Shown here piece by piece: positions 1-64,000 of a stretch of DNA of 64,000 bases; position 1 is the first letter of the stretch; every line of letters starts with the position of its first letter. Made by a program: the position numbers and the translations under genes. The notes under the pieces are model-generated. The model saw only the letters and a list, made by a program, of their open reading frames with translations. It had not been told where the DNA came from and searched no databases. The DNA is taken from NCBI GenBank assembly GCA_947499125.1, contig CANMMP010000002.1, forward strand, positions 248,001 to 312,000. Direction: 5' to 3'. Origin of the DNA: an uncultured Pontibacter sp. (GTDB taxonomy: Bacteria > Bacteroidota > Bacteroidia > Cytophagales > Hymenobacteraceae).

Positions 1-2480
1 GTCTCGATTCGCTCAAAGAAACGCTTAAGCGAGCTTTCCATCATTACCCAGGCATCGCCCTGGTTTGGTACCAGTTCCTGTAACATAACCAATACCATCG
101 GTTGCTTGCCAGCTTCTACATGCTCCAGCGAACCTAAAAAGCGCGGTACCTGCTCAAAGTTAGCCCGGTCGGTTAAGGTGCTCACTACTTCCACATCGGG
201 GTTAAGGGCACGGTCCAGTTTGCGGTATATCTTCAGGAAGAAGCGATCGTCGAATATAACCGAAGTATTGCTCTGCTCGGCTCCGAGTATGCGGGATGGT
301 ATGGTGCCGTTATGTTCTTTCAGCACCTGGCTGACTATGCGGTTGCTGTAACCATTCAGCTCGCTATGGTCGGTACGCAGGTTCTTGCGACGCGCGATCA
401 GTTGCAATAACAGTTGTCGGTACTCATCCCAATACATCGCATCGTACAGGTAACCTTCTGTTCCTTCGTTTGTAACGCGGGCAATTATACTTGTTGGCTG
501 CGATGTATTCAGGTTGTTCATCTCCTGTTCGTCGGAGGTGAAGGCTATCGGCAGTTGGTAAAGCTCTGGCAAGCCATCGTTATAGCTTACTTCAATAAAC
601 AACAGCGCTACGCCCTGGCGGCCTACTGCAAGTGGTGTGTTGTTCACGATCTGCATACGCTGTATAGTGCGCGCCTTTCCGCCAAACCAACGGCGTTCCT
701 GTATGTAAGGTGGCAACACGCGGCTTTCTAGCTGGCGTATGGCTTCCTGTGGCAACGGGTTTCTGAGCGCTGGAATCTGCATAGCTGTGCGCTGCAGGTC
801 CCGGCTCCTGTTTACAGAAACTGCCTGCGGCTGCAACTCGAACCAGTAATAGCCATGGCCACCCACCGTAAACAGGTAATCTTCATCTTTTATATTCGGG
901 AATTTGTTCTTGCTGAAAACCTCCATCGGAGTATAGCCTGTAAACTCTTTCAAATCCAGTTCCACAGCTTCCGGGAAACGCGAAAGGTTGGCAATTACAA
1001 GTATATTCTCATCTTCGTAAGACCGGATAAAGGCCAGCACTTTAGAGTTTGCCGGATTCAGGAATTTTATACTTCCTCGGCCAAAAGCTTTGTAGCGCTT
1101 GCGCATGTTTATAATGCGGCGCATCCACCACAAGAGTGAGCTGCTGTTCTGTTCCTGCGTTTCCACGTTCACAGATTCATACTTATACTCCGGGTCGATG
1201 ATGACTGGTAAGTATAACTTTTGTGGATTAGCTGCAGAGAATCCGGCATTACGGTCGTCGTTCCATTGCATTGGGGTACGCACGCCATCCCGGTCGCCGA
1301 GGTAAAAGTTATCGCCCATGCCTATCTCATCGCCATAGTATACTACGGGCGTTCCCTTCATCGAGAAAAGGAGCACATTCATCAGCTCTATCTTATTTCG
1401 GTCGTTGCTAAGCAGTGGCGCCAAACGGTGACGGATACCGAGGTTGATTTTGGCCAGCGGGTCGCGGGTGTATACTTTATACATATAATCGCGCTCTTCG
1501 TCGGTCACCATTTCCAAGGTCAGCTCGTCGTGGTTACGCAAAAACATGGCCCACTGGCAGGTTTCAGGTATAGTGGGTGTCTGGTCAAAAATATCGATGA
1601 TCGGGTAACGGTCTTCCATCTTCACCGACATGAACAGGCGTGGCATGATCGGGAAGTGGTAGTTCATCTGACACTCATCGCCGTTACCAAAGTAGGATGC
1701 AGAATCTTCAGGCCACATGTTGGCCTCAGCCAATAGGAGCTTGCCGCTATACTTGCTGTCTACGTGAGCACGCAGTTTTTTCAGGAAGTCGTGGGTTTCG
1801 GGCAGGTTCTCGCCGTTAGTGCCTTCCCGCTCAAATAAGTATGGCACAGCATCCAAACGGAAGCCATCAACTCCCAGGTCCAGCCAGTAATCGAGCATCT
1901 TAAACACCTCCTTCTGCACGGCAGGGTTGTCGTAGTTCAGGTCTGGTTGGTGATGGAAAAAGCGGTGCCAGTAGTATTGTTTGGCAACGGGGTCCCAGGT
2001 CCAGTTGCTTGGTTCGTAATCCGTAAAAATGATACGGACATCTTTATACTTGTTCGGGTCGTCGCTCCATACATAAAAGTTGCGGTGCGATGAGCCCGGC
2101 TTTGCCCTGCGTGCACGCTGGAACCACGGGTGCTGGTCGGAAGTATGGTTGATAACGAGCTCGGTAATTACTTTCAGCCCGCGACGGTGCGCCTCTTTTA
2201 CAAAAAGCTTAAAGTCGCGCATGTTGCCGTAACGCGAGTTTATACTATAGTAGTCGGCAATATCGTAGCCATCGTCGCGGAGAGGAGATGGGTAAAAAGG
2301 CAGCAGCCAGATAGCAGTCACGCCCAGGCTCTCTAGGTAATCGAGTTTCTGCATCAGGCCTTTAAAATCGCCTATGCCATCGCCGCTGCCGTCTTTAAAG
2401 GCTTTTATGTGCAGCTCGTAAATAATGGCATCTTTATACCAGTGTATGTTGTCGTCTATCAGGTCTTTGTCTACAGCCAT
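1..2480 (-). CDS. treS: Trehalose synthase / maltokinase fusion, C-terminus outside window
   Basis: Reads leftward from ATG at 2480 and stays open to the window edge, giving about 826 residues. The N-terminal GH13 domain isomerises trehalose and maltose: nucleophile Asp210 in GFRLDAV, acid/base Glu252 in LLLAEAN, and Asp318 in LRNHDE. From about residue 590 the motif RRWFGGKA opens a maltokinase N-cap domain, so the protein should also phosphorylate maltose to maltose-1-phosphate with ATP. The kinase catalytic end lies beyond base 1. It sits 16 bases after glgE, which uses that product, so the two form one operon of the GlgE pathway. Seen: the domains and catalytic residues. Inferred: the kinase activity, since its C-terminus is not visible. 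Confidence 0.93.
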   Translation of the reverse strand, partial: MAVDKDLIDDNIHWYKDAIIYELHIKAFKDGSGDGIGDFKGLMQKLDYLESLGVTAIWLLPFYPSPLRDDGYDIADYYSINSRYGNMRDFKLFVKEAHRRGLKVITELVINHTSDQHPWFQRARRAKPGSSHRNFYVWSDDPNKYKDVRIIFTDYEPSNWTWDPVAKQYYWHRFFHHQPDLNYDNPAVQKEVFKMLDYWLDLGVDGFRLDAVPYLFEREGTNGENLPETHDFLKKLRAHVDSKYSGKLLLAEANMWPEDSASYFGNGDECQMNYHFPIMPRLFMSVKMEDRYPIIDIFDQTPTIPETCQWAMFLRNHDELTLEMVTDEERDYMYKVYTRDPLAKINLGIRHRLAPLLSNDRNKIELMNVLLFSMKGTPVVYYGDEIGMGDNFYLGDRDGVRTPMQWNDDRNAGFSAANPQKLYLPVIIDPEYKYESVNVETQEQNSSSLLWWMRRIINMRKRYKAFGRGSIKFLNPANSKVLAFIRSYEDENILVIANLSRFPEAVELDLKEFTGYTPMEVFSKNKFPNIKDEDYLFTVGGHGYYWFELQPQAVSVNRSRDLQRTAMQIPALRNPLPQEAIRQLESRVLPPYIQERRWFGGKARTIQRMQIVNNTPLAVGRQGVALLFIEVSYNDGLPELYQLPIAFTSDEQEMNNLNTSQPTSIIARVTNEGTEGYLYDAMYWDEYRQLLLQLIARRKNLRTDHSELNGYSNRIVSQVLKEHNGTIPSRILGAEQSNTSVIFDDRFFLKIYRKLDRALNPDVEVVSTLTDRANFEQVPRFLGSLEHVEAGKQPMVLVMLQELVPNQGDAWVMMESSLKRFFERIE

Positions 2481-2496
2481 TGTGCTTTTCTATCGT

Positions 2497-4518
2497 TTAT
2501 TCGTGGGTCGTATGTTCTGTTGGCAGCCAGGTATCATCTAAATTGTTGTGGCCCATGCCAGTATTGGTTTCTTCTATACGGAATACGTGAACCGGCATTT
2601 CGTGAGGCCTTAACTCTACAAAATTCCATTCGTTCTGCCAGGTGTATTTATGGTCGGTGAGCAGGTCGTGCACCAGGTACTGTTCGCCTTCTTTAAGCCG
2701 CAGCTCGTTAAGTGGCACCTGCACCCATCCCGATTGTGTGTGATATGGGTCCATGTTGGCAACCACCAGGATCTTGTTTTTGCGGGTGCTGTCCCATTTG
2801 GCAAAGCAGAGCAGCTGGGGGTTGTCGGCCTCACCGAAGGCTATGTTCCAGGTGGTCTGCAGGGCAGGGTTTACCTTCCGGATCTTGTTAATGAGCGTAA
2901 TAACCTCAGATGTTTTGGTGCGTTTGCCCCAGTCCCAGTGCTTTACTTCATATTTTTCAGAGTCTACATACTCTTCCTTGCCCGGGTACGGCGTGGAAAT
3001 ACTGAACTCATATACTGGCCCGTACAGGCCATAGTTTGATGAAAGTGTAGCCGCCAGCACTACCCGCATGATGTGTGCCGGTTCGCCGCCGTGTTGTAAT
3101 ACTTCGGGTAAGATATCAGGTGTGTTGGGCCAGAAGTTAGGGCGGTAATATTCGCGCATATCGGTCTGGGTGAGTTCGGTAAGGTACTCCCGTATTTCCT
3201 GCGGTGTATTGCGCCAGGTAAAGTATGTATAGGATTGCGTGAAACCGATCTTACCTAAACGCTCCATTACGCGCGGCCTTGTAAATGCTTCAGCCAGGAA
3301 AATGACCTGCGGATGCTGCGCCCTTACTTCGCGTATCATCCATTCCCAGAAATGAAAGGTTTTGGTATGCGGGTTATCAACCCTGAAAATGTGTACTCCC
3401 TGGTCGATCCAGTGTAAAACTATACTTTTGAGTTCTATCCAAAGGTTCTCCCAGTCTTCTGTTTCGAAGTTTACGGGCAGTACGTCCTGGTATTTTTTAG
3501 GGGGATTTTCTGCATATTGTACAGTGCCATCGGGTCGCCATTTAAACCACTGCGGATGCTCTTTTACATAAGGGTGATCCGGGGAACACTGGATGGCAAA
3601 ATCGAGGGCAACTTCAATCCCTTGCTCGCGTGCCTCGTGCACAAACCCACGGAAATCGTCCAAGGTGCCCAACTCGGGAAGTATAGCTTTGTGACCGCCT
3701 TCTTCTGCACCTATAGCCCATGGTGATCCTGGTTCTCCCGGTTCTGAGGTTGTTGCGTTGTTCTTGCCTTTCCGGAATGCGCGGCCAATTGGGTGTATAG
3801 GAGGCAGGTAGATCGTATCGAAACCCATTTCGGCGATGCGTGGCAGCAGCCGGATACAATCTTTAAAAGTGCCATGGTGGTTAGCTTCCTGCGATGCCGA
3901 CCTCGGGAAAAACTCATACCAGGTGCTGAAAAGCGCTTTCTGGCGTTCAACATCAACCTGTAAAATCTTATCGTAAGTGGTTACATTCTGGCGGTCGCAG
4001 CAGGCATGCATCAGGTCCGATACATCCTGGCTGGTAGCCAACTCTACACCACTCGCCCCGGAAATATTGCCGCGCAGCTGCTCTGCCCATTTGCGTAGGC
4101 GTTTTTGCTGGCCTGGTTTGGCAGTAGCAGCGGCATCTTCCATCAACTGGGCGCCTATCTGTAGTTCAACTGTAATATCCTGGTTGGCTTCAAACTTTTT
4201 GCGGAGACCCTTCTGCCAGGTATAAAAATGATCAACCCAGCCCTGAAGCGTATATTCCCACATGCCCATGGCATCTGGTATAATGGTAGCTTGCCAGTGG
4301 TCGTTTCCCAGGAACTTCATCGGTACTTCGTTCCACTTTTTTTTGCGGCCATGGCGGTAAAGCAGAATCGCTTTTACTTCATCGTGGCCGTCTCCAAACA
4401 CATCGGCTGTAACGGTCAGTTCTTCGCCTACCACTCGTTTTACCGGGTATTGTCCGCAGTTTATCTGGGGTTTTACATGCTCAATAATTACTCTGTTCTT
4501 TCCTTGCAATTCTTCCAT
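2497..4518 (-). CDS. glgE: Alpha-1,4-glucan:maltose-1-phosphate maltosyltransferase
   Basis: 673 residues, the usual length for GlgE. It extends alpha-1,4-glucan by transferring maltosyl units from maltose-1-phosphate in the cytoplasm. Residues 1-120 form the N-terminal beta-sandwich domain (DUF3416 type). The GH13_3 barrel follows, with nucleophile Asp381 in FRVDNPHTK, acid/base Glu410 in FLAEAFTRP and the third acidic residue Asp468 in NTPDIL; the spacing matches characterised GlgE enzymes. It is the first gene of a leftward operon with treS-maltokinase, which supplies its donor. A glycogen branching enzyme normally accompanies this pair; none is in the window, and it may lie further left. 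Identification is very secure. Confidence 0.96.
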   Translation of the reverse strand: MEELQGKNRVIIEHVKPQINCGQYPVKRVVGEELTVTADVFGDGHDEVKAILLYRHGRKKKWNEVPMKFLGNDHWQATIIPDAMGMWEYTLQGWVDHFYTWQKGLRKKFEANQDITVELQIGAQLMEDAAATAKPGQQKRLRKWAEQLRGNISGASGVELATSQDVSDLMHACCDRQNVTTYDKILQVDVERQKALFSTWYEFFPRSASQEANHHGTFKDCIRLLPRIAEMGFDTIYLPPIHPIGRAFRKGKNNATTSEPGEPGSPWAIGAEEGGHKAILPELGTLDDFRGFVHEAREQGIEVALDFAIQCSPDHPYVKEHPQWFKWRPDGTVQYAENPPKKYQDVLPVNFETEDWENLWIELKSIVLHWIDQGVHIFRVDNPHTKTFHFWEWMIREVRAQHPQVIFLAEAFTRPRVMERLGKIGFTQSYTYFTWRNTPQEIREYLTELTQTDMREYYRPNFWPNTPDILPEVLQHGGEPAHIMRVVLAATLSSNYGLYGPVYEFSISTPYPGKEEYVDSEKYEVKHWDWGKRTKTSEVITLINKIRKVNPALQTTWNIAFGEADNPQLLCFAKWDSTRKNKILVVANMDPYHTQSGWVQVPLNELRLKEGEQYLVHDLLTDHKYTWQNEWNFVELRPHEMPVHVFRIEETNTGMGHNNLDDTWLPTEHTTHE

Positions 4519-4724
4519 GTATGCGCTTTCAGTTTGTTCCAGTTGCTGTAGTTGTAGTCCTGTGCCGGTAGCAACAGGTAAGTTTTATCATACGGAGAAC
4601 TGCTGTTTCCGATACCTAACCAGTACATATACTGCTACTTTGCTGCCATCCTTTCACTAAAAAGCCATAACCTAAACCCTGCAGCTACAGTTTATCCTGC
4701 AGAGCGAACTATGAAAACAAACGT
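4519..4724. promoter_or_regulatory. Divergent intergenic region between glgE and treZ
   Basis: These 206 bases separate the two opposing alpha-glucan operons, so both promoters should lie here. I found no exact TAnnTTTG element. The closest is a shortened TACTTTG near 4634. No clear operator palindrome was seen. The promoter role is inferred from gene orientation alone. Confidence 0.4.
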
Positions 4725-6530
4725 ATGGGAATAAGCAGAGAGATCGGGGCAGCGTATGACCCGGACAAAGGAACGGTATTTACTGTGTGGGCGCCGGAAG
4801 CAGAGCAGGTAGAGGTAACTGTTACAGGAAAAAAAGAGCAAACTATACCGATGCAGCGTGAGGCTTTTGGTTACTGGACTGCCCTGGCCGAAGAAGCAGG
4901 CCCCGGCGACCGCTATACTTATAAACTCAACAACGAAAGATCATTACCCGACCCGGCCTCGCAACACCAACCGGATGGCGTGCACGAGGCCTCCGCTATT
5001 GTGGACCATCACCAGAACCGGAACGACGACAACTGGCAAAACCTTCCACTGCAGGAATACATTATTTATGAACTCCACACCGGTACTTTTTCTGAAGATG
5101 GTACTTTTGAAGGCATCATCAATAAACTGCCCGAACTGAAAGAGTTAGGTATAACGGCTATTGAGCTGATGCCCGTAGCGCAGTTTGCCGGAGAGCGCAA
5201 CTGGGGCTACGATGGCGTTTACCCTTTTGCTGTGCAGCATAGTTACGGCGGGCCGGAAGGTTTAAAAAAACTGGTGGATGCCTGCCACAAAACAGGTATA
5301 GCCGTGGTGCTGGATGTAGTGTATAACCATTTGGGGCCGGAAGGAAACTATACCCAGGAGTTTGCCCCATATTTTACTGACAAGTATAACACGCCCTGGG
5401 GAGCAGCTTTAAATTTTGATGATGCCCACTCAGACCATGTGCGTAATTTCTTTATACAAAACGCCCTGATGTGGTTCCGTGATTACTATATTGATGCCCT
5501 GCGGCTTGATGCGGTACATGCCATACTTGACACCGGTGCGAAACACTTTTTGCAGGAACTGCAGGAGCATGTGAGCCACCTGGAAGAGCAGCTTGACCGC
5601 AGGTTTTATCTGATAGCAGAAAGCGACCTGAATGATGTGCGCATTATAAACCCGCAGGAGCAGGGTGGCTATGGCTTGGCAGCGCAATGGAGCGATGATT
5701 ACCATCATGCGATACATGCGTTGGTAACCGGCGAACAGGAAGGTTATTACCACGATTTCGGGCAGGCTGAGCAACTATTAAAGGTGCTGGAACATGGCTT
5801 TGTATATAATGGCTTATACTCGGAGCACCGTAAACGCACCTTTGGAAGCGATGCCAGAGATAATCCTTTTCAGCAGTTTGTTGTCTGTTCTCAGAACCAC
5901 GATCAGGTTGGCAACCGCATGCTGGGCGAGCGCTTAACCACACTGGTGTCGTTTGAGATGCTGAAAGTTGTAGCAGCCGTTGTGGTGCTAGGACCTTATG
6001 TGCCTATGTTGTTTATGGGTGAAGAGTATGGGGAGAAGAATCCATTTTTATACTTTGTGAGCCACACCGATAAGGACCTGCTTGAGGCAGTACTCAAAGG
6101 CCGCAAAGAAGAATTCAAGGCATTCAGTTGGCAGGGCGAAGCACCCGATCCGCAATCCGAAGAAACCTTCCGTAAGTCAGTACTACAGCATAGCTATACT
6201 TCTGATGATCAGGCACGGCAGTTACGAGAGTACTATAAAACGCTTATCCAGATCCGGAAGCAAAAGCTTATTCCTGTAAACCCAACCCGCCAGAACTTTA
6301 CCGCTGAACTATCCGAAAACAAACAGGTGCTGCAACTAAGCTATGCGGATAAACTACAGGTATGGCTGAATTTCAGCAACGAGCCTCAAACTATAACTAC
6401 AACTTCAAACGGAAATCTACTACTAAACTCAGCGGATAAACAGTGGGCTGGAACACAGGATAGCGACAAAGCCTATACTTCCGGCACGGCAACACTGCAA
6501 CCTGAATCTGTATTAGTATTAGAGGTATAA
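4725..6530 (+). CDS. treZ: Malto-oligosyltrehalose trehalohydrolase
   Basis: 601 residues. Cleaves trehalose from the end of maltooligosyltrehalose made by TreY. An N-terminal CBM48-like domain (about 1-95, WAPEAEQVEV) precedes the GH13 barrel. Catalytic residues are Asp262 in LRLDAVH, Glu299 in LIAESDL and Asp393 in the family signature QNHDQVGNR. That signature and the neighbouring treY separate it from glycogen branching enzyme, which has a similar architecture. It is the first gene of a tight rightward operon (2-base gap to the next gene) and is divergent from glgE-treS. Confidence 0.94.
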   Translation: MGISREIGAAYDPDKGTVFTVWAPEAEQVEVTVTGKKEQTIPMQREAFGYWTALAEEAGPGDRYTYKLNNERSLPDPASQHQPDGVHEASAIVDHHQNRNDDNWQNLPLQEYIIYELHTGTFSEDGTFEGIINKLPELKELGITAIELMPVAQFAGERNWGYDGVYPFAVQHSYGGPEGLKKLVDACHKTGIAVVLDVVYNHLGPEGNYTQEFAPYFTDKYNTPWGAALNFDDAHSDHVRNFFIQNALMWFRDYYIDALRLDAVHAILDTGAKHFLQELQEHVSHLEEQLDRRFYLIAESDLNDVRIINPQEQGGYGLAAQWSDDYHHAIHALVTGEQEGYYHDFGQAEQLLKVLEHGFVYNGLYSEHRKRTFGSDARDNPFQQFVVCSQNHDQVGNRMLGERLTTLVSFEMLKVVAAVVVLGPYVPMLFMGEEYGEKNPFLYFVSHTDKDLLEAVLKGRKEEFKAFSWQGEAPDPQSEETFRKSVLQHSYTSDDQARQLREYYKTLIQIRKQKLIPVNPTRQNFTAELSENKQVLQLSYADKLQVWLNFSNEPQTITTTSNGNLLLNSADKQWAGTQDSDKAYTSGTATLQPESVLVLEV

Positions 6531-6532
6531 TT

Positions 6533-8932
6533 ATGGAACATTACATTTGCATACACGGCCATTTTTACCAGCCTCCGCGCGAAAACCCCTGGCTGAACGA
6601 GGTGGAAATGCAGGAGTCGGCGAGGCCCTACCACGACTGGAACGAGCGCATTACCGACGAATGCTATGCCCGCAATGCCGCCTCGCGTATGCTCGATACG
6701 GACGGAAGTATAGTGGACATCCTGAACAATTATGCCTGGATGAGCTTTAACTTTGGGCCAACGTTACTGGAGTGGATGGAGAAAAAGGAACCGGAAACGT
6801 ACCAGGCTATACTTGCTGCTGACAAGGAAAGCCAGGAGCGTTTTTCTGGGCACGGCTCGGCGCTGGCACAGGTATATAACCACATGATCATGCCGCTGGC
6901 CAACGAGCGCGACAAGCATACACAGGTTATCTGGGGAATTTACGATTTTAAAAGAAGGTTTGGCCGCGACCCCGAAGGTATGTGGCTGGGAGAAACTGCC
7001 GCTGATACGGCTACGCTGGAAGTGCTGGCTGACCACAATATAAAATTCACGATACTATCGCCATATCAGGCAAAAAGCTACCGCAAAATTGGCGAAACAA
7101 CATGGCACAATGCTACGAACGCCCAGGTAAACCCAAACAGGCCTTATGTATGCAACCTGCCATCGGGTAAAAGTATAGTACTGTTCTTTTACAATGCGCC
7201 GGTGTCGCAGGGGGTTGCTTTTGAAGGATTGCTGCACAACGGTGAAAAGTTTGCTAACCGGCTTGTTGGCTCCCTTGACCATAATAATCCCGAACCGCAA
7301 CTACTGCACATTGCCACCGACGGCGAAACCTATGGCCATCACCACCACTTTGGCGAAATGGCCCTATCCTATACCTTGCATCACATTTATGAATTAGAGC
7401 AGGTGCACCTTACTATTTACGGAGAGTATTTAGAGAAACATCCGCCCGAATATGAAGCCCAAATAATAGAGAACACTTCCTGGAGTTGTGCGCACGGCGT
7501 GGAGCGCTGGAAGAGCGATTGCGGCTGCAACACAGGTGGCCAACCCACCTGGAACCAGAAATGGCGGAAACCATTGCGCGAGGCATTCGACTGGCTGCGT
7601 GACGAACTGGAACAACTATACAACAGCCGCATGCAGGACTTTGCAAACGACCCGTGGCAGGTACGCAACAACTATATCCGGGTAATATCAGACAGGTCGG
7701 AGGAAAATGTGCGGAATTTTATAGTTGAGCACAGCAAGCGGGAGTTGAGTGAAGAAGAACAACGCACTTTCCTGATGCTGCTGGAAGTACAGTACCATGC
7801 CATGCTGATGTATACGAGTTGCGGATGGTTTTTTGATGAAGTGACCGGCATCGAAACCATGCAGGATATTTTATACGCAGCCCGTGCTTTACAGCTCGCT
7901 GAAACTATAAGCGGGCATAGTTACGAAGGCACTTTTATGCAGCTGCTGGAGCAAGCCGAAAGCAATAAAAAAGAGTATAAAAATGCCGCAGAAGCTTACC
8001 AGGCAATTGCCAAAACTACCATGCTGGACCTGCTGCGGGTAGGCGCTCATTATGCGGTGTCGTCTTTGTTTTCGGAAGATGGTACAACTGAGGACCTGTA
8101 TAGTTACCAGGTAACATCGGAGAGGCACGAGCTGATAGAAGCGGGCAGGCAAAAACTGGCAGTAGGCAGGGCGCACATCCGGTCGGTGGTAACCTGGCAG
8201 GAGGCAACTATAACCTATGGCGTACTGCACATCGGCGACCATCAGTTATTAGGCGGTGTGCGCGATTTCCGGGATGAAAATGCATTTGAAGCTCTTTATA
8301 CAGAGCTGTCGGAAGCCTTTGGCAAAGGAAGCATCAGTGAAGTTATCATGTTGCTCGACAAACATTTTGAGTCGCATAGTTACTCGTTCTGGCACCTTTT
8401 CCGGGACGATCAGCATAAAATAATGAGCGAAGTGCTGGGGCAAACCATGCACAACATTGAAGGAGACTTTGAGCAGGTATACAATAACAATTACCCGCTG
8501 ATGGCTGCTATGCGCACCTTGAATATGAAGTTGCCGCGCCCACTCCTGATGGTGGTTGAGTATATGGTGAACAAAAAGCTGATGCTGGAACTTCAGGCCG
8601 ATAAATCAAACCCTGAGGTGCTTACCCGGTACTGCGAAGAAGCTGAGCGCATGAAACTTAACCTGGAAACAGAACCGCTGGAATTTGCAGCCGAAAAACG
8701 AACAGAACAGCTGATGCAGCAACTCGAAAAACAACCCGATAACCTGCAACTGATGGACGACCTGAACAGGCTGCTGGAAGTGCTGCAAAAGACTACCATC
8801 AAACCCGACTACTGGCATGCACAGAACATCGCTTTCCGGATGAAGCAACAACTGTATGCTCAGTATGCCCACGACGCAGAATGGAGCCAGCGCTTTACAG
8901 CACTTTACGAAAACCTGAACCTGAAAGTATAA
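6533..8932 (+). CDS. GH57-like DUF3536 family protein of unknown substrate
   Basis: 799 residues, cytoplasmic by absence of a signal peptide. The N-terminus carries the GH57 motif HGHFYQPP (8-15). Glu154 in GMWLGET matches the GH57 nucleophile and Asp263 in IATDGETYGHH the GH57 acid/base position, so it looks catalytically competent. A Cys-rich patch (SDCGCNTGG, around residue 325) and a long helical C-terminal half of about 400 residues distinguish it from GH57 amylases and branching enzymes. It lies between treZ and treY with gaps of 2 and 4 bases, so it should act on the same alpha-glucan or maltooligosaccharide pool. Family known as DUF3536; activity not known to me. It could replace GH13 branching enzyme or debranching activity. 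Confidence 0.85.
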   Translation: MEHYICIHGHFYQPPRENPWLNEVEMQESARPYHDWNERITDECYARNAASRMLDTDGSIVDILNNYAWMSFNFGPTLLEWMEKKEPETYQAILAADKESQERFSGHGSALAQVYNHMIMPLANERDKHTQVIWGIYDFKRRFGRDPEGMWLGETAADTATLEVLADHNIKFTILSPYQAKSYRKIGETTWHNATNAQVNPNRPYVCNLPSGKSIVLFFYNAPVSQGVAFEGLLHNGEKFANRLVGSLDHNNPEPQLLHIATDGETYGHHHHFGEMALSYTLHHIYELEQVHLTIYGEYLEKHPPEYEAQIIENTSWSCAHGVERWKSDCGCNTGGQPTWNQKWRKPLREAFDWLRDELEQLYNSRMQDFANDPWQVRNNYIRVISDRSEENVRNFIVEHSKRELSEEEQRTFLMLLEVQYHAMLMYTSCGWFFDEVTGIETMQDILYAARALQLAETISGHSYEGTFMQLLEQAESNKKEYKNAAEAYQAIAKTTMLDLLRVGAHYAVSSLFSEDGTTEDLYSYQVTSERHELIEAGRQKLAVGRAHIRSVVTWQEATITYGVLHIGDHQLLGGVRDFRDENAFEALYTELSEAFGKGSISEVIMLLDKHFESHSYSFWHLFRDDQHKIMSEVLGQTMHNIEGDFEQVYNNNYPLMAAMRTLNMKLPRPLLMVVEYMVNKKLMLELQADKSNPEVLTRYCEEAERMKLNLETEPLEFAAEKRTEQLMQQLEKQPDNLQLMDDLNRLLEVLQKTTIKPDYWHAQNIAFRMKQQLYAQYAHDAEWSQRFTALYENLNLKV

Positions 8933-8936
8933 CTAT

Positions 8937-11663
8937 ATGACTTATATTCCGCTGGCAACTTACCGCTTGCAATTGTCTCCTAAACTTACTTTAAGCGAGA
9001 TAAAAGAGCTTATTCCTTACCTGGATGATCTGGGCATCAGTACCATATATGCAGCACCTTTTTTTACGGCCGCGCCAGGCAGCGAACACGGGTACGATGT
9101 GGTAGATCCACAGCAGCTTAATCCAGAAATAGGCTCCCAGAAAGAGCTGGAAGACATTGTAAAGGATTTACAGAAGTATAAAATGGGCTGGCTGCAGGAT
9201 ATAGTTCCGAACCACATGGCTTATCACCCAACCAATGTATGGTTGATGGATGTGCTGGAGAAAGGGCAGAAATCAGAGTTCTATACTTTCTTCGATATCG
9301 ACCTGAAGCACCCTGATTTTGATGGGAAAGTGATGGTGCCTTTTTTAGGCGAGCCCCTGGAAAGCGTACTCGAGCAACAGCAGCTAAAACTAACTTTTGA
9401 GGAGTCCGGATTTCAGATTGCCTACTTTGATAACAACTACCCGGCAAGTATAAACACCTATAGTTTCCTGCTCGAAAAGTTGGTGGACCAGGTAGACGGC
9501 ACAGACAAAAAAATACTGGAAGAAAAGCTTACACAACTGCAGCAAACTATAGCTTCCGATACACTTGATATTGCCCGCTGGCAGCAAACAAAACAAACCC
9601 TTTTTGAAAGTATAGCCCAGCACAAAAGTATAAAAGCGCACTTAGAGAAATTGCGGCAAACTATAAACGAAGACAGCACCCAACTAAAGGAACTGTTAGA
9701 TCTGCAGTTCTTTAAACTGAGCTTCTGGCAGGATACACAGGAGAAAATTAATTACCGCCGCTTTTTTACCGTCAACGACCTGATATGCCTGCGGATAGAG
9801 CAACCGGAAGTCTTCAGGAAATATCATCAGTATATAAACCAGTTGTGCAAACAGGGCTTGGTGCAGGGACTGCGCGTTGACCACGTTGATGGCCTTTTTG
9901 ACCCGGACGGTTATTTACAGCATCTTCGTGAAATGGTTGGTGAAGATGTATACCTGGTTGTAGAGAAGATTCTTGAAGGAGAGGAGCAATTACCTTCTTA
10001 CTGGCCTATACAGGGTAACAGCGGGTACGACTTTCTGGCGTGGGTTTGCAATGTATTTACCGACCCGGATGGAGAAGAAAAGCTGACACAGGTATACCAG
10101 CGTGTAGTGCCTAATGCCACAACCAACTACGAAAGCCTGGTTTTTGAGAAGAAACTGTTTATACTGGAGCACCGCATGCAGGGCGAACTACAAAACCTGT
10201 TACGGCTGTTGCACAACCTCGATATTGTACCAAACCCCGACGATAAGAACTGGCCCCATGCACTGGCTATGCTGCTGGCGTCGTTCCCGGTTTACAGGGT
10301 CTATGGCAACCGTTTTCCGCTACCCGACGAGGCAAACGAAGTAATTGACAAGGCCTTTGAACTTGCCCTCGAAAAAGCGCCCGAGCAAAAAGAACAGCTG
10401 GAATTGCTCCGCAAAGTATATCAACCGGACACTAACGAACCTGAGGCGCAGCTAAAAGACAAATTATACTTTGTGATGCGAAGCCAACAGTTTACGGGTC
10501 CGCTGGCAGCCAAAGGCGTGGAAGATACAACTTTCTACAACTATAACCGGCTGATATCGCTGAACGAAGTAGGCAACAGTCCCGAAATTTTTAACCTGAG
10601 CCCGGCGCGTTTTCATAAGCTGATGCAGCTAAGTTTGCAGCAGTTTCCGCACTCCATAAACGCCACAGCCACCCACGATACTAAGCGCGGCGAAGATGCC
10701 CGCATCCGGATAAATGTGCTGAGCGAACTGCCCGAGAAATGGGAACAAAATGTAGTGCACTGGATGGAGCTGGCAAAACAGCATTGTAAAACCGAAATGC
10801 CCCGCCGCAACGACTTGTACTTTATTTTCCAGGCGATGCTGGGTGTAATGCCTTTCGATGAAACGATAGATGATGAACTGATCGAGCGTTTCCAGGAATA
10901 TATTACCAAAGCCCTGCGCGAAACAAAGGCCCGCACCAACTGGACCAACCCGAACGAAGCCTACGAAAATGCAACCAAAGAATTGACTGCCAACCTGCTC
11001 CGAAGCGACGATTTTAAGCAAGCCTTCCTGCCATTTTTCCGGGAGCTGGCGCATTATGGTTGGCTTTATAGTTTAAGCCAGTTAATGTTAAAACTTACCT
11101 GCCCGGGCGTGCCAGATGTATACCAGGGTTGCGAACTGTGGGATCTGAGCCTGGTAGACCCCGACAACCGCCGGAAAGTAGATTATAGTTTGCGCCAAAC
11201 ATACCTGCATGAGCTGCAGCAACAAGACGAAAAGGATACTATAAAGCTACAGCAGCAGATACTACAGGACCCGGCATCAGGCAAAGTAAAATTATACCTG
11301 CTCTGGAAAATTTTGAATGCCCGCAAAGCCAACCGTGAACTTTTCGATTTCGGGAGTTATGTGCCATTGCAGCTGGCTGGCAAGTATAAAAACCATGTTC
11401 TGGCCTTTGGCCGAAAGTATAAAAACCAATGGTGTGTAGTAGTTGTGCCGCGCCTGCTCGTGAAGTTAACTTCTGAAAAACAGTTGCCTCTTGGCCCCCA
11501 TGTTTGGCAGGACACTGAAATTATACTTCCGGATGGTGCGCCAAAACAGTGGCAGCATATACTTACAAACCAACCTGTAACAGCCGGCCAGGGCTTAGGT
11601 GTAGCAACTATTTTGCAGCATTTCCCTGTGGCTTTACTAATCTCTGATAACTATGATGTTTGA
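8937..11663 (+). CDS. treY: Malto-oligosyltrehalose synthase
   Basis: 908 residues, longer than many TreY proteins because of helical insertions. Converts the reducing-end alpha-1,4 bond of maltooligosaccharides to the alpha,alpha-1,1 bond of trehalose. N-terminal signature IPLATYRLQL and EHGYDVVDP (50-58). Nucleophile Asp315 in GLRVDHVDGL, acid/base Glu343 in VVEKILEGEE, and the third acid in ATHDTKRGEDAR. Works directly before TreZ in the TreYZ route. The gene overlaps malQ by 11 bases, so translation is probably coupled. Confidence 0.95.
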   Translation: MTYIPLATYRLQLSPKLTLSEIKELIPYLDDLGISTIYAAPFFTAAPGSEHGYDVVDPQQLNPEIGSQKELEDIVKDLQKYKMGWLQDIVPNHMAYHPTNVWLMDVLEKGQKSEFYTFFDIDLKHPDFDGKVMVPFLGEPLESVLEQQQLKLTFEESGFQIAYFDNNYPASINTYSFLLEKLVDQVDGTDKKILEEKLTQLQQTIASDTLDIARWQQTKQTLFESIAQHKSIKAHLEKLRQTINEDSTQLKELLDLQFFKLSFWQDTQEKINYRRFFTVNDLICLRIEQPEVFRKYHQYINQLCKQGLVQGLRVDHVDGLFDPDGYLQHLREMVGEDVYLVVEKILEGEEQLPSYWPIQGNSGYDFLAWVCNVFTDPDGEEKLTQVYQRVVPNATTNYESLVFEKKLFILEHRMQGELQNLLRLLHNLDIVPNPDDKNWPHALAMLLASFPVYRVYGNRFPLPDEANEVIDKAFELALEKAPEQKEQLELLRKVYQPDTNEPEAQLKDKLYFVMRSQQFTGPLAAKGVEDTTFYNYNRLISLNEVGNSPEIFNLSPARFHKLMQLSLQQFPHSINATATHDTKRGEDARIRINVLSELPEKWEQNVVHWMELAKQHCKTEMPRRNDLYFIFQAMLGVMPFDETIDDELIERFQEYITKALRETKARTNWTNPNEAYENATKELTANLLRSDDFKQAFLPFFRELAHYGWLYSLSQLMLKLTCPGVPDVYQGCELWDLSLVDPDNRRKVDYSLRQTYLHELQQQDEKDTIKLQQQILQDPASGKVKLYLLWKILNARKANRELFDFGSYVPLQLAGKYKNHVLAFGRKYKNQWCVVVVPRLLVKLTSEKQLPLGPHVWQDTEIILPDGAPKQWQHILTNQPVTAGQGLGVATILQHFPVALLISDNYDV

Positions 11664-13167
11664 TAAAAGAAGCAGCGGTGTATTGCTGCACATCACCTCC
11701 TTACCATCTAAGTACGGCATCGGCGACCTGGGCCCGGAGGCGTATAATTTTGCAGATAAACTGGTAGCAGCCGGGCAACGCTTCTGGCAGATATTGCCCT
11801 TAAACCCGACCGACCTGGGCTATGGCAACTCGCCATACAGCAGCCATTCCGCATTCGCCGGTAACCCTTTGCTTATTAGCCCGGAGTTATTGGTGCAGGA
11901 TGGCCTGTTAGAGAAAAAGGATCTGAAAACCGATAGCAATTTCGCTCCCGATAAAGTAAACTATAATGCTGTTGTGCAGCATCGGCTTAAAATCTGGCAA
12001 CAAGTATGGCTGAACTATAAAAACAGCTGTCCCCCAACTATAAAACAGGAGTTCAAGAACTTTAAAAACCAGAACCAGAATTGGCTACCAGAGTTTGCCT
12101 TGTTTGTAGCCTTAAAAGAGCATTTTGAGAAAGTTGGTTGGGTAAGCTGGCCCGATGAGCTAAAGCACAGGCAACCGGAGGCCCTCGAAGAATATACCGA
12201 GAAGCTTAAAGACACGATAGAGAAGGAAAAACTACTTCAGTTCCTGTTTTACCGCCAGTGGCAGGCCTTGAAGGATTATTGTAACCAGCGTAAGCTATAC
12301 TTTATAGGCGACATGCCTTTTTATGTGAGCCACGATAGTGCGGATGTGTGGGCCAACCAATTATACTTTAAGCTGGATAAAAAAGGCATGCCAACAGCCG
12401 TATCAGGAGTGCCACCCGATTATTTTAGCGAAACCGGGCAATTGTGGGGCACACCGGTATTTAACTGGAGTGAGTTGCAGAAAAACCATTTCGATTGGTG
12501 GCTGCGCCGCGTAAGCCATAACCTCCGGCTGTTCGACCTGCTACGCTTAGATCATTTCAGAGCATTTTCAGCTTATTGGGAGGTGCCTGCAGGCGATAAA
12601 ACAGCTATAAACGGTACCTGGCAACCAACCCCCGGAGCTAAGTTCTTAAAACTGGTGCAGGATACTCATCCCGAAATGCCAATTATTGCCGAAGACTTAG
12701 GTGAGATAGACGACCCGGTGCGTGAGCTTCAAAAGCAATTTAGTTTACCAGGCATGCTGGTGCTGCTATTTGCATTTGGTGAAGATCTGCCACACTCTAT
12801 CTACGCGCCACATAATCATTACCAACGTGCTATAGTTTACACCGGTACCCACGACAACAGCACCGTGCGCGGCTGGTACGAAAAAGACGCATCAGCAGGG
12901 GATAAAAAGCGACTGGAGCAATACAGCAACTATAAATTGACAAAGGAGAATGCCCATGAAGCTATGGCGATATTGGCTCTTGGTTCGGTTGCGAAGCTGG
13001 CTGTTTTGCCGGTGCAGGATATAATCGGCTTAGGCTCCAAAGCGACCATGAACAAACCGTCCACAGCCAGTGGCAACTGGGAGTGGCGCCTGCTCAAAAA
13101 CCAGTTTACAGCAGCTAATGTTAAATGGCTGAAGCAAAAGACGGAGATATACGGAAGAGGGCAGTAG
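11653..13167 (+). CDS. malQ: 4-alpha-glucanotransferase (amylomaltase)
   Basis: 504 residues, the standard length for bacterial GH77. Disproportionates maltooligosaccharides, making chains of a length suited to TreY and recycling maltose. N-terminal RSSGVLLHITSLPS; nucleophile Asp300 in LLRLDHFRAF, acid/base Glu347 in IIAEDLG, and Asp401 in GTHDNST. The start is ATGATG at 11653, overlapping the treY stop. Last gene of the treZ operon; a repeat-rich gap follows. Confidence 0.96.
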   Translation: MMFDKRSSGVLLHITSLPSKYGIGDLGPEAYNFADKLVAAGQRFWQILPLNPTDLGYGNSPYSSHSAFAGNPLLISPELLVQDGLLEKKDLKTDSNFAPDKVNYNAVVQHRLKIWQQVWLNYKNSCPPTIKQEFKNFKNQNQNWLPEFALFVALKEHFEKVGWVSWPDELKHRQPEALEEYTEKLKDTIEKEKLLQFLFYRQWQALKDYCNQRKLYFIGDMPFYVSHDSADVWANQLYFKLDKKGMPTAVSGVPPDYFSETGQLWGTPVFNWSELQKNHFDWWLRRVSHNLRLFDLLRLDHFRAFSAYWEVPAGDKTAINGTWQPTPGAKFLKLVQDTHPEMPIIAEDLGEIDDPVRELQKQFSLPGMLVLLFAFGEDLPHSIYAPHNHYQRAIVYTGTHDNSTVRGWYEKDASAGDKKRLEQYSNYKLTKENAHEAMAILALGSVAKLAVLPVQDIIGLGSKATMNKPSTASGNWEWRLLKNQFTAANVKWLKQKTEIYGRGQ

Positions 13168-13206
13168 CTATAGGTTTGTAGGCGGGGTTTACAAAGGCTT
13201 TAAGAT

Positions 13207-13243
13207 GATTAACCCACCCCTGCCCCTCCGAGGAGGGGGATTC
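13207..13243 (+). repeat. G/C-rich palindromic repeat, type A copy 1
   Basis: Unit with ACCCACCCC followed by a CCCCTCC-GAGGAGGGG hairpin core. It is nearly the exact reverse complement of the copy at 13703-13737, and a third copy is at 55553. The unit resembles dispersed hairpin repeats of many Bacteroidota genomes. Confidence 0.85.
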
Positions 13244-13285
13244 CTGTTGTTGCTTTAGTTGGAGCTATATTTCTATAGGTCACGG

Positions 13286-13320
13286 TTGTCATCCCCCTAC
13301 CCCCTTCGAAGGGGGACTTT
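13286..13320 (+). repeat. G/C-rich palindromic repeat, type B copy 1
   Basis: Unit TCATCCCCCTACCCCC followed by TTCGAAGGGGGACTTT, with a CCCCCTTC-GAAGGGGG core. It is the inverted partner of 13625-13657. The pair lies inside the type A pair. Confidence 0.85.
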
Positions 13321-13409
13321 ACTGCTATTTCAGGTTTGCTAATTAAAGACCTAAAATAACAGTTAAAGAACAGAGAAGTAGCGGTATGGCTACGCATGAG
13401 AAATTGTAG

Positions 13410-13429
13410 AGACGCAATACTTTGCGTCT
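13410..13429. repeat. AGACGCAA hairpin
   Basis: AGACGCAA and TTGCGTCT form a perfect 8-bp stem around a TACT loop. The unit resembles a widespread small repeat (GTAGAGACGC...GCGTCTC) found between genes. It has no U-tract, so it is not a convincing terminator. Confidence 0.6.
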
Positions 13430-13624
13430 TGTTTCCAGTTGTAAGATCGCTGACTATAAGATGATAATTTTATGTGATAGAGTATTTATAGTCTATCTAA
13501 GTAGCAACTGGCATCTAAACGAATAATATATCAAAAACAATCTTAAGTATATCTTAAATAGATTTCTCACTGTGTTCGAAATGACAACAATAAAATTATA
13601 ATTAGTGAAACAGAAAGAGTAGGG

Positions 13625-13657
13625 AAGTCCCCCTTTGAAGGGGGTAGGGGAATGACA
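13625..13657 (-). repeat. G/C-rich palindromic repeat, type B copy 2 (inverted)
   Basis: AAGTCCCCCTTTGAAGGGGG then TAGGGGAATGACA. Reverse complement of the copy at 13286-13320 with a few mismatches. Confidence 0.85.
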
Positions 13658-13702
13658 AACAGTACCTATAAAACTATAACTATAAAATACACCATCAGCC
13701 AA

Positions 13703-13737
13703 AATTCCCCTCCTCGGAGGGGTAGGGGTGGGTTAAT
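13703..13737 (-). repeat. G/C-rich palindromic repeat, type A copy 2 (inverted)
   Basis: AATTCCCCTCCTCGGAGGGG then TAGGGGTGGGTTAAT. Reverse complement of the copy at 13207-13243 with very few mismatches, closing the nested structure about 100 bases before xseA. Confidence 0.85.
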
Positions 13738-13892
13738 TACCACATAGCTAAAATTAAATTTTTAGAGGTTAATTCTGCATCTACCGAAATCAATTTGTAA
13801 TTTGCTGTTAAACTTGTGTGTGAAAGAATTTATAGCGGATGTCCCAGTTTTATTTCCGGCAAACTATTGTAAGTGAGGAGCTACAGGCACCA

Positions 13893-15404
13893 ATGTCGTT
13901 GTTTGAGCTGCACCAGCAGATCCGCGACGAACTGGAGCTGGCTTTCCCGGATAGTTACTGGGTGGTAGCCGAAATTTCACAAATATCACCGGACAAGCGC
14001 AGCGGCCATTGTTATGTAACGTTGGTTGATAAAGGCGCTGATACCCGGCAGGTAGTTGCCCAGGCACGCGCTACCATCTGGAGTGCACGCTTTAAAATGC
14101 TGAGCCAGCACTTCGAGAGCAAAACAGGCCAGCCCCTTAAAGCAGGTTTAAAGATATTGTTCCAGGCCAATGTGCGCTTTCATGAGCAGTATGGCCTGAG
14201 CCTCGATATCCAGAACATCGACCCGAACTATACGATAGGCGACCTTGCCCGGCAACGGCAGGAAACCCTGAAGCGCCTGGAGACAGAGGGGCTGCTAACC
14301 TCCAACAAAGAACTTGAGCTAACGGATGTGCCACAACGCCTGGCTGTTATTTCGTCGGCGACGGCGGCAGGTTACCAGGATTTTATACATCAGTTGCATC
14401 ACAATTCGTACGGTTATACTTTCCATACTTCGCTTTTTCCGGCTATAGTGCAGGGCAACGAGGCACCTGCTTCAGTTACCAAAGCCATGCGCCTGATCGC
14501 AAAGTATAAAGACCGTTTTGATGCGATCGTGATGATAAGGGGAGGAGGGTCTCAGACTGACCTGAGTTGTTTTGATGATTATAGTATAGCTGCCGCCATA
14601 GGTAAAGCGCCGCTGCCCGTACTTACAGGTATAGGTCACGAACGCGACGAAAGTATAGCTGACCTGGTAGCACATACCCGGCTTAAAACACCTACAGCCG
14701 TTGCCAATTACCTGATAGACCGTTTCAGGAGTGCCGAGGAGCGTGCTGAGGATCTGTATGCTAGTATAAGGATGTTTACAGCCCAGCAACTTAACCTGAC
14801 TGACGACAAGCTGGACCATTTGCGGCTTAGATTATCAAACCTGACAAAAGGCTTTCTGGCAACCGGCCGCGAGCAACTGGAAACGTTGTCGCGTGGTATT
14901 CTGGTTAAGCCCAAAGCTTATCTGGATAGCCAGAAGTATAACATCAGCTGCCTGGAGCGTGATATGCAGGCAACAACAAAAGACCACATGCACGAGCAGG
15001 AAAAGCAGCTAAGCGAACTGGCCGTGTGCGTAGAAGGCAAAGCACAACGCTACCTGCACATGAAAGAGCACGAGTTAAACCACCTGACCCATTGCGTAGA
15101 AACGGAAGTAAGGGAAAGTATAAAACAAACCGAGATAAGGTTCGCGAAGCAGAGCGATAAGCTAACTTTTGCCACCTCGCGCAAAATGCAGACTGAACAG
15201 CACCGCCTTAGTCTGATTGAAGCCAGCATACAGGCCAATAACCCCGAACGGCTTTTGCTGCGAGGTTATACCTTAACACTGGTTAACGGCAAGATAATTA
15301 AAAGTATAAAACAGGTACAGGACGGCGATGTGGTAGAAACACGCATGCAGGACGGTACCATCCACAGTTTAGTTGTAAATAAAGACACCCATGACACCCC
15401 ATAA
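13893..15404 (+). CDS. xseA: Exodeoxyribonuclease VII large subunit
   Basis: 503 residues from ATG 13893; an in-frame ATG at 13839 would add 18 residues that do not resemble the family, so the start beginning MSLFELHQQIR is preferred. An N-terminal OB fold (about 5-110, WVVAEISQIS and SGHCYVTLVD) binds single-stranded DNA. The catalytic region follows, with IMIRGGGSQTDLSCFDDY and TGIGHERDESIADLVAHTR. A long coiled-coil region leads to a short C-terminal domain (GYTLTLVNGKII). With XseB it degrades single-stranded DNA to oligonucleotides. Overlaps xseB by 14 bases. Confidence 0.95.
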   Translation: MSLFELHQQIRDELELAFPDSYWVVAEISQISPDKRSGHCYVTLVDKGADTRQVVAQARATIWSARFKMLSQHFESKTGQPLKAGLKILFQANVRFHEQYGLSLDIQNIDPNYTIGDLARQRQETLKRLETEGLLTSNKELELTDVPQRLAVISSATAAGYQDFIHQLHHNSYGYTFHTSLFPAIVQGNEAPASVTKAMRLIAKYKDRFDAIVMIRGGGSQTDLSCFDDYSIAAAIGKAPLPVLTGIGHERDESIADLVAHTRLKTPTAVANYLIDRFRSAEERAEDLYASIRMFTAQQLNLTDDKLDHLRLRLSNLTKGFLATGREQLETLSRGILVKPKAYLDSQKYNISCLERDMQATTKDHMHEQEKQLSELAVCVEGKAQRYLHMKEHELNHLTHCVETEVRESIKQTEIRFAKQSDKLTFATSRKMQTEQHRLSLIEASIQANNPERLLLRGYTLTLVNGKIIKSIKQVQDGDVVETRMQDGTIHSLVVNKDTHDTP

Positions 15405-15666
15405 AGACATCAGCAACATGACTTACCGCGAAGCTACGCAGGAGTTGGAAGAGATTTTGAGAGCCATTGAGAACGATGCCGTAGACGTGGACGAACTTAC
15501 CCAGAAAGTGCAACGCTCGTCGCAGTTGATAAAGCTGTGCAAGGACAAGCTGCGCGCCGCCGAAAAAGCCATAGACCAGGTATTTAACGAAGAGAACTGC
15601 GAAGAACCTCAATCAACTAAGAAGGCTGATAACAAGTCGGATAACCCGGGTTTGTTTGCGCAGTAA
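15391..15666 (+). CDS. xseB: Exodeoxyribonuclease VII small subunit
   Basis: 91 residues, slightly longer than the usual 70-85. Two-helix protein with the family core TYREATQELEEILRAIEN and VDVDELTQKVQRSSQLIKLC. Forms the exonuclease VII complex with XseA, whose gene overlaps its start by 14 bases. An internal ATG at 15418 (MTYREAT) is an alternative start closer to the conserved region. Confidence 0.92.
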   Translation: MTPHKDISNMTYREATQELEEILRAIENDAVDVDELTQKVQRSSQLIKLCKDKLRAAEKAIDQVFNEENCEEPQSTKKADNKSDNPGLFAQ

Positions 15667-15722
15667 GTTGGCTGGGGTTTGAAAGTAAACCACGGTGAAA
15701 AATGATTTGGTAAAACAAGGCC

Positions 15723-15746
15723 ATTGTTGGTGTTTTCACCAACAAT
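15723..15746. repeat. 24-bp palindromic repeat, single copy
   Basis: ATTGTTGGTG, loop TTTT, CACCAACAAT: a perfect 10-bp stem. Same family as the inverted pair at 27486-27560 and the diverged pair at 63357-63568. It lies in the gap after xseB and has no U-tract. Confidence 0.8.
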
Positions 15747-15790
15747 CAACATTGAAGCAAACTGTTTGATTGAAAGATGTAATAAAATTC

Positions 15791-16150
15791 ATGAAGAATG
15801 CTGTAGAAAAAACATTTATAGTCATGCTCCTCTTTTTTGCTTCGATTGGTGTAGGAGCCTCTATTATTGCCATTAGAGAGTTCTATTTTGAGAGCAAGTA
15901 TAGCCAACTCTACATAAATAATTGTCCAAAAGTAGAAGTAGGAATGACACTTGAAGAAGCTAAGGTTATTATGGGAGGGAAGAATTACATGAAAAATGAA
16001 AAATCATATATTTATTGGACATCATTTGAAAAAGGGAAACCGAGAAGCTTCACTATAGATTATCCAACAAGCAGTTCTTCATATCATACAGTAATACACT
16101 ATGATTCTAAAACTGGTTTAGTTACGGAAGTAGAATGCTCTGGATTTTAA
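15791..16150 (+). CDS. Small membrane-anchored protein with BamE/SmpA-like motif
   Basis: 119 residues from ATG 15791; a TTG at 15770 would add seven residues but is less likely. One N-terminal membrane segment (TFIVMLLFFASIGVGASIIA) anchors a small extracytoplasmic domain. CPKVEVGMTLEEAKVIMG resembles the GMT-x-EV start of SmpA/OmlA (BamE-like) domains, often found in small envelope proteins. It has lower GC and more lysine and serine than its neighbours, which may indicate recent acquisition. Function unknown; the fold is inferred from one motif. Confidence 0.6.
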   Translation: MKNAVEKTFIVMLLFFASIGVGASIIAIREFYFESKYSQLYINNCPKVEVGMTLEEAKVIMGGKNYMKNEKSYIYWTSFEKGKPRSFTIDYPTSSSSYHTVIHYDSKTGLVTEVECSGF

Positions 16151-16389
16151 ATCAACTAATGCTGCGATTTAATTATTATAAAAATAGAACAATAAACATT
16201 GCAGCAGACCACTACTTGCTATTAAAAACACAAAGAACAAGGACAGCAGGAGTCAAATATAATTAACTGTGATATCAAAATAAAAACCATCCTCTCTAGA
16301 TATTAAAAGCACCAAAACCCTGCTGAAAGGTGGTTTACATACTCAAACCGATAGCACACTATTAAACACCCGCTTTCTTAAAGTATAAA

Positions 16390-16917
16390 ATGAGGAACTA
16401 CAGCCTTTTTATAGTTTGCGCACTGCTACTAAGTTGCGGAGAGCAGCAACAGGGAAATAACACCGAAGCCCCTGCTGAAATAGCTGAATCACAACCAACT
16501 ATAACAGATAGCACAGTTGCTGAAAGTATAACTCCCAAACCGAAACAAAGCTGGCTAACACCAGATTACCTGACGGCCGATTTTAATGGCGATGGCTATT
16601 CCGATACGGCTACTGCTGTAGTAATTAACAATAAAAAAGGCATCCTGGTAAAGCATGGCAACACCGGCGAAGAGTTCCTGATCGGGGCAGGTATAAACTT
16701 CGGGCAGGGCGGCGATAATTTTGATTGGGTAAATAACTGGAAACTGGTAACCGACAAAACCACATACGAAGTTACCTTTGACGAAGACGGCGAAGTAGAG
16801 GGCAGCAGAGAAGTACGGCTAAGGAACCCGGCTTTCTATATCGGTAGCCGCGAGGAGGGAGGCGCTACCATTGCCTGGCGAGCCTGGAAGTATACCTGGA
16901 TACACCAGGCAGATTAA
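16390..16917 (+). CDS. Hypothetical lipoprotein with FG-GAP-like motif
   Basis: 175 residues. Signal peptide with lipobox LLLSC (Cys16), then a low-complexity linker rich in Glu, Thr and Pro up to about residue 55. The C-terminal domain begins with DFNGDGYSDTATAVV, a calcium-loop pattern typical of FG-GAP/VCBS-like repeats, here only once. Probably surface- or periplasm-exposed. A strong bidirectional terminator follows directly. Function unknown. Confidence 0.7.
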   Translation: MRNYSLFIVCALLLSCGEQQQGNNTEAPAEIAESQPTITDSTVAESITPKPKQSWLTPDYLTADFNGDGYSDTATAVVINNKKGILVKHGNTGEEFLIGAGINFGQGGDNFDWVNNWKLVTDKTTYEVTFDEDGEVEGSREVRLRNPAFYIGSREEGGATIAWRAWKYTWIHQAD

Positions 16918-16931
16918 ACTATACTTAAAAC

Positions 16932-16968
16932 AAAGATCCCGGTAACTATTGCAGCTACCGGGATCTTT
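16932..16968. terminator. Bidirectional terminator between lipoprotein gene and ppk1
   Basis: AAAGATCCCGGTA pairs perfectly with TACCGGGATCTTT (13 bp) around an 11-base loop, with A and T runs on both sides. It serves two convergent genes. Confidence 0.88.
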
Positions 16969-16971
16969 TAT

Positions 16972-19074
16972 TTATACGAGGTCAAAATCAATGTTCTCGT
17001 AGATGTTGCGGTTATAGAACAGCTTGTGTATGTCTACAATATCCTCGCCGGCGGCAGGGCGTTTCTTAACGTAAGTACCATCCTCGCGCATAATGTACGA
17101 GTTCTGGTTATCGAGCAGGTTATAGTGCAGAATGGCTATCGCCTCACGTTTCAGGTCCTCTTTCAGGATGAGGAACAAAGCCTCTATTCTCCTGTCGAAG
17201 CTGCGCACCATTACGTCGGCGCTGCCGCTGTATACTTTCGCGTCGCCGCTGTTATGGAAATAGTAGATACGGCTGTGCTCCAGGTACTCCCCAACTATAG
17301 ATTTTACAAAGATATTCTCGCTGAGGTCTTCGCGGCCAGGGCGCAGGCAGCAAATGCCCCTTACGATAAGTTTTATAGGTACACCGGCTTTTGATGCCTT
17401 GTAAAACTCATCCATCACCTCTTTATCTTCTAAAGAGTTTATTTTGATCACGATGCCGCTTTTAAGGCCTTTTTTAGCGTTTTTAGCTTCGTTCCGGATA
17501 AGTTCTATCAGCTGGCTGCGCAGGCCTTTCGGCGAGGTCATCAGCGATTTATACTCGTTCGGGCGCGAGTGGCCAGTAATTACATTAAAAAATTCCGACA
17601 CGTCGTGAGCGTATACTTCGTCGGTGGTCAGCAGGCTTACATCAGAGTATAAGCGGGCAGTCTGTTCGTTATAGTTGCCACTACCAATATGCACATAGCG
17701 TGTTACTTTTTCACCCTCTTTCCGGATGATCATCAGCATTTTAGTGTGCGTTTTATACTTGCTGATTCCGTAAATAACAAAACAACCAGCCTTCTCCAGC
17801 CTGTCGCCTTCTTTCAGGTTACGCTCTTCATCAAAGCGGGCTTTTACCTCGAACAACACCGAAACGTGCTTTCCGTTTTCGGCGGCTTTATGCAGGGCAG
17901 CTGTAACACGGCTCTGGTCGGCGAGGCGATAAATGGTTTGTTTTATACCCAGCACGTAAGGGTCTTCGGCGGCACGCTCCAGTAGGTTTACAACTGGCTC
18001 CATGCTGTTATAAGGGTGGTGCAGTAGCACATCCTGGTCTTTCAGGTACTGGAACAGGTCAACGCCATCGCTTGGCAGGCTACGCGGCATAACGGAATGT
18101 GGCTGCTTAAAAGCACGGTCCTTGAACTGCCGATGGTTCACGATCTGCCACAAAGCACGCAGGTCTATCAGGCTGTTTATCGTGAACACGTTGGCATTAT
18201 CTATCACCCAGCGGTCCTTGAGCAGCTTCATCATAAACGCCGAAGGGTTACGCTCTACTTCCAAACGTACCACGCGTCCTTTTTTACGGGTTTTGAGCTT
18301 CGCCTTTATCTCCTGCACAAAATCAGCATCTATATCATCCGATTCTTCCAGGGTAAAGTCGCCGTTGCGGGTTATCCGGAACAGGTTAACCGATACGATC
18401 TCAACGTTGCGAAAAAGCTTCTTTATTTTCCAGCGAATGATCTCCTCGATGGGCACAAATATGATCTTGTCCTTGCGGTTGATCTCGTAAAAACGGGCAA
18501 GGTTCTGGGGTATCTGCACAAAAGTGAGGCGGTCCTGCGACTTCTGGTCTTCTACGGTGCGGGTTACCACGCCAAAGGTCAGCAGCTGGTTCATCAGCAA
18601 CGGGAAGCCATGGTAATTGTCGAACACCATGGGCGTCAGTAACGGGAAAATGGTGTTCTTAAAGTAAGAATCTACTTTTTTCTGCTCTATCTCGGTCAGT
18701 TCGCCAACCATCAAAACATCAAAGCCATTTTTATCAAACAGCGGTTTCAGTTCGTTGTTATAGGTAAGGTACTGGTCGTTTACGAAACGGTGAGAGTAGT
18801 CGAGTAGCTTCTTGCGGAAGGGCAGTTCGCGCAAACCAGAGTAATCGGTGCGCTCCTTTCCGTAGTCGATGTAATTATACAAACTGCCTAACCTGATCAT
18901 GAAGAACTCATCGAGGTTAGACGAAGTAATGGCCAAAAACTTTAGCCTGTCGAAGATAGACTTATTTGTATCGCGGGCCTGGTCGAGCACGCGGTAATTA
19001 AAGCGCAGCCAGCTCAGGTCGCGGCTAATGTATTTACTTTTCTTTATCTGGTCAGAGACCTTATTTATAAGCAT
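16972..19074 (-). CDS. ppk1: Polyphosphate kinase 1
   Basis: 700 residues, typical length. Reversibly polymerises ATP gamma-phosphate into inorganic polyphosphate. N-terminal domain YISRDLSWLRFNYRVLDQA; C-terminal tandem phospholipase D-like catalytic domains. The two histidines of the active site are visible in YKTHTKMLM and YVHIGSGNYNEQTARLYSD, and a later site in HSRIYYFHNSGDAKVYSGSA. The C-terminus overlaps nothing and ends 4 bases before the shared terminator. A Ppx/GppA homologue (32355) lies 13 kb away, so synthesis and hydrolysis are not in one operon. Confidence 0.96.
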   Translation of the reverse strand: MLINKVSDQIKKSKYISRDLSWLRFNYRVLDQARDTNKSIFDRLKFLAITSSNLDEFFMIRLGSLYNYIDYGKERTDYSGLRELPFRKKLLDYSHRFVNDQYLTYNNELKPLFDKNGFDVLMVGELTEIEQKKVDSYFKNTIFPLLTPMVFDNYHGFPLLMNQLLTFGVVTRTVEDQKSQDRLTFVQIPQNLARFYEINRKDKIIFVPIEEIIRWKIKKLFRNVEIVSVNLFRITRNGDFTLEESDDIDADFVQEIKAKLKTRKKGRVVRLEVERNPSAFMMKLLKDRWVIDNANVFTINSLIDLRALWQIVNHRQFKDRAFKQPHSVMPRSLPSDGVDLFQYLKDQDVLLHHPYNSMEPVVNLLERAAEDPYVLGIKQTIYRLADQSRVTAALHKAAENGKHVSVLFEVKARFDEERNLKEGDRLEKAGCFVIYGISKYKTHTKMLMIIRKEGEKVTRYVHIGSGNYNEQTARLYSDVSLLTTDEVYAHDVSEFFNVITGHSRPNEYKSLMTSPKGLRSQLIELIRNEAKNAKKGLKSGIVIKINSLEDKEVMDEFYKASKAGVPIKLIVRGICCLRPGREDLSENIFVKSIVGEYLEHSRIYYFHNSGDAKVYSGSADVMVRSFDRRIEALFLILKEDLKREAIAILHYNLLDNQNSYIMREDGTYVKKRPAAGEDIVDIHKLFYNRNIYENIDFDLV

Positions 19075-19286
19075 GCTTTCGGGGGGTTAAAACAGTAAGG
19101 CAGGTACAAAATACCTAACATACCTGTACTTCTATATGCTGAAAAACATATTTAGTTGCTTAAATGCTAAGATAATTTTTGTTATTCAAATTGTATAATA
19201 ATTTGAGCAAAACTCTGTAATTGATTCTGAGTACGTTAAAGTTCGGCGTTGTTATGGTCTTTGCCTCTGCTATAGTTGCAAAGCAA

Positions 19287-19316
19287 AGCGGCACTTCCCT
19301 AACCAGGAAGTGCCGC
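19287..19316 (-). terminator. Terminator after the 19353 lipoprotein gene
   Basis: AGCGGCACTTCC and GGAAGTGCCGCT form a perfect 12-bp stem with a 6-base loop. The leftward strand then runs through a T-rich stretch. Confidence 0.8.
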
Positions 19317-19352
19317 TATAATCTGAGCTATGATCAATTTATTGGGGCGTTA

Positions 19353-20351
19353 CTACTGCATGCAATGTGCATTTCTGATGCCGGCGCCCCGGGCATCTAT
19401 AAGCCTGAAAAGACTGTTGTTTTCTGTTAAACTTACCAGGCCATCGTTACAGGTCAGGTTAATATCGGGCACACCTTTATGGTTTGTCTCTATCTGGAGA
19501 GCGTTTATGAGGTCTTCGGCATGTTCTACTTTAAATATGGTGCCTGGTTTCATGCCGTTGCTTCGTAATAGCACTGCGTTCTGAGATAAGGCTTTTACAT
19601 TTATTGGTCTGCTGCCTACATACTGTAACCAAACGGTATTTACCTCCCGGGTACATGCACTTATACATTGGCCCATGCCGTCTCTGCACATTTGTATCCT
19701 GCCAATTGTGCCTGAACCTTTTCCGGTGCGTTCTTCCCCGAAGGTGACAATAATTTTAGACACTCCCGGTTGATTATCTAACCCAACAATTACACTTCCT
19801 TTATCGCCGATTAACGGTATGTCCTTCGTCATGAGCAGTTGACCGGTGTTACTGAATAGCTCTATTTTGGTTCCTGCCTCGTCTGCATCAATATCCGTGA
19901 AAACCATGTTCTTCATGGTTAAAGAGCCGGTTGCACTAAAATCAAGTATAACGCGGCCACCTTTCTCGTTTATGTAAGTACCTGCTTCATCTGGCACGGT
20001 CAGTAATCCGTTCATGCCAATGTTTGTGTAAGCTGAGTTGCTTACCAGTTCCGGATGCTGGGCAGGGTCGAGCAATAAGGCAGCCGTCTCCGGAAGGTAT
20101 TTGCCGTTATGGCCACGTCGTTGGGCAGTTACGCGCATCTCAATACCATCTTCTATAATGGTAAATACATTGCTTGGCTTCGCGCCATCTCCGTACAGCT
20201 GCATCATATTGCACCCTGAGTCATCGTAACCTACAATTTCATCCTGGTTTGTAGTTTTCAGTGGTTGTACTGTTTCCTCGTCGGGAGTACATGCTGCCAA
20301 ACCAAATGCCAAGGTCACAAAGCAAATAAAGTTTAAGGATGTTGTTTTCAT
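19353..20351 (-). CDS. Hypothetical lipoprotein
   Basis: 332 residues from ATG 20351; an upstream in-frame ATG at 20393 would put 14 hydrophilic residues before the signal peptide and is rejected. Signal peptide MKTTSLNFICFVTLAFGLAAC with Cys21 as the lipidation site. The body is beta-rich with Thr/Gly-rich stretches and six or more cysteines (SGCNMMQ, QMCRDGMGQCISACTRE, LTCNDG, AHCMQ), suggesting disulfides outside the cytoplasm. The middle part (about 70-220: GGRVILDFSATGSLTMKN, IELFSNTGQLL) looks like an adhesin-type or carbohydrate-binding sandwich, but I cannot assign a family. Single gene with its own terminator. Confidence 0.65.
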   Translation of the reverse strand: MKTTSLNFICFVTLAFGLAACTPDEETVQPLKTTNQDEIVGYDDSGCNMMQLYGDGAKPSNVFTIIEDGIEMRVTAQRRGHNGKYLPETAALLLDPAQHPELVSNSAYTNIGMNGLLTVPDEAGTYINEKGGRVILDFSATGSLTMKNMVFTDIDADEAGTKIELFSNTGQLLMTKDIPLIGDKGSVIVGLDNQPGVSKIIVTFGEERTGKGSGTIGRIQMCRDGMGQCISACTREVNTVWLQYVGSRPINVKALSQNAVLLRSNGMKPGTIFKVEHAEDLINALQIETNHKGVPDINLTCNDGLVSLTENNSLFRLIDARGAGIRNAHCMQ

Positions 20352-20642
20352 ACTTTCACACTTAGAATTAAACAGGTAAATACTAACTCTCAACAGAGTT
20401 GATAAATTAATAATACATATAATTTAAGTGCAATGTCTGATTTCTACCAGTCTAATTTACCTGAGTAGCCCATATAACTTGTGTACTATCCGATTAAACT
20501 GGTAGACGTCATTCAATCAAATGCCAACGAAAAGGCAACTATAAAAGAGGAAAGTATAGGTTGAGATTGTGCGTGAAAAGGCCACAAACCAGCGGGAAAC
20601 AGGCTTTTTGGTTAAAGTTGAAAGTATAAATGCTATAGAGTT

Positions 20643-21278
20643 TTATTCCGGAGAGTTAAAGTCAAGTACATAGGCAATGCCGGCCCCGATAGTAACGGCT
20701 GTTACAGGCGAGCGGTAAGTATAGTCGCGGTAGTCTTCGTCTTCTTCGGTTGCTCTACGGAAAGCTGCTGGTGTTAAGTAGCGTGCACTGGTGCCGGTAA
20801 GGTATTCCAGGTGGGTTTCGAAGCGCCATTTGTTTTTCCCGATCTGTAGTCCTGCGCGGCCGCCATATCCCAGGGTAAATGAAGAGAAAACAGGGGAGGT
20901 TTCATCTGGCAGGTTATTGTTCTCATAATCCATAAACCTGAAACCAAGCAAAGCATAAGCAAAAGGATGAAAGTATTTTGCTATTGTAAAACGCGCACCG
21001 GCATGCACATTCATCAGGGTTATTTCTACATCCAGGTCGGAGGTACCGTCGTGTGCCAGTATATTCTGGGAATAGCTGAGCCCGCCTGCCCATGGCTTTT
21101 CAGTTGGCCTTATAGTTACCGATGGCTCGTACCCGATAGCATTATAGTTTTCGCCAAATTTACCGCCAAACCCGGATGCCCGCAGTTTCAGCGAAAGATC
21201 AAAATCCTGGGCAGTTACTGCAGCCGGTAGCCAAAAAAGCTGGAACATTAAAAGCAGGCTGAATTTTAAAGGCCTCAT
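20643..21278 (-). CDS. Outer-membrane beta-barrel protein
   Basis: 211 residues. Cleavable signal peptide (LLLMFQLFWLPAAVTAQ). The rest alternates polar and aromatic residues in strands (FSSFTLGYGGRAGLQIG, WRFETHLEYLTG) and ends in a strand, as expected for a porin-like small barrel of about eight strands. Function unknown. The next gene upstream on the same strand is a secreted esterase 66 bases away, so the two may share a transcript. Confidence 0.7.
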   Translation of the reverse strand: MRPLKFSLLLMFQLFWLPAAVTAQDFDLSLKLRASGFGGKFGENYNAIGYEPSVTIRPTEKPWAGGLSYSQNILAHDGTSDLDVEITLMNVHAGARFTIAKYFHPFAYALLGFRFMDYENNNLPDETSPVFSSFTLGYGGRAGLQIGKNKWRFETHLEYLTGTSARYLTPAAFRRATEEDEDYRDYTYRSPVTAVTIGAGIAYVLDFNSPE

Positions 21279-21344
21279 AGGTCAGGTATAAACTCTAGGT
21301 AAAATAAGTATAAAATTGTTCTGAAGAAGTATAGAGCTGTCCGC

Positions 21345-22493
21345 TTATTTGTCCGGGAAAATAAGTTTTAAGGCATGAGGCATTCTTCGGGCCCAGGCTG
21401 CTTCGGAGTGCTGGTCAGTTGGCGCTTTTATCCAGATAAAGTCTTTGCCTTCGTGGTAGCCTTTTGCTTTAAGTGCCACCAGCATTTCGTCTATACCAGG
21501 TTGTAATTTCTCTTCGAGTTCTATGCCGCCGTTATCAATGTAAAAGTATAGTTTCTTCTTTTTGCCTTTGTAGTTCAGCACATCATCTACATAATCAATA
21601 TGCTGTATCTTAAAGGCTGGCGACATGCAGATAGCTTTCGAAAATACATTTGGGTACTCCCAGGCCAGCATAAATGCCATAATGCCACCCGCCGATGAGC
21701 CGCCAATTGCTGTATGTTTCCGGCCAGGTTTGGTGCGGTATTGGGTATCTATAAAAGGCTTCACGGTGTTCACTACAAAATCCATGTAGGCGCTGCCTTT
21801 CTCTCCCGGGGTATATTCGTCGCTACGGTCCGGAGTGTTATAAATGCCCACTATAATAATTGGTTCGATGGCTCCGGCTTTTATCAGGCTGTCGGCTGTT
21901 TCGTCGAGTTGCCAGTCGGTGCCGAAAGAGCTTGTAGCCGGGTCTATAATGTTCTGGCCATCGTGCATGTAGAGCACCGGGTATTTCTTTTTCGGATCTT
22001 CGGTGTAGCCATCGGGCAGCCAAACTATAAGGTCGCGGTTTTTTATGCCTTTACCTTGCAAGCCTTTATGATACTTAACTGTACCTGTAATGCCGCTTTT
22101 AAACGGTCGTGTTTTCTTATCCAGCCAGTGCGTTATAGTATCTTTAAGTATAGTTGGCTGGTTTATAGTTGCGCTGAAGTTTGGTAGCGGAAAACCTTTT
22201 GCATCGGTGCCTTCTCGGACCCAGGAGCCTAAAGTATACTTGTACTCGAGTTGCGTTTCAGGTTTAAACTGAAGTTGCAGTTGCCAGGTATGGTTGCCTT
22301 TGTTCTGGAGCTTTACTTTGCCAGGATTCCAGTTGCCAAGTTCTGGTTCGTTGCCGGCTATAAAAATGGTAGTGCTGTCGGGTAGGGAAGGGGCGTGTAA
22401 TTCGAAAAGGACTTTTACAGGTATAGGTTGCTGCGCTTTTGCAACTATAGCTGAGGCCATCAGAAACATTAAAAAGAAGAAAAGCTTTCTCAT
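21345..22493 (-). CDS. Secreted alpha/beta-hydrolase esterase with N-terminal CBM20-like domain
   Basis: 382 residues from ATG 22493; the upstream ATG at 22526 would precede the signal peptide MRKLFFFLMFLMASAIVAKA by 11 residues. Residues about 25-115 resemble a CBM20 starch-binding domain (IAGNEPELGNWNPG, LEYKYTLGSWVREG). The esterase D-like domain follows, with YMHDGQN and nucleophile Ser267 in GGSSAGG; His near the end in TDQHSEAAW completes a plausible triad. Exported to the periplasm. The carbohydrate-binding module suggests an acylated polysaccharide or oligosaccharide substrate, but similar fusions also include siderophore-type esterases. Confidence 0.8.
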   Translation of the reverse strand: MRKLFFFLMFLMASAIVAKAQQPIPVKVLFELHAPSLPDSTTIFIAGNEPELGNWNPGKVKLQNKGNHTWQLQLQFKPETQLEYKYTLGSWVREGTDAKGFPLPNFSATINQPTILKDTITHWLDKKTRPFKSGITGTVKYHKGLQGKGIKNRDLIVWLPDGYTEDPKKKYPVLYMHDGQNIIDPATSSFGTDWQLDETADSLIKAGAIEPIIIVGIYNTPDRSDEYTPGEKGSAYMDFVVNTVKPFIDTQYRTKPGRKHTAIGGSSAGGIMAFMLAWEYPNVFSKAICMSPAFKIQHIDYVDDVLNYKGKKKKLYFYIDNGGIELEEKLQPGIDEMLVALKAKGYHEGKDFIWIKAPTDQHSEAAWARRMPHALKLIFPDK

Positions 22494-22588
22494 AAAACTA
22501 TAAACAGGCAAGGCTGATGTCCGCAACTATAAATTCAGGTGCTAAAGATATTCAAATTCCTTTTCAGGTGTAGCTTCCCGTAAACAAA

Positions 22589-22613
22589 AAAGCCAGCTTT
22601 ATCAGCTGGCTTT
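22589..22613 (-). terminator. Terminator after the 22677 gene
   Basis: AAAGCCAGC and GCTGGCTTT, 9-bp perfect stem with a 7-base loop; the leftward strand continues into a T-run. Confidence 0.8.
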
Positions 22614-22676
22614 CAGTATAGTTACCTGGTTAGGTTTTACAAAGTATAAGCTTGCATCCGAACCTGTGCTTAGCTC

Positions 22677-23912
22677 TTAATACTGGCTTATAACCTCCCG
22701 CATGTTCTTGCCTGTAACCTCAGACATGATGTCCAGAACAGCGATCACCGAAATATTATCGTGCTTTTTGATCTCCTGCAATACCAGTAATAACTTCTCT
22801 TCGTCGTTTGCGAACTGATCTCTGAAAAATTTGAAGGCTCTTCCATATTGACCAACCTCATCGTAGTAAATGAATTTTGACCCATAAAGCTTTCCTTTAT
22901 CTATATCTTTTATAGGTCCGTTAGCTCTCCAATCTAGTAAGTTTCCGTCTTTACGATGTTTCTCTGCTGCCTGAAGTCTGAATTCTGTGAAGTTTTTTTC
23001 AGCAATTTTAGGGTCGATCAATTTACAATACTCATAGGCTATATACTCCGAAAGGCCATCCCGGAACCATCTGTATTTATACCCTCCCAGGTTATACTTA
23101 TTTACCAACGTGCCTTCAATTATTTCATGAGAAAGAACAGAGCCTATTTTTTCTTTCAATTTTGCCTGATTCACACTATCAGACTCATACAGACCCATCG
23201 TCCAGGGTATTCTTGAGTTTGTCCCGATAAAAATGGAATTAGTTGACCTGCGATCTGATAAGTATAGATTTTCCTGCTCAATTTCTTTCATCAGGAACCT
23301 ATTAGAGAGGAGGCTGTCTAACTTATGAAAATAAGCAAGGGATTGTTGGCTTTCATTCTTCAGATTCCCATCGTAGTATACAGTATACCCTTTTTGGCTT
23401 AATGAATCGGCAGTACTTAGGTCCCACACATCCAGGTTCACAATATTTTCGACAGGGTTGCCTCCTGCTATTTCTTCCTTCTTAAAGGAGGCTCTTGTGA
23501 TCAATGGAAACTTATGTGGCCATGGCGAGTTCATCACTATAATTTTAGGCCCATCCTTTGTTGCCTTATACTGTATTTCAAAGTCTTCAGAATCATAATT
23601 CTTAAAGAAGATCTCTCCCGTCACACTCACAACTGAATCTTTACTCTCTTTTACATGATCTACCTCGATATCAGCTATTTCTACTGATTTCTTATAGTTA
23701 ATGTAAGCATAAAGCGAGGTAAAAGAGCCGGTTGTTTCATGGCCTTTAAAAGAGAAGCTATTTGAGAGAAAAGGTTTTAATTTAGTGTAATCCCTTTCGT
23801 TAAATGCATTTTTCACGGTGTCAACCAATTGTATCTCCGCCTGAACCGGTTCTCTTCTGTTGCAGCTCATAAGTACCAGCGAAGCAAGTACCACTACGAT
23901 TATTCTTTTCAT
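22677..23912 (-). CDS. Lipoprotein resembling peptidase MA-type metalloproteases, altered zinc motif
   Basis: 411 residues. Signal peptide with lipobox LVLMSC (Cys17). The N-terminal part (about 25-130) resembles an NTF2/SnoaL-like domain (VDTVKNAFNERDYTKLKPFL). The C-terminal part has the layout of gluzincin peptidases: SHEIIEG at 261-267 where HExxH is expected, and downstream WFRDGLSEY (Glu289), which matches the GLAEY third-ligand motif. The second histidine is replaced by Glu266, so it may be inactive or bind metal differently. GC is lower than the neighbours. Function unknown. Confidence 0.65.
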   Translation of the reverse strand: MKRIIVVVLASLVLMSCNRREPVQAEIQLVDTVKNAFNERDYTKLKPFLSNSFSFKGHETTGSFTSLYAYINYKKSVEIADIEVDHVKESKDSVVSVTGEIFFKNYDSEDFEIQYKATKDGPKIIVMNSPWPHKFPLITRASFKKEEIAGGNPVENIVNLDVWDLSTADSLSQKGYTVYYDGNLKNESQQSLAYFHKLDSLLSNRFLMKEIEQENLYLSDRRSTNSIFIGTNSRIPWTMGLYESDSVNQAKLKEKIGSVLSHEIIEGTLVNKYNLGGYKYRWFRDGLSEYIAYEYCKLIDPKIAEKNFTEFRLQAAEKHRKDGNLLDWRANGPIKDIDKGKLYGSKFIYYDEVGQYGRAFKFFRDQFANDEEKLLLVLQEIKKHDNISVIAVLDIMSEVTGKNMREVISQY

Positions 23913-24028
23913 GATTAGTAAGTTTTCTGAATACAGCGCGAAGCAACTGTAGTAATTGAGGTTTGTATATTAATTTTCCTGAATATACACTTTTCCTGCA
24001 TTTATACTTATACATCAGCCAACAAAAA

Positions 24029-24051
24029 AGGCCAGCTACAATAGCCGGCCT
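24029..24051 (-). terminator. Terminator after gyrB
   Basis: On the leftward strand AGGCCGGCT pairs with AGCTGGCCT (one G-T pair) and is followed by a run of T. Confidence 0.82.
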
Positions 24052-24077
24052 CTCCTGAATCAACAAGTAAATCCTTA

Positions 24078-26144
<2,067 letters not shown>

Positions 26145-26284
26145 CTATTTAGGATATGCGCATCTGTTTATAAACAAAAACTTCCCGGCTTTAGTGCCTG
26201 AAATTCAGTAATATACTATAATAAAAGTAAAGAGGAGAGTAGGTTTAAAGTAAGTGATGCCCAGCTGCCTGTCAAAGGGAATTC

Positions 26285-26932
26285 TCAGTCTAAAAGGCGG
26301 GCTTTTACACGCACCCGGGAAGCCATACGGCGGTTATATTCATAATATTCAGGGCCATAGGGCTGCATGTTATCGAGCTCTTCTATACTTATTATTTCAT
26401 AGGTTCTGTCGTCGCTGCCTTTCAGGAAATCAAGTTTTGCTTTGGCATTTTCCACGGCTTTGGCCAGTAACTGTTTTTGCAGTTTCAGTCGGTCCTGGGG
26501 GTTAACGAATGTGCCGGTCATGTTCAGGTTAAAAGGGATGTTGTGTTTCAGCAGGTCGTCGGTAAGCTGGCCGTAAGCTGCGCTATCTTCCACACTGATC
26601 ATGTACGTAATGCCCACCTGGTACATCTCCGGTTTTATAGGTTTGCCCGTTTGTTCCGGCATATAGTTCATGTAAATATTGTCGTTTACCTTCATCATTT
26701 CCGGGAAAACTTTTTTAACAGAGTCAGCCCAGCTCTGAAACTCGGCGCGCTGCTTCATAGGGCCATTGTACGACAGGTTAAGGCGATAGCCTGCATCCGG
26801 TGTTACCTGCTCGTGTTCCCCAATCACCTCGATAAAGTGTTTCTCATCTTCTGAAGTTTCGCGTACCTGGCAGGAAACTAAAATGGTGGCACTGCCAGAC
26901 ACGGCCAGTAACCATAGTTGCATCTTTTTCAT
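26285..26932 (-). CDS. SIMPL-like (DUF541-type) lipoprotein
   Basis: 215 residues from ATG 26932 (an earlier ATG at 26959 lies before the signal peptide). Lipobox ILVSC. The domain layout, with HFIEVIGEHEQVTPDAGYRLNL at the start and LLAKAVENAKAKLDFLKG in the C-terminal half, follows the SIMPL/DUF541 fold. Function in this phylum not known to me. Single leftward gene; moderate confidence in the family. Confidence 0.65.
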   Translation of the reverse strand: MKKMQLWLLAVSGSATILVSCQVRETSEDEKHFIEVIGEHEQVTPDAGYRLNLSYNGPMKQRAEFQSWADSVKKVFPEMMKVNDNIYMNYMPEQTGKPIKPEMYQVGITYMISVEDSAAYGQLTDDLLKHNIPFNLNMTGTFVNPQDRLKLQKQLLAKAVENAKAKLDFLKGSDDRTYEIISIEELDNMQPYGPEYYEYNRRMASRVRVKARLLD

Positions 26933-27085
26933 AGTGATATTTTGTAGATCAGATCTCATGTTTCTATAGTTTAAGCAGTAATTCTTTTGAGGTAGATCAG
27001 GCTTAAGTTACAAGTATAAATTATACTTCTACAAACGATTATTTAAGAAGATTTTGTACTTAAATTTCAGGCTTAATTATACGTT

Positions 27086-27415
27086 ATGAAAACTGTTATA
27101 CTGCTGCTCATCTCTAACATCTTCATGACCTTTGCCTGGTATGGCCACTTAAAGTATAAAGATGTATCGTTATGGAAAGTGATTCTGATCAGCTGGTTCA
27201 TTGCCTTTTTCGAGTACATGTTCCAGGTGCCGGCCAATCGTATCGGCCACGGACAGTTCACGGCCTTTCAGCTTAAAACGATACAGGAAGTTATAACCCT
27301 GGTGGTTTTTATCGGCTTCTCGGTTTTTTACCTACGCGAAGAAGTGAAGTGGAACTACATGGTGGGCTTTGTATTTATACTTTTGGCTGTGTTCTTCGTG
27401 TTTAAGAAATGGTGA
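27086..27415 (+). CDS. DUF486 family small membrane protein (DMT-like)
   Basis: 109 residues with about four membrane segments (VILLLISNIFMTFAWYG, VILISWFIAFFEYMFQVPAN, EVITLVVFIGFSVFYL, NYMVGFVFILLAVFFVF). The motif FEYMFQVPANRIG is characteristic of DUF486. Located in the inner membrane. Related to the drug/metabolite transporter superfamily, substrate unknown. Single gene. Confidence 0.9.
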   Translation: MKTVILLLISNIFMTFAWYGHLKYKDVSLWKVILISWFIAFFEYMFQVPANRIGHGQFTAFQLKTIQEVITLVVFIGFSVFYLREEVKWNYMVGFVFILLAVFFVFKKW

Positions 27416-27485
27416 CTTTAATTAATAATGATGAATTATGAATGATTAATACTCATTACTCACTTTTCATCATTGTTCCATTTGT

Positions 27486-27560
27486 GCCATTGTTGGTGTT
27501 TTCACCAATAAGTGTCAGGAGAGGCTCGATTGGATTGTTGGTGAAAACACCAACAATGGC
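27486..27560. repeat. Inverted pair of 24-bp palindromic repeats
   Basis: The arm 27486-27508 (starting GCCATTGTTGGTG) and the arm 27538-27560 (ending CACCAACAATGGC) are exact 23-base reverse complements, 29 bases apart. Each arm is itself a hairpin with a TTTT or AAAA loop. The layout resembles REP doublets (REPIN). Same family as 15723-15746 and 63357-63568. Confidence 0.85.
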
Positions 27561-27763
27561 GAAGAAAATCACACATCATGGGAGAAACGGCACAACCAAA
27601 ATTATACTTTTATAGGAGCCCGGAAAGCGGTGGGTTTTGCTTTTTATAGTTGAAATGCTGCTTTCCGGCGACCATATCCTAACTTTAGACGCTTATACTT
27701 TTACAATCCTGTATTTGCCCGTACCTTCGCGCTAAAGTTAAGTTAAACAGTCAGGTAGGTATT

Positions 27764-28186
27764 ATGAAAAAGTTGTTGCTGCTCTTAGTTGTTGGGTTGT
27801 TTGCCAGCTGCACTGCAAAACAGACAGATACAGAACAAAAAGCTGAACTACAGGACCAGGTAATGGCCGTACACGACAGTGCCATGGCAGAAATGGACCA
27901 GATCTTCAGGCTCCGGAAAAAACTGCGCACTTTACGCGATACGCTTGCTACACAACAAACAGATAGCGCTACGCTGCAATTACTCCAGCAAAACATAACA
28001 GGCCTGAACAAAGCCGATGAAAGTATGATGAACTGGATGCGCAGCTACAAAGCTCCTGATACACTGCAACACGACCAGGCCATGGACTATCTGCAAACCG
28101 AACTACAGAAAATTGAACGTGTAAAAGTAATAATGGACAGTACCATTGAAGCTGCCCAGGCAACCTATAAACAACATGAACTTTAA
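27764..28186 (+). CDS. Coiled-coil lipoprotein
   Basis: 140 residues. Lipobox LFASC (Cys16) after MKKLLLLLVVG. The rest is almost entirely helical with heptad character (LRKKLRTLRDTLATQQ, LQLLQQNITGLNKADESM). First of three overlapping genes with SCO and cytochrome c proteins (11-base overlap with the next), so a periplasmic or envelope helper role in respiratory assembly is possible. Homologues are often labelled 'viral A-type inclusion protein', which is uninformative. Confidence 0.75.
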   Translation: MKKLLLLLVVGLFASCTAKQTDTEQKAELQDQVMAVHDSAMAEMDQIFRLRKKLRTLRDTLATQQTDSATLQLLQQNITGLNKADESMMNWMRSYKAPDTLQHDQAMDYLQTELQKIERVKVIMDSTIEAAQATYKQHEL

Positions 28187-28844
28187 CTATAAACCCTTAG
28201 CTGCGGCTTTAATTATACTTACAGGCCTTTTTGGCTTCAGCTGCCAGGGCGGAGACTCCGGTAAAACGCTGCCCATACTGGGTTCGCGCGAACCTGTAGA
28301 GCGCGTAGTGAACGGTGAAACTATAATTGACACCGTATACCACCAGGTGCCAGACTTTGCCTTTATAAACCAAGATAGCCAGGTAATAAGCCAGGAAACT
28401 GTGAAAGGTAAAATCTATGTGACCGATTTCTTCTTTACTACCTGCCCGAGCATCTGCCCGAAAATGAAGAGCCAGATGCTGCGCGTGTACGAGAAGTATA
28501 AAGACAACCCGAATGTGGTGCTGCTCTCGCATACTATTGACCCGGCCCACGATACAGTAGCTGTGTTAAAAGACTATGCCGATCGTATGAATGTGCGCTC
28601 TGATAAGTGGCACTTTTTAACCGGCAACCGCGACAGCATTTACGACATGGCTTTAAGTTATTTTGTAGGTGTGCAGGAAGACGAACAGGCAGAAGGTGGC
28701 TTCGCGCACAGCGGCGATTTTATGCTCATCGATCAGAACCGCCATATACGTGGGCACTACCATGGCACCGAACAGGAAGACGTGGACCGGCTGATGCAGG
28801 ACATGGACCTACTGCTGAAAGAACAACAGCATGAAGAAAAGTAA
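28176..28844 (+). CDS. SCO1/SenC family copper chaperone lipoprotein
   Basis: 222 residues from ATG 28176, which overlaps the previous stop by 11 bases; an upstream TTG at 28146 is unlikely. Lipobox GFSC (Cys23). Thioredoxin fold with the copper-binding FTTCPSICP (Cys90, Cys94) and conserved His178 in GFAHSGDF. SCO proteins deliver copper to the CuA site of cytochrome oxidase or act as thiol reductants. A c-type cytochrome gene overlaps its end by 14 bases, supporting a respiratory role. Confidence 0.92.
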   Translation: MNFNYKPLAAALIILTGLFGFSCQGGDSGKTLPILGSREPVERVVNGETIIDTVYHQVPDFAFINQDSQVISQETVKGKIYVTDFFFTTCPSICPKMKSQMLRVYEKYKDNPNVVLLSHTIDPAHDTVAVLKDYADRMNVRSDKWHFLTGNRDSIYDMALSYFVGVQEDEQAEGGFAHSGDFMLIDQNRHIRGHYHGTEQEDVDRLMQDMDLLLKEQQHEEK

Positions 28845-29247
28845 ACTGGCCGGTTTTGCTTTGTGTGCTATGGCACTAACCACCCTTACCCAATGCTTTA
28901 CCGATAAGCAGAACGAAGGGAAACGGCTGTATGCGCAACATTGCCAAAGCTGCCACATGGACGACGGTTCGGGATTGCGTGGGTTGATACCGCCCATTGC
29001 CAAAGCCGATTACCTGCAAACCCACCGCGACGAACTGGCCTGCCTTATACGACAGGGTGCCGATGGCCCTATGGTAGTGAATGGTATAACGTACAATAAG
29101 GAAATGCCGGGCGTTAAAACCCTGCGCGATGACCAGATTACCAACCTGCTCAATTATATCCAGACAAACTTTGGCAACCAGAACGAGCGCTATACCATGT
29201 CGGAGGTAAAAGAAATGCTGGAAGCTTGTCCGCCGCACCATGAGTAA
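28831..29247 (+). CDS. c-type cytochrome lipoprotein
   Basis: 138 residues. Signal peptide with probable lipidated Cys22 (LTTLTQC), then a single haem-binding motif CQSCH (Cys38, Cys41, His42) and probable axial Met92 in KEMPG. Class I cytochrome fold. Overlaps the SCO gene by 14 bases, so co-translated with it. Probably an electron carrier in the periplasm, or anchored at a membrane by its lipid. Confidence 0.92.
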   Translation: MKKSKLAGFALCAMALTTLTQCFTDKQNEGKRLYAQHCQSCHMDDGSGLRGLIPPIAKADYLQTHRDELACLIRQGADGPMVVNGITYNKEMPGVKTLRDDQITNLLNYIQTNFGNQNERYTMSEVKEMLEACPPHHE

Positions 29248-29320
29248 GCCAGGTATACCAGTGTAAAATCAGGTATAGTTTATATAGTATTTTTCCTATT
29301 GAAATTTGGTAAAGAAAACA

Positions 29321-29351
29321 TTTGTATGCCAACGCTTCTTGCTTATTTTTG
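29321..29351 (+). promoter_or_regulatory. Bacteroidota-type promoter
   Basis: TTTG at 29321-29324, 19 bases, then TATTTTTG at 29344-29351, matching the TTTG/TAnnTTTG promoter of this phylum with normal spacing. Transcription would begin near 29358, giving a leader of almost 150 bases before the 29505 gene. Confidence 0.6.
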
Positions 29352-29416
29352 CCAATAGTCCGGGGAATAATACCTGTTCAAACTATACTTACCGGAATAA
29401 CACTACTGAAAAATTG

Positions 29417-29486
29417 ATGTTAGCTACTGTAGCTACATTTATTTAGCACTATCCGGCGCAAAGCCGGACCTGCTTAACTGGCAGGT
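29417..29486 (+). promoter_or_regulatory. Structured leader with three consecutive hairpins
   Basis: Hairpin 1: ATG-T-TAGCTA, loop CTG, TAGCTA-CAT (29417-29438). Hairpin 2: TCCGGC, loop GCAAA, GCCGGA (29452-29468). Hairpin 3: ACCTGC, 7-base loop, GCAGGT (29468-29486), sharing one base with hairpin 2. They lie between the promoter above and the start codon at 29505, with no U-tract after hairpin 3, so a regulatory leader fits better than a terminator. Ligand or partner unknown. Confidence 0.5.
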
Positions 29487-29504
29487 TATATTGAATAAGC
29501 CCTT

Positions 29505-29903
29505 ATGATTGACCGTATTTTATTACTGGAGCCGCATGTTACTATCCATTACAATGCTCTGGACGATATAATGTATTGCGACTGGACCGGTGAGCAAAAT
29601 ATTCATACGGTGACGGATGGCTGCGAAAATATACTGGCCTTCCTGTCTCAATATAAATGTAGCAAAGTACTCAACGATAATACGAATGTAACCAGCATCT
29701 GGTCGGAGGCATCGCAATGGGTAGCTTTAGATTGGTTCCCGAGAATGTCGAGAGCGGGGTGCAAGTTCTTTGCCTGGGTATACTCACCAAATCTGTACAG
29801 CAAACTTTCTACTGACGAAACCCTGAAGTATGGCACCGGCGATGTAATTACCATTACCTTCAATAACAGAGATACAGCAAACAGCTGGCTTAAAGTTATG
29901 TAA
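29505..29903 (+). CDS. Hypothetical cytoplasmic protein, possible STAS-like fold
   Basis: 132 residues, no signal peptide or membrane segment. The pattern of alternating strands and helices (VTIHYNALDDIMYCDWTG, ILAFLSQYKCSKVLNDNT, ending TANSWL) suggests a small alpha/beta domain of the STAS/SpoIIAA type. It resembles the convergent neighbour at 29996 in overall layout (YN-x-x-x-DI near the start, helix plus LLxDxT in the middle, AxxWL at the end), so they are possibly distant paralogues. It has a long structured leader and a good promoter. Function unknown. Confidence 0.6.
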   Translation: MIDRILLLEPHVTIHYNALDDIMYCDWTGEQNIHTVTDGCENILAFLSQYKCSKVLNDNTNVTSIWSEASQWVALDWFPRMSRAGCKFFAWVYSPNLYSKLSTDETLKYGTGDVITITFNNRDTANSWLKVM

Positions 29904-29924
29904 GCCAAGCTCACAACAAAGTAT

Positions 29925-29962
29925 AAAAAAGCCCCGGTTGTATGAACAGCCAGGGCTTTTTT
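29925..29962. terminator. Bidirectional terminator between the two small convergent genes
   Basis: AAAAAAGCCC and GGGCTTTTTT enclose a second, imperfect inner pairing (GG..G / C.GCC). A and T runs on both sides serve both directions. Confidence 0.85.
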
Positions 29963-29995
29963 ATAAGTATAAACTATACTTAACGAAATTTATAC

Positions 29996-30403
29996 TTAAG
30001 CACATAGCCATGCAAGGGCTTTCTCTTTTTCGGTGAAGTTCTTTAGCTCAATAGGTAATTCAAAAGCCTGGTTTACATGCTGTATGTTTTCCTGGGCATA
30101 TTTATTTACATCCTGGCTCAACGACTGTACGCGGGCTACTTTCTGAACACGGGTCTGTATTAAGCTGGCTGCAAGGTTATTGGCTATTTCACGGCTTTGC
30201 TCTTCTTGAACAGGTATTTGCGTAGCAGTGGAGTCTAGTAACAGATACTTGATGTCGTAATTTTTTACAACCTCCACCAGAATATCGATAGAGTGTTTTA
30301 TTTCAGGCAGGAGGTAAGAGTGAAGGTCCTGGTAATGCACCTCAAGTATATCTGACCCAGGGTTATAGTTAAGCTTTATTACACTGTTTTGAAACAGGAT
30401 CAT
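29996..30403 (-). CDS. Hypothetical cytoplasmic protein, possible STAS-like fold
   Basis: 135 residues, no signal peptide. LNYNPGSDILEVHY, IDILVEVVKNYDIKYLLLDST and the C-terminal KEKALAWL give a strand-helix-strand layout like the convergent neighbour at 29505. The central region is helical and rich in Gln and Glu. Single gene. The STAS-like label is my structural guess, not a recognised family match. Confidence 0.6.
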   Translation of the reverse strand: MILFQNSVIKLNYNPGSDILEVHYQDLHSYLLPEIKHSIDILVEVVKNYDIKYLLLDSTATQIPVQEEQSREIANNLAASLIQTRVQKVARVQSLSQDVNKYAQENIQHVNQAFELPIELKNFTEKEKALAWLCA

Positions 30404-30757
30404 AGTAGGAGATTAAAGGATAAAGGCGAATAAACGGCGTGTAATAGTCATTGAAAACTATAGATAAAGACCGTCCCCTTAAATTTTATACTTTCTATAA
30501 GATAAACAAATATAACCTCTAAACTGCTTTGCCCCAAATCTAAAGTGGTAATTAAACTCTTTTTTGAATCCAGCATCTCATGGTACAGGTCGTTACTTTA
30601 TAGCTATTCAGTTATCGGGGTATGTAGGAGAAGGTGTTATCTTGTTTAGTATCAGAAGACTGGCTAAAGTATAGCGTTTGGGTTTGTTATATGCGGTAAA
30701 ACTATTATTTTAGAAGTGTCGCACAGGTAGCGGCCCGCCCACCCTTAACCCTTAACT
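30404..30757. other. Intergenic region between divergent genes
   Basis: 354 AT-rich bases between the divergent genes at 29996 and 30758. It should hold both promoters. TTTG words occur near 30677 and 30683 but without a matching TAnnTTTG at normal spacing. No RNA gene or repeat was recognised. Confidence 0.5.
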
Positions 30758-31321
30758 ATGACTTACGCCTCTTCCGAACTAAGCCTGGGTACCAAAGCCC
30801 ACGATTTTGCATTGCTCGATACAATAACCGACAGACTTTTCTCGCTGCGCGATATAGGCATGGGCAAAAAAGCCACGGTGCTATTCTTTACCTGCAACCA
30901 TTGCCCTTATGTGCATCATATTATAGATAAGGTTGTGGAAATTGCCGAAAAGTATAAGCCGCAGGAAGTAGGTTTTGCAGCCATCAACGCCAATGATGCT
31001 TCCGTAAGCCCGCAGGATGGACCCGAACAAATGAAAGCCTTTGCAAACGAACACAACTTTCCTTTCCCATACCTATACGACCAGACCCAACAGGTAGCAC
31101 GAACTTATAAAGCCGCGAGCACACCGGAGTTCTTTGTGTTCGATGCAGAGTTTAAGCTTGTTTACCACGGCCAGTTCGATAATTCGCGTCCATCTTCAGG
31201 AGAACCTGTAACAGGCTCAGACCTGACGGATGCCCTTGATGCCATACTGCAGGGCCATAAACCGGATGCCACACAGCAACCGGCCGTAGGCTGCAGTATT
31301 AAATGGAAACGTCCGAATTAG
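30758..31321 (+). CDS. Thioredoxin-like AhpC/TSA family protein
   Basis: 187 residues, cytoplasmic. Peroxiredoxin-like thioredoxin fold with CxxC Cys46/Cys49 in FFTCNHCPYVHHI, cis-proline in STPEFFVFDAE, and a conserved C-terminal VGCSIKWK tail with one more cysteine. The CNHCPYV subfamily is common in bacteria; its partner is unknown. The 3' end overlaps the convergent L,D-transpeptidase gene by 23 bases. Confidence 0.88.
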   Translation: MTYASSELSLGTKAHDFALLDTITDRLFSLRDIGMGKKATVLFFTCNHCPYVHHIIDKVVEIAEKYKPQEVGFAAINANDASVSPQDGPEQMKAFANEHNFPFPYLYDQTQQVARTYKAASTPEFFVFDAEFKLVYHGQFDNSRPSSGEPVTGSDLTDALDAILQGHKPDATQQPAVGCSIKWKRPN

Positions 31322-32150
31322 TTTCCGGTAATGGCAGTTTTGTATTGGCTGGGTTTTCCTGCACCATTTCTGCCATAGCTGTGGCATGGTCTAAGTAACT
31401 TGATGTATAAGCATCGTTGGATGCATGTATGTATAAAGCTGTGCTTTCCTTTACGGTATTTATAATGTCGTCATGCTCATCGGTAGGTATGGCAGGGCAG
31501 CCCAGGCTACGTCCCAGCCTTCCGGCCTGGTCAATAAACTCGGGGTTGGCGTATTCCGCACCGTGTATAACTATGCAACGGTCCAGGGCATTGGTGTTAA
31601 AGCCTTCGTCCAGGCCATCGAGCCGCAGCGATAAGCCATGCTTGCCATAGTAAGTGCCCTTTGTAACATAAAAGCCAATGCTGCTCATATAAGATTTATG
31701 GTCGTTAGAGAAGCTTTCAGCATATTCCTGGCCCGAGTTGCGACCGTGCGCTACAAACGTATGGTGTAGTACCTTTTTGTTTTCGATATCCACCACCCAA
31801 AGCCTTTTCTTGTTTGATGACCGGCTGAAATCCACCATCGTAAGCACCGACTTATCTGATAAACGCCCTTCCCGCTTCATGTTATAGTAGCCGGTAAGCG
31901 CTTTACTGAAAATATCGTACTTCAGTCCTGTTTCGCGGAGCCCCATCTGCGAGTATAAACTATAAGCCACCTCATCAAACTGCATAAGTTTATAGTTGCT
32001 TACAGTTGTTTTTTTAGCTGTTCTGAGATCCTTTTTTGAGGGATTACTGAGCACCGGGCCAGCCATTGGTGAAAATATAAGCGGAGCAAACAACGGGAAT
32101 AACCTTTTGGCTACTTTGCGCTTTCTTGCTTTCCAACGTAGTTTCTTCAT
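31299..32150 (-). CDS. Murein L,D-transpeptidase catalytic-domain protein (YkuD_2 type)
   Basis: 283 residues. Very basic N-terminus (KKLRWKARKRKVAKR) and a hydrophobic stretch (LFPLFAPLIFSPMAGPVL) acting as signal or anchor. Catalytic domain with His196 in CIVIHGAEYAN and Cys218 in LGRSLGCPAIP, the typical YkuD_2 signature. Expected to act on peptidoglycan peptides in the periplasm, either as transpeptidase or carboxypeptidase. Single gene, tail-to-tail with a thioredoxin-like gene. Confidence 0.88.
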   Translation of the reverse strand: MKKLRWKARKRKVAKRLFPLFAPLIFSPMAGPVLSNPSKKDLRTAKKTTVSNYKLMQFDEVAYSLYSQMGLRETGLKYDIFSKALTGYYNMKREGRLSDKSVLTMVDFSRSSNKKRLWVVDIENKKVLHHTFVAHGRNSGQEYAESFSNDHKSYMSSIGFYVTKGTYYGKHGLSLRLDGLDEGFNTNALDRCIVIHGAEYANPEFIDQAGRLGRSLGCPAIPTDEHDDIINTVKESTALYIHASNDAYTSSYLDHATAMAEMVQENPANTKLPLPETNSDVSI

Positions 32151-32286
32151 AATCTGTGCAATTTATACTTTGCTTTAAAATACTGTTTTACGCCTTTGCA
32201 GGCGCATTGTTTAGCCTTTTATGATCAGGAGCTTTTATCAGCGTAAATAAAAAAGTCAATTTTAAGCTATTGCGGGGTTTATTTGT

Positions 32287-32317
32287 TTCGCAGGGTTCCG
32301 ATTTCTGATTATCTTTG
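32287..32317 (+). promoter_or_regulatory. Possible Bacteroidota promoter of ppx
   Basis: TATCTTTG at 32310-32317 matches TAnnTTTG exactly. TTCG at 32287-32290, one mismatch from TTTG, lies 19 bases upstream. Transcription would start about 30 bases before the ppx start codon. Confidence 0.45.
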
Positions 32318-32354
32318 AATAAAGTGAAATGTTTGCCACCAAAACTGTTTTTGA

Positions 32355-33254
32355 TTGAAGCTAGCCGCCATAGACATTGGCTCTAATGCCGTAAGATGCC
32401 AGATCTCGAATGCCCTGACGCAGGAAGATGCCGTAATTTTTAAGCGTATCGAATACATTCGTTATGCCATTCGTTTTGGCGAAGATGTGTTCAATTCCGG
32501 TTTCATAAGCGATAAAAAAGTAGACAAGTTCGTGAAGCTGCTGCACGCCTTCCAGTTGCTGCTGGATGTGCACGACGTCGACCATTTCATGATCTGCGCT
32601 ACCTCGGCAATGCGTAACTCCCAAAATGCCCCTGAAATTCTGGAAGAAGTATATAACCGCCTGGGCATGAAGATAGATGTGATAGATGGTGTTGCCGAAG
32701 CTGAACTGATAAATAAAGTGATCGTTAATTTCCTGGATGAGCGTAACTACCTGCACATAGATGTAGGAGGGGGCAGCACCGAATTTAACATTTATGTGAA
32801 CCGCGAAAAGGTAGCGTCGCACTCGTTCGAGCAGGGCTCTATCCGGCACATGCACGGCGGCGACTCCGAAGAACTCTGGAACAGCATGCGCCAATGGATC
32901 GAGGTAAATTCGAAGCAATACCATTTGTCGCGGGCTATAGGTACAGGCGGCAACATAAACAAGATCTACGATATGGCCGGTAAATCGGGGGGCAAGCCTA
33001 TCTTCCGGAAACAGATTGAAGAAGTAGTGAACCTGGTTTCGAGCCTGACCATGGAAGAGCGCCAGACCAAACTATTACTAAACCCCGACCGTGCCGACGT
33101 TATACTTCCCGCCGCTGAGATCTACCTGTCGGCTATGAAGTGGGCAAAACTGGAAAGTATGATGGTGCCAAATGTTGGCCTGAAAGATGGGATGATACAT
33201 GCCTTATATGAACAATTCCATTCCGGCCGCTATGTTATCAGCGGAATAAATTAA
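32355..33254 (+). CDS. Ppx/GppA family exopolyphosphatase
   Basis: 299 residues, short form containing only the two actin-like ASKHA domains. The start is a TTG at 32355, fixed by the conserved N-terminus LAAIDIGSNAVR; no ATG is available there. Phosphate-binding DVGGGSTEF at 136-144 and the IDGVAEAEL motif (110-118). Hydrolyses polyphosphate or pppGpp in the cytoplasm; which of the two cannot be told from sequence. Single gene after a likely promoter. Confidence 0.9.
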   Translation: MKLAAIDIGSNAVRCQISNALTQEDAVIFKRIEYIRYAIRFGEDVFNSGFISDKKVDKFVKLLHAFQLLLDVHDVDHFMICATSAMRNSQNAPEILEEVYNRLGMKIDVIDGVAEAELINKVIVNFLDERNYLHIDVGGGSTEFNIYVNREKVASHSFEQGSIRHMHGGDSEELWNSMRQWIEVNSKQYHLSRAIGTGGNINKIYDMAGKSGGKPIFRKQIEEVVNLVSSLTMEERQTKLLLNPDRADVILPAAEIYLSAMKWAKLESMMVPNVGLKDGMIHALYEQFHSGRYVISGIN

Positions 33255-33284
33255 CGGGTTTATACTTTCTTTTAAAAACAAAAA

Positions 33285-33305
33285 AGACGCAATGTGGCTG
33301 CGTCT
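33285..33305. terminator. Bidirectional terminator
   Basis: AGACGCA and TGCGTCT, 7-bp stem with a 7-base loop, A-rich on the left and moderately T-rich on the right. Lies between the convergent ppx and 33337 genes. Confidence 0.7.
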
Positions 33306-33336
33306 CTTCAAATTAAAAAAATAGAACGGAAAGGGC

Positions 33337-33729
33337 TTAGTGCACTACTCTTAATACGGGTTCCGGCAGTTGGCGACGGGTTTCGTGGTCTATGGTAAAA
33401 TAACCTACCATGCTCGGGCCATAGCCTAAGTTAATTTCGATAAACTTATTTTTCTCGGGGAGCATGTTTATAACCTCAGTGCGCAGTTGCTTATACTTAT
33501 TAAGCAGCTCCGACATTTTCTGCTCCTTGTCGTTCATCTCATTCTTTTTGCCTTCCTGCATGTCCTGCTCCAGGTCGTGCTGTTCCGGGTTGTAATCCGA
33601 TTTCATGCTTTGCAGCGAAAGCAGCTCAACATCAAGTATCCTGATATCGCGTTCAATGTTCAGGTATTCTCTTACTTTGGTTTCAAGCGGAACGAGGGTC
33701 TTATCTAAATATTCTGTCAGGTTTTCCAT
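33337..33729 (-). CDS. Hypothetical coiled-coil protein
   Basis: 130 residues, no signal peptide. Residues about 5-95 are one long charged helix (KVREYLNIERDIRILDVELLSLQ, MNDKEQKMSELLNKYKQLRTEVINML), followed by a short conserved-looking tail (IEINLGYGPSMVGYFTID). Possibly a structural or scaffold protein. Function unknown. Confidence 0.65.
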   Translation of the reverse strand: MENLTEYLDKTLVPLETKVREYLNIERDIRILDVELLSLQSMKSDYNPEQHDLEQDMQEGKKNEMNDKEQKMSELLNKYKQLRTEVINMLPEKNKFIEINLGYGPSMVGYFTIDHETRRQLPEPVLRVVH

Positions 33730-33832
33730 AATAACTCCAGGGTGATAATAGTGATATACAGATGTATACGCAGATTACCGGAATTATATGCATGAAAAAT
33801 GCTGCTAACTTTAAAAAATTATAGTTTTGTGG

Positions 33833-35260
33833 TTAAAGCCATTTAAAAACCTTCCGCAAAACCCCTAATTTATTTCCGTAAGGCGGATAACGAACCGGTA
33901 AGTCGAGCCAGGTGCCACGGTGTAATACACTTTTCTGGTGAGAGAATACATCGAAGCTTGCAAAGCCATGGTAGCTGCCCTGCCCACTGTTACCGATGCC
34001 CCCAAAAGGCAGGTTAGGGTTTGCCAGGTGCGAGAGCGTATCGTTGATGCAGCCTCCGCCAAAGGCCACCTGTTTCAGAATTTGCTCCTGGCATTCCTGG
34101 TTGTTTGTAAATAAGTATAGTGCAAGTGGTTTCTCGTGCCGGTTTATCATTTTTATAGCTTCGGCAGTGTTACTGAAAGAGAGTACAGGCAAAATGGGGC
34201 CAAATATCTCTTCCTGCATGGCCGGGTGCTCCCAGGTTAAATTGTCGAGCACGGTAGGGGCAATGTATAGGTTATCCGCATCAATGTGCCCTCCAACCCG
34301 GATGTGCTCGGGTAGCAGCATAGTTCGGAGCCTGTTAAAATGCTTTGTGTTGATGATGCGGGCAAAATCAGGGCTTTGAATGGGCTTATCGCTATAAAAG
34401 TCTTTTATAGCTTTCGCCATCTGCTGTATCAGTTCTTCTTTTGCATCTTCGTGCACTAACACATAATCGGGGGCTACGCAGGTTTGGCCGGCATTTAAAA
34501 ATTTACCCCAGCAAATTCGGCGCGCCGCCAGTTCCAGGTCAGCATCGTTAGCAACTATAGCCGGGCTTTTACCGCCCAGTTCAAGTGTTACTGGAGTAAG
34601 GTGTTCGGCAGCGGCTTTCATTACCGTTTTACCAACCTGCGTGCTGCCCGTAAAAAAAATGTAATCAAACTTTTGGGCCAGCAATGTCTGGGATGTTTGT
34701 ACGCCACCCTGTACCACTGCTATATATCGCTCATCGAAGTTCCGGCTTATAATTTCGGCAACAGCGGCGGCGGTGTGAGAAGCAATTTCGGAGGGTTTAA
34801 GTATAGCACAGTTGCCGGCTGCCATGGCACCTATAAGCGGGGTAAAAAGCAGGTTAAGCGGGTAATTCCACGGCGATATGATAAGCGCTACACCATATGG
34901 CTGCGGATATACATAGCTCTTGGCCGGAAAATTAAGAAGTGTTTCAGGCACCCGTCGGCGCTTTGTCCAGTCGTTTATGTTTTTAATAGCCAGTTTTAGC
35001 TCCAGTTCTATAAAGCCTATTTCAGTACCATAAGCTTCGAGGGCAGGTTTCTTAAAATCAGCATAAAGGGCATCGAACAAAAGTTGCTCGTTCTGTTTTA
35101 GTACCTGCTGCAGCTTGCGTAATTGGGCTTTCCGGAAACTTACCGGCAATGTGTGCCCGGCAGCAAAATAGTCGCGTTGCAAACGAAGTACTTGTTCGAT
35201 CCGCTCCGGTGCTTCTTCTGTTAGGGGCTGTGCTGCTGCCTGCTGTGAAACTGTGGCCAT
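33833..35260 (-). CDS. Aldehyde dehydrogenase (class 3-like)
   Basis: 475 residues. NAD(P)-dependent oxidation of aldehydes. Rossmann domain with SPWNYP (Asn132), FFTGSTQVGK, general base Glu227 in LELGGKSP and nucleophile Cys261 in NAGQTCVAPDY. The absence of an N-terminal extension and the C-terminal GNSGQGSYHG motif match the class 3/fatty aldehyde group. It follows an SDR gene by 4 bases, so the pair may convert an alcohol to an acid in two steps, substrate unknown. Confidence 0.93.
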   Translation of the reverse strand: MATVSQQAAAQPLTEEAPERIEQVLRLQRDYFAAGHTLPVSFRKAQLRKLQQVLKQNEQLLFDALYADFKKPALEAYGTEIGFIELELKLAIKNINDWTKRRRVPETLLNFPAKSYVYPQPYGVALIISPWNYPLNLLFTPLIGAMAAGNCAILKPSEIASHTAAAVAEIISRNFDERYIAVVQGGVQTSQTLLAQKFDYIFFTGSTQVGKTVMKAAAEHLTPVTLELGGKSPAIVANDADLELAARRICWGKFLNAGQTCVAPDYVLVHEDAKEELIQQMAKAIKDFYSDKPIQSPDFARIINTKHFNRLRTMLLPEHIRVGGHIDADNLYIAPTVLDNLTWEHPAMQEEIFGPILPVLSFSNTAEAIKMINRHEKPLALYLFTNNQECQEQILKQVAFGGGCINDTLSHLANPNLPFGGIGNSGQGSYHGFASFDVFSHQKSVLHRGTWLDLPVRYPPYGNKLGVLRKVFKWL

Positions 35261-35264
35261 ACGT

Positions 35265-36116
35265 TTATAGGTTTACCTGTTCTGTTTCGGTACGCTCTGT
35301 TTTTTCCGGTCGCCCGGTAAAGTTTGCCATAGAACTGTATACGTTAAAAACGCGTCCTGCAATCAGGTCGAACAGGCGTGTGGGCAATATGCCGCGAAGT
35401 ATAGGTAACAGGTGCACTACAGCAGGCTTGCGTAAAAGTATTTTGTTCGTAAGAATAGCCTGCACAATAGCTTCTGAAATCTCTTCCGGATCGAGAATGG
35501 GCGTAAGAAAAGGCGCTTTTACACCGGCAAACATGCCCGTATCAATATAACTTGGGGTAACGGTGGTTACATGCATGTCTTTGCTTTGTTGCTCAAACTC
35601 AAGTCGTAAACTCTCTGACCAGCCTAACATAGCCCACTTGCTGGCAGCATACACGCTCATACGTGGGTTCGGTGTCATGGCGGCTGCAGATGCTATATTC
35701 ACCACGTGCCCGCTGCCTCTGCCTATGATGCCTTCCATAAACGCTTTCGTTACCAGCATAGGGGCTGTTGTGTTTATACCTATCGTGCGCTGAATATCCT
35801 GGTAGCTGTGCTCATGAAACATACTGCCCACTACAATTCCGGCGTTGTTTATAAGAATGTCTGGTACGCCGATCTCCGCGCAAACCTGGCTGGCAGTTTG
35901 GTGCACAGCATCTGCATCCGAAACATCTACTATAAAGCCATGCGCCGAAAAACCTTCTGAAGTAAATTCAGTAATAGTCTGGTTTAACGATCGTGAGTTT
36001 ATATCCCAGATAACAAGGTGGGAAGCACCGCGCTGCAGACATTTGCGGCCCATTATTTTACCAATACCGGAGGCACCTCCGGTTATCAGTATTATACTTT
36101 TTGCTATCTGGGTCAT
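35265..36116 (-). CDS. Short-chain dehydrogenase/reductase
   Basis: 283 residues. Classical SDR: cofactor loop TGGASGIG (12-19), NNAG (90-93), catalytic Ser143, Tyr156 and Lys160 in YAASK. Asp38 after the second strand (VIWDINSRSL) suggests NAD(H) preference. The C-terminal extension of about 40 residues is basic and hydrophobic (LPTRLFDLIAGRVF), as in retinol/fatty-alcohol-type SDRs that associate with membranes. First gene of the operon with the aldehyde dehydrogenase. Confidence 0.92.
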   Translation of the reverse strand: MTQIAKSIILITGGASGIGKIMGRKCLQRGASHLVIWDINSRSLNQTITEFTSEGFSAHGFIVDVSDADAVHQTASQVCAEIGVPDILINNAGIVVGSMFHEHSYQDIQRTIGINTTAPMLVTKAFMEGIIGRGSGHVVNIASAAAMTPNPRMSVYAASKWAMLGWSESLRLEFEQQSKDMHVTTVTPSYIDTGMFAGVKAPFLTPILDPEEISEAIVQAILTNKILLRKPAVVHLLPILRGILPTRLFDLIAGRVFNVYSSMANFTGRPEKTERTETEQVNL

Positions 36117-36268
36117 AAGTTAGTTTTGGCAGATTTGGGTAGTTTAAATTAGTCATTTTTTTAAGAAAAACTATAATTGCCTGAAAATAAGCTAACCCGG
36201 GTGTTCAACCTATAATTTTGTATATTTGAGGATGGCTATCTGAGCCGCTTATACACAATAACCTTACT

Positions 36269-37114
36269 ATGAAGATAATTGAATGCCCGCGCGACGCAAT
36301 GCAGGGCCTCCATGACTTTATACCTACCGAAGTAAAGATCAACTACATTAACCAGTTGCTGCAGGTCGGTTTTGATACGATAGACTTTGGTAGTTTTGTA
36401 TCGCCGAAGGCTATTCCGCAAATGAGCGATACCTCTGAAGTGCTGGCCAACCTGGACCTGGATACTACTCGCTCGAAGCTGCTGGCCATAATTGCCAATG
36501 TGCGCGGAGCCGAAGAAGCAGCTCAGCATAAACAGATAGATTACCTGGGTTTTCCGTTGTCGGTATCCGAAACGTTTCAGCAGCGCAACACAAACAAAAG
36601 TATAGCCGAGGCCATGCAACAGCTGGCACACATACAGGATATCTGCCAGAAGCATAACAAAACACTGGTAACCTATATCTCGATGGGTTTTGGTAACCCT
36701 TACAACGACCCCTGGGATACCGATACCGTGCTGCATTTTGTGAATGAGCTGGATAAACTGCAGGTTAAGATTATTTCGCTTTCTGATACCATCGGCGTTT
36801 CGGATCCTGAGAATATAAGCTACCTGTTCGGTTCGGTAATTCCGGCCTTTAAGCACATTGAGTTTGGTGCGCACCTGCACACCACCCCAACCACCTGGCA
36901 GGAGAAAGTAGAAGCGGCTTATACTTCGGGTTGCCGCCGTTTTGATGGTGCCCTGAAAGGTTTTGGAGGATGCCCGATGGCAAAAGATGAACTGGTTGGC
37001 AATATGGCCACCGAAAATTTAGTAAGTTACTTTAACAGGATTGGTGTAAATTTGAACCTGAACCAACGCGCCTTTAACGAGGCTTTAGCACAGGCTGATT
37101 CTGTGTTTTCTTAA
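36269..37114 (+). CDS. Hydroxymethylglutaryl-CoA lyase
   Basis: 281 residues. Cleaves HMG-CoA to acetoacetate and acetyl-CoA in leucine degradation. TIM barrel with catalytic Arg8-Asp9 in ECPRDAMQGL, metal ligands His202 and His204 in GAHLHTT, and Cys235 in GGCPMAKDELVGN. Some relatives act on other 3-hydroxy-3-methylacyl-CoAs, so the substrate is inferred. TAnnTTTG matches at 36213 and 36221 lie upstream. It is followed after two bases by an Fe-S protein gene. Confidence 0.9.
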   Translation: MKIIECPRDAMQGLHDFIPTEVKINYINQLLQVGFDTIDFGSFVSPKAIPQMSDTSEVLANLDLDTTRSKLLAIIANVRGAEEAAQHKQIDYLGFPLSVSETFQQRNTNKSIAEAMQQLAHIQDICQKHNKTLVTYISMGFGNPYNDPWDTDTVLHFVNELDKLQVKIISLSDTIGVSDPENISYLFGSVIPAFKHIEFGAHLHTTPTTWQEKVEAAYTSGCRRFDGALKGFGGCPMAKDELVGNMATENLVSYFNRIGVNLNLNQRAFNEALAQADSVFS

Positions 37115-37116
37115 TT

Positions 37117-37857
37117 ATGGCTAAAAAGACTATTGTAGATATATTTATACCATGCTTCGTGGACCAGATGTTTCCGGATACTGCGATGAACATGGTAAAA
37201 GTGCTGGAAAAGATTGGCTGCGAAGTACATTATAACCCGAACCAGACCTGCTGCGGACAACCCGCTTTTAACGCCGGTTTTTTTGCGGAAGCCCGCGAAG
37301 TAGCCAACAAGTTCCTCGATGATTTTTCGAATGAAACATCGCATTATATTGTAGCGCCTTCAGCCTCGTGTGTGGGTATGGTGCGTAATGCTTACCAAGA
37401 TATTTTTGTGAAGTCGTCGAAGCTGGTGAACTACCGCTCTATGCAGAAAAAAGTGTATGAGTTTACTGAGTTCCTGACCGATGTGATGGGTATCACAGCC
37501 ATTGAAGGGGCTTCGCTTCCAGGCAGGTTTACTTACCACGACTCGTGTAGCGCCCTGCGCGAATGCGGCATTAAAGCCGGACCACGTGCATTGCTGCAAA
37601 ACGTAGAAGGCTTTGAGCTGGTAGAGATGGAAGATACCGAGACCTGCTGTGGATTTGGTGGTACGTTTGCCGTTAAGTTCGAGGCGATCTCATCAGCGAT
37701 GGCAGAGCAGAAAGTGAACAATGCCTTAGCCACCGGTGCCGAGTTCATCGTTTCGACGGACAGCAGTTGCCTGATGCACCTAGAGGCCTACATCAAAAAG
37801 CAGAATATTTCGTTACGTACCCTGCATATTGCCGACGTGCTGGCAAGCGGTTGGTAA
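37117..37857 (+). CDS. CCG-domain (Fe-S)-binding protein, LutA/LldE-like
   Basis: 246 residues with two cysteine-rich CCG domains: NQTCCGQPAFN and DTETCCGFGGTFA, plus YHDSCSALRE and PSASC. This is the architecture of LutA, part of the LutABC lactate oxidase. LutB and LutC are not next to it; instead it is 2 bases after HMG-CoA lyase. It may ligate an unusual Fe-S centre as in heterodisulfide reductase subunit B. The lactate role is therefore only a possibility. Confidence 0.88.
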   Translation: MAKKTIVDIFIPCFVDQMFPDTAMNMVKVLEKIGCEVHYNPNQTCCGQPAFNAGFFAEAREVANKFLDDFSNETSHYIVAPSASCVGMVRNAYQDIFVKSSKLVNYRSMQKKVYEFTEFLTDVMGITAIEGASLPGRFTYHDSCSALRECGIKAGPRALLQNVEGFELVEMEDTETCCGFGGTFAVKFEAISSAMAEQKVNNALATGAEFIVSTDSSCLMHLEAYIKKQNISLRTLHIADVLASGW

Positions 37858-37957
37858 TTCTGATTGTTGAATTATTGATTCTGTAGGGCTGAGATCTATG
37901 CCTGGCTAAGTGTAAATGAATTAACTGACGAGAAAGTATAAAAACCAACTATAAAAA

Positions 37958-37990
37958 AGAGCCTGTGCAAGTATAAACTGCACAGGCTCT
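37958..37990. terminator. Bidirectional terminator
   Basis: AGAGCCTGTGCA and TGCACAGGCTCT form a perfect 12-bp stem with a 9-base loop, flanked by A and T runs, between two convergent genes. Confidence 0.88.
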
Positions 37991-38011
37991 TCTGTTTTAA
38001 GGTAAGTATAG

Positions 38012-39370
38012 CTATTCCACAGCTACGGTGCTGGTACTTGGCTCATCCATCACCTTTCTGCCGATGTTATACCAGTCTACTTTGCGGGAATAGTACATCA
38101 CTAAAGCAAGTATAACAAACAGGCCAATGCTACCCATCAGCAAGGCAAAATCCTGGAGCTGGATGATCGTGAAAATATAAGCGTAAAGTATAACCAGTGT
38201 ACCGCCAACAAGGGCAGCCAGCTTCCGGCTACTGAATACGCTGAAAGTATAGATCGTAACAAGGCCAATGGTCATCACGCTGGCAATAAGGTAGGCAATG
38301 TTGAAGTTGGTATACTCTGAAATAGAGACCAGCAATGTATAAAACACGCACAAGGCTAACCCGATGAGCACATACTGGAACGGATGTACTGATCTTTTAT
38401 GCAGCAATTCAATAAAGAAGAAGATCAGGAAAGTTAGACCTATAAACAGGATAGCATACTTAACCGAGCGCATCGACTTCTGGTAACTGTCTATCGGTAG
38501 CAGCAGGTTTACACCAAAAGCAGCGTCATCAATAGTATAGCTGCCGCCTTTCCATTGCTGCGGGAAGTTACGGTTCAGGTGCAGTACTTTCCAGTTGGCT
38601 GTAAAACCTGCCTCGCTAACCTGACGCTGGTCCGGCAGAAAAGCGCCATCGAAGCTCGGGTTCTGCCACTGCGATGCTATCTGTACTTTCGTTTCTTTAC
38701 CTACCGGCACAAAGTATAAAAAGTCGGAGCCTTTCAGGTCGAGTGATAAACTGAAAGTATAGGGTGCGTTCTCTGTAGTTCTGGTTAGGTCGACTGGGGA
38801 GTTTATACCTGTTTCCAGTACATCGCTGCTTGCAATGCCCGGGTTAAATGAGTGCTTCTGGTCATTCCAGTTTAAAGTTACCTGTTCTTTTATACCTCTC
38901 AGGTCCGTTATACCAACCGATATAAAAGCATCTTTCAGGCGTAGGTTTTCCTGAGGCACGCCCAGGTTAGAAAAATCGATTGCCGGGAAATTACCTTTTA
39001 GCGCTACTTCTGAATTATATACCACCACTTCGTAAATACCACGGTAGCGTTTTTCCGGGAACAGCTGGCCATTTACCTGTAGTTCGTCTGGCAAAAAGTG
39101 CATGTAGCGTGTTACCTGGCGTACGGTTTTGCTGGTGTCTTTATAAAATTCGAGGTAAGGTATAGTCAGTACAGGTCCTGTTATAGTCTGCCGCTCGCCC
39201 CACTTCGAGCTTATTTCCCGAATAGCGTCATCTTTCCTTATCTCACGTTCCTCTATCAGCCCTTGTATCATAGTACTCGGGATGAGCAGGAGCAGCACCA
39301 GGAAAAATATGATGGCAGCCTTTACTATAATGGCATTACGTTCTAAAAAAGAATCTTCGGTTGGTTTCAT
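38012..39370 (-). CDS. creD: Inner-membrane protein CreD family
   Basis: 452 residues. N-terminal membrane segment (about 17-36), a large periplasmic domain with the family signatures SKWGERQTITGPVLTIPY and YRGIYEVVVYNSEVALKGNF, then a C-terminal block of about five membrane segments (305-430). Matches CreD (cell envelope integrity; colicin tolerance in E. coli). No creBC two-component genes are adjacent. Function in this phylum uncertain. Confidence 0.9.
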   Translation of the reverse strand: MKPTEDSFLERNAIIVKAAIIFFLVLLLLIPSTMIQGLIEEREIRKDDAIREISSKWGERQTITGPVLTIPYLEFYKDTSKTVRQVTRYMHFLPDELQVNGQLFPEKRYRGIYEVVVYNSEVALKGNFPAIDFSNLGVPQENLRLKDAFISVGITDLRGIKEQVTLNWNDQKHSFNPGIASSDVLETGINSPVDLTRTTENAPYTFSLSLDLKGSDFLYFVPVGKETKVQIASQWQNPSFDGAFLPDQRQVSEAGFTANWKVLHLNRNFPQQWKGGSYTIDDAAFGVNLLLPIDSYQKSMRSVKYAILFIGLTFLIFFFIELLHKRSVHPFQYVLIGLALCVFYTLLVSISEYTNFNIAYLIASVMTIGLVTIYTFSVFSSRKLAALVGGTLVILYAYIFTIIQLQDFALLMGSIGLFVILALVMYYSRKVDWYNIGRKVMDEPSTSTVAVE

Positions 39371-39411
39371 ATAAGTTTAAGTGTCGATGTGAAGGCTATA
39401 TGTGTAAAATC

Positions 39412-40041
39412 TTAAAAGTGATAGCTGAAACCTACATTTAGCGTGCTGGCATTCAGGTTTAATCCCAGGTTGGAGCTTTTGGTTTTGCCTTCACCTTCCT
39501 TAGGTTCGGAAGTAAGGCTGGCGTAACCCAACGAGCCAAAGCTGGCATTTATACCTATCTTTTCGGTAGGAAAGAATGTGATGCCGGGCACAACTGCCAA
39601 CTGAAAACCGGAAAGGTCACTTTCTGCTTTGTCTGAGTCGAACGAAAAGGTAGAAGTACCTTTAGAAAAACCTACCGACCCGGTTCCTGTAAGAGCCACC
39701 CGATCAGAAACCATAAAGTATTTCGTAAGATAAGGCGCAAACGCAAAGAGACTTGTTTCCTGTTCGATCTCTATCATATCCCATCCGGTTGGGTAAAACA
39801 TGTTATTCTTAGCTTTCTGATAGCCTATTGAAGCACCTACTTCCAGGCCATCGGAAATAAAGTAACCTATACTTGGCGAAATGTTAAAAGTAGACTGGTA
39901 CTGCTCAAACTCATCTCCTTCGTTATCGGTGGTTTTACTATACCCTACCGACCCGGATAACACTACTGTACCCTGGGAGGTTTGTGCGGCGGCTGCAGTT
40001 CCGAACAGGCCTAAGATGGCCATAATAATAAGCTTCTTCAT
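39412..40041 (-). CDS. Outer-membrane beta-barrel protein
   Basis: 209 residues from ATG 40041; other ATGs at 40053 and 40095 only extend the N-terminus. Signal peptide IIMAILGLFGTAAAAQ. About eight amphipathic strands with a final aromatic residue (NVGFSYHF), as in OmpW/OprF-like small barrels. Function unknown. It precedes creD on the same strand by about 40 bases, so the two may be co-transcribed. Confidence 0.78.
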   Translation of the reverse strand: MKKLIIMAILGLFGTAAAAQTSQGTVVLSGSVGYSKTTDNEGDEFEQYQSTFNISPSIGYFISDGLEVGASIGYQKAKNNMFYPTGWDMIEIEQETSLFAFAPYLTKYFMVSDRVALTGTGSVGFSKGTSTFSFDSDKAESDLSGFQLAVVPGITFFPTEKIGINASFGSLGYASLTSEPKEGEGKTKSSNLGLNLNASTLNVGFSYHF

Positions 40042-40233
40042 GTTTGTTCTCATAAAAGGTTTATGTAAAAATATAGAAACATCTATATAATGCAAGGATG
40101 ATATTGGATTAGCTGTAGTTAGGGCGTATCAGGAGGTATAGTGCAGAAAAAATACAGGCTGCAAACCGCTTTTTATAAATATACTTTTAGCTCACAGGCT
40201 CGTATACCTGCTAAAATTCATACGTCAGATACT

Positions 40234-41103
40234 ATGGCAGGCATAACCGGGGGGCGCCCGTTAAGGCTTTCGTTTAAGGAATATGCGCGGGGTATAACCG
40301 GGGGCTTACTGTTCAGTTTCCCGATGCTGTACACTATGGAAGTATGGTGGGCGGGCTTTAATGCTTCGCCTTTGCAACTGCTGATGCTGGTGGCTGTTAC
40401 TTATCTTTTACTTTTGGGCTACAACCGATATGCCGGCATGCGGCCCAGTATGTCGTGGCGTAGTGTCATGATCGATTCGGTAGAGGAGATAGGGATTGGC
40501 CTGGTGATGTCGGCTGCGGTGCTGCTGACGCTCAATCGTATACAACTACAGGATATGGCCTTAAGCGAGATAATGGGTAAAACTATCATCGAAGCGATGG
40601 CTGTGTCGATCGGTGTATCGATCGGTACGGCTCAGTTAGGTTCAAAACCTGAAGACGAGCAGGAAGAACTGAATACCGATGAAAGAGAAGAGCTGGAAGA
40701 AGAAAAGAAACCTGGCCGCATCGGGATGGTGGTGCTGGCATTGTGCGGCGCTATTCTTATAGGTTCTAATGTAGCCCCAACCGAAGAGGTGGTAATGATC
40801 GCGGTAGAGGCAACTCCGGTACATATTCTGATAATGGCGCTTGCCTCCTTGCTCCTAAGCATTATAGTGGTATACTTCAGCGATTTTAAAGGAACAGGTA
40901 AAGGGCGCAAAGGCAGTTTCTGGTTCTGGCTGGTGTTAGATACGAGTGTAAGTTACCTGGTGGCGCTGGCTGCTTCAGGGTTTATACTTTGGTTTTTTGG
41001 CCGCTTCGATAATGCCAGTTTCTGGGTTAGTTTTTCGCAGGTTATAGTGCTTGGGGTATTGGCATCGCTGGGTGCATCGGCAGGCAGGTTGCTCATCAAA
41101 TAA
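40234..41103 (+). CDS. TIGR02587 family membrane protein
   Basis: 289 residues from ATG 40234; a GTG at 40141 would add 31 poorly fitting residues. Roughly seven membrane segments, interrupted by a strongly acidic loop (EDEQEELNTDEREELEEE) in the middle. SFKEYARGITGGLLFSFPMLYTMEVWW is typical for TIGR02587. First of three closely spaced genes with a TIGR02588 protein (9 bases) and cyanophycinase (26 bases). Function unknown. Confidence 0.88.
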   Translation: MAGITGGRPLRLSFKEYARGITGGLLFSFPMLYTMEVWWAGFNASPLQLLMLVAVTYLLLLGYNRYAGMRPSMSWRSVMIDSVEEIGIGLVMSAAVLLTLNRIQLQDMALSEIMGKTIIEAMAVSIGVSIGTAQLGSKPEDEQEELNTDEREELEEEKKPGRIGMVVLALCGAILIGSNVAPTEEVVMIAVEATPVHILIMALASLLLSIIVVYFSDFKGTGKGRKGSFWFWLVLDTSVSYLVALAASGFILWFFGRFDNASFWVSFSQVIVLGVLASLGASAGRLLIK

Positions 41104-41112
41104 AATGGCTTC

Positions 41113-41541
41113 ATGAAAGAACAGGAAGATCAACAAAAGAAAGATAAGACCGGGCAGGGGCAGGACCAGAAGAACTGGCTGGAGTGGCTTGTATTCAGTG
41201 TGAGTTTGCTGATGTTGCTGACTATAGTGGGCTACCTTGTTTACCAGGCCGTGCAGTATAAACCCGAAGCCCCTGAAATATATGCCGAAGCCGTGGCAGA
41301 TCCTTCAGAACTTGCCCCAAACAGGTATAAAGTTACGGTTAGCAACCAGGGCGGCACAACAGCCGAAGAAGTGATCGTGGAATTTAAATTATATAAAGCA
41401 GGAGAGGAGTTAGAAGCATCAGAATTACAGATCGCGTTTGCACCAAAGGAGTCGCAGAGGGAAGGCTGGGTTATTTTCAGTAATAACCCGGCCGATGCCG
41501 ATTCGGTAGTTGCGCGTGTTGTCAGTTATAAAAAACCTTAA
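41113..41541 (+). CDS. TIGR02588 family membrane-anchored protein
   Basis: 142 residues. A charged N-terminus, one membrane segment (WLVFSVSLLMLLTIVGYLVY), then an extracytoplasmic beta domain (RYKVTVSNQGGTTAEEVIVE) of the CARDB/Ig-like kind. TIGR02588 proteins are usually encoded next to TIGR02587, as here. Probably forms a complex with it in the inner membrane; this is inferred from pairing. Confidence 0.88.
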   Translation: MKEQEDQQKKDKTGQGQDQKNWLEWLVFSVSLLMLLTIVGYLVYQAVQYKPEAPEIYAEAVADPSELAPNRYKVTVSNQGGTTAEEVIVEFKLYKAGEELEASELQIAFAPKESQREGWVIFSNNPADADSVVARVVSYKKP

Positions 41542-41567
41542 GGATCAAACCTCATATAAATACCGGA

Positions 41568-42470
41568 ATGGCAGACAAAACAACCAAACCACCTACCAAC
41601 CCTAAACGCCATGCTAAATTGCCGCTTCCTAAAGGTAAACTGCTGGCCATTGGCGGAAAAGAAAGCAAAGGGGAGAACGAAGATAAATCGGAAATCCAAA
41701 GGCTTAGCCGCGACTTTATAAGCGAGGAGATACTGAAACGCTTTGTAAAAGAACTGAAAGGCAGCAACCCGATGGTGGTTGTTATACCTACCGCCTCCGA
41801 AGAGCCTGAAGAAAGCGCCAAAAGCTATGTAGATGTTTTTACTGAGTTAGGTGTTAAAGATGTACAGGTAGTTGATATAAGAACCCGTGCCGATGCCGAA
41901 AAAGAAGACTATCACGAGTTAGTACACAAGGCAGCAGGCATCATGATAACCGGCGGAGACCAGCTTAAACTAACAGCTATACTTGGGGGCACGCGCTTTC
42001 TAGAAATTATTAAAGAGCGCTATACTTTTGATGATTTTATAGTTGCCGGAACAAGTGCCGGAGCAGCAGCTCTTTCTACACCCATGATTTACGAAGGTGA
42101 AACCAACAAAGGCATGCTGAAAGGTGATGTTAGGATAACAACCGGTCTCGAGTTTTTAAAGAATGTTGCTATCGATACCCATTTTATACAACGCGGCCGT
42201 ATAGTTCGCATGGCTCAGTGTATTGCTACAAATCCCGGTTGTATCGGCGTAGGTCTGGAAGAGGATACTGCTGTACTTGTTACGGAAGGTAAATACCTGG
42301 AAGTGATCGGGTCGGGGTTGGTAACAGTTGTGGACGGAATGGGAATAACCCGCAACACGATATTTGAGATCGAGACAGGCCAACCATTCTCTTTATGCGA
42401 CCTGAAAGTGCATCTTATGGCTGATAGGGAAATTTATACATTACCTGTTTTTGATCAGTTACATGCCTGA
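41568..42470 (+). CDS. Cyanophycinase
   Basis: 300 residues, S51 peptidase family. Nucleophile Ser163 in VAGTSAGAAALS, with ITGGDQLKLT (127-136), the DTHFIQRGR motif (203-211) and GVGLEEDTAV. Hydrolyses cyanophycin (multi-L-arginyl-poly-L-aspartate) to Asp-Arg dipeptides. No signal peptide; the first 20 residues are basic and proline-rich. Last gene of the TIGR02587-TIGR02588 operon. No cyanophycin synthetase is in the window, so the polymer may be made elsewhere or be foreign. Confidence 0.9.
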   Translation: MADKTTKPPTNPKRHAKLPLPKGKLLAIGGKESKGENEDKSEIQRLSRDFISEEILKRFVKELKGSNPMVVVIPTASEEPEESAKSYVDVFTELGVKDVQVVDIRTRADAEKEDYHELVHKAAGIMITGGDQLKLTAILGGTRFLEIIKERYTFDDFIVAGTSAGAAALSTPMIYEGETNKGMLKGDVRITTGLEFLKNVAIDTHFIQRGRIVRMAQCIATNPGCIGVGLEEDTAVLVTEGKYLEVIGSGLVTVVDGMGITRNTIFEIETGQPFSLCDLKVHLMADREIYTLPVFDQLHA

Positions 42471-42521
42471 TTCCTTGAACTAAAAGATACTATAGGTTTA
42501 TAATAGAAAGTATAGAATTAA

Positions 42522-42550
42522 AAAAGGTGCCTGAATTAAAGGCACCTTTT
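42522..42550. terminator. Bidirectional terminator
   Basis: AAAAGGTGCC and GGCACCTTTT form a 10-bp perfect stem with a 9-base loop between convergent cyanophycinase and ferredoxin genes. Confidence 0.85.
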
Positions 42551-42579
42551 ATAGTTTATAAGTAAGTATGATTCAGCTT

Positions 42580-42903
42580 TTACGCTTCCGGTTTCAGGCG
42601 AACCACCATGCCATCCAGCTCAGGGGTGATGCGTAACTGGCACGAGAGGCGACTCATTTCAGTAGCATGCGGCAACGACTCTATCATAAAGGCTTCATCG
42701 TCGTTCATTTCAGGCAATTCGCCGCTTTCGAGCACTTCCACGTGGCAGGTGGCACAAATAGCCATACCGCCACAAATAGCAGGCACCTCCAGCTCGTTTG
42801 CCTTCATTAACTCCATCACCGAAAGTCCCATATCTGTAGGCGCTTCGAGTACTACCCGCTCACCATCCTGGGTCTCAACAGTTATCTTTATAGTATCCTC
42901 CAT
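42580..42903 (-). CDS. [2Fe-2S] ferredoxin, adrenodoxin type
   Basis: 107 residues. Cluster ligands Cys44, Cys50, Cys53 and Cys88 (ICGGMAICATCHV and RLSCQL), the adrenodoxin/isc-type spacing. Acidic helix ELPEMNDDEAFMIE for partner docking. Located 4 bases after a flavoprotein reductase gene, which likely reduces it with NAD(P)H. Cytoplasmic electron carrier; the final acceptor (a P450 or Fe-S assembly) cannot be seen here. Confidence 0.93.
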   Translation of the reverse strand: MEDTIKITVETQDGERVVLEAPTDMGLSVMELMKANELEVPAICGGMAICATCHVEVLESGELPEMNDDEAFMIESLPHATEMSRLSCQLRITPELDGMVVRLKPEA

Positions 42904-42907
42904 GTGC

Positions 42908-43915
42908 TTATTGTAGTTCCTGTATGCCGTTTACGGTAGTATATTTCAGTACGAACTTCTTGTCCGGGTACACAATATTGTAAGCGCTCTGTGCCATTAA
43001 AGCAGCCTCATGGAAACCGCAAAGTATAAGCTTCAGCTTACCCGGATACGTATTAATATCACCGATCGCATATACGCCTGGCACATTGGTAGAGTAATCA
43101 ACAGTATTTACCGCGATGGCACTCTTGTCCAGTTCCAGTCCCCAGTTCTCGATAGGCCCCAGTTTAGGCACCAGTCCGAATAAAGGTATAAAGTAATCGG
43201 TTTCGATGTTATGCGGTGTCTTGTTGTCTACCATCACGGTTACGCCATTCAGTTTGCCGTTGCCATGCACATCCGTAACGTTAGACTTCAGCAGCAGCTT
43301 TATATGACCTTCTTCGGCCATACTTACTACTTTTTGTGCAGACTCAGGAGCTCCCCGGAAACTTGTGCCACGGTGTACCAGCGTCAGGTCTTCGGCTAAA
43401 CCAGCCAGGTAAATTGTCCAGTCGAGGGCAGAGTCGCCGCCGCCGGCTATTACTACGCGCTTGTTGCGGAATGTTTCCGGGTCGCGCACCATATAGTTCA
43501 CACCTTTACCTTCAAAGGTTTCCAGGTTTTCGATGGCAGGTTTGCGCGGCTCAAACGAACCCAAACCACCAGCGATCACTACTACTTTACAGGCTACTTT
43601 AGTGCCCTCCGATGTTTCAACTATAAAGCTGCCATCCTCCTGTTTGTGCAGGTGCTCCACGCGCTCGCCAAGTGTAAAAGTAGGGTGGAAAGGCTCTATC
43701 TGTTTTTCCAGGTTTTTCACCAGGTCGCCGGCCAGTACTTCCGGGAAACCAGGTATATCGTAGATCGGTTTTTTAGGGTAAATCTCGGATAACTGTCCGC
43801 CAACTATAGGCAAGGCATCCATAACGTGGCAGCGCATTTTAAGCAATCCTGCCTCAAATACGGCAAACAAACCCACCGGGCCTGCGCCAATTATACATAT
43901 ATCTGTCGTTAACAT
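42908..43915 (-). CDS. Ferredoxin-NADP reductase, thioredoxin reductase-like
   Basis: 335 residues. FAD-binding IIGAGPVGLFAVF near the N-terminus and NAD(P)-binding VIAGGGDSALDW in the middle; VGGQLSEIYPKKPIYDIPGFP is typical of the YumC-type ferredoxin-NADP reductases. It lacks the CxxC of true thioredoxin reductases. First gene of a two-gene operon with its ferredoxin. Confidence 0.92.
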   Translation of the reverse strand: MLTTDICIIGAGPVGLFAVFEAGLLKMRCHVMDALPIVGGQLSEIYPKKPIYDIPGFPEVLAGDLVKNLEKQIEPFHPTFTLGERVEHLHKQEDGSFIVETSEGTKVACKVVVIAGGLGSFEPRKPAIENLETFEGKGVNYMVRDPETFRNKRVVIAGGGDSALDWTIYLAGLAEDLTLVHRGTSFRGAPESAQKVVSMAEEGHIKLLLKSNVTDVHGNGKLNGVTVMVDNKTPHNIETDYFIPLFGLVPKLGPIENWGLELDKSAIAVNTVDYSTNVPGVYAIGDINTYPGKLKLILCGFHEAALMAQSAYNIVYPDKKFVLKYTTVNGIQELQ

Positions 43916-44305
43916 GAGTAAAAATTTTGTTCTTGTTTCAGCATCTGCTGATGGTGTAAATGTAAGGGCAGCAAGGCAACTTACATAACCTTTTCTGTAT
44001 TAATTAACCTGAGCGCCAGCCTATTGTTTCGGCTCTTTCTGTACAGGCAAATCAATCGTTTTATAACGCCTTTTAAAGGTGGTTTTGTTCCTGATCTATA
44101 CTTAGTGGAGGTGATGCGTTCATTGCCTGAAAACATGAGAACTATAGATGGAATGAAAGGATTTAACAGCTGGCTATAGTTGAAATTAAAGTATGGCAAC
44201 TATAAGTAAACGGCTGGAAGTGTATGAGAATGAGGTATAAAACAGAACCGCCCTATATCGCATACGTTTATAAAGAGATGTAATACCCCTAAATGAAAAC
44301 AAACG
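43916..44305. other. Intergenic region before the disordered protein genes
   Basis: 390 bases between divergent genes. One 72-codon open frame on the reverse strand (43981-44199) lacks any recognisable domain, signal or good context and is not called. The promoters of both flanking genes should be here; no exact TAnnTTTG was seen. No repeat or RNA gene recognised. Confidence 0.5.
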
Positions 44306-44620
44306 ATGGCTGATAACAAAAGAGACGAAAACGAGCGGCCCGATAAAGGCTATAATAGAGGAGCCCCGAACACTGCTAACAAAGGAAAGCAGAATAGGTC
44401 GGTTGGTCGTGATGGCGGCTACGAGATGGGAGCAGGACGCAGTATGCGTGGTAACGATTATTACCGCAATGCCAGCGACGATGTGAGTGGCTACGATCGC
44501 TCTTTTAAAGATACTCCGCCAGGCTATGGTTCTACAAAGTATAACGAACGCGACCTGGACCGTGAACGCAGTACTTACAGTAACCGCGACAAACGCGACG
44601 AAAACCGCAAGAACGATTAA
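44306..44620 (+). CDS. Small, highly hydrophilic, probably disordered protein
   Basis: 104 residues with almost no aliphatic residues, no Cys and no Trp, dominated by Asn, Asp, Arg, Gly, Lys and Tyr (MADNKRDENERPDKGYNRGA; ending KRDENRKND). Composition fits hydrophilins and other disordered stress proteins. No signal peptide. The next gene, 100 bases away on the same strand, encodes a longer protein of the same style. Codon use looks normal for the window, so it is probably a real gene. Function unknown; a role in desiccation or osmotic protection is a guess from composition. Confidence 0.7.
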   Translation: MADNKRDENERPDKGYNRGAPNTANKGKQNRSVGRDGGYEMGAGRSMRGNDYYRNASDDVSGYDRSFKDTPPGYGSTKYNERDLDRERSTYSNRDKRDENRKND

Positions 44621-44720
44621 CTATTTACCCGATAGCAAATAGCCCGTTGAATAAATTGAGTGCGAGCTATCAGGAGTAAGCGATAAGTATACGTATAAGG
44701 TATAACCTAATTTTAAAGCT

Positions 44721-45446
44721 ATGAACAGAAACGAAAAAGATAAATACTACCACAGCGGACTTGGCTCTGAGAACAGACGAAACTGGGACCGCTCGACAAG
44801 AGATGGCGATTATGGCCGTGATTATGAAAACAGGTTCCGAACGGACGAGGACCGCCAGCACGAAGTACGACGCAGACATTTTCCGGAGTCGGGTGATCTT
44901 AACTCAAACGATACACGGAACTATGGAGTAGGCTCAGATTATTACGGCCGTACCAATACCAATTACCGCCGTGGATACAATACTCCGGATTATGTGGCGC
45001 GCATGGAGGAGGACCGTGAGAAACTTCGTAGCCTCAGCCCTAAAAACCAGGAGCAACGTAACCTGGGTGGGTACAGTGGTTCTGCCTTTGGTGGGTCAAA
45101 CTATAGTTCTCACGGCGATTTTAGTGGGGCTGATGAGTATGGAGCGATGAGCGGCGACCAGGGCAACGTTGATGATTACCCTTCCATGTCAGGGTATGGT
45201 GGTGGACGTCCGTCGCAGAGCGCTGGCAGTAGAAACTATAACGAGCGTTACGGCAACTCTGGATCTGGAATGGACAGAGACAACAGGACCGGCAACTATA
45301 GTTCGGGTAACCAGCGAAACACAAACTATGGCTCAACAGAAAACAGGTATAGCAGCAGGGACCGTAACAAAAGCGACCGCGATAACCGGAGCGCAGACCG
45401 TGGCGGCTACCGGAACTATGACCCCAACAACCGTTGGAACGATTAA
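44721..45446 (+). CDS. Tyr/Arg/Gly/Asn-rich low-complexity protein
   Basis: 241 residues, no Cys and no signal peptide. N-terminal third is mixed charge (MNRNEKDKYYHSGLGSENRR); a short ordered-looking patch YVARMEEDREKLRSLSPKNQ lies near residue 95; the rest repeats short Tyr/Gly/Asn/Arg/Ser/Asp elements (NYNERYGNSGSG, NYSSGNQRNTNYG, YRNYDPNNRWND). Tyrosine and arginine are evenly spaced, the pattern seen in condensate-forming disordered proteins. It shares style and the final ND with the upstream 104-residue protein. Followed by its own terminator. Function unknown. Confidence 0.7.
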   Translation: MNRNEKDKYYHSGLGSENRRNWDRSTRDGDYGRDYENRFRTDEDRQHEVRRRHFPESGDLNSNDTRNYGVGSDYYGRTNTNYRRGYNTPDYVARMEEDREKLRSLSPKNQEQRNLGGYSGSAFGGSNYSSHGDFSGADEYGAMSGDQGNVDDYPSMSGYGGGRPSQSAGSRNYNERYGNSGSGMDRDNRTGNYSSGNQRNTNYGSTENRYSSRDRNKSDRDNRSADRGGYRNYDPNNRWND

Positions 45447-45453
45447 TTAAATG

Positions 45454-45478
45454 AAGGCCGGCTTAAACAACCGGCCTT
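45454..45478 (+). terminator. Terminator after the low-complexity gene
   Basis: AAGGCCGG and CCGGCCTT, 8-bp perfect stem with a 9-base loop, then a T-rich stretch. Confidence 0.85.
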
Positions 45479-45540
45479 TATATTTTGTAGCTTATAGAGC
45501 AAATATTTCATCATCCCTGAAAGTATAAACTATAGTTGCC

Positions 45541-46404
45541 ATGAAAAACCGAACGGTAGGCCGCCTGCTTTACGGCGAAGAAGTAGACATGAACGGTGCT
45601 CCTGTGCGCCAGCCTTTCCCTACAGAGCAGGTTGACCAGATTGACCCTTTCCTGATGCTGCACCATCATAAAGTTACGGTGTCGCAGGATGTTGCGCCTG
45701 GCAAATCTGGTATTGGACCGCATCCGCACCGGGGTTTTTCGCCAGTTACGTTTATTTACAAAGGCGGCGTGCACCACCGCGACTCCCGGGGAAATAACAG
45801 CGTGGTTTATGAAGGCGGCACACAGTGGATGGATGCCGGGATGGGTATCATGCACAGCGAACGTCCTCCCCACGATATTCACGAAAGAGGCAGCGAACAG
45901 GAGATCATCCAGATATGGATAAACCTGCCACGCAAACATAAAATGATGCAACCGCGCTATTTGCCTCTGCAAGCCAGCGAAACACCAAAAGTAACAGGGG
46001 AAGGCTACGAAGCACAGGTAATAACCGGGGAGTTTAAGAATGTAAAAGGTAAAATAAACAGCCTCACGCCTTTGCTGATATTGCGTATAAATATGCAGGC
46101 TGGTGCAACTATGGCTATACCTGTTCCGGAGAACTATAACACGGTGCTTTACCTGCTCGAAGGCCATGTAACTATAGCAGGTTATGGTTTGGTTGATGCA
46201 AACTATGCGGCAGTGCTTGCAAACGACGGCGAAGGCTGTACTATAACAGCAAAACAACCTGCTACCATACTGTTCCTTGCCGGAGAGCCGATTGATGAAG
46301 AAGTAAGTATGTATGGCCCTTTTGTAATGAATACCCAAATAGAAGTGATGCAGGCGATGCGCGATTACCAGCAAGGGAAAATGGGTATACTTATAGAGGA
46401 CTAA
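45541..46404 (+). CDS. Pirin family protein
   Basis: 287 residues, bicupin. The N-terminal cupin holds the metal ligands His61, His63, His105 and Glu107 (GPHPHRGF and IMHSE), as in pirins with quercetin dioxygenase activity. C-terminal cupin with GHVTIAGYG. Cytoplasmic. Likely an iron-dependent dioxygenase or redox sensor; the natural substrate is not known for this group. Single gene. Confidence 0.93.
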   Translation: MKNRTVGRLLYGEEVDMNGAPVRQPFPTEQVDQIDPFLMLHHHKVTVSQDVAPGKSGIGPHPHRGFSPVTFIYKGGVHHRDSRGNNSVVYEGGTQWMDAGMGIMHSERPPHDIHERGSEQEIIQIWINLPRKHKMMQPRYLPLQASETPKVTGEGYEAQVITGEFKNVKGKINSLTPLLILRINMQAGATMAIPVPENYNTVLYLLEGHVTIAGYGLVDANYAAVLANDGEGCTITAKQPATILFLAGEPIDEEVSMYGPFVMNTQIEVMQAMRDYQQGKMGILIED

Positions 46405-46444
46405 CTATAAACTACATCTGAAAGTAAGTTGCTGTGTGGGAATA

Positions 46445-46783
46445 TCAGGCTCTGATCAGCTTTTGGAGCAGTTCATTTATTTCTTCTTCCGTATTTACAA
46501 GACCGCAATCCTGTATCACTCCTTTTTTATAGGTTACTATAAACGGGGCTTTGCTAAATTTAACCTCTTTACTCGATACCGGATTCTCGCGGGCATCCAT
46601 TCTCAGAAAAAGAACCTCCGCATACAGTGGGCTTTGAGCTAATTCCTCGAACGACGGTGCAAGTTGCTGGCAAATAGCACAATCCTTGTCAATAAATTTA
46701 ACTATTACATTGTCTCTTGTAAAAAGCAGCTGCCTGAGGTCGTGGTCAGTTGCATTATTAATAGTGTTTTGAGTTAAGCGCAT
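46445..46783 (-). CDS. Thioredoxin-fold protein with CAIC motif
   Basis: 112 residues, cytoplasmic. Thioredoxin fold with Cys35 and Cys38 in DKDCAICQQ in place of the usual WCGPC, and the cis-proline region FSKAPFIVTYKKG. The changed active site suggests a different redox potential or specific partner. Convergent with pirin, separated by only 40 bases. Confidence 0.85.
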   Translation of the reverse strand: MRLTQNTINNATDHDLRQLLFTRDNVIVKFIDKDCAICQQLAPSFEELAQSPLYAEVLFLRMDARENPVSSKEVKFSKAPFIVTYKKGVIQDCGLVNTEEEINELLQKLIRA

Positions 46784-46948
46784 ACTTCCTTAACGAAAAT
46801 TACCCACCTAAGTTAACTCAAAAAGATCCCTAACAGCAAAATCGATCACTTCCGGAAATATAGCTTTGATCCTTAAAAACAATGTGTTCACCAATTTAGA
46901 TCGATAGAGCAAGTTCTTTATAAATTTTAGAACTAAATTTATAATTAA

Positions 46949-47269
46949 ATGAACTATGCGGGCCGGATGTGTGTCGTATTAGTAAGAACGCAGAATACTA
47001 TGGAAGAGCTTGAAAGATTAAAAATGGGGTTGGATACCAGCCAAAAAATGGTACTAAAAGATAGTGATAATGGCTTGAACTGCTCGTTTATACGCTACGG
47101 CCTTGTACATGACGACTTTCTGTTGCAGGACGAAGACCTGGCAGCAGCGCTTACCAAAACCGGTTTCGTAGGTATAGTGGAGGGCAACAATTTCGAAAGG
47201 CTCCGAAATAATTATGGTTGGCTTTCAGTTAAGGTGAAGACCCAGAAACTGCTGAAAGAACTCAAGTAA
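46949..47269 (+). CDS. Hypothetical small protein
   Basis: 106 residues, no signal peptide. Mixed helix and strand with Leu- and Lys-rich helices (MEELERLKMGLDTSQK; a C-terminal KTQKLLKELK). I recognise no family. The upstream gap is very AT-rich and a convergent terminator follows. An alternative start is at Met18 (MEELERL). Confidence 0.55.
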   Translation: MNYAGRMCVVLVRTQNTMEELERLKMGLDTSQKMVLKDSDNGLNCSFIRYGLVHDDFLLQDEDLAAALTKTGFVGIVEGNNFERLRNNYGWLSVKVKTQKLLKELK

Positions 47270-47344
47270 AAGAAAAAGCACATTGCGTAAAATGATGTGC
47301 TCTAATTAAGATCAAAAGAATTTTCAATAAGGTTTACCTATTTT

Positions 47345-47367
47345 AAAGCCACTCGCTAAGTGGCTTT
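47345..47367. terminator. Bidirectional terminator
   Basis: AAAGCCACT and AGTGGCTTT, 9-bp perfect stem with a 5-base loop, between the convergent 46949 and response regulator genes. Confidence 0.82.
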
Positions 47368-47374
47368 AACTTTT

Positions 47375-47785
47375 TTATACAGGGTCAGATTTACCGCAGA
47401 TCTGATGTTTTATTTGCAGGATCTCCTGATCGCTCAGGGGCTTGTGCAAAAAACCGCTTACGAGTTTAAACTGTTTGGCAAATTCCTGCTCCTCCGGGTT
47501 TACCGACGAGGTAAGCACGTAAATATGGCATTTCCCGAGTAAGCGGTACTCCTGCTTTTCTGTCAGGGTCTCCAGAAAATCCCACCCACTTTGTATAGGC
47601 ATGTTCAGGTCCAGGAAAATTACCTGCGGCAGGTGCTGGTCTTTTACCTGGTTAATTTCCTCCAGGGCTGGCTGCACATAGGTAAAGCTGTCAATACGAT
47701 GGGCAAAAGCATTGTTCTCGAGCTGCGTCACCGTCAGGAAAACACTTATCTCGTCATCATCAATTATAAATGCCTTTTTTATCAT
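47375..47785 (-). CDS. Single-domain response regulator
   Basis: 136 residues, receiver domain only. Acidic pocket FIIDDDE (7-13), phospho-acceptor Asp59 in IFLDLNMP, the switch Ser/Thr in YVLTSSV and Lys in FLHKPLS. No output domain, so it acts by protein contact or passes phosphate on. Its start overlaps the end of the histidine kinase gene by 26 bases, making the two a translationally coupled pair. Confidence 0.93.
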   Translation of the reverse strand: MIKKAFIIDDDEISVFLTVTQLENNAFAHRIDSFTYVQPALEEINQVKDQHLPQVIFLDLNMPIQSGWDFLETLTEKQEYRLLGKCHIYVLTSSVNPEEQEFAKQFKLVSGFLHKPLSDQEILQIKHQICGKSDPV

Positions 47786-49982
47786 ATTGCTGATTCCTAA
47801 AGAACACCCGGAAAGTAGAGCCGTTGCCTTGTGCGCTGTCTACCTCAATGGTACCATTCAAAGCTTCAACCTGTGTCTTTACAAGATATAATCCCAGACC
47901 CTTTCCTTCAGTATGTACATGAAAACGCTTATAAAGTTTGAAAATATGCGGGCGAACCTGGTCCATATCCATGCCTAAGCCATTGTCTTTCACCTCTATC
48001 TGTATACCGTCGGTGGTTTGGTAGGCGCGTAGCACGATCTGGAGTGGTTTATCTGTTGCGCGGTACTTTATCGCGTTTGTTATAAGGTTATGTATAATGC
48101 TGTACAAATATGCCTTTTTTGCTTTTATCTCGAGGCCGGGCTGCACATGAAGTATAAAATTCGCATTAACAATGTTGAGCATATCCTGCACGCTTTGCAA
48201 TACTTCGGTACAAATTACGTCCAGCGAAAGTAGTTCGTGGCTTTCGGAGCTTTCCGGTCCTTTAACGGATAATATCTCGCACAGGTCAGTAATTACACTA
48301 TCAAGGCGCAGAGCCGATTTGTCGAGGTTAACAATAGCTTTCTTAAAGTTTTCGGAACCCGGCTCAAGCACAGGCAGCAGCCTTGTAAGCCCCATTACGT
48401 TGGCAATAGGCGCGCGCAGGTTATGCGATACAATGTAAGTGAACTGTTGCAGGTCGTTGTTTTGGAGCACCAGGTCTTCGTTCATCTGCAAAAGCTTTTC
48501 TTCAGCAAATTTACGGTCCGAAATGTCCGTATAGAGCACGATAAACTTTTGCAGATCGCCTTCATCATTCAGGATAGGAGTGATGTCGGCGGCGATCCAT
48601 ATCTTTTCGCCATTCTTTTTATAGGTTAGCAGCTCCTCCGAGAAAGGTACAGCCAGTCCAAGCAAACGCCTGAGGTTTATCATCACCTCTTTGTTTGTTT
48701 CAGGGCCTTTTAAAAGAACAGTAGGGTCCTGGTGCAACAGCTCTTCCATGGCATAGCCGGTAAGCTTCTCGAATGAATGATTTCCCCACTCTATTTTGCC
48801 CTGCTTATCTGTAATAATTACGCCATTGGTAGTTTTGCTGGCCACAAGCGACAGCTTACTTAGCTCCTCCTGAGCTGCTTTTTTAGCCGTTATATCGGTA
48901 AAGCAAACAGCTATGCCATCCTCAAAAGGGTAAATTTTATAGTTGGTAACAGCCTGCAGTATAGGTATAAACTCTTCGTGCTCGTGCGCCACACCGGTTT
49001 CCATAACCTGTTTACACTTGTTATAGAACTGGGTCTGATTTAATTCCGGTTGTTGTAGCCAGATGTTACGGCCAATAACGGCTTCTGTAGAGGCATCGAA
49101 ATAGCGTGCAAAAGTGCGGTTAGCGTACGTGATGCGCCAATCCCGGTTAAGCGCAAAAAATGCCTCAGTTATACTTCCTAATATGTTATTTAACTGCGAT
49201 GCCTGGTCGCGGACAAGCTTTTCGGACTGTTTTACTTTTGTAATGTCTTTGGCAATGCAATGGACAGCATTGATCCGGTCGGCAAACCACACAGGTACCA
49301 AGGTTACACTCAGGTCGAGCTGTTCGTTTTGCTTATTTATGATACCGGTCTCAAAAGTATGGGCACCGCCTTCTATTACCTTTCTAAAAGCCTGCTGGGT
49401 TTCCTGCAAATAAATGGGTGCCAGGAAATCAGTAAAGTGCCTGCCAATCGCTTCAGATACTTCAAACCCTGAAACGCGGGTAGACCCGGAATTAATTTCC
49501 AGTATGATACCTGATTCGTCCATGGTTAAAACCAGGTCGGGGTGGTTATAGAACAGTGCCTGGTAAAGCGCATTACTTTTTTCGCTTTTTGCGGCTGCTT
49601 CTATTTCCTCAGTAATGTCGCGGGAGTTGGTTACAAACCCATTTATAACAGGGTTGCTTTCCATGTTCGTTACAATGGTGCTCAGCCAGCGCCAGCTCCC
49701 ATCAGCATGCCTGTACCGGAATGGTTTTGCTTTTAATTGCTTTGCTGTTTTAATGGCGCCCAACGTTTCCATTACATGGGACAGGTCGTCGGGGTGTACC
49801 CAACCAAGTGCATTTTCGCCGATCAATTCTTCCGGAACAAATCCGAAGTGCATATGTATAGAATCACTCACATACTTATAGACCCCTTCAGGATCTATAA
49901 TTGTGATCATATCATGGCTGTTCTGAATTATAGTACTATAAAATTCAGGGGTAAACTCGTTCTTCATTTGGCTAAAAGTCAC
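47760..49982 (-). CDS. PAS-domain sensor histidine kinase
   Basis: 740 residues, no membrane segment, so a cytoplasmic sensor. Four PAS domains in order: about 10-128, 135-250, 262-368 and 375-492, each ending in the usual PAC strand (GFVTNSRDITEE, CIAKDITKVKQ, CFTDITAKKA, VLYTDISDRK). Then a HisKA helix with phospho-acceptor His520 in YIVSHNLRAPIANVMG and an HATPase domain (HNLITNAIKYR, KDNGLGMD, GKGLGLYLVK). Signal unknown; PAS number suggests intracellular redox or ligand sensing. Operon with the receiver protein. Confidence 0.93.
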   Translation of the reverse strand: MTFSQMKNEFTPEFYSTIIQNSHDMITIIDPEGVYKYVSDSIHMHFGFVPEELIGENALGWVHPDDLSHVMETLGAIKTAKQLKAKPFRYRHADGSWRWLSTIVTNMESNPVINGFVTNSRDITEEIEAAAKSEKSNALYQALFYNHPDLVLTMDESGIILEINSGSTRVSGFEVSEAIGRHFTDFLAPIYLQETQQAFRKVIEGGAHTFETGIINKQNEQLDLSVTLVPVWFADRINAVHCIAKDITKVKQSEKLVRDQASQLNNILGSITEAFFALNRDWRITYANRTFARYFDASTEAVIGRNIWLQQPELNQTQFYNKCKQVMETGVAHEHEEFIPILQAVTNYKIYPFEDGIAVCFTDITAKKAAQEELSKLSLVASKTTNGVIITDKQGKIEWGNHSFEKLTGYAMEELLHQDPTVLLKGPETNKEVMINLRRLLGLAVPFSEELLTYKKNGEKIWIAADITPILNDEGDLQKFIVLYTDISDRKFAEEKLLQMNEDLVLQNNDLQQFTYIVSHNLRAPIANVMGLTRLLPVLEPGSENFKKAIVNLDKSALRLDSVITDLCEILSVKGPESSESHELLSLDVICTEVLQSVQDMLNIVNANFILHVQPGLEIKAKKAYLYSIIHNLITNAIKYRATDKPLQIVLRAYQTTDGIQIEVKDNGLGMDMDQVRPHIFKLYKRFHVHTEGKGLGLYLVKTQVEALNGTIEVDSAQGNGSTFRVFFRNQQYDKKGIYN

Positions 49983-50149
49983 GTTTGTTTACTGCCCGTA
50001 ACGACAGGTAGAGCTACAATTATAAATTGTATTTGATTACTAAACTACTTTCTGAGTATAATTTTGTAAAATTTATGTAAATTTATGACTTATAGTATAT
50101 TATAATATAACTGTAGCCTGAATGTATAGCCGAAATGTAATATTGTAGG

Positions 50150-50198
50150 GAAGTATAAACTATAACTATTCGTGTAAAATGGTTATAGTTTATACTTC
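50150..50198. repeat. AT-rich perfect hairpin spanning a stop codon
   Basis: GAAGTATAAACTATAAC and its exact reverse complement GTTATAGTTTATACTTC (17 bp) are separated by 15 bases. The right arm contains the stop codon of the GH13 gene. Both arms are made of AGTATA and ACTATA words that are common in this window. It could act as a terminator or an mRNA 3' end structure, although a U-tract is missing. Confidence 0.7.
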
Positions 50199-51799
50199 GT
50201 ATATAGTTTGCAGATGATGCCCTGGTTTGGTTGCAGGTCTATACTTCCATCAAAGGTCTGGGTGTTGCTTTTTAAGTCAGTTGACAGTACAATTTTGCCG
50301 CTAAGCTTTTCGGGATCTGAATTAAGCCTTTGTGTTGTATTGCCGAGGTTAAGGGCTATCAGGAACTGCTCTTCATCATGAATTCGTTTAAAGGCCAGCA
50401 CATCACCCTGGGTATGCACAGGCTGGTAATCACCAATGCTCAGTGCCTTTTCCGATCTTCTCAACTCGATCAGTTTTTTATACAGCTGCAGCATCGATTC
50501 CCGTTCTTTTTTCTGGGCCTCCACATTTACCTGCTTATAGTTATCCGATAGCGGGAGCCAGGGTTCAGCGGTAGTAAAGCCTGCATTCTCTTTATCAGAC
50601 CATTGCATTGGGGTGCGTTCAGGGTCACGGCTCAGGTTAAGGCCGGGCATGTTCAGCCCCTGCGGGTCCTGTATCTGGTCTTCCGGAATGTCTACATTGG
50701 TCATGCCAAGTTCGTCGCCATAGTATAGGGTTGGGGTGCCCCGCAGTGTTAGTAGCAACATGGCTGCCATGCGTGCCTGTTCCAACCCTATACGGCTTCC
50801 TATCCTCGATTTGTCATGGTTGCCCAGTACCCAGTTCGGCCATCCGCCAACTGGTAAGGCTCCTTCATACTCATCTATATGAGCGGCAATAGTGCGTGCA
50901 TCCCAGGGCAGATTAAGCAACATAAAGTTAAAAGGAAGATGCGCTCCGTTGTTGTTCGGGCCATAGTAGGTAACCAGCCGTTGTATTGGCAGGTAAATTT
51001 CCCCGATTATCACCCGTTCGTTATACTTGTCGGTTACCTGGCGCATCTGCTGTACAATGTCGTGCACTTCAGGCTGGTCGGTGGAGTAGGCGGGGAGGAG
51101 TTTTTCGTAAGTTGCCATTTCAGGTTTATAGTCCGGGTTACGGGGGTTGTCGCGCAGTTGCTTATCTTTTACCATATGCCACATCACATCTACCCTGAAA
51201 CCATCAACGCCTTTATCCAGCCAGAAACGCATTACATCAAACATGGCTTCCTGTACTTCCGGGTTTCGCCAGTTAAGGTCGGGTTGCTCTTTCAGGAAAG
51301 CGTGGTAGTAATACTGTTCTGTTTTTTCGTCCCATTCCCAGCCACTGCCACCAAATACGCTCAGCCAGTTGTTAGGCTCGCTTCCATCAGGTTTGGCATC
51401 CTCCCAGATGTACCAGTCGCGTTTAGGGTTGTCTTTTGAGCTGCGCGACTCCAGGAACCACGGGTGCTGATCGGAAGTATGGTTAGGGACCAGGTCAAGT
51501 ATAAGTTTCATGCCGCGCCGGTGTATTTCCTGTAGCATTGCGTCGAAGTCCTGCATGGTGCCGAATAACGGATGAATGCCGGTATAGTCTGAGATATCAT
51601 ACCCGAAATCAGCCATTGGAGAAGGGTAAACAGGCGACACCCATACGGCATCTACGCCAAGCCATTGCAGGTAATCCAGCCGTTGCATGATACCTTTCAG
51701 GTCGCCAACTCCATCGTTGTCGCTATCCTGGAAAGAGCGTGGGTATACCTGGTAAATAATGCCATTCTGCCACCAAAGGTGTTTCGTGTTATCTGCCAT
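50183..51799 (-). CDS. GH13 alpha-glucosidase / oligo-1,6-glucosidase type
   Basis: 538 residues, no signal peptide. GH13 barrel with nucleophile Asp204 in GFRVDVMWH, acid/base Glu267 in VIIGEIYLP and Asp329 in GNHDKSR. IIYQVYPRSFQDSDNDGVGDL and DLVPNHTSDQHPWF resemble GH13 subfamilies 17, 23 and 31. Releases glucose from short alpha-glucosides in the cytoplasm; specificity (alpha-1,4, alpha-1,6 or sucrose) cannot be fixed from sequence alone. A glycosyltransferase gene lies upstream on the same strand about 190 bases away. Confidence 0.92.
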   Translation of the reverse strand: MADNTKHLWWQNGIIYQVYPRSFQDSDNDGVGDLKGIMQRLDYLQWLGVDAVWVSPVYPSPMADFGYDISDYTGIHPLFGTMQDFDAMLQEIHRRGMKLILDLVPNHTSDQHPWFLESRSSKDNPKRDWYIWEDAKPDGSEPNNWLSVFGGSGWEWDEKTEQYYYHAFLKEQPDLNWRNPEVQEAMFDVMRFWLDKGVDGFRVDVMWHMVKDKQLRDNPRNPDYKPEMATYEKLLPAYSTDQPEVHDIVQQMRQVTDKYNERVIIGEIYLPIQRLVTYYGPNNNGAHLPFNFMLLNLPWDARTIAAHIDEYEGALPVGGWPNWVLGNHDKSRIGSRIGLEQARMAAMLLLTLRGTPTLYYGDELGMTNVDIPEDQIQDPQGLNMPGLNLSRDPERTPMQWSDKENAGFTTAEPWLPLSDNYKQVNVEAQKKERESMLQLYKKLIELRRSEKALSIGDYQPVHTQGDVLAFKRIHDEEQFLIALNLGNTTQRLNSDPEKLSGKIVLSTDLKSNTQTFDGSIDLQPNQGIICKLYTKYKL

Positions 51800-51992
51800 A
51801 GCTTAGCTTTTTTATACTTTAGTTTTGGTTGTACGGTGGTTTAGGGGGCAGTTGTTGTAAACCAGGGCAGATTGGAAAGGTAAGGCATAGCTATCCTGTT
51901 ACAGATTTAAGCTATAGTTCTGCCAGTTCTCAGCTACCTGAAAGTATAAAATTACTGGAAGTTTAAGCCAGAAAGTATAGGTAAGGCGCAGC

Positions 51993-53813
51993 TTAATCTT
52001 TTCGGTTAGTGTTTCTTTTCTGAGGATCTAAGATGTGTGAGACAGAACTGGTGCCTGTTATGTTTTCCTCTATTTTAACGGTAGCATACTTGATGTAAGT
52101 GCTTAAATGGCTTTGCCCGAAAGTATAACTTACCGATACAAAAGCAGCCAGTACCACCACCACATAAGCCACATAACGGATGCCATCGTAAAATCCATGG
52201 CGCGTCTGGTGTATGGCCAGCCTGAGTGGCATAATGGCCGGCTGAAGTATAGCTATATGTAATATGCGGTGCCGTACCCATTCCATAAAACGTTCCTGGC
52301 CCAGCACTACAATAGAGCCAACTATAGCCACATTGGTTAGCACAAACAGCGACATCATCTGCACATAAGGGTTATGGTACACATGGGCATATTTATGCTG
52401 GCTATACACAATAGCACCTAAACTGAGCAGGAAAACCATAATATTAGGTAAGCTCAACACGAAATTGTTCTTAGGCTTATCGTCTTTTGGTGTAGGGATG
52501 TAGGGTACCTTAATGCGAAATATAGAATAGATGAGACCCAGTGCAAAAACCCACCAGGTGCCCGTTCGGAGTATACCGCCAAATAAGTGGAATCCTTTCT
52601 CATTTTTCTCGTGATACCACCGCTGCGCAAACTGCCGGATACAGATGGAAATACAAAAGAAAGGCATAAACATAATGATGAACTCACCCAGCGATACGTA
52701 CCACGGAAACTCTGCCAGTGTAAGCGCCAGGGCCGGTATCAGGAAATCGAAAAGGTTGAAGACGCCGAACAAGTAGTAAAGCGGCAGCGTGAAATAATGT
52801 ATCTTCTGGCGCCAGGTAAATTTATGGAACAGCTTAGGGTAAACGGCAAAAAGCAACTCGAACGTGCCACGAGCCCATTTTATCTGTTGTTTGTAGTAAG
52901 ATGCCAGGGTAGCAGGTACAAGGCCTCTGGTAAGTATCTTTGGCACATAAACCGATTTCCAGCCTTTTGCGTGCAGTTGCATAGCGGTGTGCATATCTTC
53001 TGACAGTCCGGCAGCGTGCCCGCCAATGCTATCAAGTGCTTCTCTGCGGAAGGTACAGTTTGCCCCGATCGCCTGCACAGTTCCGTAGCTGTTCATGCCC
53101 ATCATCATAGGCCCATAAAAACTATAGGTCTGTTCGGCTGCGCCATAGGCTATAAGGCTTTCCTTTTGATTACTGTAGGCCTGTACCACCTGCACAAAGC
53201 CAATATCCGGGTCCTCAAAATAAGGAAGCACCTCATCAAGGAACTCAGGTTTTGGCACATGGTCCGGGTCTAATATCAGGCAGATATCGCCGGTGGCCTG
53301 TTTCAGGGCATTGTTTATATTGCCGGCTTTAGCGTCTATCTTCAGGGTGCGGGTTACGTGTTTTACGCCCAGGCGCTGGCATGCGGCCTTAAGTACAGGG
53401 TCGTTGCCTTCGTCGCAGAGGTAGGTGGTATGCGGGTAAGTTATATTCTGGATGGCCTCTAAGGTGCCGATGATCATGCTGTGCGGCTCGCCCGGGCAGG
53501 CAGTCGTAAACACATCAACTTTATACTTCGTTTTCAGCCTGGGTTTTACAGGTACACTTACATCAAAATAATGGTACCACTCGTGCAGCGTACGAAGCAG
53601 TTTAAAAGCCAGTGCCGTTGTTAATAGCCAGTATAATGGTTCGTAACCTATGTGGTCCTCGTCCAGGAACCAAAACAGGAAAAGTCCCATCGTGATGAGG
53701 CCAAGCAATATCATGATCCTAATCGTCTGAACATCCTTTGGGTTAGGAGCATGTTCATCATCAGGTATAGTTTGTTGCGTAATCTGATGTTCCGGGTTCG
53801 TAGATAACATCAC
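51993..53813 (-). CDS. Membrane GT2 family glycosyltransferase (cellulose synthase-like)
   Basis: 606 residues. Two N-terminal membrane segments (about 32-75), a cytosolic GT-A domain (95-320) and about six C-terminal membrane segments. Catalytic motifs: Asp134 in CDEGND, Asp182-x-Asp184 in LDPDHVP, SED (271-273) and QQIKW (309-313) in place of QxxRW. This is the processive synthase layout, but no PilZ domain is seen and no cellulose operon partners are near. It probably makes a beta-linked exopolysaccharide. Divergent from a lipoprotein glycosidase gene, which suggests a shared product. Confidence 0.88.
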   Translation of the reverse strand: MMLSTNPEHQITQQTIPDDEHAPNPKDVQTIRIMILLGLITMGLFLFWFLDEDHIGYEPLYWLLTTALAFKLLRTLHEWYHYFDVSVPVKPRLKTKYKVDVFTTACPGEPHSMIIGTLEAIQNITYPHTTYLCDEGNDPVLKAACQRLGVKHVTRTLKIDAKAGNINNALKQATGDICLILDPDHVPKPEFLDEVLPYFEDPDIGFVQVVQAYSNQKESLIAYGAAEQTYSFYGPMMMGMNSYGTVQAIGANCTFRREALDSIGGHAAGLSEDMHTAMQLHAKGWKSVYVPKILTRGLVPATLASYYKQQIKWARGTFELLFAVYPKLFHKFTWRQKIHYFTLPLYYLFGVFNLFDFLIPALALTLAEFPWYVSLGEFIIMFMPFFCISICIRQFAQRWYHEKNEKGFHLFGGILRTGTWWVFALGLIYSIFRIKVPYIPTPKDDKPKNNFVLSLPNIMVFLLSLGAIVYSQHKYAHVYHNPYVQMMSLFVLTNVAIVGSIVVLGQERFMEWVRHRILHIAILQPAIMPLRLAIHQTRHGFYDGIRYVAYVVVVLAAFVSVSYTFGQSHLSTYIKYATVKIEENITGTSSVSHILDPQKRNTNRKD

Positions 53814-54007
53814 GTAAAGGGATAATTGGATCGTAAACTTATTTCTTTTTCAGACTCTTTCAGGGCCTCACATTCCATCACACTTCCGCTCCGGAGCCAT
53901 GAACATATGCACCCAATCCTCGTAACTATACTTGTTAAACGTATAAAAGTTGAACTTCCCTATCTTTATATAATTTAATCACATTTAGATTATATTTCAC
54001 AACCCTT

Positions 54008-55339
54008 ATGTTAAAATCCAGAAATTTTTTCCTGTTTCTTTTTGCTGCAGCTCTTGTTATATCCTTTGTGTTCTGGAGTGGCTGTACCTCTAATTCGGCT
54101 GTGCACGAAAAGTATACTTCCCGTAACAGGAAGGTAGAAGTAATAAAGGACAAAGACGGAAAATTTATACTTTACCGAAACGGCGAACCTTATTACATAA
54201 AAGGCGCGGCAGGCTACAAGTTTTACGACCGGCTGGCAGCATATGGTGGTAACTCGGTAAGGGTGTGGCACACCGATAATGCCCAGGAAGTATTGGACGA
54301 AGCGCACAAGAACGGGCTGACTGTAACATTGGGTTTATGGATGGCACGTGAGCGGGAAGGCTTTAATTACTATGATAAGGAACTGGTGCAGCAACAGCTC
54401 GAGGAGATGAAGGAGGTTGTGCTGAAGTATAAAGACCACCCGGCGCTGTTGATGTGGGGAGTAGGAAACGAAGTATACGCAGAAGGCTCGAACGTGAAGG
54501 TATGGGATGCCGTGAACGGAATAGCCGAAATGATACACGAGGTAGACCCCGACCATCCCACCACAACCACGGTTATGAACGTGCCTGTAAAGCTGGTAAA
54601 CCTGATAGCAGACCGCTGCCCTGCCCTGGATATCCTGTCCATAAACTCGTTTGCCGGACTTTTTTCGTTGCACGATGAACTGGCTAAAACCGACTGGAAA
54701 GGACCATACGTTATATCCGAGTTTGGCGCGCGTGGCTACTGGGAATCGTATTTTACCTGGTGGATGGCACCCATAGAGCAGACCAGCTCCGAGAAAGCAG
54801 AGATCACAGGCAAGTTCTATAAAGATGTTATACTTCAGGATGAGCAGCAGTGCCTGGGCTCTTATGTATTTATGTGGGGAAATAAGCAGGAAACAACTCC
54901 TACCTGGTTCAGCATGATAAACAGCAAAGGCGAAGAAACAGAAATGGTACAGGTAATGCGGGAACTATGGACAGGAGAAGAAGTGCAGAATAAAGCCCCC
55001 TATATTGCTTATCTTAAACTAAACGAGATGTTTGCCTTCGACCAGATCTACCTGAAGCCGGAGCAGACTTACCCGGGAGCAGTTTATACTTTCGACCCAG
55101 ATCAGGATTCGGTGAACGTTACATGGGAGGTGCTACCCGAAATAGAAAGTGAAGACGGCAATACCGGTAAAGAAGTAACTCCTGCTCCAATTCCGGGCCT
55201 GTTATCTGCTTCCAGCGAAGGCAAAACGCAACTCAGGACACCTAAAAAAGAAGGAGCTTATAGGTTGTATGTGTATGTACGCGATGGAAATAATAACCTG
55301 GCAACAGCCAATATCCCTTTCTTTGTGAGGAATGAGTAG
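54008..55339 (+). CDS. Lipoprotein glycoside hydrolase (GH2-type TIM barrel)
   Basis: 443 residues. Lipobox FWSGC with Cys26. TIM barrel at about 50-330: acid/base Glu155 in MWGVGNEVYA and nucleophile Glu238 in YVISEFGARG, the GH-A clan pattern. NGEPYYIKGAAGYKFYD is typical of GH2 catalytic domains, but the sugar-binding sandwich domains of true beta-galactosidases are missing. A beta-sandwich of about 90 residues lies at the C-terminus. It is divergent from the GT2 gene (194 bases), so it may trim or transfer that polysaccharide outside the inner membrane. Confidence 0.85.
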   Translation: MLKSRNFFLFLFAAALVISFVFWSGCTSNSAVHEKYTSRNRKVEVIKDKDGKFILYRNGEPYYIKGAAGYKFYDRLAAYGGNSVRVWHTDNAQEVLDEAHKNGLTVTLGLWMAREREGFNYYDKELVQQQLEEMKEVVLKYKDHPALLMWGVGNEVYAEGSNVKVWDAVNGIAEMIHEVDPDHPTTTTVMNVPVKLVNLIADRCPALDILSINSFAGLFSLHDELAKTDWKGPYVISEFGARGYWESYFTWWMAPIEQTSSEKAEITGKFYKDVILQDEQQCLGSYVFMWGNKQETTPTWFSMINSKGEETEMVQVMRELWTGEEVQNKAPYIAYLKLNEMFAFDQIYLKPEQTYPGAVYTFDPDQDSVNVTWEVLPEIESEDGNTGKEVTPAPIPGLLSASSEGKTQLRTPKKEGAYRLYVYVRDGNNNLATANIPFFVRNE

Positions 55340-55442
55340 AAGATTTCCTGAAGTATAGTTTATAGTTGCAGGAATTGCTACTTCATGCTGGCTCATATTG
55401 GCTATATCTTCAACCAACTCAACCGCAGTCTGCCCACTGGCG

Positions 55443-55492
55443 CGAGTCTTCTGACTCGTGACTTAAGATAGTGTTGAGTCTCCCGACTCAAC
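55443..55492. repeat. Tandem GAGTC/GACTC hairpins
   Basis: CGAGTC, loop TTCT, GACTCG (55443-55458), then GTTGAGTC, loop TCCC, GACTCAAC (55473-55492). Two adjacent perfect hairpins with the same core, resembling a dispersed Bacteroidota repeat. No U-tract follows. Confidence 0.7.
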
Positions 55493-55552
55493 TGGCCCGG
55501 CAGGGACAAATATGGTAATTGCTGTGGCTATGTTTATAGTTTATAGTTGTTG

Positions 55553-55588
55553 TTAAACCCACCCCAACCCCTCCAAGGAGGGGAATTT
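55553..55588 (+). repeat. G/C-rich palindromic repeat, type A copy 3
   Basis: ACCCACCCCAACCCCTCC then AAGGAGGGGAATT. Same unit as the copies at 13207 and 13703 but without an inverted partner here. Confidence 0.8.
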
Positions 55589-55716
55589 CTGCCATAGGTA
55601 TAGTTTGTGATAATGTTTTATAGTTACAGACTTTGGGGAGGAAAGTCGCAAAATTACATATTTTGCATCCACAGCAAACTATAGATCTAACCTCAAACTA
55701 TAACTATAAATCTGCT

Positions 55717-58101
55717 TTAGAACGGATAACCGATGGCGATATTCAGGGTCATGCTGTTTTCGCCTTTAAACCCGAATTTAAAATCAGAAATTACATTCCG
55801 ATCGCCTTCAGGCAGGTAAGGCACTCTTACAGGTATACCTAAATCGAAACGAATTACGAAGAACTCTACATCCACGCGCAGGCCAAAGCCGGTACCTACC
55901 GCCAACTCATTCAGGAACTCACCGCTTTCAAACTTGCCACCAGGTTTTTCAACCTCACCGTCTGCGTTATAAGAGTCTTTCAGCAGCCAGATGTTACCCG
56001 CATCAACAAAAAGAGCTCCTTTAAAAAAGCCTGCCAGCGGAAAGCGATACTCCAGGTTTGCTTCAATTTTAACGTCACCGGTCTGGTCGAAATAAGAGAA
56101 TAGCTGCTCGTCTGGTATATCGTAAGTGCCGGGGCCTATACTTCGTGCCCTGAAAGCCCTGATGCTGCTTGGTCCGCCTGTCGAAAACTGCTTTACATAT
56201 GGCATAACCGTGGAGTTACCGTGCGCATAGCCAACACCAGCCATCAGGCGGGTTACGAGCTGGCTTTCTTTGCCAAAATTAAAATAATACCGGAAGTCGT
56301 TCTCTGCTTTAATGTATTGCGAATAGGGCTTACGGAACAGGGTGCGGGGCATGTCCTCTTCCGGCTCGTCGGCACCGCTCAGGTTTTGCAATCCGTTTAT
56401 CAAATTGCCAGAGCCATCAAGTATAAAGTTGTCGAAGAACTGGTGCGTACGGTTGGTTTCCATCTGGTTCGTGAACGTGAACTGGTAGATAGATCCAATG
56501 ATGAACTGGTCTTCGAAGCTGCGGCGCAGGAATGGGTTCTCCTCCAACAAACCGCTGAACTCTTCAGTAATGCGACCTAACTGCACGTACTGCAGATTTA
56601 CAGGTGTAATATCGTGGGTAAATTCCTTTTTAGGGCGCCAGTTATATGCATACGAAGCATTAAAGGAGTTCATATGGAAGTAACGCACCCGGTTAAGGAA
56701 GTTAAAACCCAACCCGATGCGGGTGTGTGGTAAAAACTCTGTGCGGAGGTTCCGGATCTCAATAGGCGATACAATGCGTGGTATAGTTAAAGTAGCCTGT
56801 GTCCCAATTTCATAAGAACTTAGGTTGGTGTTATTGTTGTCCGTCTGGCCTTCGGGCACCTCGGTCGTGCGCCCTCCAACCTGGCTTTCAAAATTGCCCG
56901 TTACTTCAATAGTCAGCAGTTCGGAGCCTTTTAGAGCATTCCGGTTCCGGAACGCCATCGTTATACCCGGCCCGGCAAAGTTGTTCGATTTGCTTACATA
57001 CTTTCCTTCCAGGCGCAGGGATTTCTTTAAAGCAGGAGTGAGGTAAATAAATGAATCGAGTTTGCCCTGTTCGGTTGTATCCGGTTTGTAGTCGATGTTT
57101 ACAAACTTGTAGGCTGGCAACGCTGAAAGGCGATTTATAGTTAGTAAATGGTTTTCGCGGGTATACAGGCTGTCCTGTTCTACAAAAACGCCACGCAGCA
57201 GGTGGCGGGCCCTTACATAGTTTTCGTTGGGGATGTAGTAATAGCCTTTATAGTCGATGGTGTCGCTTACAGACAAGCTGTCGCCGAGTGTATAGTTGGC
57301 AAAAATGTAGATGTCGTCTATCGTGTATGGCTTTAAAGTATGGCTTGGCGCATTGGTTTTCAGGCGCATCAGCACATCGGCCTGGCGGTCGCCAACAGTA
57401 GTATCTACACTATAAATGAGCAGGTCCGGCGAAAAGTAGAAGTAGCCTATATTTTTAAGGGTAGCATCGATGCGTACACGCTCTGCCGTCATTTTTTCGA
57501 GGTCATACGGTTCGCCGGATATAAGCTGCGACTCAGGTTGGGCCCGCTGTATGGCATCGTGCACAGGTAGCGAGTCAGCCAATGTATAAGCTATTTTCCG
57601 GATGCGGTATGGCTCACTTACATGAGCTGTAAAATCGATAGTGGCGGTTTTCTTTTTACGGTTTATCTTACTCTGAACTATGTTATTAAAATAACCGCGG
57701 TTGTGCAGGCGGTTACGCATAATGTGGTGGAGGCTGCTAGTATCTACTTCCGAGATAAGTACAGGTGGTTCGCCCAGTTTTGTCTGTATCCAGTGTTTCA
57801 GGCCTTTCTCTTTCTCAGTATAAAAAGTGTTATAGATGGCTAATTTAGGGCGCATGCCAAGTATAGAAAAGTTTGGCTCGGGCCTTACTGTAGCAGATAA
57901 CTCCGTGGCCATTTCTTTTTGCCGGTTGCTGCTGTCGTTCTCGCCTTTCACCTGCACGTCGTAGCCTGTAAACAGGGCATCGTCGGCAGGGATGCGTTTA
58001 GTGCCGGTGCAGCCAGCTACGATCAACAGCATAACTGTTGCCAGCCATAAGTATAGTTTCCTGGAGGTGATGTTGGCAGGTATAGGTTGGGGCATATACA
58101 T
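55717..58101 (-). CDS. tamL: TamL: BamA/TamA family outer-membrane lipoprotein
   Basis: 794 residues. Signal peptide with lipobox LLIVAGC, then POTRA-like domains (about 45-400; VLISEVDTSSLHHIMRNRL, EPYRIRKIAYTL) and a 16-strand Omp85 barrel at the C-terminus ending in IAIGYPF. Conserved barrel patch YVKQFSTGGPSSIRAFRARSIGPG, similar to the lid-lock motif of Omp85 proteins. Works with TamB to insert outer-membrane proteins or move lipids. ATG at 58101 overlaps the tamB stop (TAATG); an ATG six bases further in (MPQPIP) is an alternative start. Confidence 0.93.
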   Translation of the reverse strand: MYMPQPIPANITSRKLYLWLATVMLLIVAGCTGTKRIPADDALFTGYDVQVKGENDSSNRQKEMATELSATVRPEPNFSILGMRPKLAIYNTFYTEKEKGLKHWIQTKLGEPPVLISEVDTSSLHHIMRNRLHNRGYFNNIVQSKINRKKKTATIDFTAHVSEPYRIRKIAYTLADSLPVHDAIQRAQPESQLISGEPYDLEKMTAERVRIDATLKNIGYFYFSPDLLIYSVDTTVGDRQADVLMRLKTNAPSHTLKPYTIDDIYIFANYTLGDSLSVSDTIDYKGYYYIPNENYVRARHLLRGVFVEQDSLYTRENHLLTINRLSALPAYKFVNIDYKPDTTEQGKLDSFIYLTPALKKSLRLEGKYVSKSNNFAGPGITMAFRNRNALKGSELLTIEVTGNFESQVGGRTTEVPEGQTDNNNTNLSSYEIGTQATLTIPRIVSPIEIRNLRTEFLPHTRIGLGFNFLNRVRYFHMNSFNASYAYNWRPKKEFTHDITPVNLQYVQLGRITEEFSGLLEENPFLRRSFEDQFIIGSIYQFTFTNQMETNRTHQFFDNFILDGSGNLINGLQNLSGADEPEEDMPRTLFRKPYSQYIKAENDFRYYFNFGKESQLVTRLMAGVGYAHGNSTVMPYVKQFSTGGPSSIRAFRARSIGPGTYDIPDEQLFSYFDQTGDVKIEANLEYRFPLAGFFKGALFVDAGNIWLLKDSYNADGEVEKPGGKFESGEFLNELAVGTGFGLRVDVEFFVIRFDLGIPVRVPYLPEGDRNVISDFKFGFKGENSMTLNIAIGYPF

Positions 58102-61100
58102 TATTTCTTAATGTCTTCTTCTATTTTTTTAGCGTCTTCGAGTTTACGTTCGCGCTCGCGCTCATGGCGTCGTTCCAGGTTACGGAACAGATCCGAAAAG
58201 TTGTTATACTCCCGTTGGTAGATAACGCCAGCTCCGGTTGCCCGCACATCACCTTCCAGGAAATCCTCGAACTGGTTGCGCTGGAAAGCCTGTACCCGTA
58301 AGCGGCCATCCTCTGTAATAGAGTATTCCACGGAGATATCACCCCCGAAACCACTCATATTGTTTTGTTCCTGTTGGCCGCCTTCCAGGCCAATATCCGT
58401 ACCTACTCTAACAGTCAGCCTGTCATCCAGGAACTTCTGGCGAAGTGCCACATTCAGGTCTGTACGGCCTTGCGCCGACCCGGACGAATAATCCTCATAC
58501 GAATCGACACCTAATTCCAGGCCAAGGCCACCGGCATAGCGCTGCGTCAGGTTGTTAAGCTGGTCCGTCATTACCTGGCTTAAACTGTTGCGGGCAGTAG
58601 AGGCAAAGCCTCCACCGGAACTTGTAAACGGATCGGGAGCCAGAAAGCGGTTAAGTACGAGCAGGGCAAATACCTGTTTGTTCATTTCAGAAACATCGGT
58701 GCGCAGGTTACCAAGGCTGGTCATTACTTCGCGTGGTACCTGGCCCTGCCGGTTTTCGGGTATCTGTATGTCAAAACCTATCTCGGGCGTAAGCATTTCT
58801 CCTTCCACATCAACATACACCTGAAACGGCACCTGGTTTTGAAGCGCCGGTTCCAGTGTTCCACCTATCTGGGAGGCTACCAGTTCCATAGGTGCGGTTT
58901 CAACAGTATAAATGGCGGTTACCTGCATGTTGGCAAGCAGCGGGTCGCCGGTCCAGGCAATGTAGCTGCCTTCGGTAATGTCAAGCTCCCGCGATACTAG
59001 GTCGTAAAAATCCATGCTATACTTGCCGTCTTTTATAGTATAGCGCCCCGACATGTTTATCTGGCCGGCTGGTGTCATCCCTATAAACAACGGGTCAGCA
59101 GTGCCTCTTACCTTCAGGTTATCCCCGGTGATAGGGTCCAGCACGATCGTGATCGGGGTCTCATCTGTTACAGATATCCTGGTTTGAATATCTACCCCAA
59201 CAAAACCCATTGATGCTGTTGAATCAGCCCCGGCCATGCCATTAAGTATAGCAGTGAGCGAATCGTTGAGGTTTACAAATTCTACAATGCCGTCCCGCTC
59301 TGCAGCACCTACCTGTTCAGCCGGAATTACAATGGTAAAATCAGATCCGGGAAGTACAGATACATCGGACACGATGACCGGAACCTCCAGGTTGCCTTTT
59401 ATAGTAGCGTTGGCATCGATGTATAAAGTGCCATAGTATAGTTCATTTTCCTGCACGGTAGAGTTCAGTGCCAGAAATTTCTCCGTATCAGCGGTCAGGT
59501 CGAACTGGAAATCGGTATAGTTTTGAGTCAGGATGCTGCCGTTTACTTCGAGAGTATTACCAAGCGTATCGGTAAGTGTAAAGTCAGGGAAACGTATGCC
59601 GCTTTCATCGAAAACAAGCTGTTCGTTCTGAAGCTTATAAAGCGATCCTAGTTGGGTAACTGTAAACTCGGCTTCGTTAAAGTTAAGGGTACCGGCAATG
59701 TTCGGGTCGTCTACTGTTCCGGTAATGCGCAGCGTGCCGTTGGCGCTGCCATCAAGGTCATCAACAAGGCCCGCCGAAAAACCCTGGAACGAATTAATAT
59801 TCAGGTTCTCTACGTTGGCGGTCAGGTTAAGTAGCGTTGCGTTCGGTTGCGTTTCTACAAATCCATCGATCAGTAGCTGGTTGCCATTATCTGTTAATCT
59901 TGCATCTATACTATAGCGGTTAGCGGAGGCCGTGGAAGCTACCAGGGCAAGGTCGCCAACAGGATTGCCGGCATAGCTAAAGTCTGTAACTGTAATATCA
60001 GAAGTGAAAGTTGGTGCTCCGGTCATTATTTCTTTCAGGGTGGCCGTGCCGTTTATAGTTCCGGTCATCAGGCTGTCCGGCTCCTGGAACGAGCGCAAAA
60101 TATACCCGATCTCCAGGTTCTGGAAAGTCGCCTCCAGTGGTGCTGCAGGGCCCACCGGTCCGCGGCTGTTCAGGGCAAGCTGCATGTTATTATGCTGCAG
60201 GTTTATGTTGTTGGCATAAATAAAGTTAGTATCGAACTGCAGATAATTATCTTGGGGCACGGTCCACTTATCACCATTTATCACAAGCTCGTCGGGATTA
60301 AAAACGAACCTGTAGCCACGGCCAAGGCTATTCATCACTCCCCCGATCATAAACTCAGCGTTGGCGCTATCTTTGGCCACAGCCAGCTGCAGGGCCAGTT
60401 CGTTATCGCGGGCAGCACCTGTCAGGCCTACATTGTTCACGTTTAAAGAAGGCGAGGCAAACTGGTTCAGGTCAGCGCTGTAGCCTAACTCGTTCCTGTT
60501 ACCGCGTACCTGCAGTGCAAGCCCGTTCAAAGTATAATCCATGTATTTTATCCTGCTGAAGCCGCCATCCATTTCAAATACCTGGGTTTCGCCATCGTAT
60601 GTTCCGGTTAGCGGGGCGCTTTGCTGTAACTGTTCGAGGCCAGGTACAAACGATGTAAGTATAGCCGGTTTCTTAAGATCTATCTCAAACGCAAAATCTT
60701 CCAGGCTCAGGTTGGCAGGGTAAGGCGGGTCAGGCTGAAGATCGAAGTAATTAGAGAAGTGTTTTAAAAGCGCTGTTGGTAATGTTTCGAGGGTATTTCC
60801 GAATTGCATGTCTGCTGCTAATACGTCGGAGCTAAGTTGTATCTCGGTATTGCCTTTTTGCTGTTGCAGGCTTAGTTGCAGCGAGTCAACAGGGTAATTT
60901 ACATTATTGTGCTGCACCACTAACTGTTGGGCATCCATAGTACCACTCAGGGTAGCAGGGCTGGCGCCACTAAAATTGCCTTTTATTTTCCCTTGTATAC
61001 TTAAGGGCTCCGGGTATAAATTGAGCGCCTGCAGATTTGCCTGGTTCAGGTCCAGGGTAAAGTTATAGTTGGCGTTGGTCGTATCGCGTAGGTTAAAGGT

Positions 61101-63044
61101 TCCGTCGAGTGCAAGGTCGAGGTTCGGGTCCTCGGAACGTGCCTGTACATCGTACACGTTTCTATTAATGTCGGCATCAAGTACAATGTTGCGGTAGTTA
61201 TAGTTGTTGTACTCAAACTTCGAGAGGTTTGCCTGTACATCGGCTACCATCGTTTCGGGCGTAAGGCCCTGCCCTTTAGCGGTTATAGTTCCGGCTACGG
61301 TGCCCAGGCCAAGGCTATCGGTAAAGAGTTCATCCAGGGCAAGACCTGCGGTTTTTATGGTTGCGTTAAAGGTTTCGTTATCGCCCATGTCCACGTCGGC
61401 TGTCAAGTTGCCCATCGAGCTGTTTATAGTTGCCTGTGCATCCATGTTTGTCAGGGTGCCTTCTACAGTGCCGGCTATACTTATTCTTTCCGGTATGCGA
61501 ATGTTTGGCGGAATGGTGCCTGCAGGAGCAAAGGCAAGTATAGTAGAGCGGGTTGTTTGCAGTTGGTTTACATCCAGGTCCAGGTACAGGTTGTCGGGGT
61601 TGGTAGCGTTGCGGATATTGCCTGTTACATTAACTATAGTTCCGTTTAAGCCCGATGCCCGCAGTTGTCGCACGATCATGTTATCTACAGTTCCTTCTAC
61701 ATCTCCACTGATCTGTAATGTTGAGTTGGTTATACTTTTGAATGATGGATTGTTGCGCAGTTCCGGCATAAAGTATAGCACATCCTGCATCGCAATACGG
61801 CTGTCAACTATATTCAGGTCAAGCTGTGTAGCTCCGGGGTTTTCGGCCAATGCATCCAACGAACTATAGCGTATCGCCAGGTCGCGTTGTATGTGGCTGT
61901 TGCCGGTTTTCAGGTCGAGGTTAGTGAGTTGTGTCTGAACAGAATCAAACAGTATATCGGCCTGGAAGTTCTCTACCCTGAAGCCGCTTTTCTCTTTTAG
62001 CTGTAGCTGCTTCAGATCTGCTTTTGTGCGGTTTAAACTATAGCTCAGGTCATTTGCCTGCAACTTCACATCTGTAAAGTATAAGTGGTTGTAATCCATG
62101 CCGCGCGGCTGTGCAGGCATATTAAAGTTATCGAACTTAATGTTTACCCCGGAAATATCTGTTTCCCCTAAGGTCACTACCCAATCCACCGGCTGGCCCT
62201 GCGCTTTCTCCACCGATTCGTCCAGGTCGCGCACTATCTTAGCCGGGTTCACAGCCAGCGAATCAGATGGTTTATACTTTTCCTGGGCATAAACTATAGC
62301 AGTATTGTGCAGCTCCAGGTTGCTGAGGTCTACGCGGGCATTAGGCAGGTCTATGTTGTCAGATGTTACATTGGCTCTCCCCAGGTCTACTTCAATGCGC
62401 TGTTCGGCCACACGGTTCTCATAGCGCAGGCGTATAGACTCCAGGTCTGCTTTGTTTAAGCCAAACTCAAAGGCAATAGGTTCCGGCTCTGATGGCGGTG
62501 GCAGTTTGGTTTGTATAAAGTTTATCCAGGTGTTTTTAAGCTCGACGTTATCAACCAGGTATTTCTGTTCTTCCAGGTTCAGCTCGTCCATGGTTGTGTT
62601 TAGCTGACCGATATGCGTTTCTATCAGGTTGCCGCCTGCTTCATCCCGGAAGCTTACTCTTACATTATCTAAATTAATTACTCCCAGGTTTATGGCCATC
62701 GCGGTGGTGTCAGCAGGAGTAGTAGTTGCGGTGGTGTCGGTGGCGAAAGCCTCCATTATATGATCGAAGTTGGAACTGCTGTCGGGCCGGATGTGCAGGT
62801 TTAACCGCGCTTTTTCAAGGTCTATTTTACTGATGTCTATTGTACCGCCGATCAATCCAAAAATGTCGAGGTCAACACCCAGGCGCTGGCTGTACCAAAG
62901 GGTGTCCTGTTGCTGGTCTTCCAGGTATACGTCTTTCAGTACCAGTGCATTGCGCCAGTCAGTAGTAAATCCCCCTATCTCTACTTTTGTGCCAAACATG
63001 CCTTCCAGGTAATCAGCACCTTGTTTGGCAGTATAGTTCTGCAC
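58101..63044 (-). CDS. tamB: Translocation/assembly module protein TamB
   Basis: 1647 residues from GTG 63044. Long repetitive beta-taco groove (AsmA/TamB-like; VEGTLTNMDAQATINSS, IKGNFSGASPATLSGTM) and a C-terminal DUF490 domain (LSGRYTIKDGKYSMDFYDL; MNKQVFALLVLNRFLAPD). It spans the periplasm and works with TamL, whose start overlaps its stop. Odd point: the frame stays open upstream to a stop at 63168-63170 and encodes a basic stretch plus a perfect membrane anchor (VILGLLLFIVALIIIIVVAL), but contains no ATG, GTG or TTG. The true protein probably begins near 63155 with a non-standard codon, or the sequence has an error there. Confidence 0.92.
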   Translation of the reverse strand: MQNYTAKQGADYLEGMFGTKVEIGGFTTDWRNALVLKDVYLEDQQQDTLWYSQRLGVDLDIFGLIGGTIDISKIDLEKARLNLHIRPDSSSNFDHIMEAFATDTTATTTPADTTAMAINLGVINLDNVRVSFRDEAGGNLIETHIGQLNTTMDELNLEEQKYLVDNVELKNTWINFIQTKLPPPSEPEPIAFEFGLNKADLESIRLRYENRVAEQRIEVDLGRANVTSDNIDLPNARVDLSNLELHNTAIVYAQEKYKPSDSLAVNPAKIVRDLDESVEKAQGQPVDWVVTLGETDISGVNIKFDNFNMPAQPRGMDYNHLYFTDVKLQANDLSYSLNRTKADLKQLQLKEKSGFRVENFQADILFDSVQTQLTNLDLKTGNSHIQRDLAIRYSSLDALAENPGATQLDLNIVDSRIAMQDVLYFMPELRNNPSFKSITNSTLQISGDVEGTVDNMIVRQLRASGLNGTIVNVTGNIRNATNPDNLYLDLDVNQLQTTRSTILAFAPAGTIPPNIRIPERISIAGTVEGTLTNMDAQATINSSMGNLTADVDMGDNETFNATIKTAGLALDELFTDSLGLGTVAGTITAKGQGLTPETMVADVQANLSKFEYNNYNYRNIVLDADINRNVYDVQARSEDPNLDLALDGTFNLRDTTNANYNFTLDLNQANLQALNLYPEPLSIQGKIKGNFSGASPATLSGTMDAQQLVVQHNNVNYPVDSLQLSLQQQKGNTEIQLSSDVLAADMQFGNTLETLPTALLKHFSNYFDLQPDPPYPANLSLEDFAFEIDLKKPAILTSFVPGLEQLQQSAPLTGTYDGETQVFEMDGGFSRIKYMDYTLNGLALQVRGNRNELGYSADLNQFASPSLNVNNVGLTGAARDNELALQLAVAKDSANAEFMIGGVMNSLGRGYRFVFNPDELVINGDKWTVPQDNYLQFDTNFIYANNINLQHNNMQLALNSRGPVGPAAPLEATFQNLEIGYILRSFQEPDSLMTGTINGTATLKEIMTGAPTFTSDITVTDFSYAGNPVGDLALVASTASANRYSIDARLTDNGNQLLIDGFVETQPNATLLNLTANVENLNINSFQGFSAGLVDDLDGSANGTLRITGTVDDPNIAGTLNFNEAEFTVTQLGSLYKLQNEQLVFDESGIRFPDFTLTDTLGNTLEVNGSILTQNYTDFQFDLTADTEKFLALNSTVQENELYYGTLYIDANATIKGNLEVPVIVSDVSVLPGSDFTIVIPAEQVGAAERDGIVEFVNLNDSLTAILNGMAGADSTASMGFVGVDIQTRISVTDETPITIVLDPITGDNLKVRGTADPLFIGMTPAGQINMSGRYTIKDGKYSMDFYDLVSRELDITEGSYIAWTGDPLLANMQVTAIYTVETAPMELVASQIGGTLEPALQNQVPFQVYVDVEGEMLTPEIGFDIQIPENRQGQVPREVMTSLGNLRTDVSEMNKQVFALLVLNRFLAPDPFTSSGGGFASTARNSLSQVMTDQLNNLTQRYAGGLGLELGVDSYEDYSSGSAQGRTDLNVALRQKFLDDRLTVRVGTDIGLEGGQQEQNNMSGFGGDISVEYSITEDGRLRVQAFQRNQFEDFLEGDVRATGAGVIYQREYNNFSDLFRNLERRHERERERKLEDAKKIEEDIKK

Positions 63045-63203
63045 CCCCTGAAACTGCAGGGCTACAACTATAATAATTATTAAGGCAACTATAAATAATA
63101 ACAGGCCAAGGATGACTTTGGCGACTACTTTCCCGATATGTTTAGCTGATGCGATATCTCTTTTCCGTTAAGTGTGTGTACAGGCTTTACGGAATTATGC
63201 AAA

Positions 63204-63211
63204 CAAAGATA
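63204..63211 (-). promoter_or_regulatory. Possible -7 element of tamB
   Basis: TATCTTTG on the leftward strand matches TAnnTTTG, about 50 bases before the inferred start of the tamB anchor region. No TTTG is found at the expected -33 spacing, so this is weak. Confidence 0.35.
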
Positions 63212-63356
63212 ACCGCCTATATAGCTGAATTGCTGATTTTTGACGAAAAGTACCCTAAATCGGAGAGGTGACTGATGAAAAAGTATAATTTGGGGTGCAA
63301 TTTGAAGCGAAGAATAAACTGTGAAGCTGTTTTGGATTTTAAGAATCTTTAACTAC

Positions 63357-63568
63357 GCCCTTGCTGCGTGTTTTTACCAGCAAGTAAATATCCCGGATAG
63401 TTAAACCGTCATACACCGAAATAGGGAGAAGTCGTTATACTTTTATAGTTGATGCTCATGTACTTAGATGTAGTTTGTAGTTTCTGAAGTATAAAAAGAG
63501 CCATTGGTGGTGTTCTTACTAACAATTCAACTCCTACATGCTTGCTGGTGAAAACACGCAGCAAGGGC
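63357..63568. repeat. Inverted pair of diverged palindromic repeats
   Basis: The arm 63357-63384 (GCCCTTGCTGCGTG...) and the arm 63541-63568 are reverse complements over 28 bases with one mismatch, 156 bases apart. Each is itself a hairpin with a CTTGCTG/CAGCAAG stem. A degraded copy (CCATTGGTGGTG...) lies between them at 63501-63526. The arms align with the ATTGTTGGTG family at 15723 and 27486. Confidence 0.75.
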
Positions 63569-63577
63569 ATTAGTATA

Positions 63578-63619
63578 TAAAAAGAGAGCCGCAACTATAC
63601 ATTGCGGCTCTCTCTTTTT
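63578..63619 (-). terminator. Terminator after the acyl carrier-like gene
   Basis: GAGAGCCGCAA and TTGCGGCTCTC pair perfectly around a 7-base loop, with A and T runs on either side. Confidence 0.88.
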
Positions 63620-63634
63620 ATACCATTTACCAAC

Positions 63635-63889
63635 TTAGCTGGCTTGTTTATGGGTATAAACATAGTTCACAAAATCATCAACCGTATACACGGGCACTTC
63701 GTCTGGTATGGTCAGGTGATAAGTTTTCTCCACTTTCAGGATAATATCTACCACATCCACTATATCCAACCCTAATTTGGTCAGATCCCGGACTTCGAGC
63801 AGGTTGTTCTTGTTGATCTTAGTAACAGAAGAGATGATCTTCACCACTTCTTTTTGAATTGCCTTGATGTCTGAAGTTACATGAGTCAT
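63635..63889 (-). CDS. Acyl carrier protein-like protein lacking the pantetheine serine
   Basis: 84 residues, acyl carrier fold of four helices (EVVKIISSVTKINKNNLL, IVDVVDIILKVEKTYHLTIPDE, TVDDFVNYVYTHK). The site that carries 4'-phosphopantetheine, normally D-S-L after LG-x, reads LGLDIVD (39-45), with Ile43 in place of serine. It therefore cannot be charged in the usual way and may be regulatory or structural. No fatty-acid or polyketide genes are nearby in the window; the upstream neighbour is outside. Confidence 0.85.
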   Translation of the reverse strand: MTHVTSDIKAIQKEVVKIISSVTKINKNNLLEVRDLTKLGLDIVDVVDIILKVEKTYHLTIPDEVPVYTVDDFVNYVYTHKQAS

Positions 63890-64000
63890 GGCTTATAAGC
63901 GTAAAGGTAAGTCTGGTTCTGAGATTGCGGAAACTATAAGCCTCCACAATCTCCCCAGTAATCTATCTATATGAAAAAAGGAAATGCATGCTGATTAATG

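Follow-up and report, generated by a model that had tools for sequence, protein, structure and literature searches.

Several described systems lie close to the gene pair studied here. LEA proteins, typically rich in Lys, Glu and Ala, are disordered, hydrophilic and presumed to be protective. In low-complexity domains of the FUS/hnRNP type, Tyr and Arg stickers are set in spacers of Gly, Ser and Asn, and evenly placed Tyr/Arg stickers with spacers are a pattern linked to reversible condensation. Bacterial disordered stress proteins have usually been described singly. GsiB of B. subtilis is a hydrophilin-like general stress protein named alongside hydrophilins of E. coli and yeast, and the numeric thresholds for hydrophilins are a GRAVY below −1 and a Gly content above 6%. 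In an excerpt of PMC4190154 the group is defined by much Gly together with a high average hydrophilicity. For regulation, the relevant system is the alphaproteobacterial EcfG general stress response, whose promoter consensus is given in excerpts of PMC7083833 as GGAAC-N16-CGTT, in which AAC at −35 hardly varies and CGTT is the commonest −10; the same consensus appears in the available text of PMC8103513, and the accessible part of PMC3892343 states that EcfG is exclusive to the Alphaproteobacteria.

Here we analysed a stretch of 64,000 nucleotides from an uncultured Pontibacter sp. (contig CANMMP010000002.1), the whole of which we call the window, and in it two adjacent genes, A and B. Pontibacter belongs to the Bacteroidota and is known chiefly through isolates of soil, desert and marine origin. 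Like hydrophilins, the encoded proteins are very hydrophilic, Gly-rich, nearly Cys-free and disordered, and all 77 disordered ORFs that we collected pass both numeric thresholds; they differ in belonging to a Tyr/Arg-rich set with almost no Lys (R/K 14 over 101 sequences; A of the window is an exception) and in having no relative in Pfam or NCBIfam. With LEA proteins they share disorder, hydrophilicity and presumed protection, whereas no LEA profile matched, A and B are rich in Arg, Tyr, Asn and Gly, and their few predicted helices are short and of low confidence. The likeness to FUS/hnRNP domains lies in the Tyr/Arg stickers, the Gly/Ser/Asn spacers and, in the collected set, evenly spaced aromatics; no folded domain is predicted and RG is not enriched here, and the resemblance is at most one of working principle, with no homology claimed. 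The Pontibacter motif, AAC-N16/17-CGTT, resembles the EcfG consensus, but the base before AAC is variable (A 0.43, G 0.32, T 0.19) and the known output is mainly disordered proteins.

Results

A pair of disordered proteins and a shortened copy of A

A and B lie head to tail with a gap of 100 bp (Table 1). Both are rich in Arg, Asn, Gly, Asp, Tyr and Ser. A contains 14.4% Arg, 11.5% Gly, 7.7% Tyr and 7.7% Lys (GRAVY −2.07), more lysine than the rest of its family, and B contains 14.1% Arg, 13.3% Gly, 9.1% Tyr and 2.1% Lys (GRAVY −1.91); in each, V+I+L+M amount to 5.8% and Cys is absent. AlphaFold2 models built with homologous alignments contained no confident structure and no predicted folded domain for either protein. 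The mean pLDDT was 46.8 for A (pTM 0.10, one low-confidence helix at residues 81-102) and 45.1 for B (pTM 0.13, two short low-confidence helices), as expected of disordered chains. The original prediction, made from the letters of the window, had called the pair disordered, Cys-free and poor in aliphatic residues, and all of this is borne out.

Table 1. Positions of the features discussed; plain numbers refer to the window, and L-numbers to loci in related genomes or elsewhere in the same genome.
Feature	Position or loci	Strand	Details
Putative ECF-sigma-type promoter of A	44245-44270	+	−35 GAAC 44245-44248; 16-bp spacer; −10 CGTTTA 44265-44270
ORF A	44306-44620	+	104 aa; disordered; shortened internally; belongs to a Pontibacter family
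Conserved C-terminal block of A, GYDRSF...GYGSTxYNxRDxDRERS	44489-44569	+	residues 62-88; from alignment
ORF B	44721-45446	+	241 aa; disordered; member of a Pontibacter family
Near-invariant core of B	45069-45206	+	about 46 residues (117-162); 19 of 22 invariant alignment columns
Terminator-like stem-loop, predicted to close the A-B unit	45451-45481	+	11-bp stem, U-rich tail; −17.3 kcal/mol; z −4.55; reported by the hairpin scan on the opposite strand only
Thioredoxin-fold gene, candidate regulon member	46445-46783	−	Pfam PF00085, E 5.7e-11
TAAC-N16-CGTT before the thioredoxin gene	46792-46815	−	motif scan
Iterated word AACTATAG, examples	45099-45108, 45294-45303, 45528-45537, 61632-61641		
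Anti-sigma-factor antagonist genes	L094:9012-9368, L099:8649-9026, L101:8563-8934, L105:9092-9430		
Family F3	L150, L156, L185-L187, L205		sorted by eye
Family F4	L151, L153, L179-L181, L191		sorted by eye
Family F5	L157, L160 = L200, L170, L171		B-like tail; sorted by eye
Family F6	L163, L194, L235		sorted by eye

For the smaller protein a hydrophilin-like composition had also been noted, and this is supported; its small size calls for a correction. A measures 170-263 aa in 26 aligned relatives and 214-232 aa in the closest ones (L003-L008). Most of L003-L008 carry a central block (its consensus includes GDMSGGTRYGEGGSTYGGGSxYGHSxYG) that is missing, about 110 aa in all, from the copy in the window. 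This copy is therefore an internally shortened A; it keeps the blocks SMRGNDYY and GYDRSF...GYGST...DRERS. This shortened copy may be a loss-of-function remnant.

A single chain at L173 holds an A-like block together with a B-like core, which suggests that A and B are of common descent; the protein at L095 carries the A block. The products of the two genes (L173:1569-2732 and L095:6516-7859) are long, rich in Gly, Ser and Tyr, and carry a helix-like segment in their N-terminal part, RGFFDRIGDTISNAWDRV and RGFLGRVGETISNAWNRV, respectively. A link of this family to the SWFGD-type proteins was considered for the helix-like RGFFDRIGDTISNAWDRV and rejected: NCBIfam gave no match, and a literature search on the word returned unrelated papers only.

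A and B are conserved genes of Pontibacter

When 150 genomes of the family, among them that of the window (the own genome), were searched with single sequences, A was found in 30, all of the same genus, and B in 30, of which 29 were of the same genus. The B match in another genus (L030, E 0.006) was rejected as an antisense artefact, since it overlaps a 403-aa ORF on the opposite strand, presumably an NADH dehydrogenase subunit, and since the profile search gave no match outside the genus. That search, with a profile of 26 B sequences, matched 35 of 204 family genomes, all same-genus, a few of them by partial matches that may be other families of the disordered set; 15 more same-genus genomes had no match. 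Across the order, a profile of 27 A sequences matched 15 of 390 genomes, all from a single one of the 129 genera. A scan of named records returned 17 loci, all of them titled Pontibacter.

No relative of B was found among viral contigs, plasmids or PDB sequences, and a single-sequence search of the own genome found no paralogue of A or B at E 10. Neither protein matched a Pfam family at E 10, none of the 27 A-family members did so at E 0.1, and the 26 B relatives gave one weak, unrelated NCBIfam match. The earlier failure to recognise a family thus agrees with both databases; the pair nevertheless defines families of its own in Pontibacter. Neither this regulon nor these proteins are described in the titles and abstract openings returned by our literature search, and such genes are not named in the available part of an RNA-seq study of P. 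korlensis after gamma irradiation (PMC4460873).

Several observations establish A and B as genuine conserved genes under purifying selection. First, dN/dS was 0.09-0.25 in all ten comparisons (five pairs of relatives, for A and B each; the genes of the window lie outside these pairs). Second, the alignment of 26 B sequences has 22 invariant columns, most of them in a core with the consensus GYSGSAFGGSNYSAHGDFGGSxxYGSMSGxGGNxDDYVSSSGYGGG. Third, a disordered ORF lies upstream of B on the same strand, within 700 bp, at 29 of 30 B loci; at the exception, L027, those 700 bp contain no ORF of at least 90 aa. The original prediction was to fall if the frame were not conserved in relatives; homologues recur at these dN/dS values, and it stands on this point.

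An ECF-type promoter motif precedes the A genes

An alignment of upstream regions from 11 species brought out AAC and CGTT, separated by 16-17 bp, some 60 bp ahead of the A start codon. The classical Bacteroidota promoter has the pattern TTG ... TAnnTTTG, and the version of it that we used found none upstream of A and B in the 11 species. We then counted AAC-N16/17-CGTT, the ECF-type combination of AAC, spacer and CGTT-like −10, before the 77 disordered ORFs, which come from loci collected by protein similarity and not by the motif and are related rather than independent. When alternative start codons were admitted and the genes sorted into classes anew, the motif lay 40-90 bp before a possible start in 44/44 A-type, 21/30 B-type and 2/3 unassigned genes, compared to 2/202 of the other genes of the window and the named loci. 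With called starts, the counts were 40/42, 22/31 and 3/4 against 1/202, and shuffled sequences gave 0.9/77.

The nine B genes without the motif are those of the window, L003-L008, L018 (with a match at −189) and L022; in the window and L003-L008, B probably relies on the promoter of A. The string GAAC-N16-CGTTTATAAA occurs once in the window and in none of 100 shuffles, and transcription of A would be expected to start at about 44275-44278. The consensus of 53 sites with N16 is RAAC(C/A)G-N11-CTNCGTTWAWA.

The motif leads to further disordered proteins

Genome-wide enrichment of the motif was tested and failed. Over 17 same-genus genomes AAC-N16-CGTTWAWA was not above its reversed control overall, and in the own genome AAC-N16-CGTTWA occurred 55 times against 93 for the reversed pattern, a longer pattern 15 times against 16 for its control, and an N14 control was commoner than N16 (36 vs 15). 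Either the regulon is small or the pattern is loose, and what is unusual is solely which genes follow the motif. At 10 of 30 tool-chosen Pontibacter loci with N16, a gene for a disordered protein begins 30-120 bp after the motif, compared to 0 of 30 with N14 (Fisher p 8e-4), and the proteins of these ten loci are neither A nor B. A further 20 stretches picked by eye are counted in none of these rates. Sorted by eye, the motif-led disordered proteins form at least four further families, F3-F6 (Table 1), plus the L173 type. Ten of them had no NCBIfam match at E 0.1, and nine of them gave a single Pfam match, far below its cut-off. Beyond the genus, 30 loci were fetched from 12 genomes of the same family, and one of them (L287) has such a gene, for an F5-like protein.

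Called ORFs contain 31 of the 55 sites in the own genome. The other 24 precede four genes for disordered proteins (A, L200, L205 and L235), the thioredoxin gene of the window (L220), an lmo0937-family gene (L239) and, in 18 cases, another gene or no called gene. A matrix trained on 52 sites, leaving out those of the own genome, placed A and L200 at ranks 1 and 2 of the 55, L235 at rank 6 and L205 at rank 13. Scores were low for the sites before the thioredoxin and lmo0937 genes, 6.8 and 2.8 (training minimum 11.3, median 24.9), and membership of these two genes in the regulon thus rests on recurrence across species. The motif precedes the thioredoxin gene in all five loci where a sequence pattern found that gene (the window and L090-L093), at a distance of −32, and lmo0937-family genes follow it in four genomes, the own included (NCBIfam was run on two of the four). 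Genes for the ribosome-hibernation factor HPF/YfiA follow the motif in three genomes (NCBIfam was run on one of the three). F3-F6, HPF and lmo0937 genes were found via the motif, and its presence there is no independent test. The shared motif suggests that A and B are tied to several disordered-protein families and a few likely stress genes, as parts of a dedicated stress programme.

Two further observations were made at motif loci. TetR-type regulator genes have AAC-N16-CGTT upstream in four genomes (L162, L188, L189 and L190), with the spacer almost unchanged in three. At L151:751-2948 and L153:149-2226, three disordered-protein genes adjoin; the F4 gene has the motif, and two further types are divergent and without it.

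Candidate sigma factors and surroundings of the pair

The own genome contains 12 matches to sigma region 4, of which nine pass the cut-off. The 250 bp upstream of these 12 genes hold no good motif (best PWM score 6.0; the ORF is ambiguous in L140), and the usual autoregulation clue of ECF genes therefore fails. The ECF gene at L134 has an exact match about 390 bp upstream. In 4 of the 17 named loci, a lone gene for a STAS-type anti-sigma-factor antagonist is convergent with B (Table 1); these genes were recognised by a sequence pattern, and that of L099 is TIGR00377 in NCBIfam.

A stress role had been argued from trehalose, polyphosphate and cyanophycinase genes in the same window, and this argument proved weak. 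A GlgE-type maltosyltransferase gene and a polyphosphate kinase gene lie about 40 and 25 kb from the pair. A peptidase S51 gene lies 1.8 kb away, and near the pair in several relatives too, but the motif scan of the window found no motif before it. A stress role is better supported by the shared ECF-type promoter and its other genes than by these neighbours.

The window holds a glycogen/maltose-1-phosphate cluster at 2497-13167 (GlgE-type enzyme, GH13 with CBM48, GH57/DUF3536 and 4-alpha-glucanotransferase); these are probably the genes taken for trehalose genes, and the cluster has no link to the pair. Separately, the word AACTATAG occurs 29 times in the 64 kb, compared to 2.6 expected from shuffles (largest 8), and the full palindrome AACTATAGTT four times, an iteration reminiscent of cyanobacterial HIP1.

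Discussion

The genes are real and conserved, their products are predicted to be disordered and they share a promoter motif. We consider it probable that the pair is one unit, of two genes, within a stress regulon that mainly yields disordered proteins of the sticker-and-spacer kind. In this species the pair would be a short transcription unit running from one putative ECF-sigma-type promoter (GAAC-N16-CGTTTA) to the hairpin terminator, and would belong to a Pontibacter stress regulon under a common promoter. The predicted output is several disordered families rich in Tyr, Arg, Asn, Gly and Asp and mostly poor in lysine, and beside them a thioredoxin, a factor for ribosome hibernation and a membrane protein of the lmo0937 family. 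Stress would release the sigma factor and a set of sticker-and-spacer proteins would be made, whose evenly spaced Tyr and Arg contacts could build dynamic assemblies or a protective matrix; these may shield proteins or ribosomes at low water, turgor or energy. We infer the reading of the motif by an ECF sigma factor, stress as its signal, and the physical role of the proteins.

The proposed assembly depends on the spacing of residues. Regular Tyr spacing had been claimed for the larger protein, and for B alone it is modest: the fraction of shuffles with aromatics at least as even is 0.04, and 0.23 for A of the window, which is not significant. Over the 77 ORFs, which are related and do not amount to 77 independent tests, the evenness of Tyr/Phe/Trp is strong (median percentile 0.013; 51/77 below 0.05 and none above 0.95). 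Over the 101 sequences YG pairs are enriched 2.1-fold, and YY and RR are depleted. A role in condensates would fit this residue grammar.

High Arg and evenly spaced Tyr make up the residue grammar of eukaryotic condensate proteins. The proteins could accordingly be stress-granule-like scaffolds for RNA or hibernating ribosomes instead of general hydrophilin-type shields, as their high Arg, the near absence of Lys over the set and their even Tyr might indicate; co-expression of a hibernation factor would serve such a role, and HPF/YfiA genes do carry the motif in three genomes, selected by that motif. We nonetheless regard scaffolding of this kind as unlikely. The RG ratio, observed to shuffled, is 0.94 over the 101 sequences, so that RGG-type RNA binding is not indicated, net charge is near zero (mean NCPR 0.002), which together do not describe RGG boxes, and none of the genes behind the 55 sites of the own genome was recognised as HPF.

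A different doubt concerns regulation. AAC-N16-CGTT might be the operator of an unrelated transcription factor, which would co-regulate the genes without an ECF sigma factor; AAC and GTT can be read as inverted half-sites, and the own ECF genes, as noted above, have no good motif within 250 bp. This we judge to be quite improbable. A palindrome with CGTT needs a G after AAC, and in the 53 sites that base is mostly C or A and never G. The element is thus asymmetric, which speaks for a promoter over the site of a dimeric operator-binding protein, as do the ECF-like spacer of 16-17 bp, the −10-like CTNCGTTWAWA and the usual position some 60 bp before the start of the gene.

Adhesive and structural proteins can likewise contain Tyr/Gly-rich repeats, and the products of A and B might be exported to the surface or matrix instead of staying in the cytoplasm. 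Export appears very improbable, since there is no hydrophobic stretch resembling a signal peptide: the highest 15-residue hydropathy is −0.69 in A and −0.19 in B, and it exceeds 1.0 in only one of 101 relatives. Even stickers and the lack of such an export signal lead us to favour protective assemblies inside the cell, made on demand under stress. Drift of low-complexity sequence or chance open frames that lack a function, to which the widely varying lengths and the missing residues of A in the window might point, are refuted for the families by dN/dS, the invariant columns of B and the promoter kept in all 44 A genes, and we give them practically no weight.

If A and B belong to a stress regulon of sticker-and-spacer proteins, a bolder version of this reading can be put forward, tentatively and with considerable doubt. 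Pontibacter, and perhaps a related genus in which one locus was found, may run an alternative-sigma stress programme whose chief output, a set of co-expressed Tyr/Arg-rich disordered proteins (A and B plus four or more other families, mostly without lysine), co-condenses with hibernating ribosomes into a cytoplasmic protective phase. Such a phase would be a counterpart of stress granules or of an anhydrobiosis proteome, under an EcfG-like promoter grammar outside the Alphaproteobacteria. The promoter signature joins several families of condensate-like composition that lie outside Pfam and NCBIfam, and it points to a candidate regulon in the Bacteroidota whose sigma factor could be identified. 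The gene set and its predicted transcription starts would offer an entry to asking whether mixtures of bacterial disordered proteins aid survival of drying, radiation and starvation.
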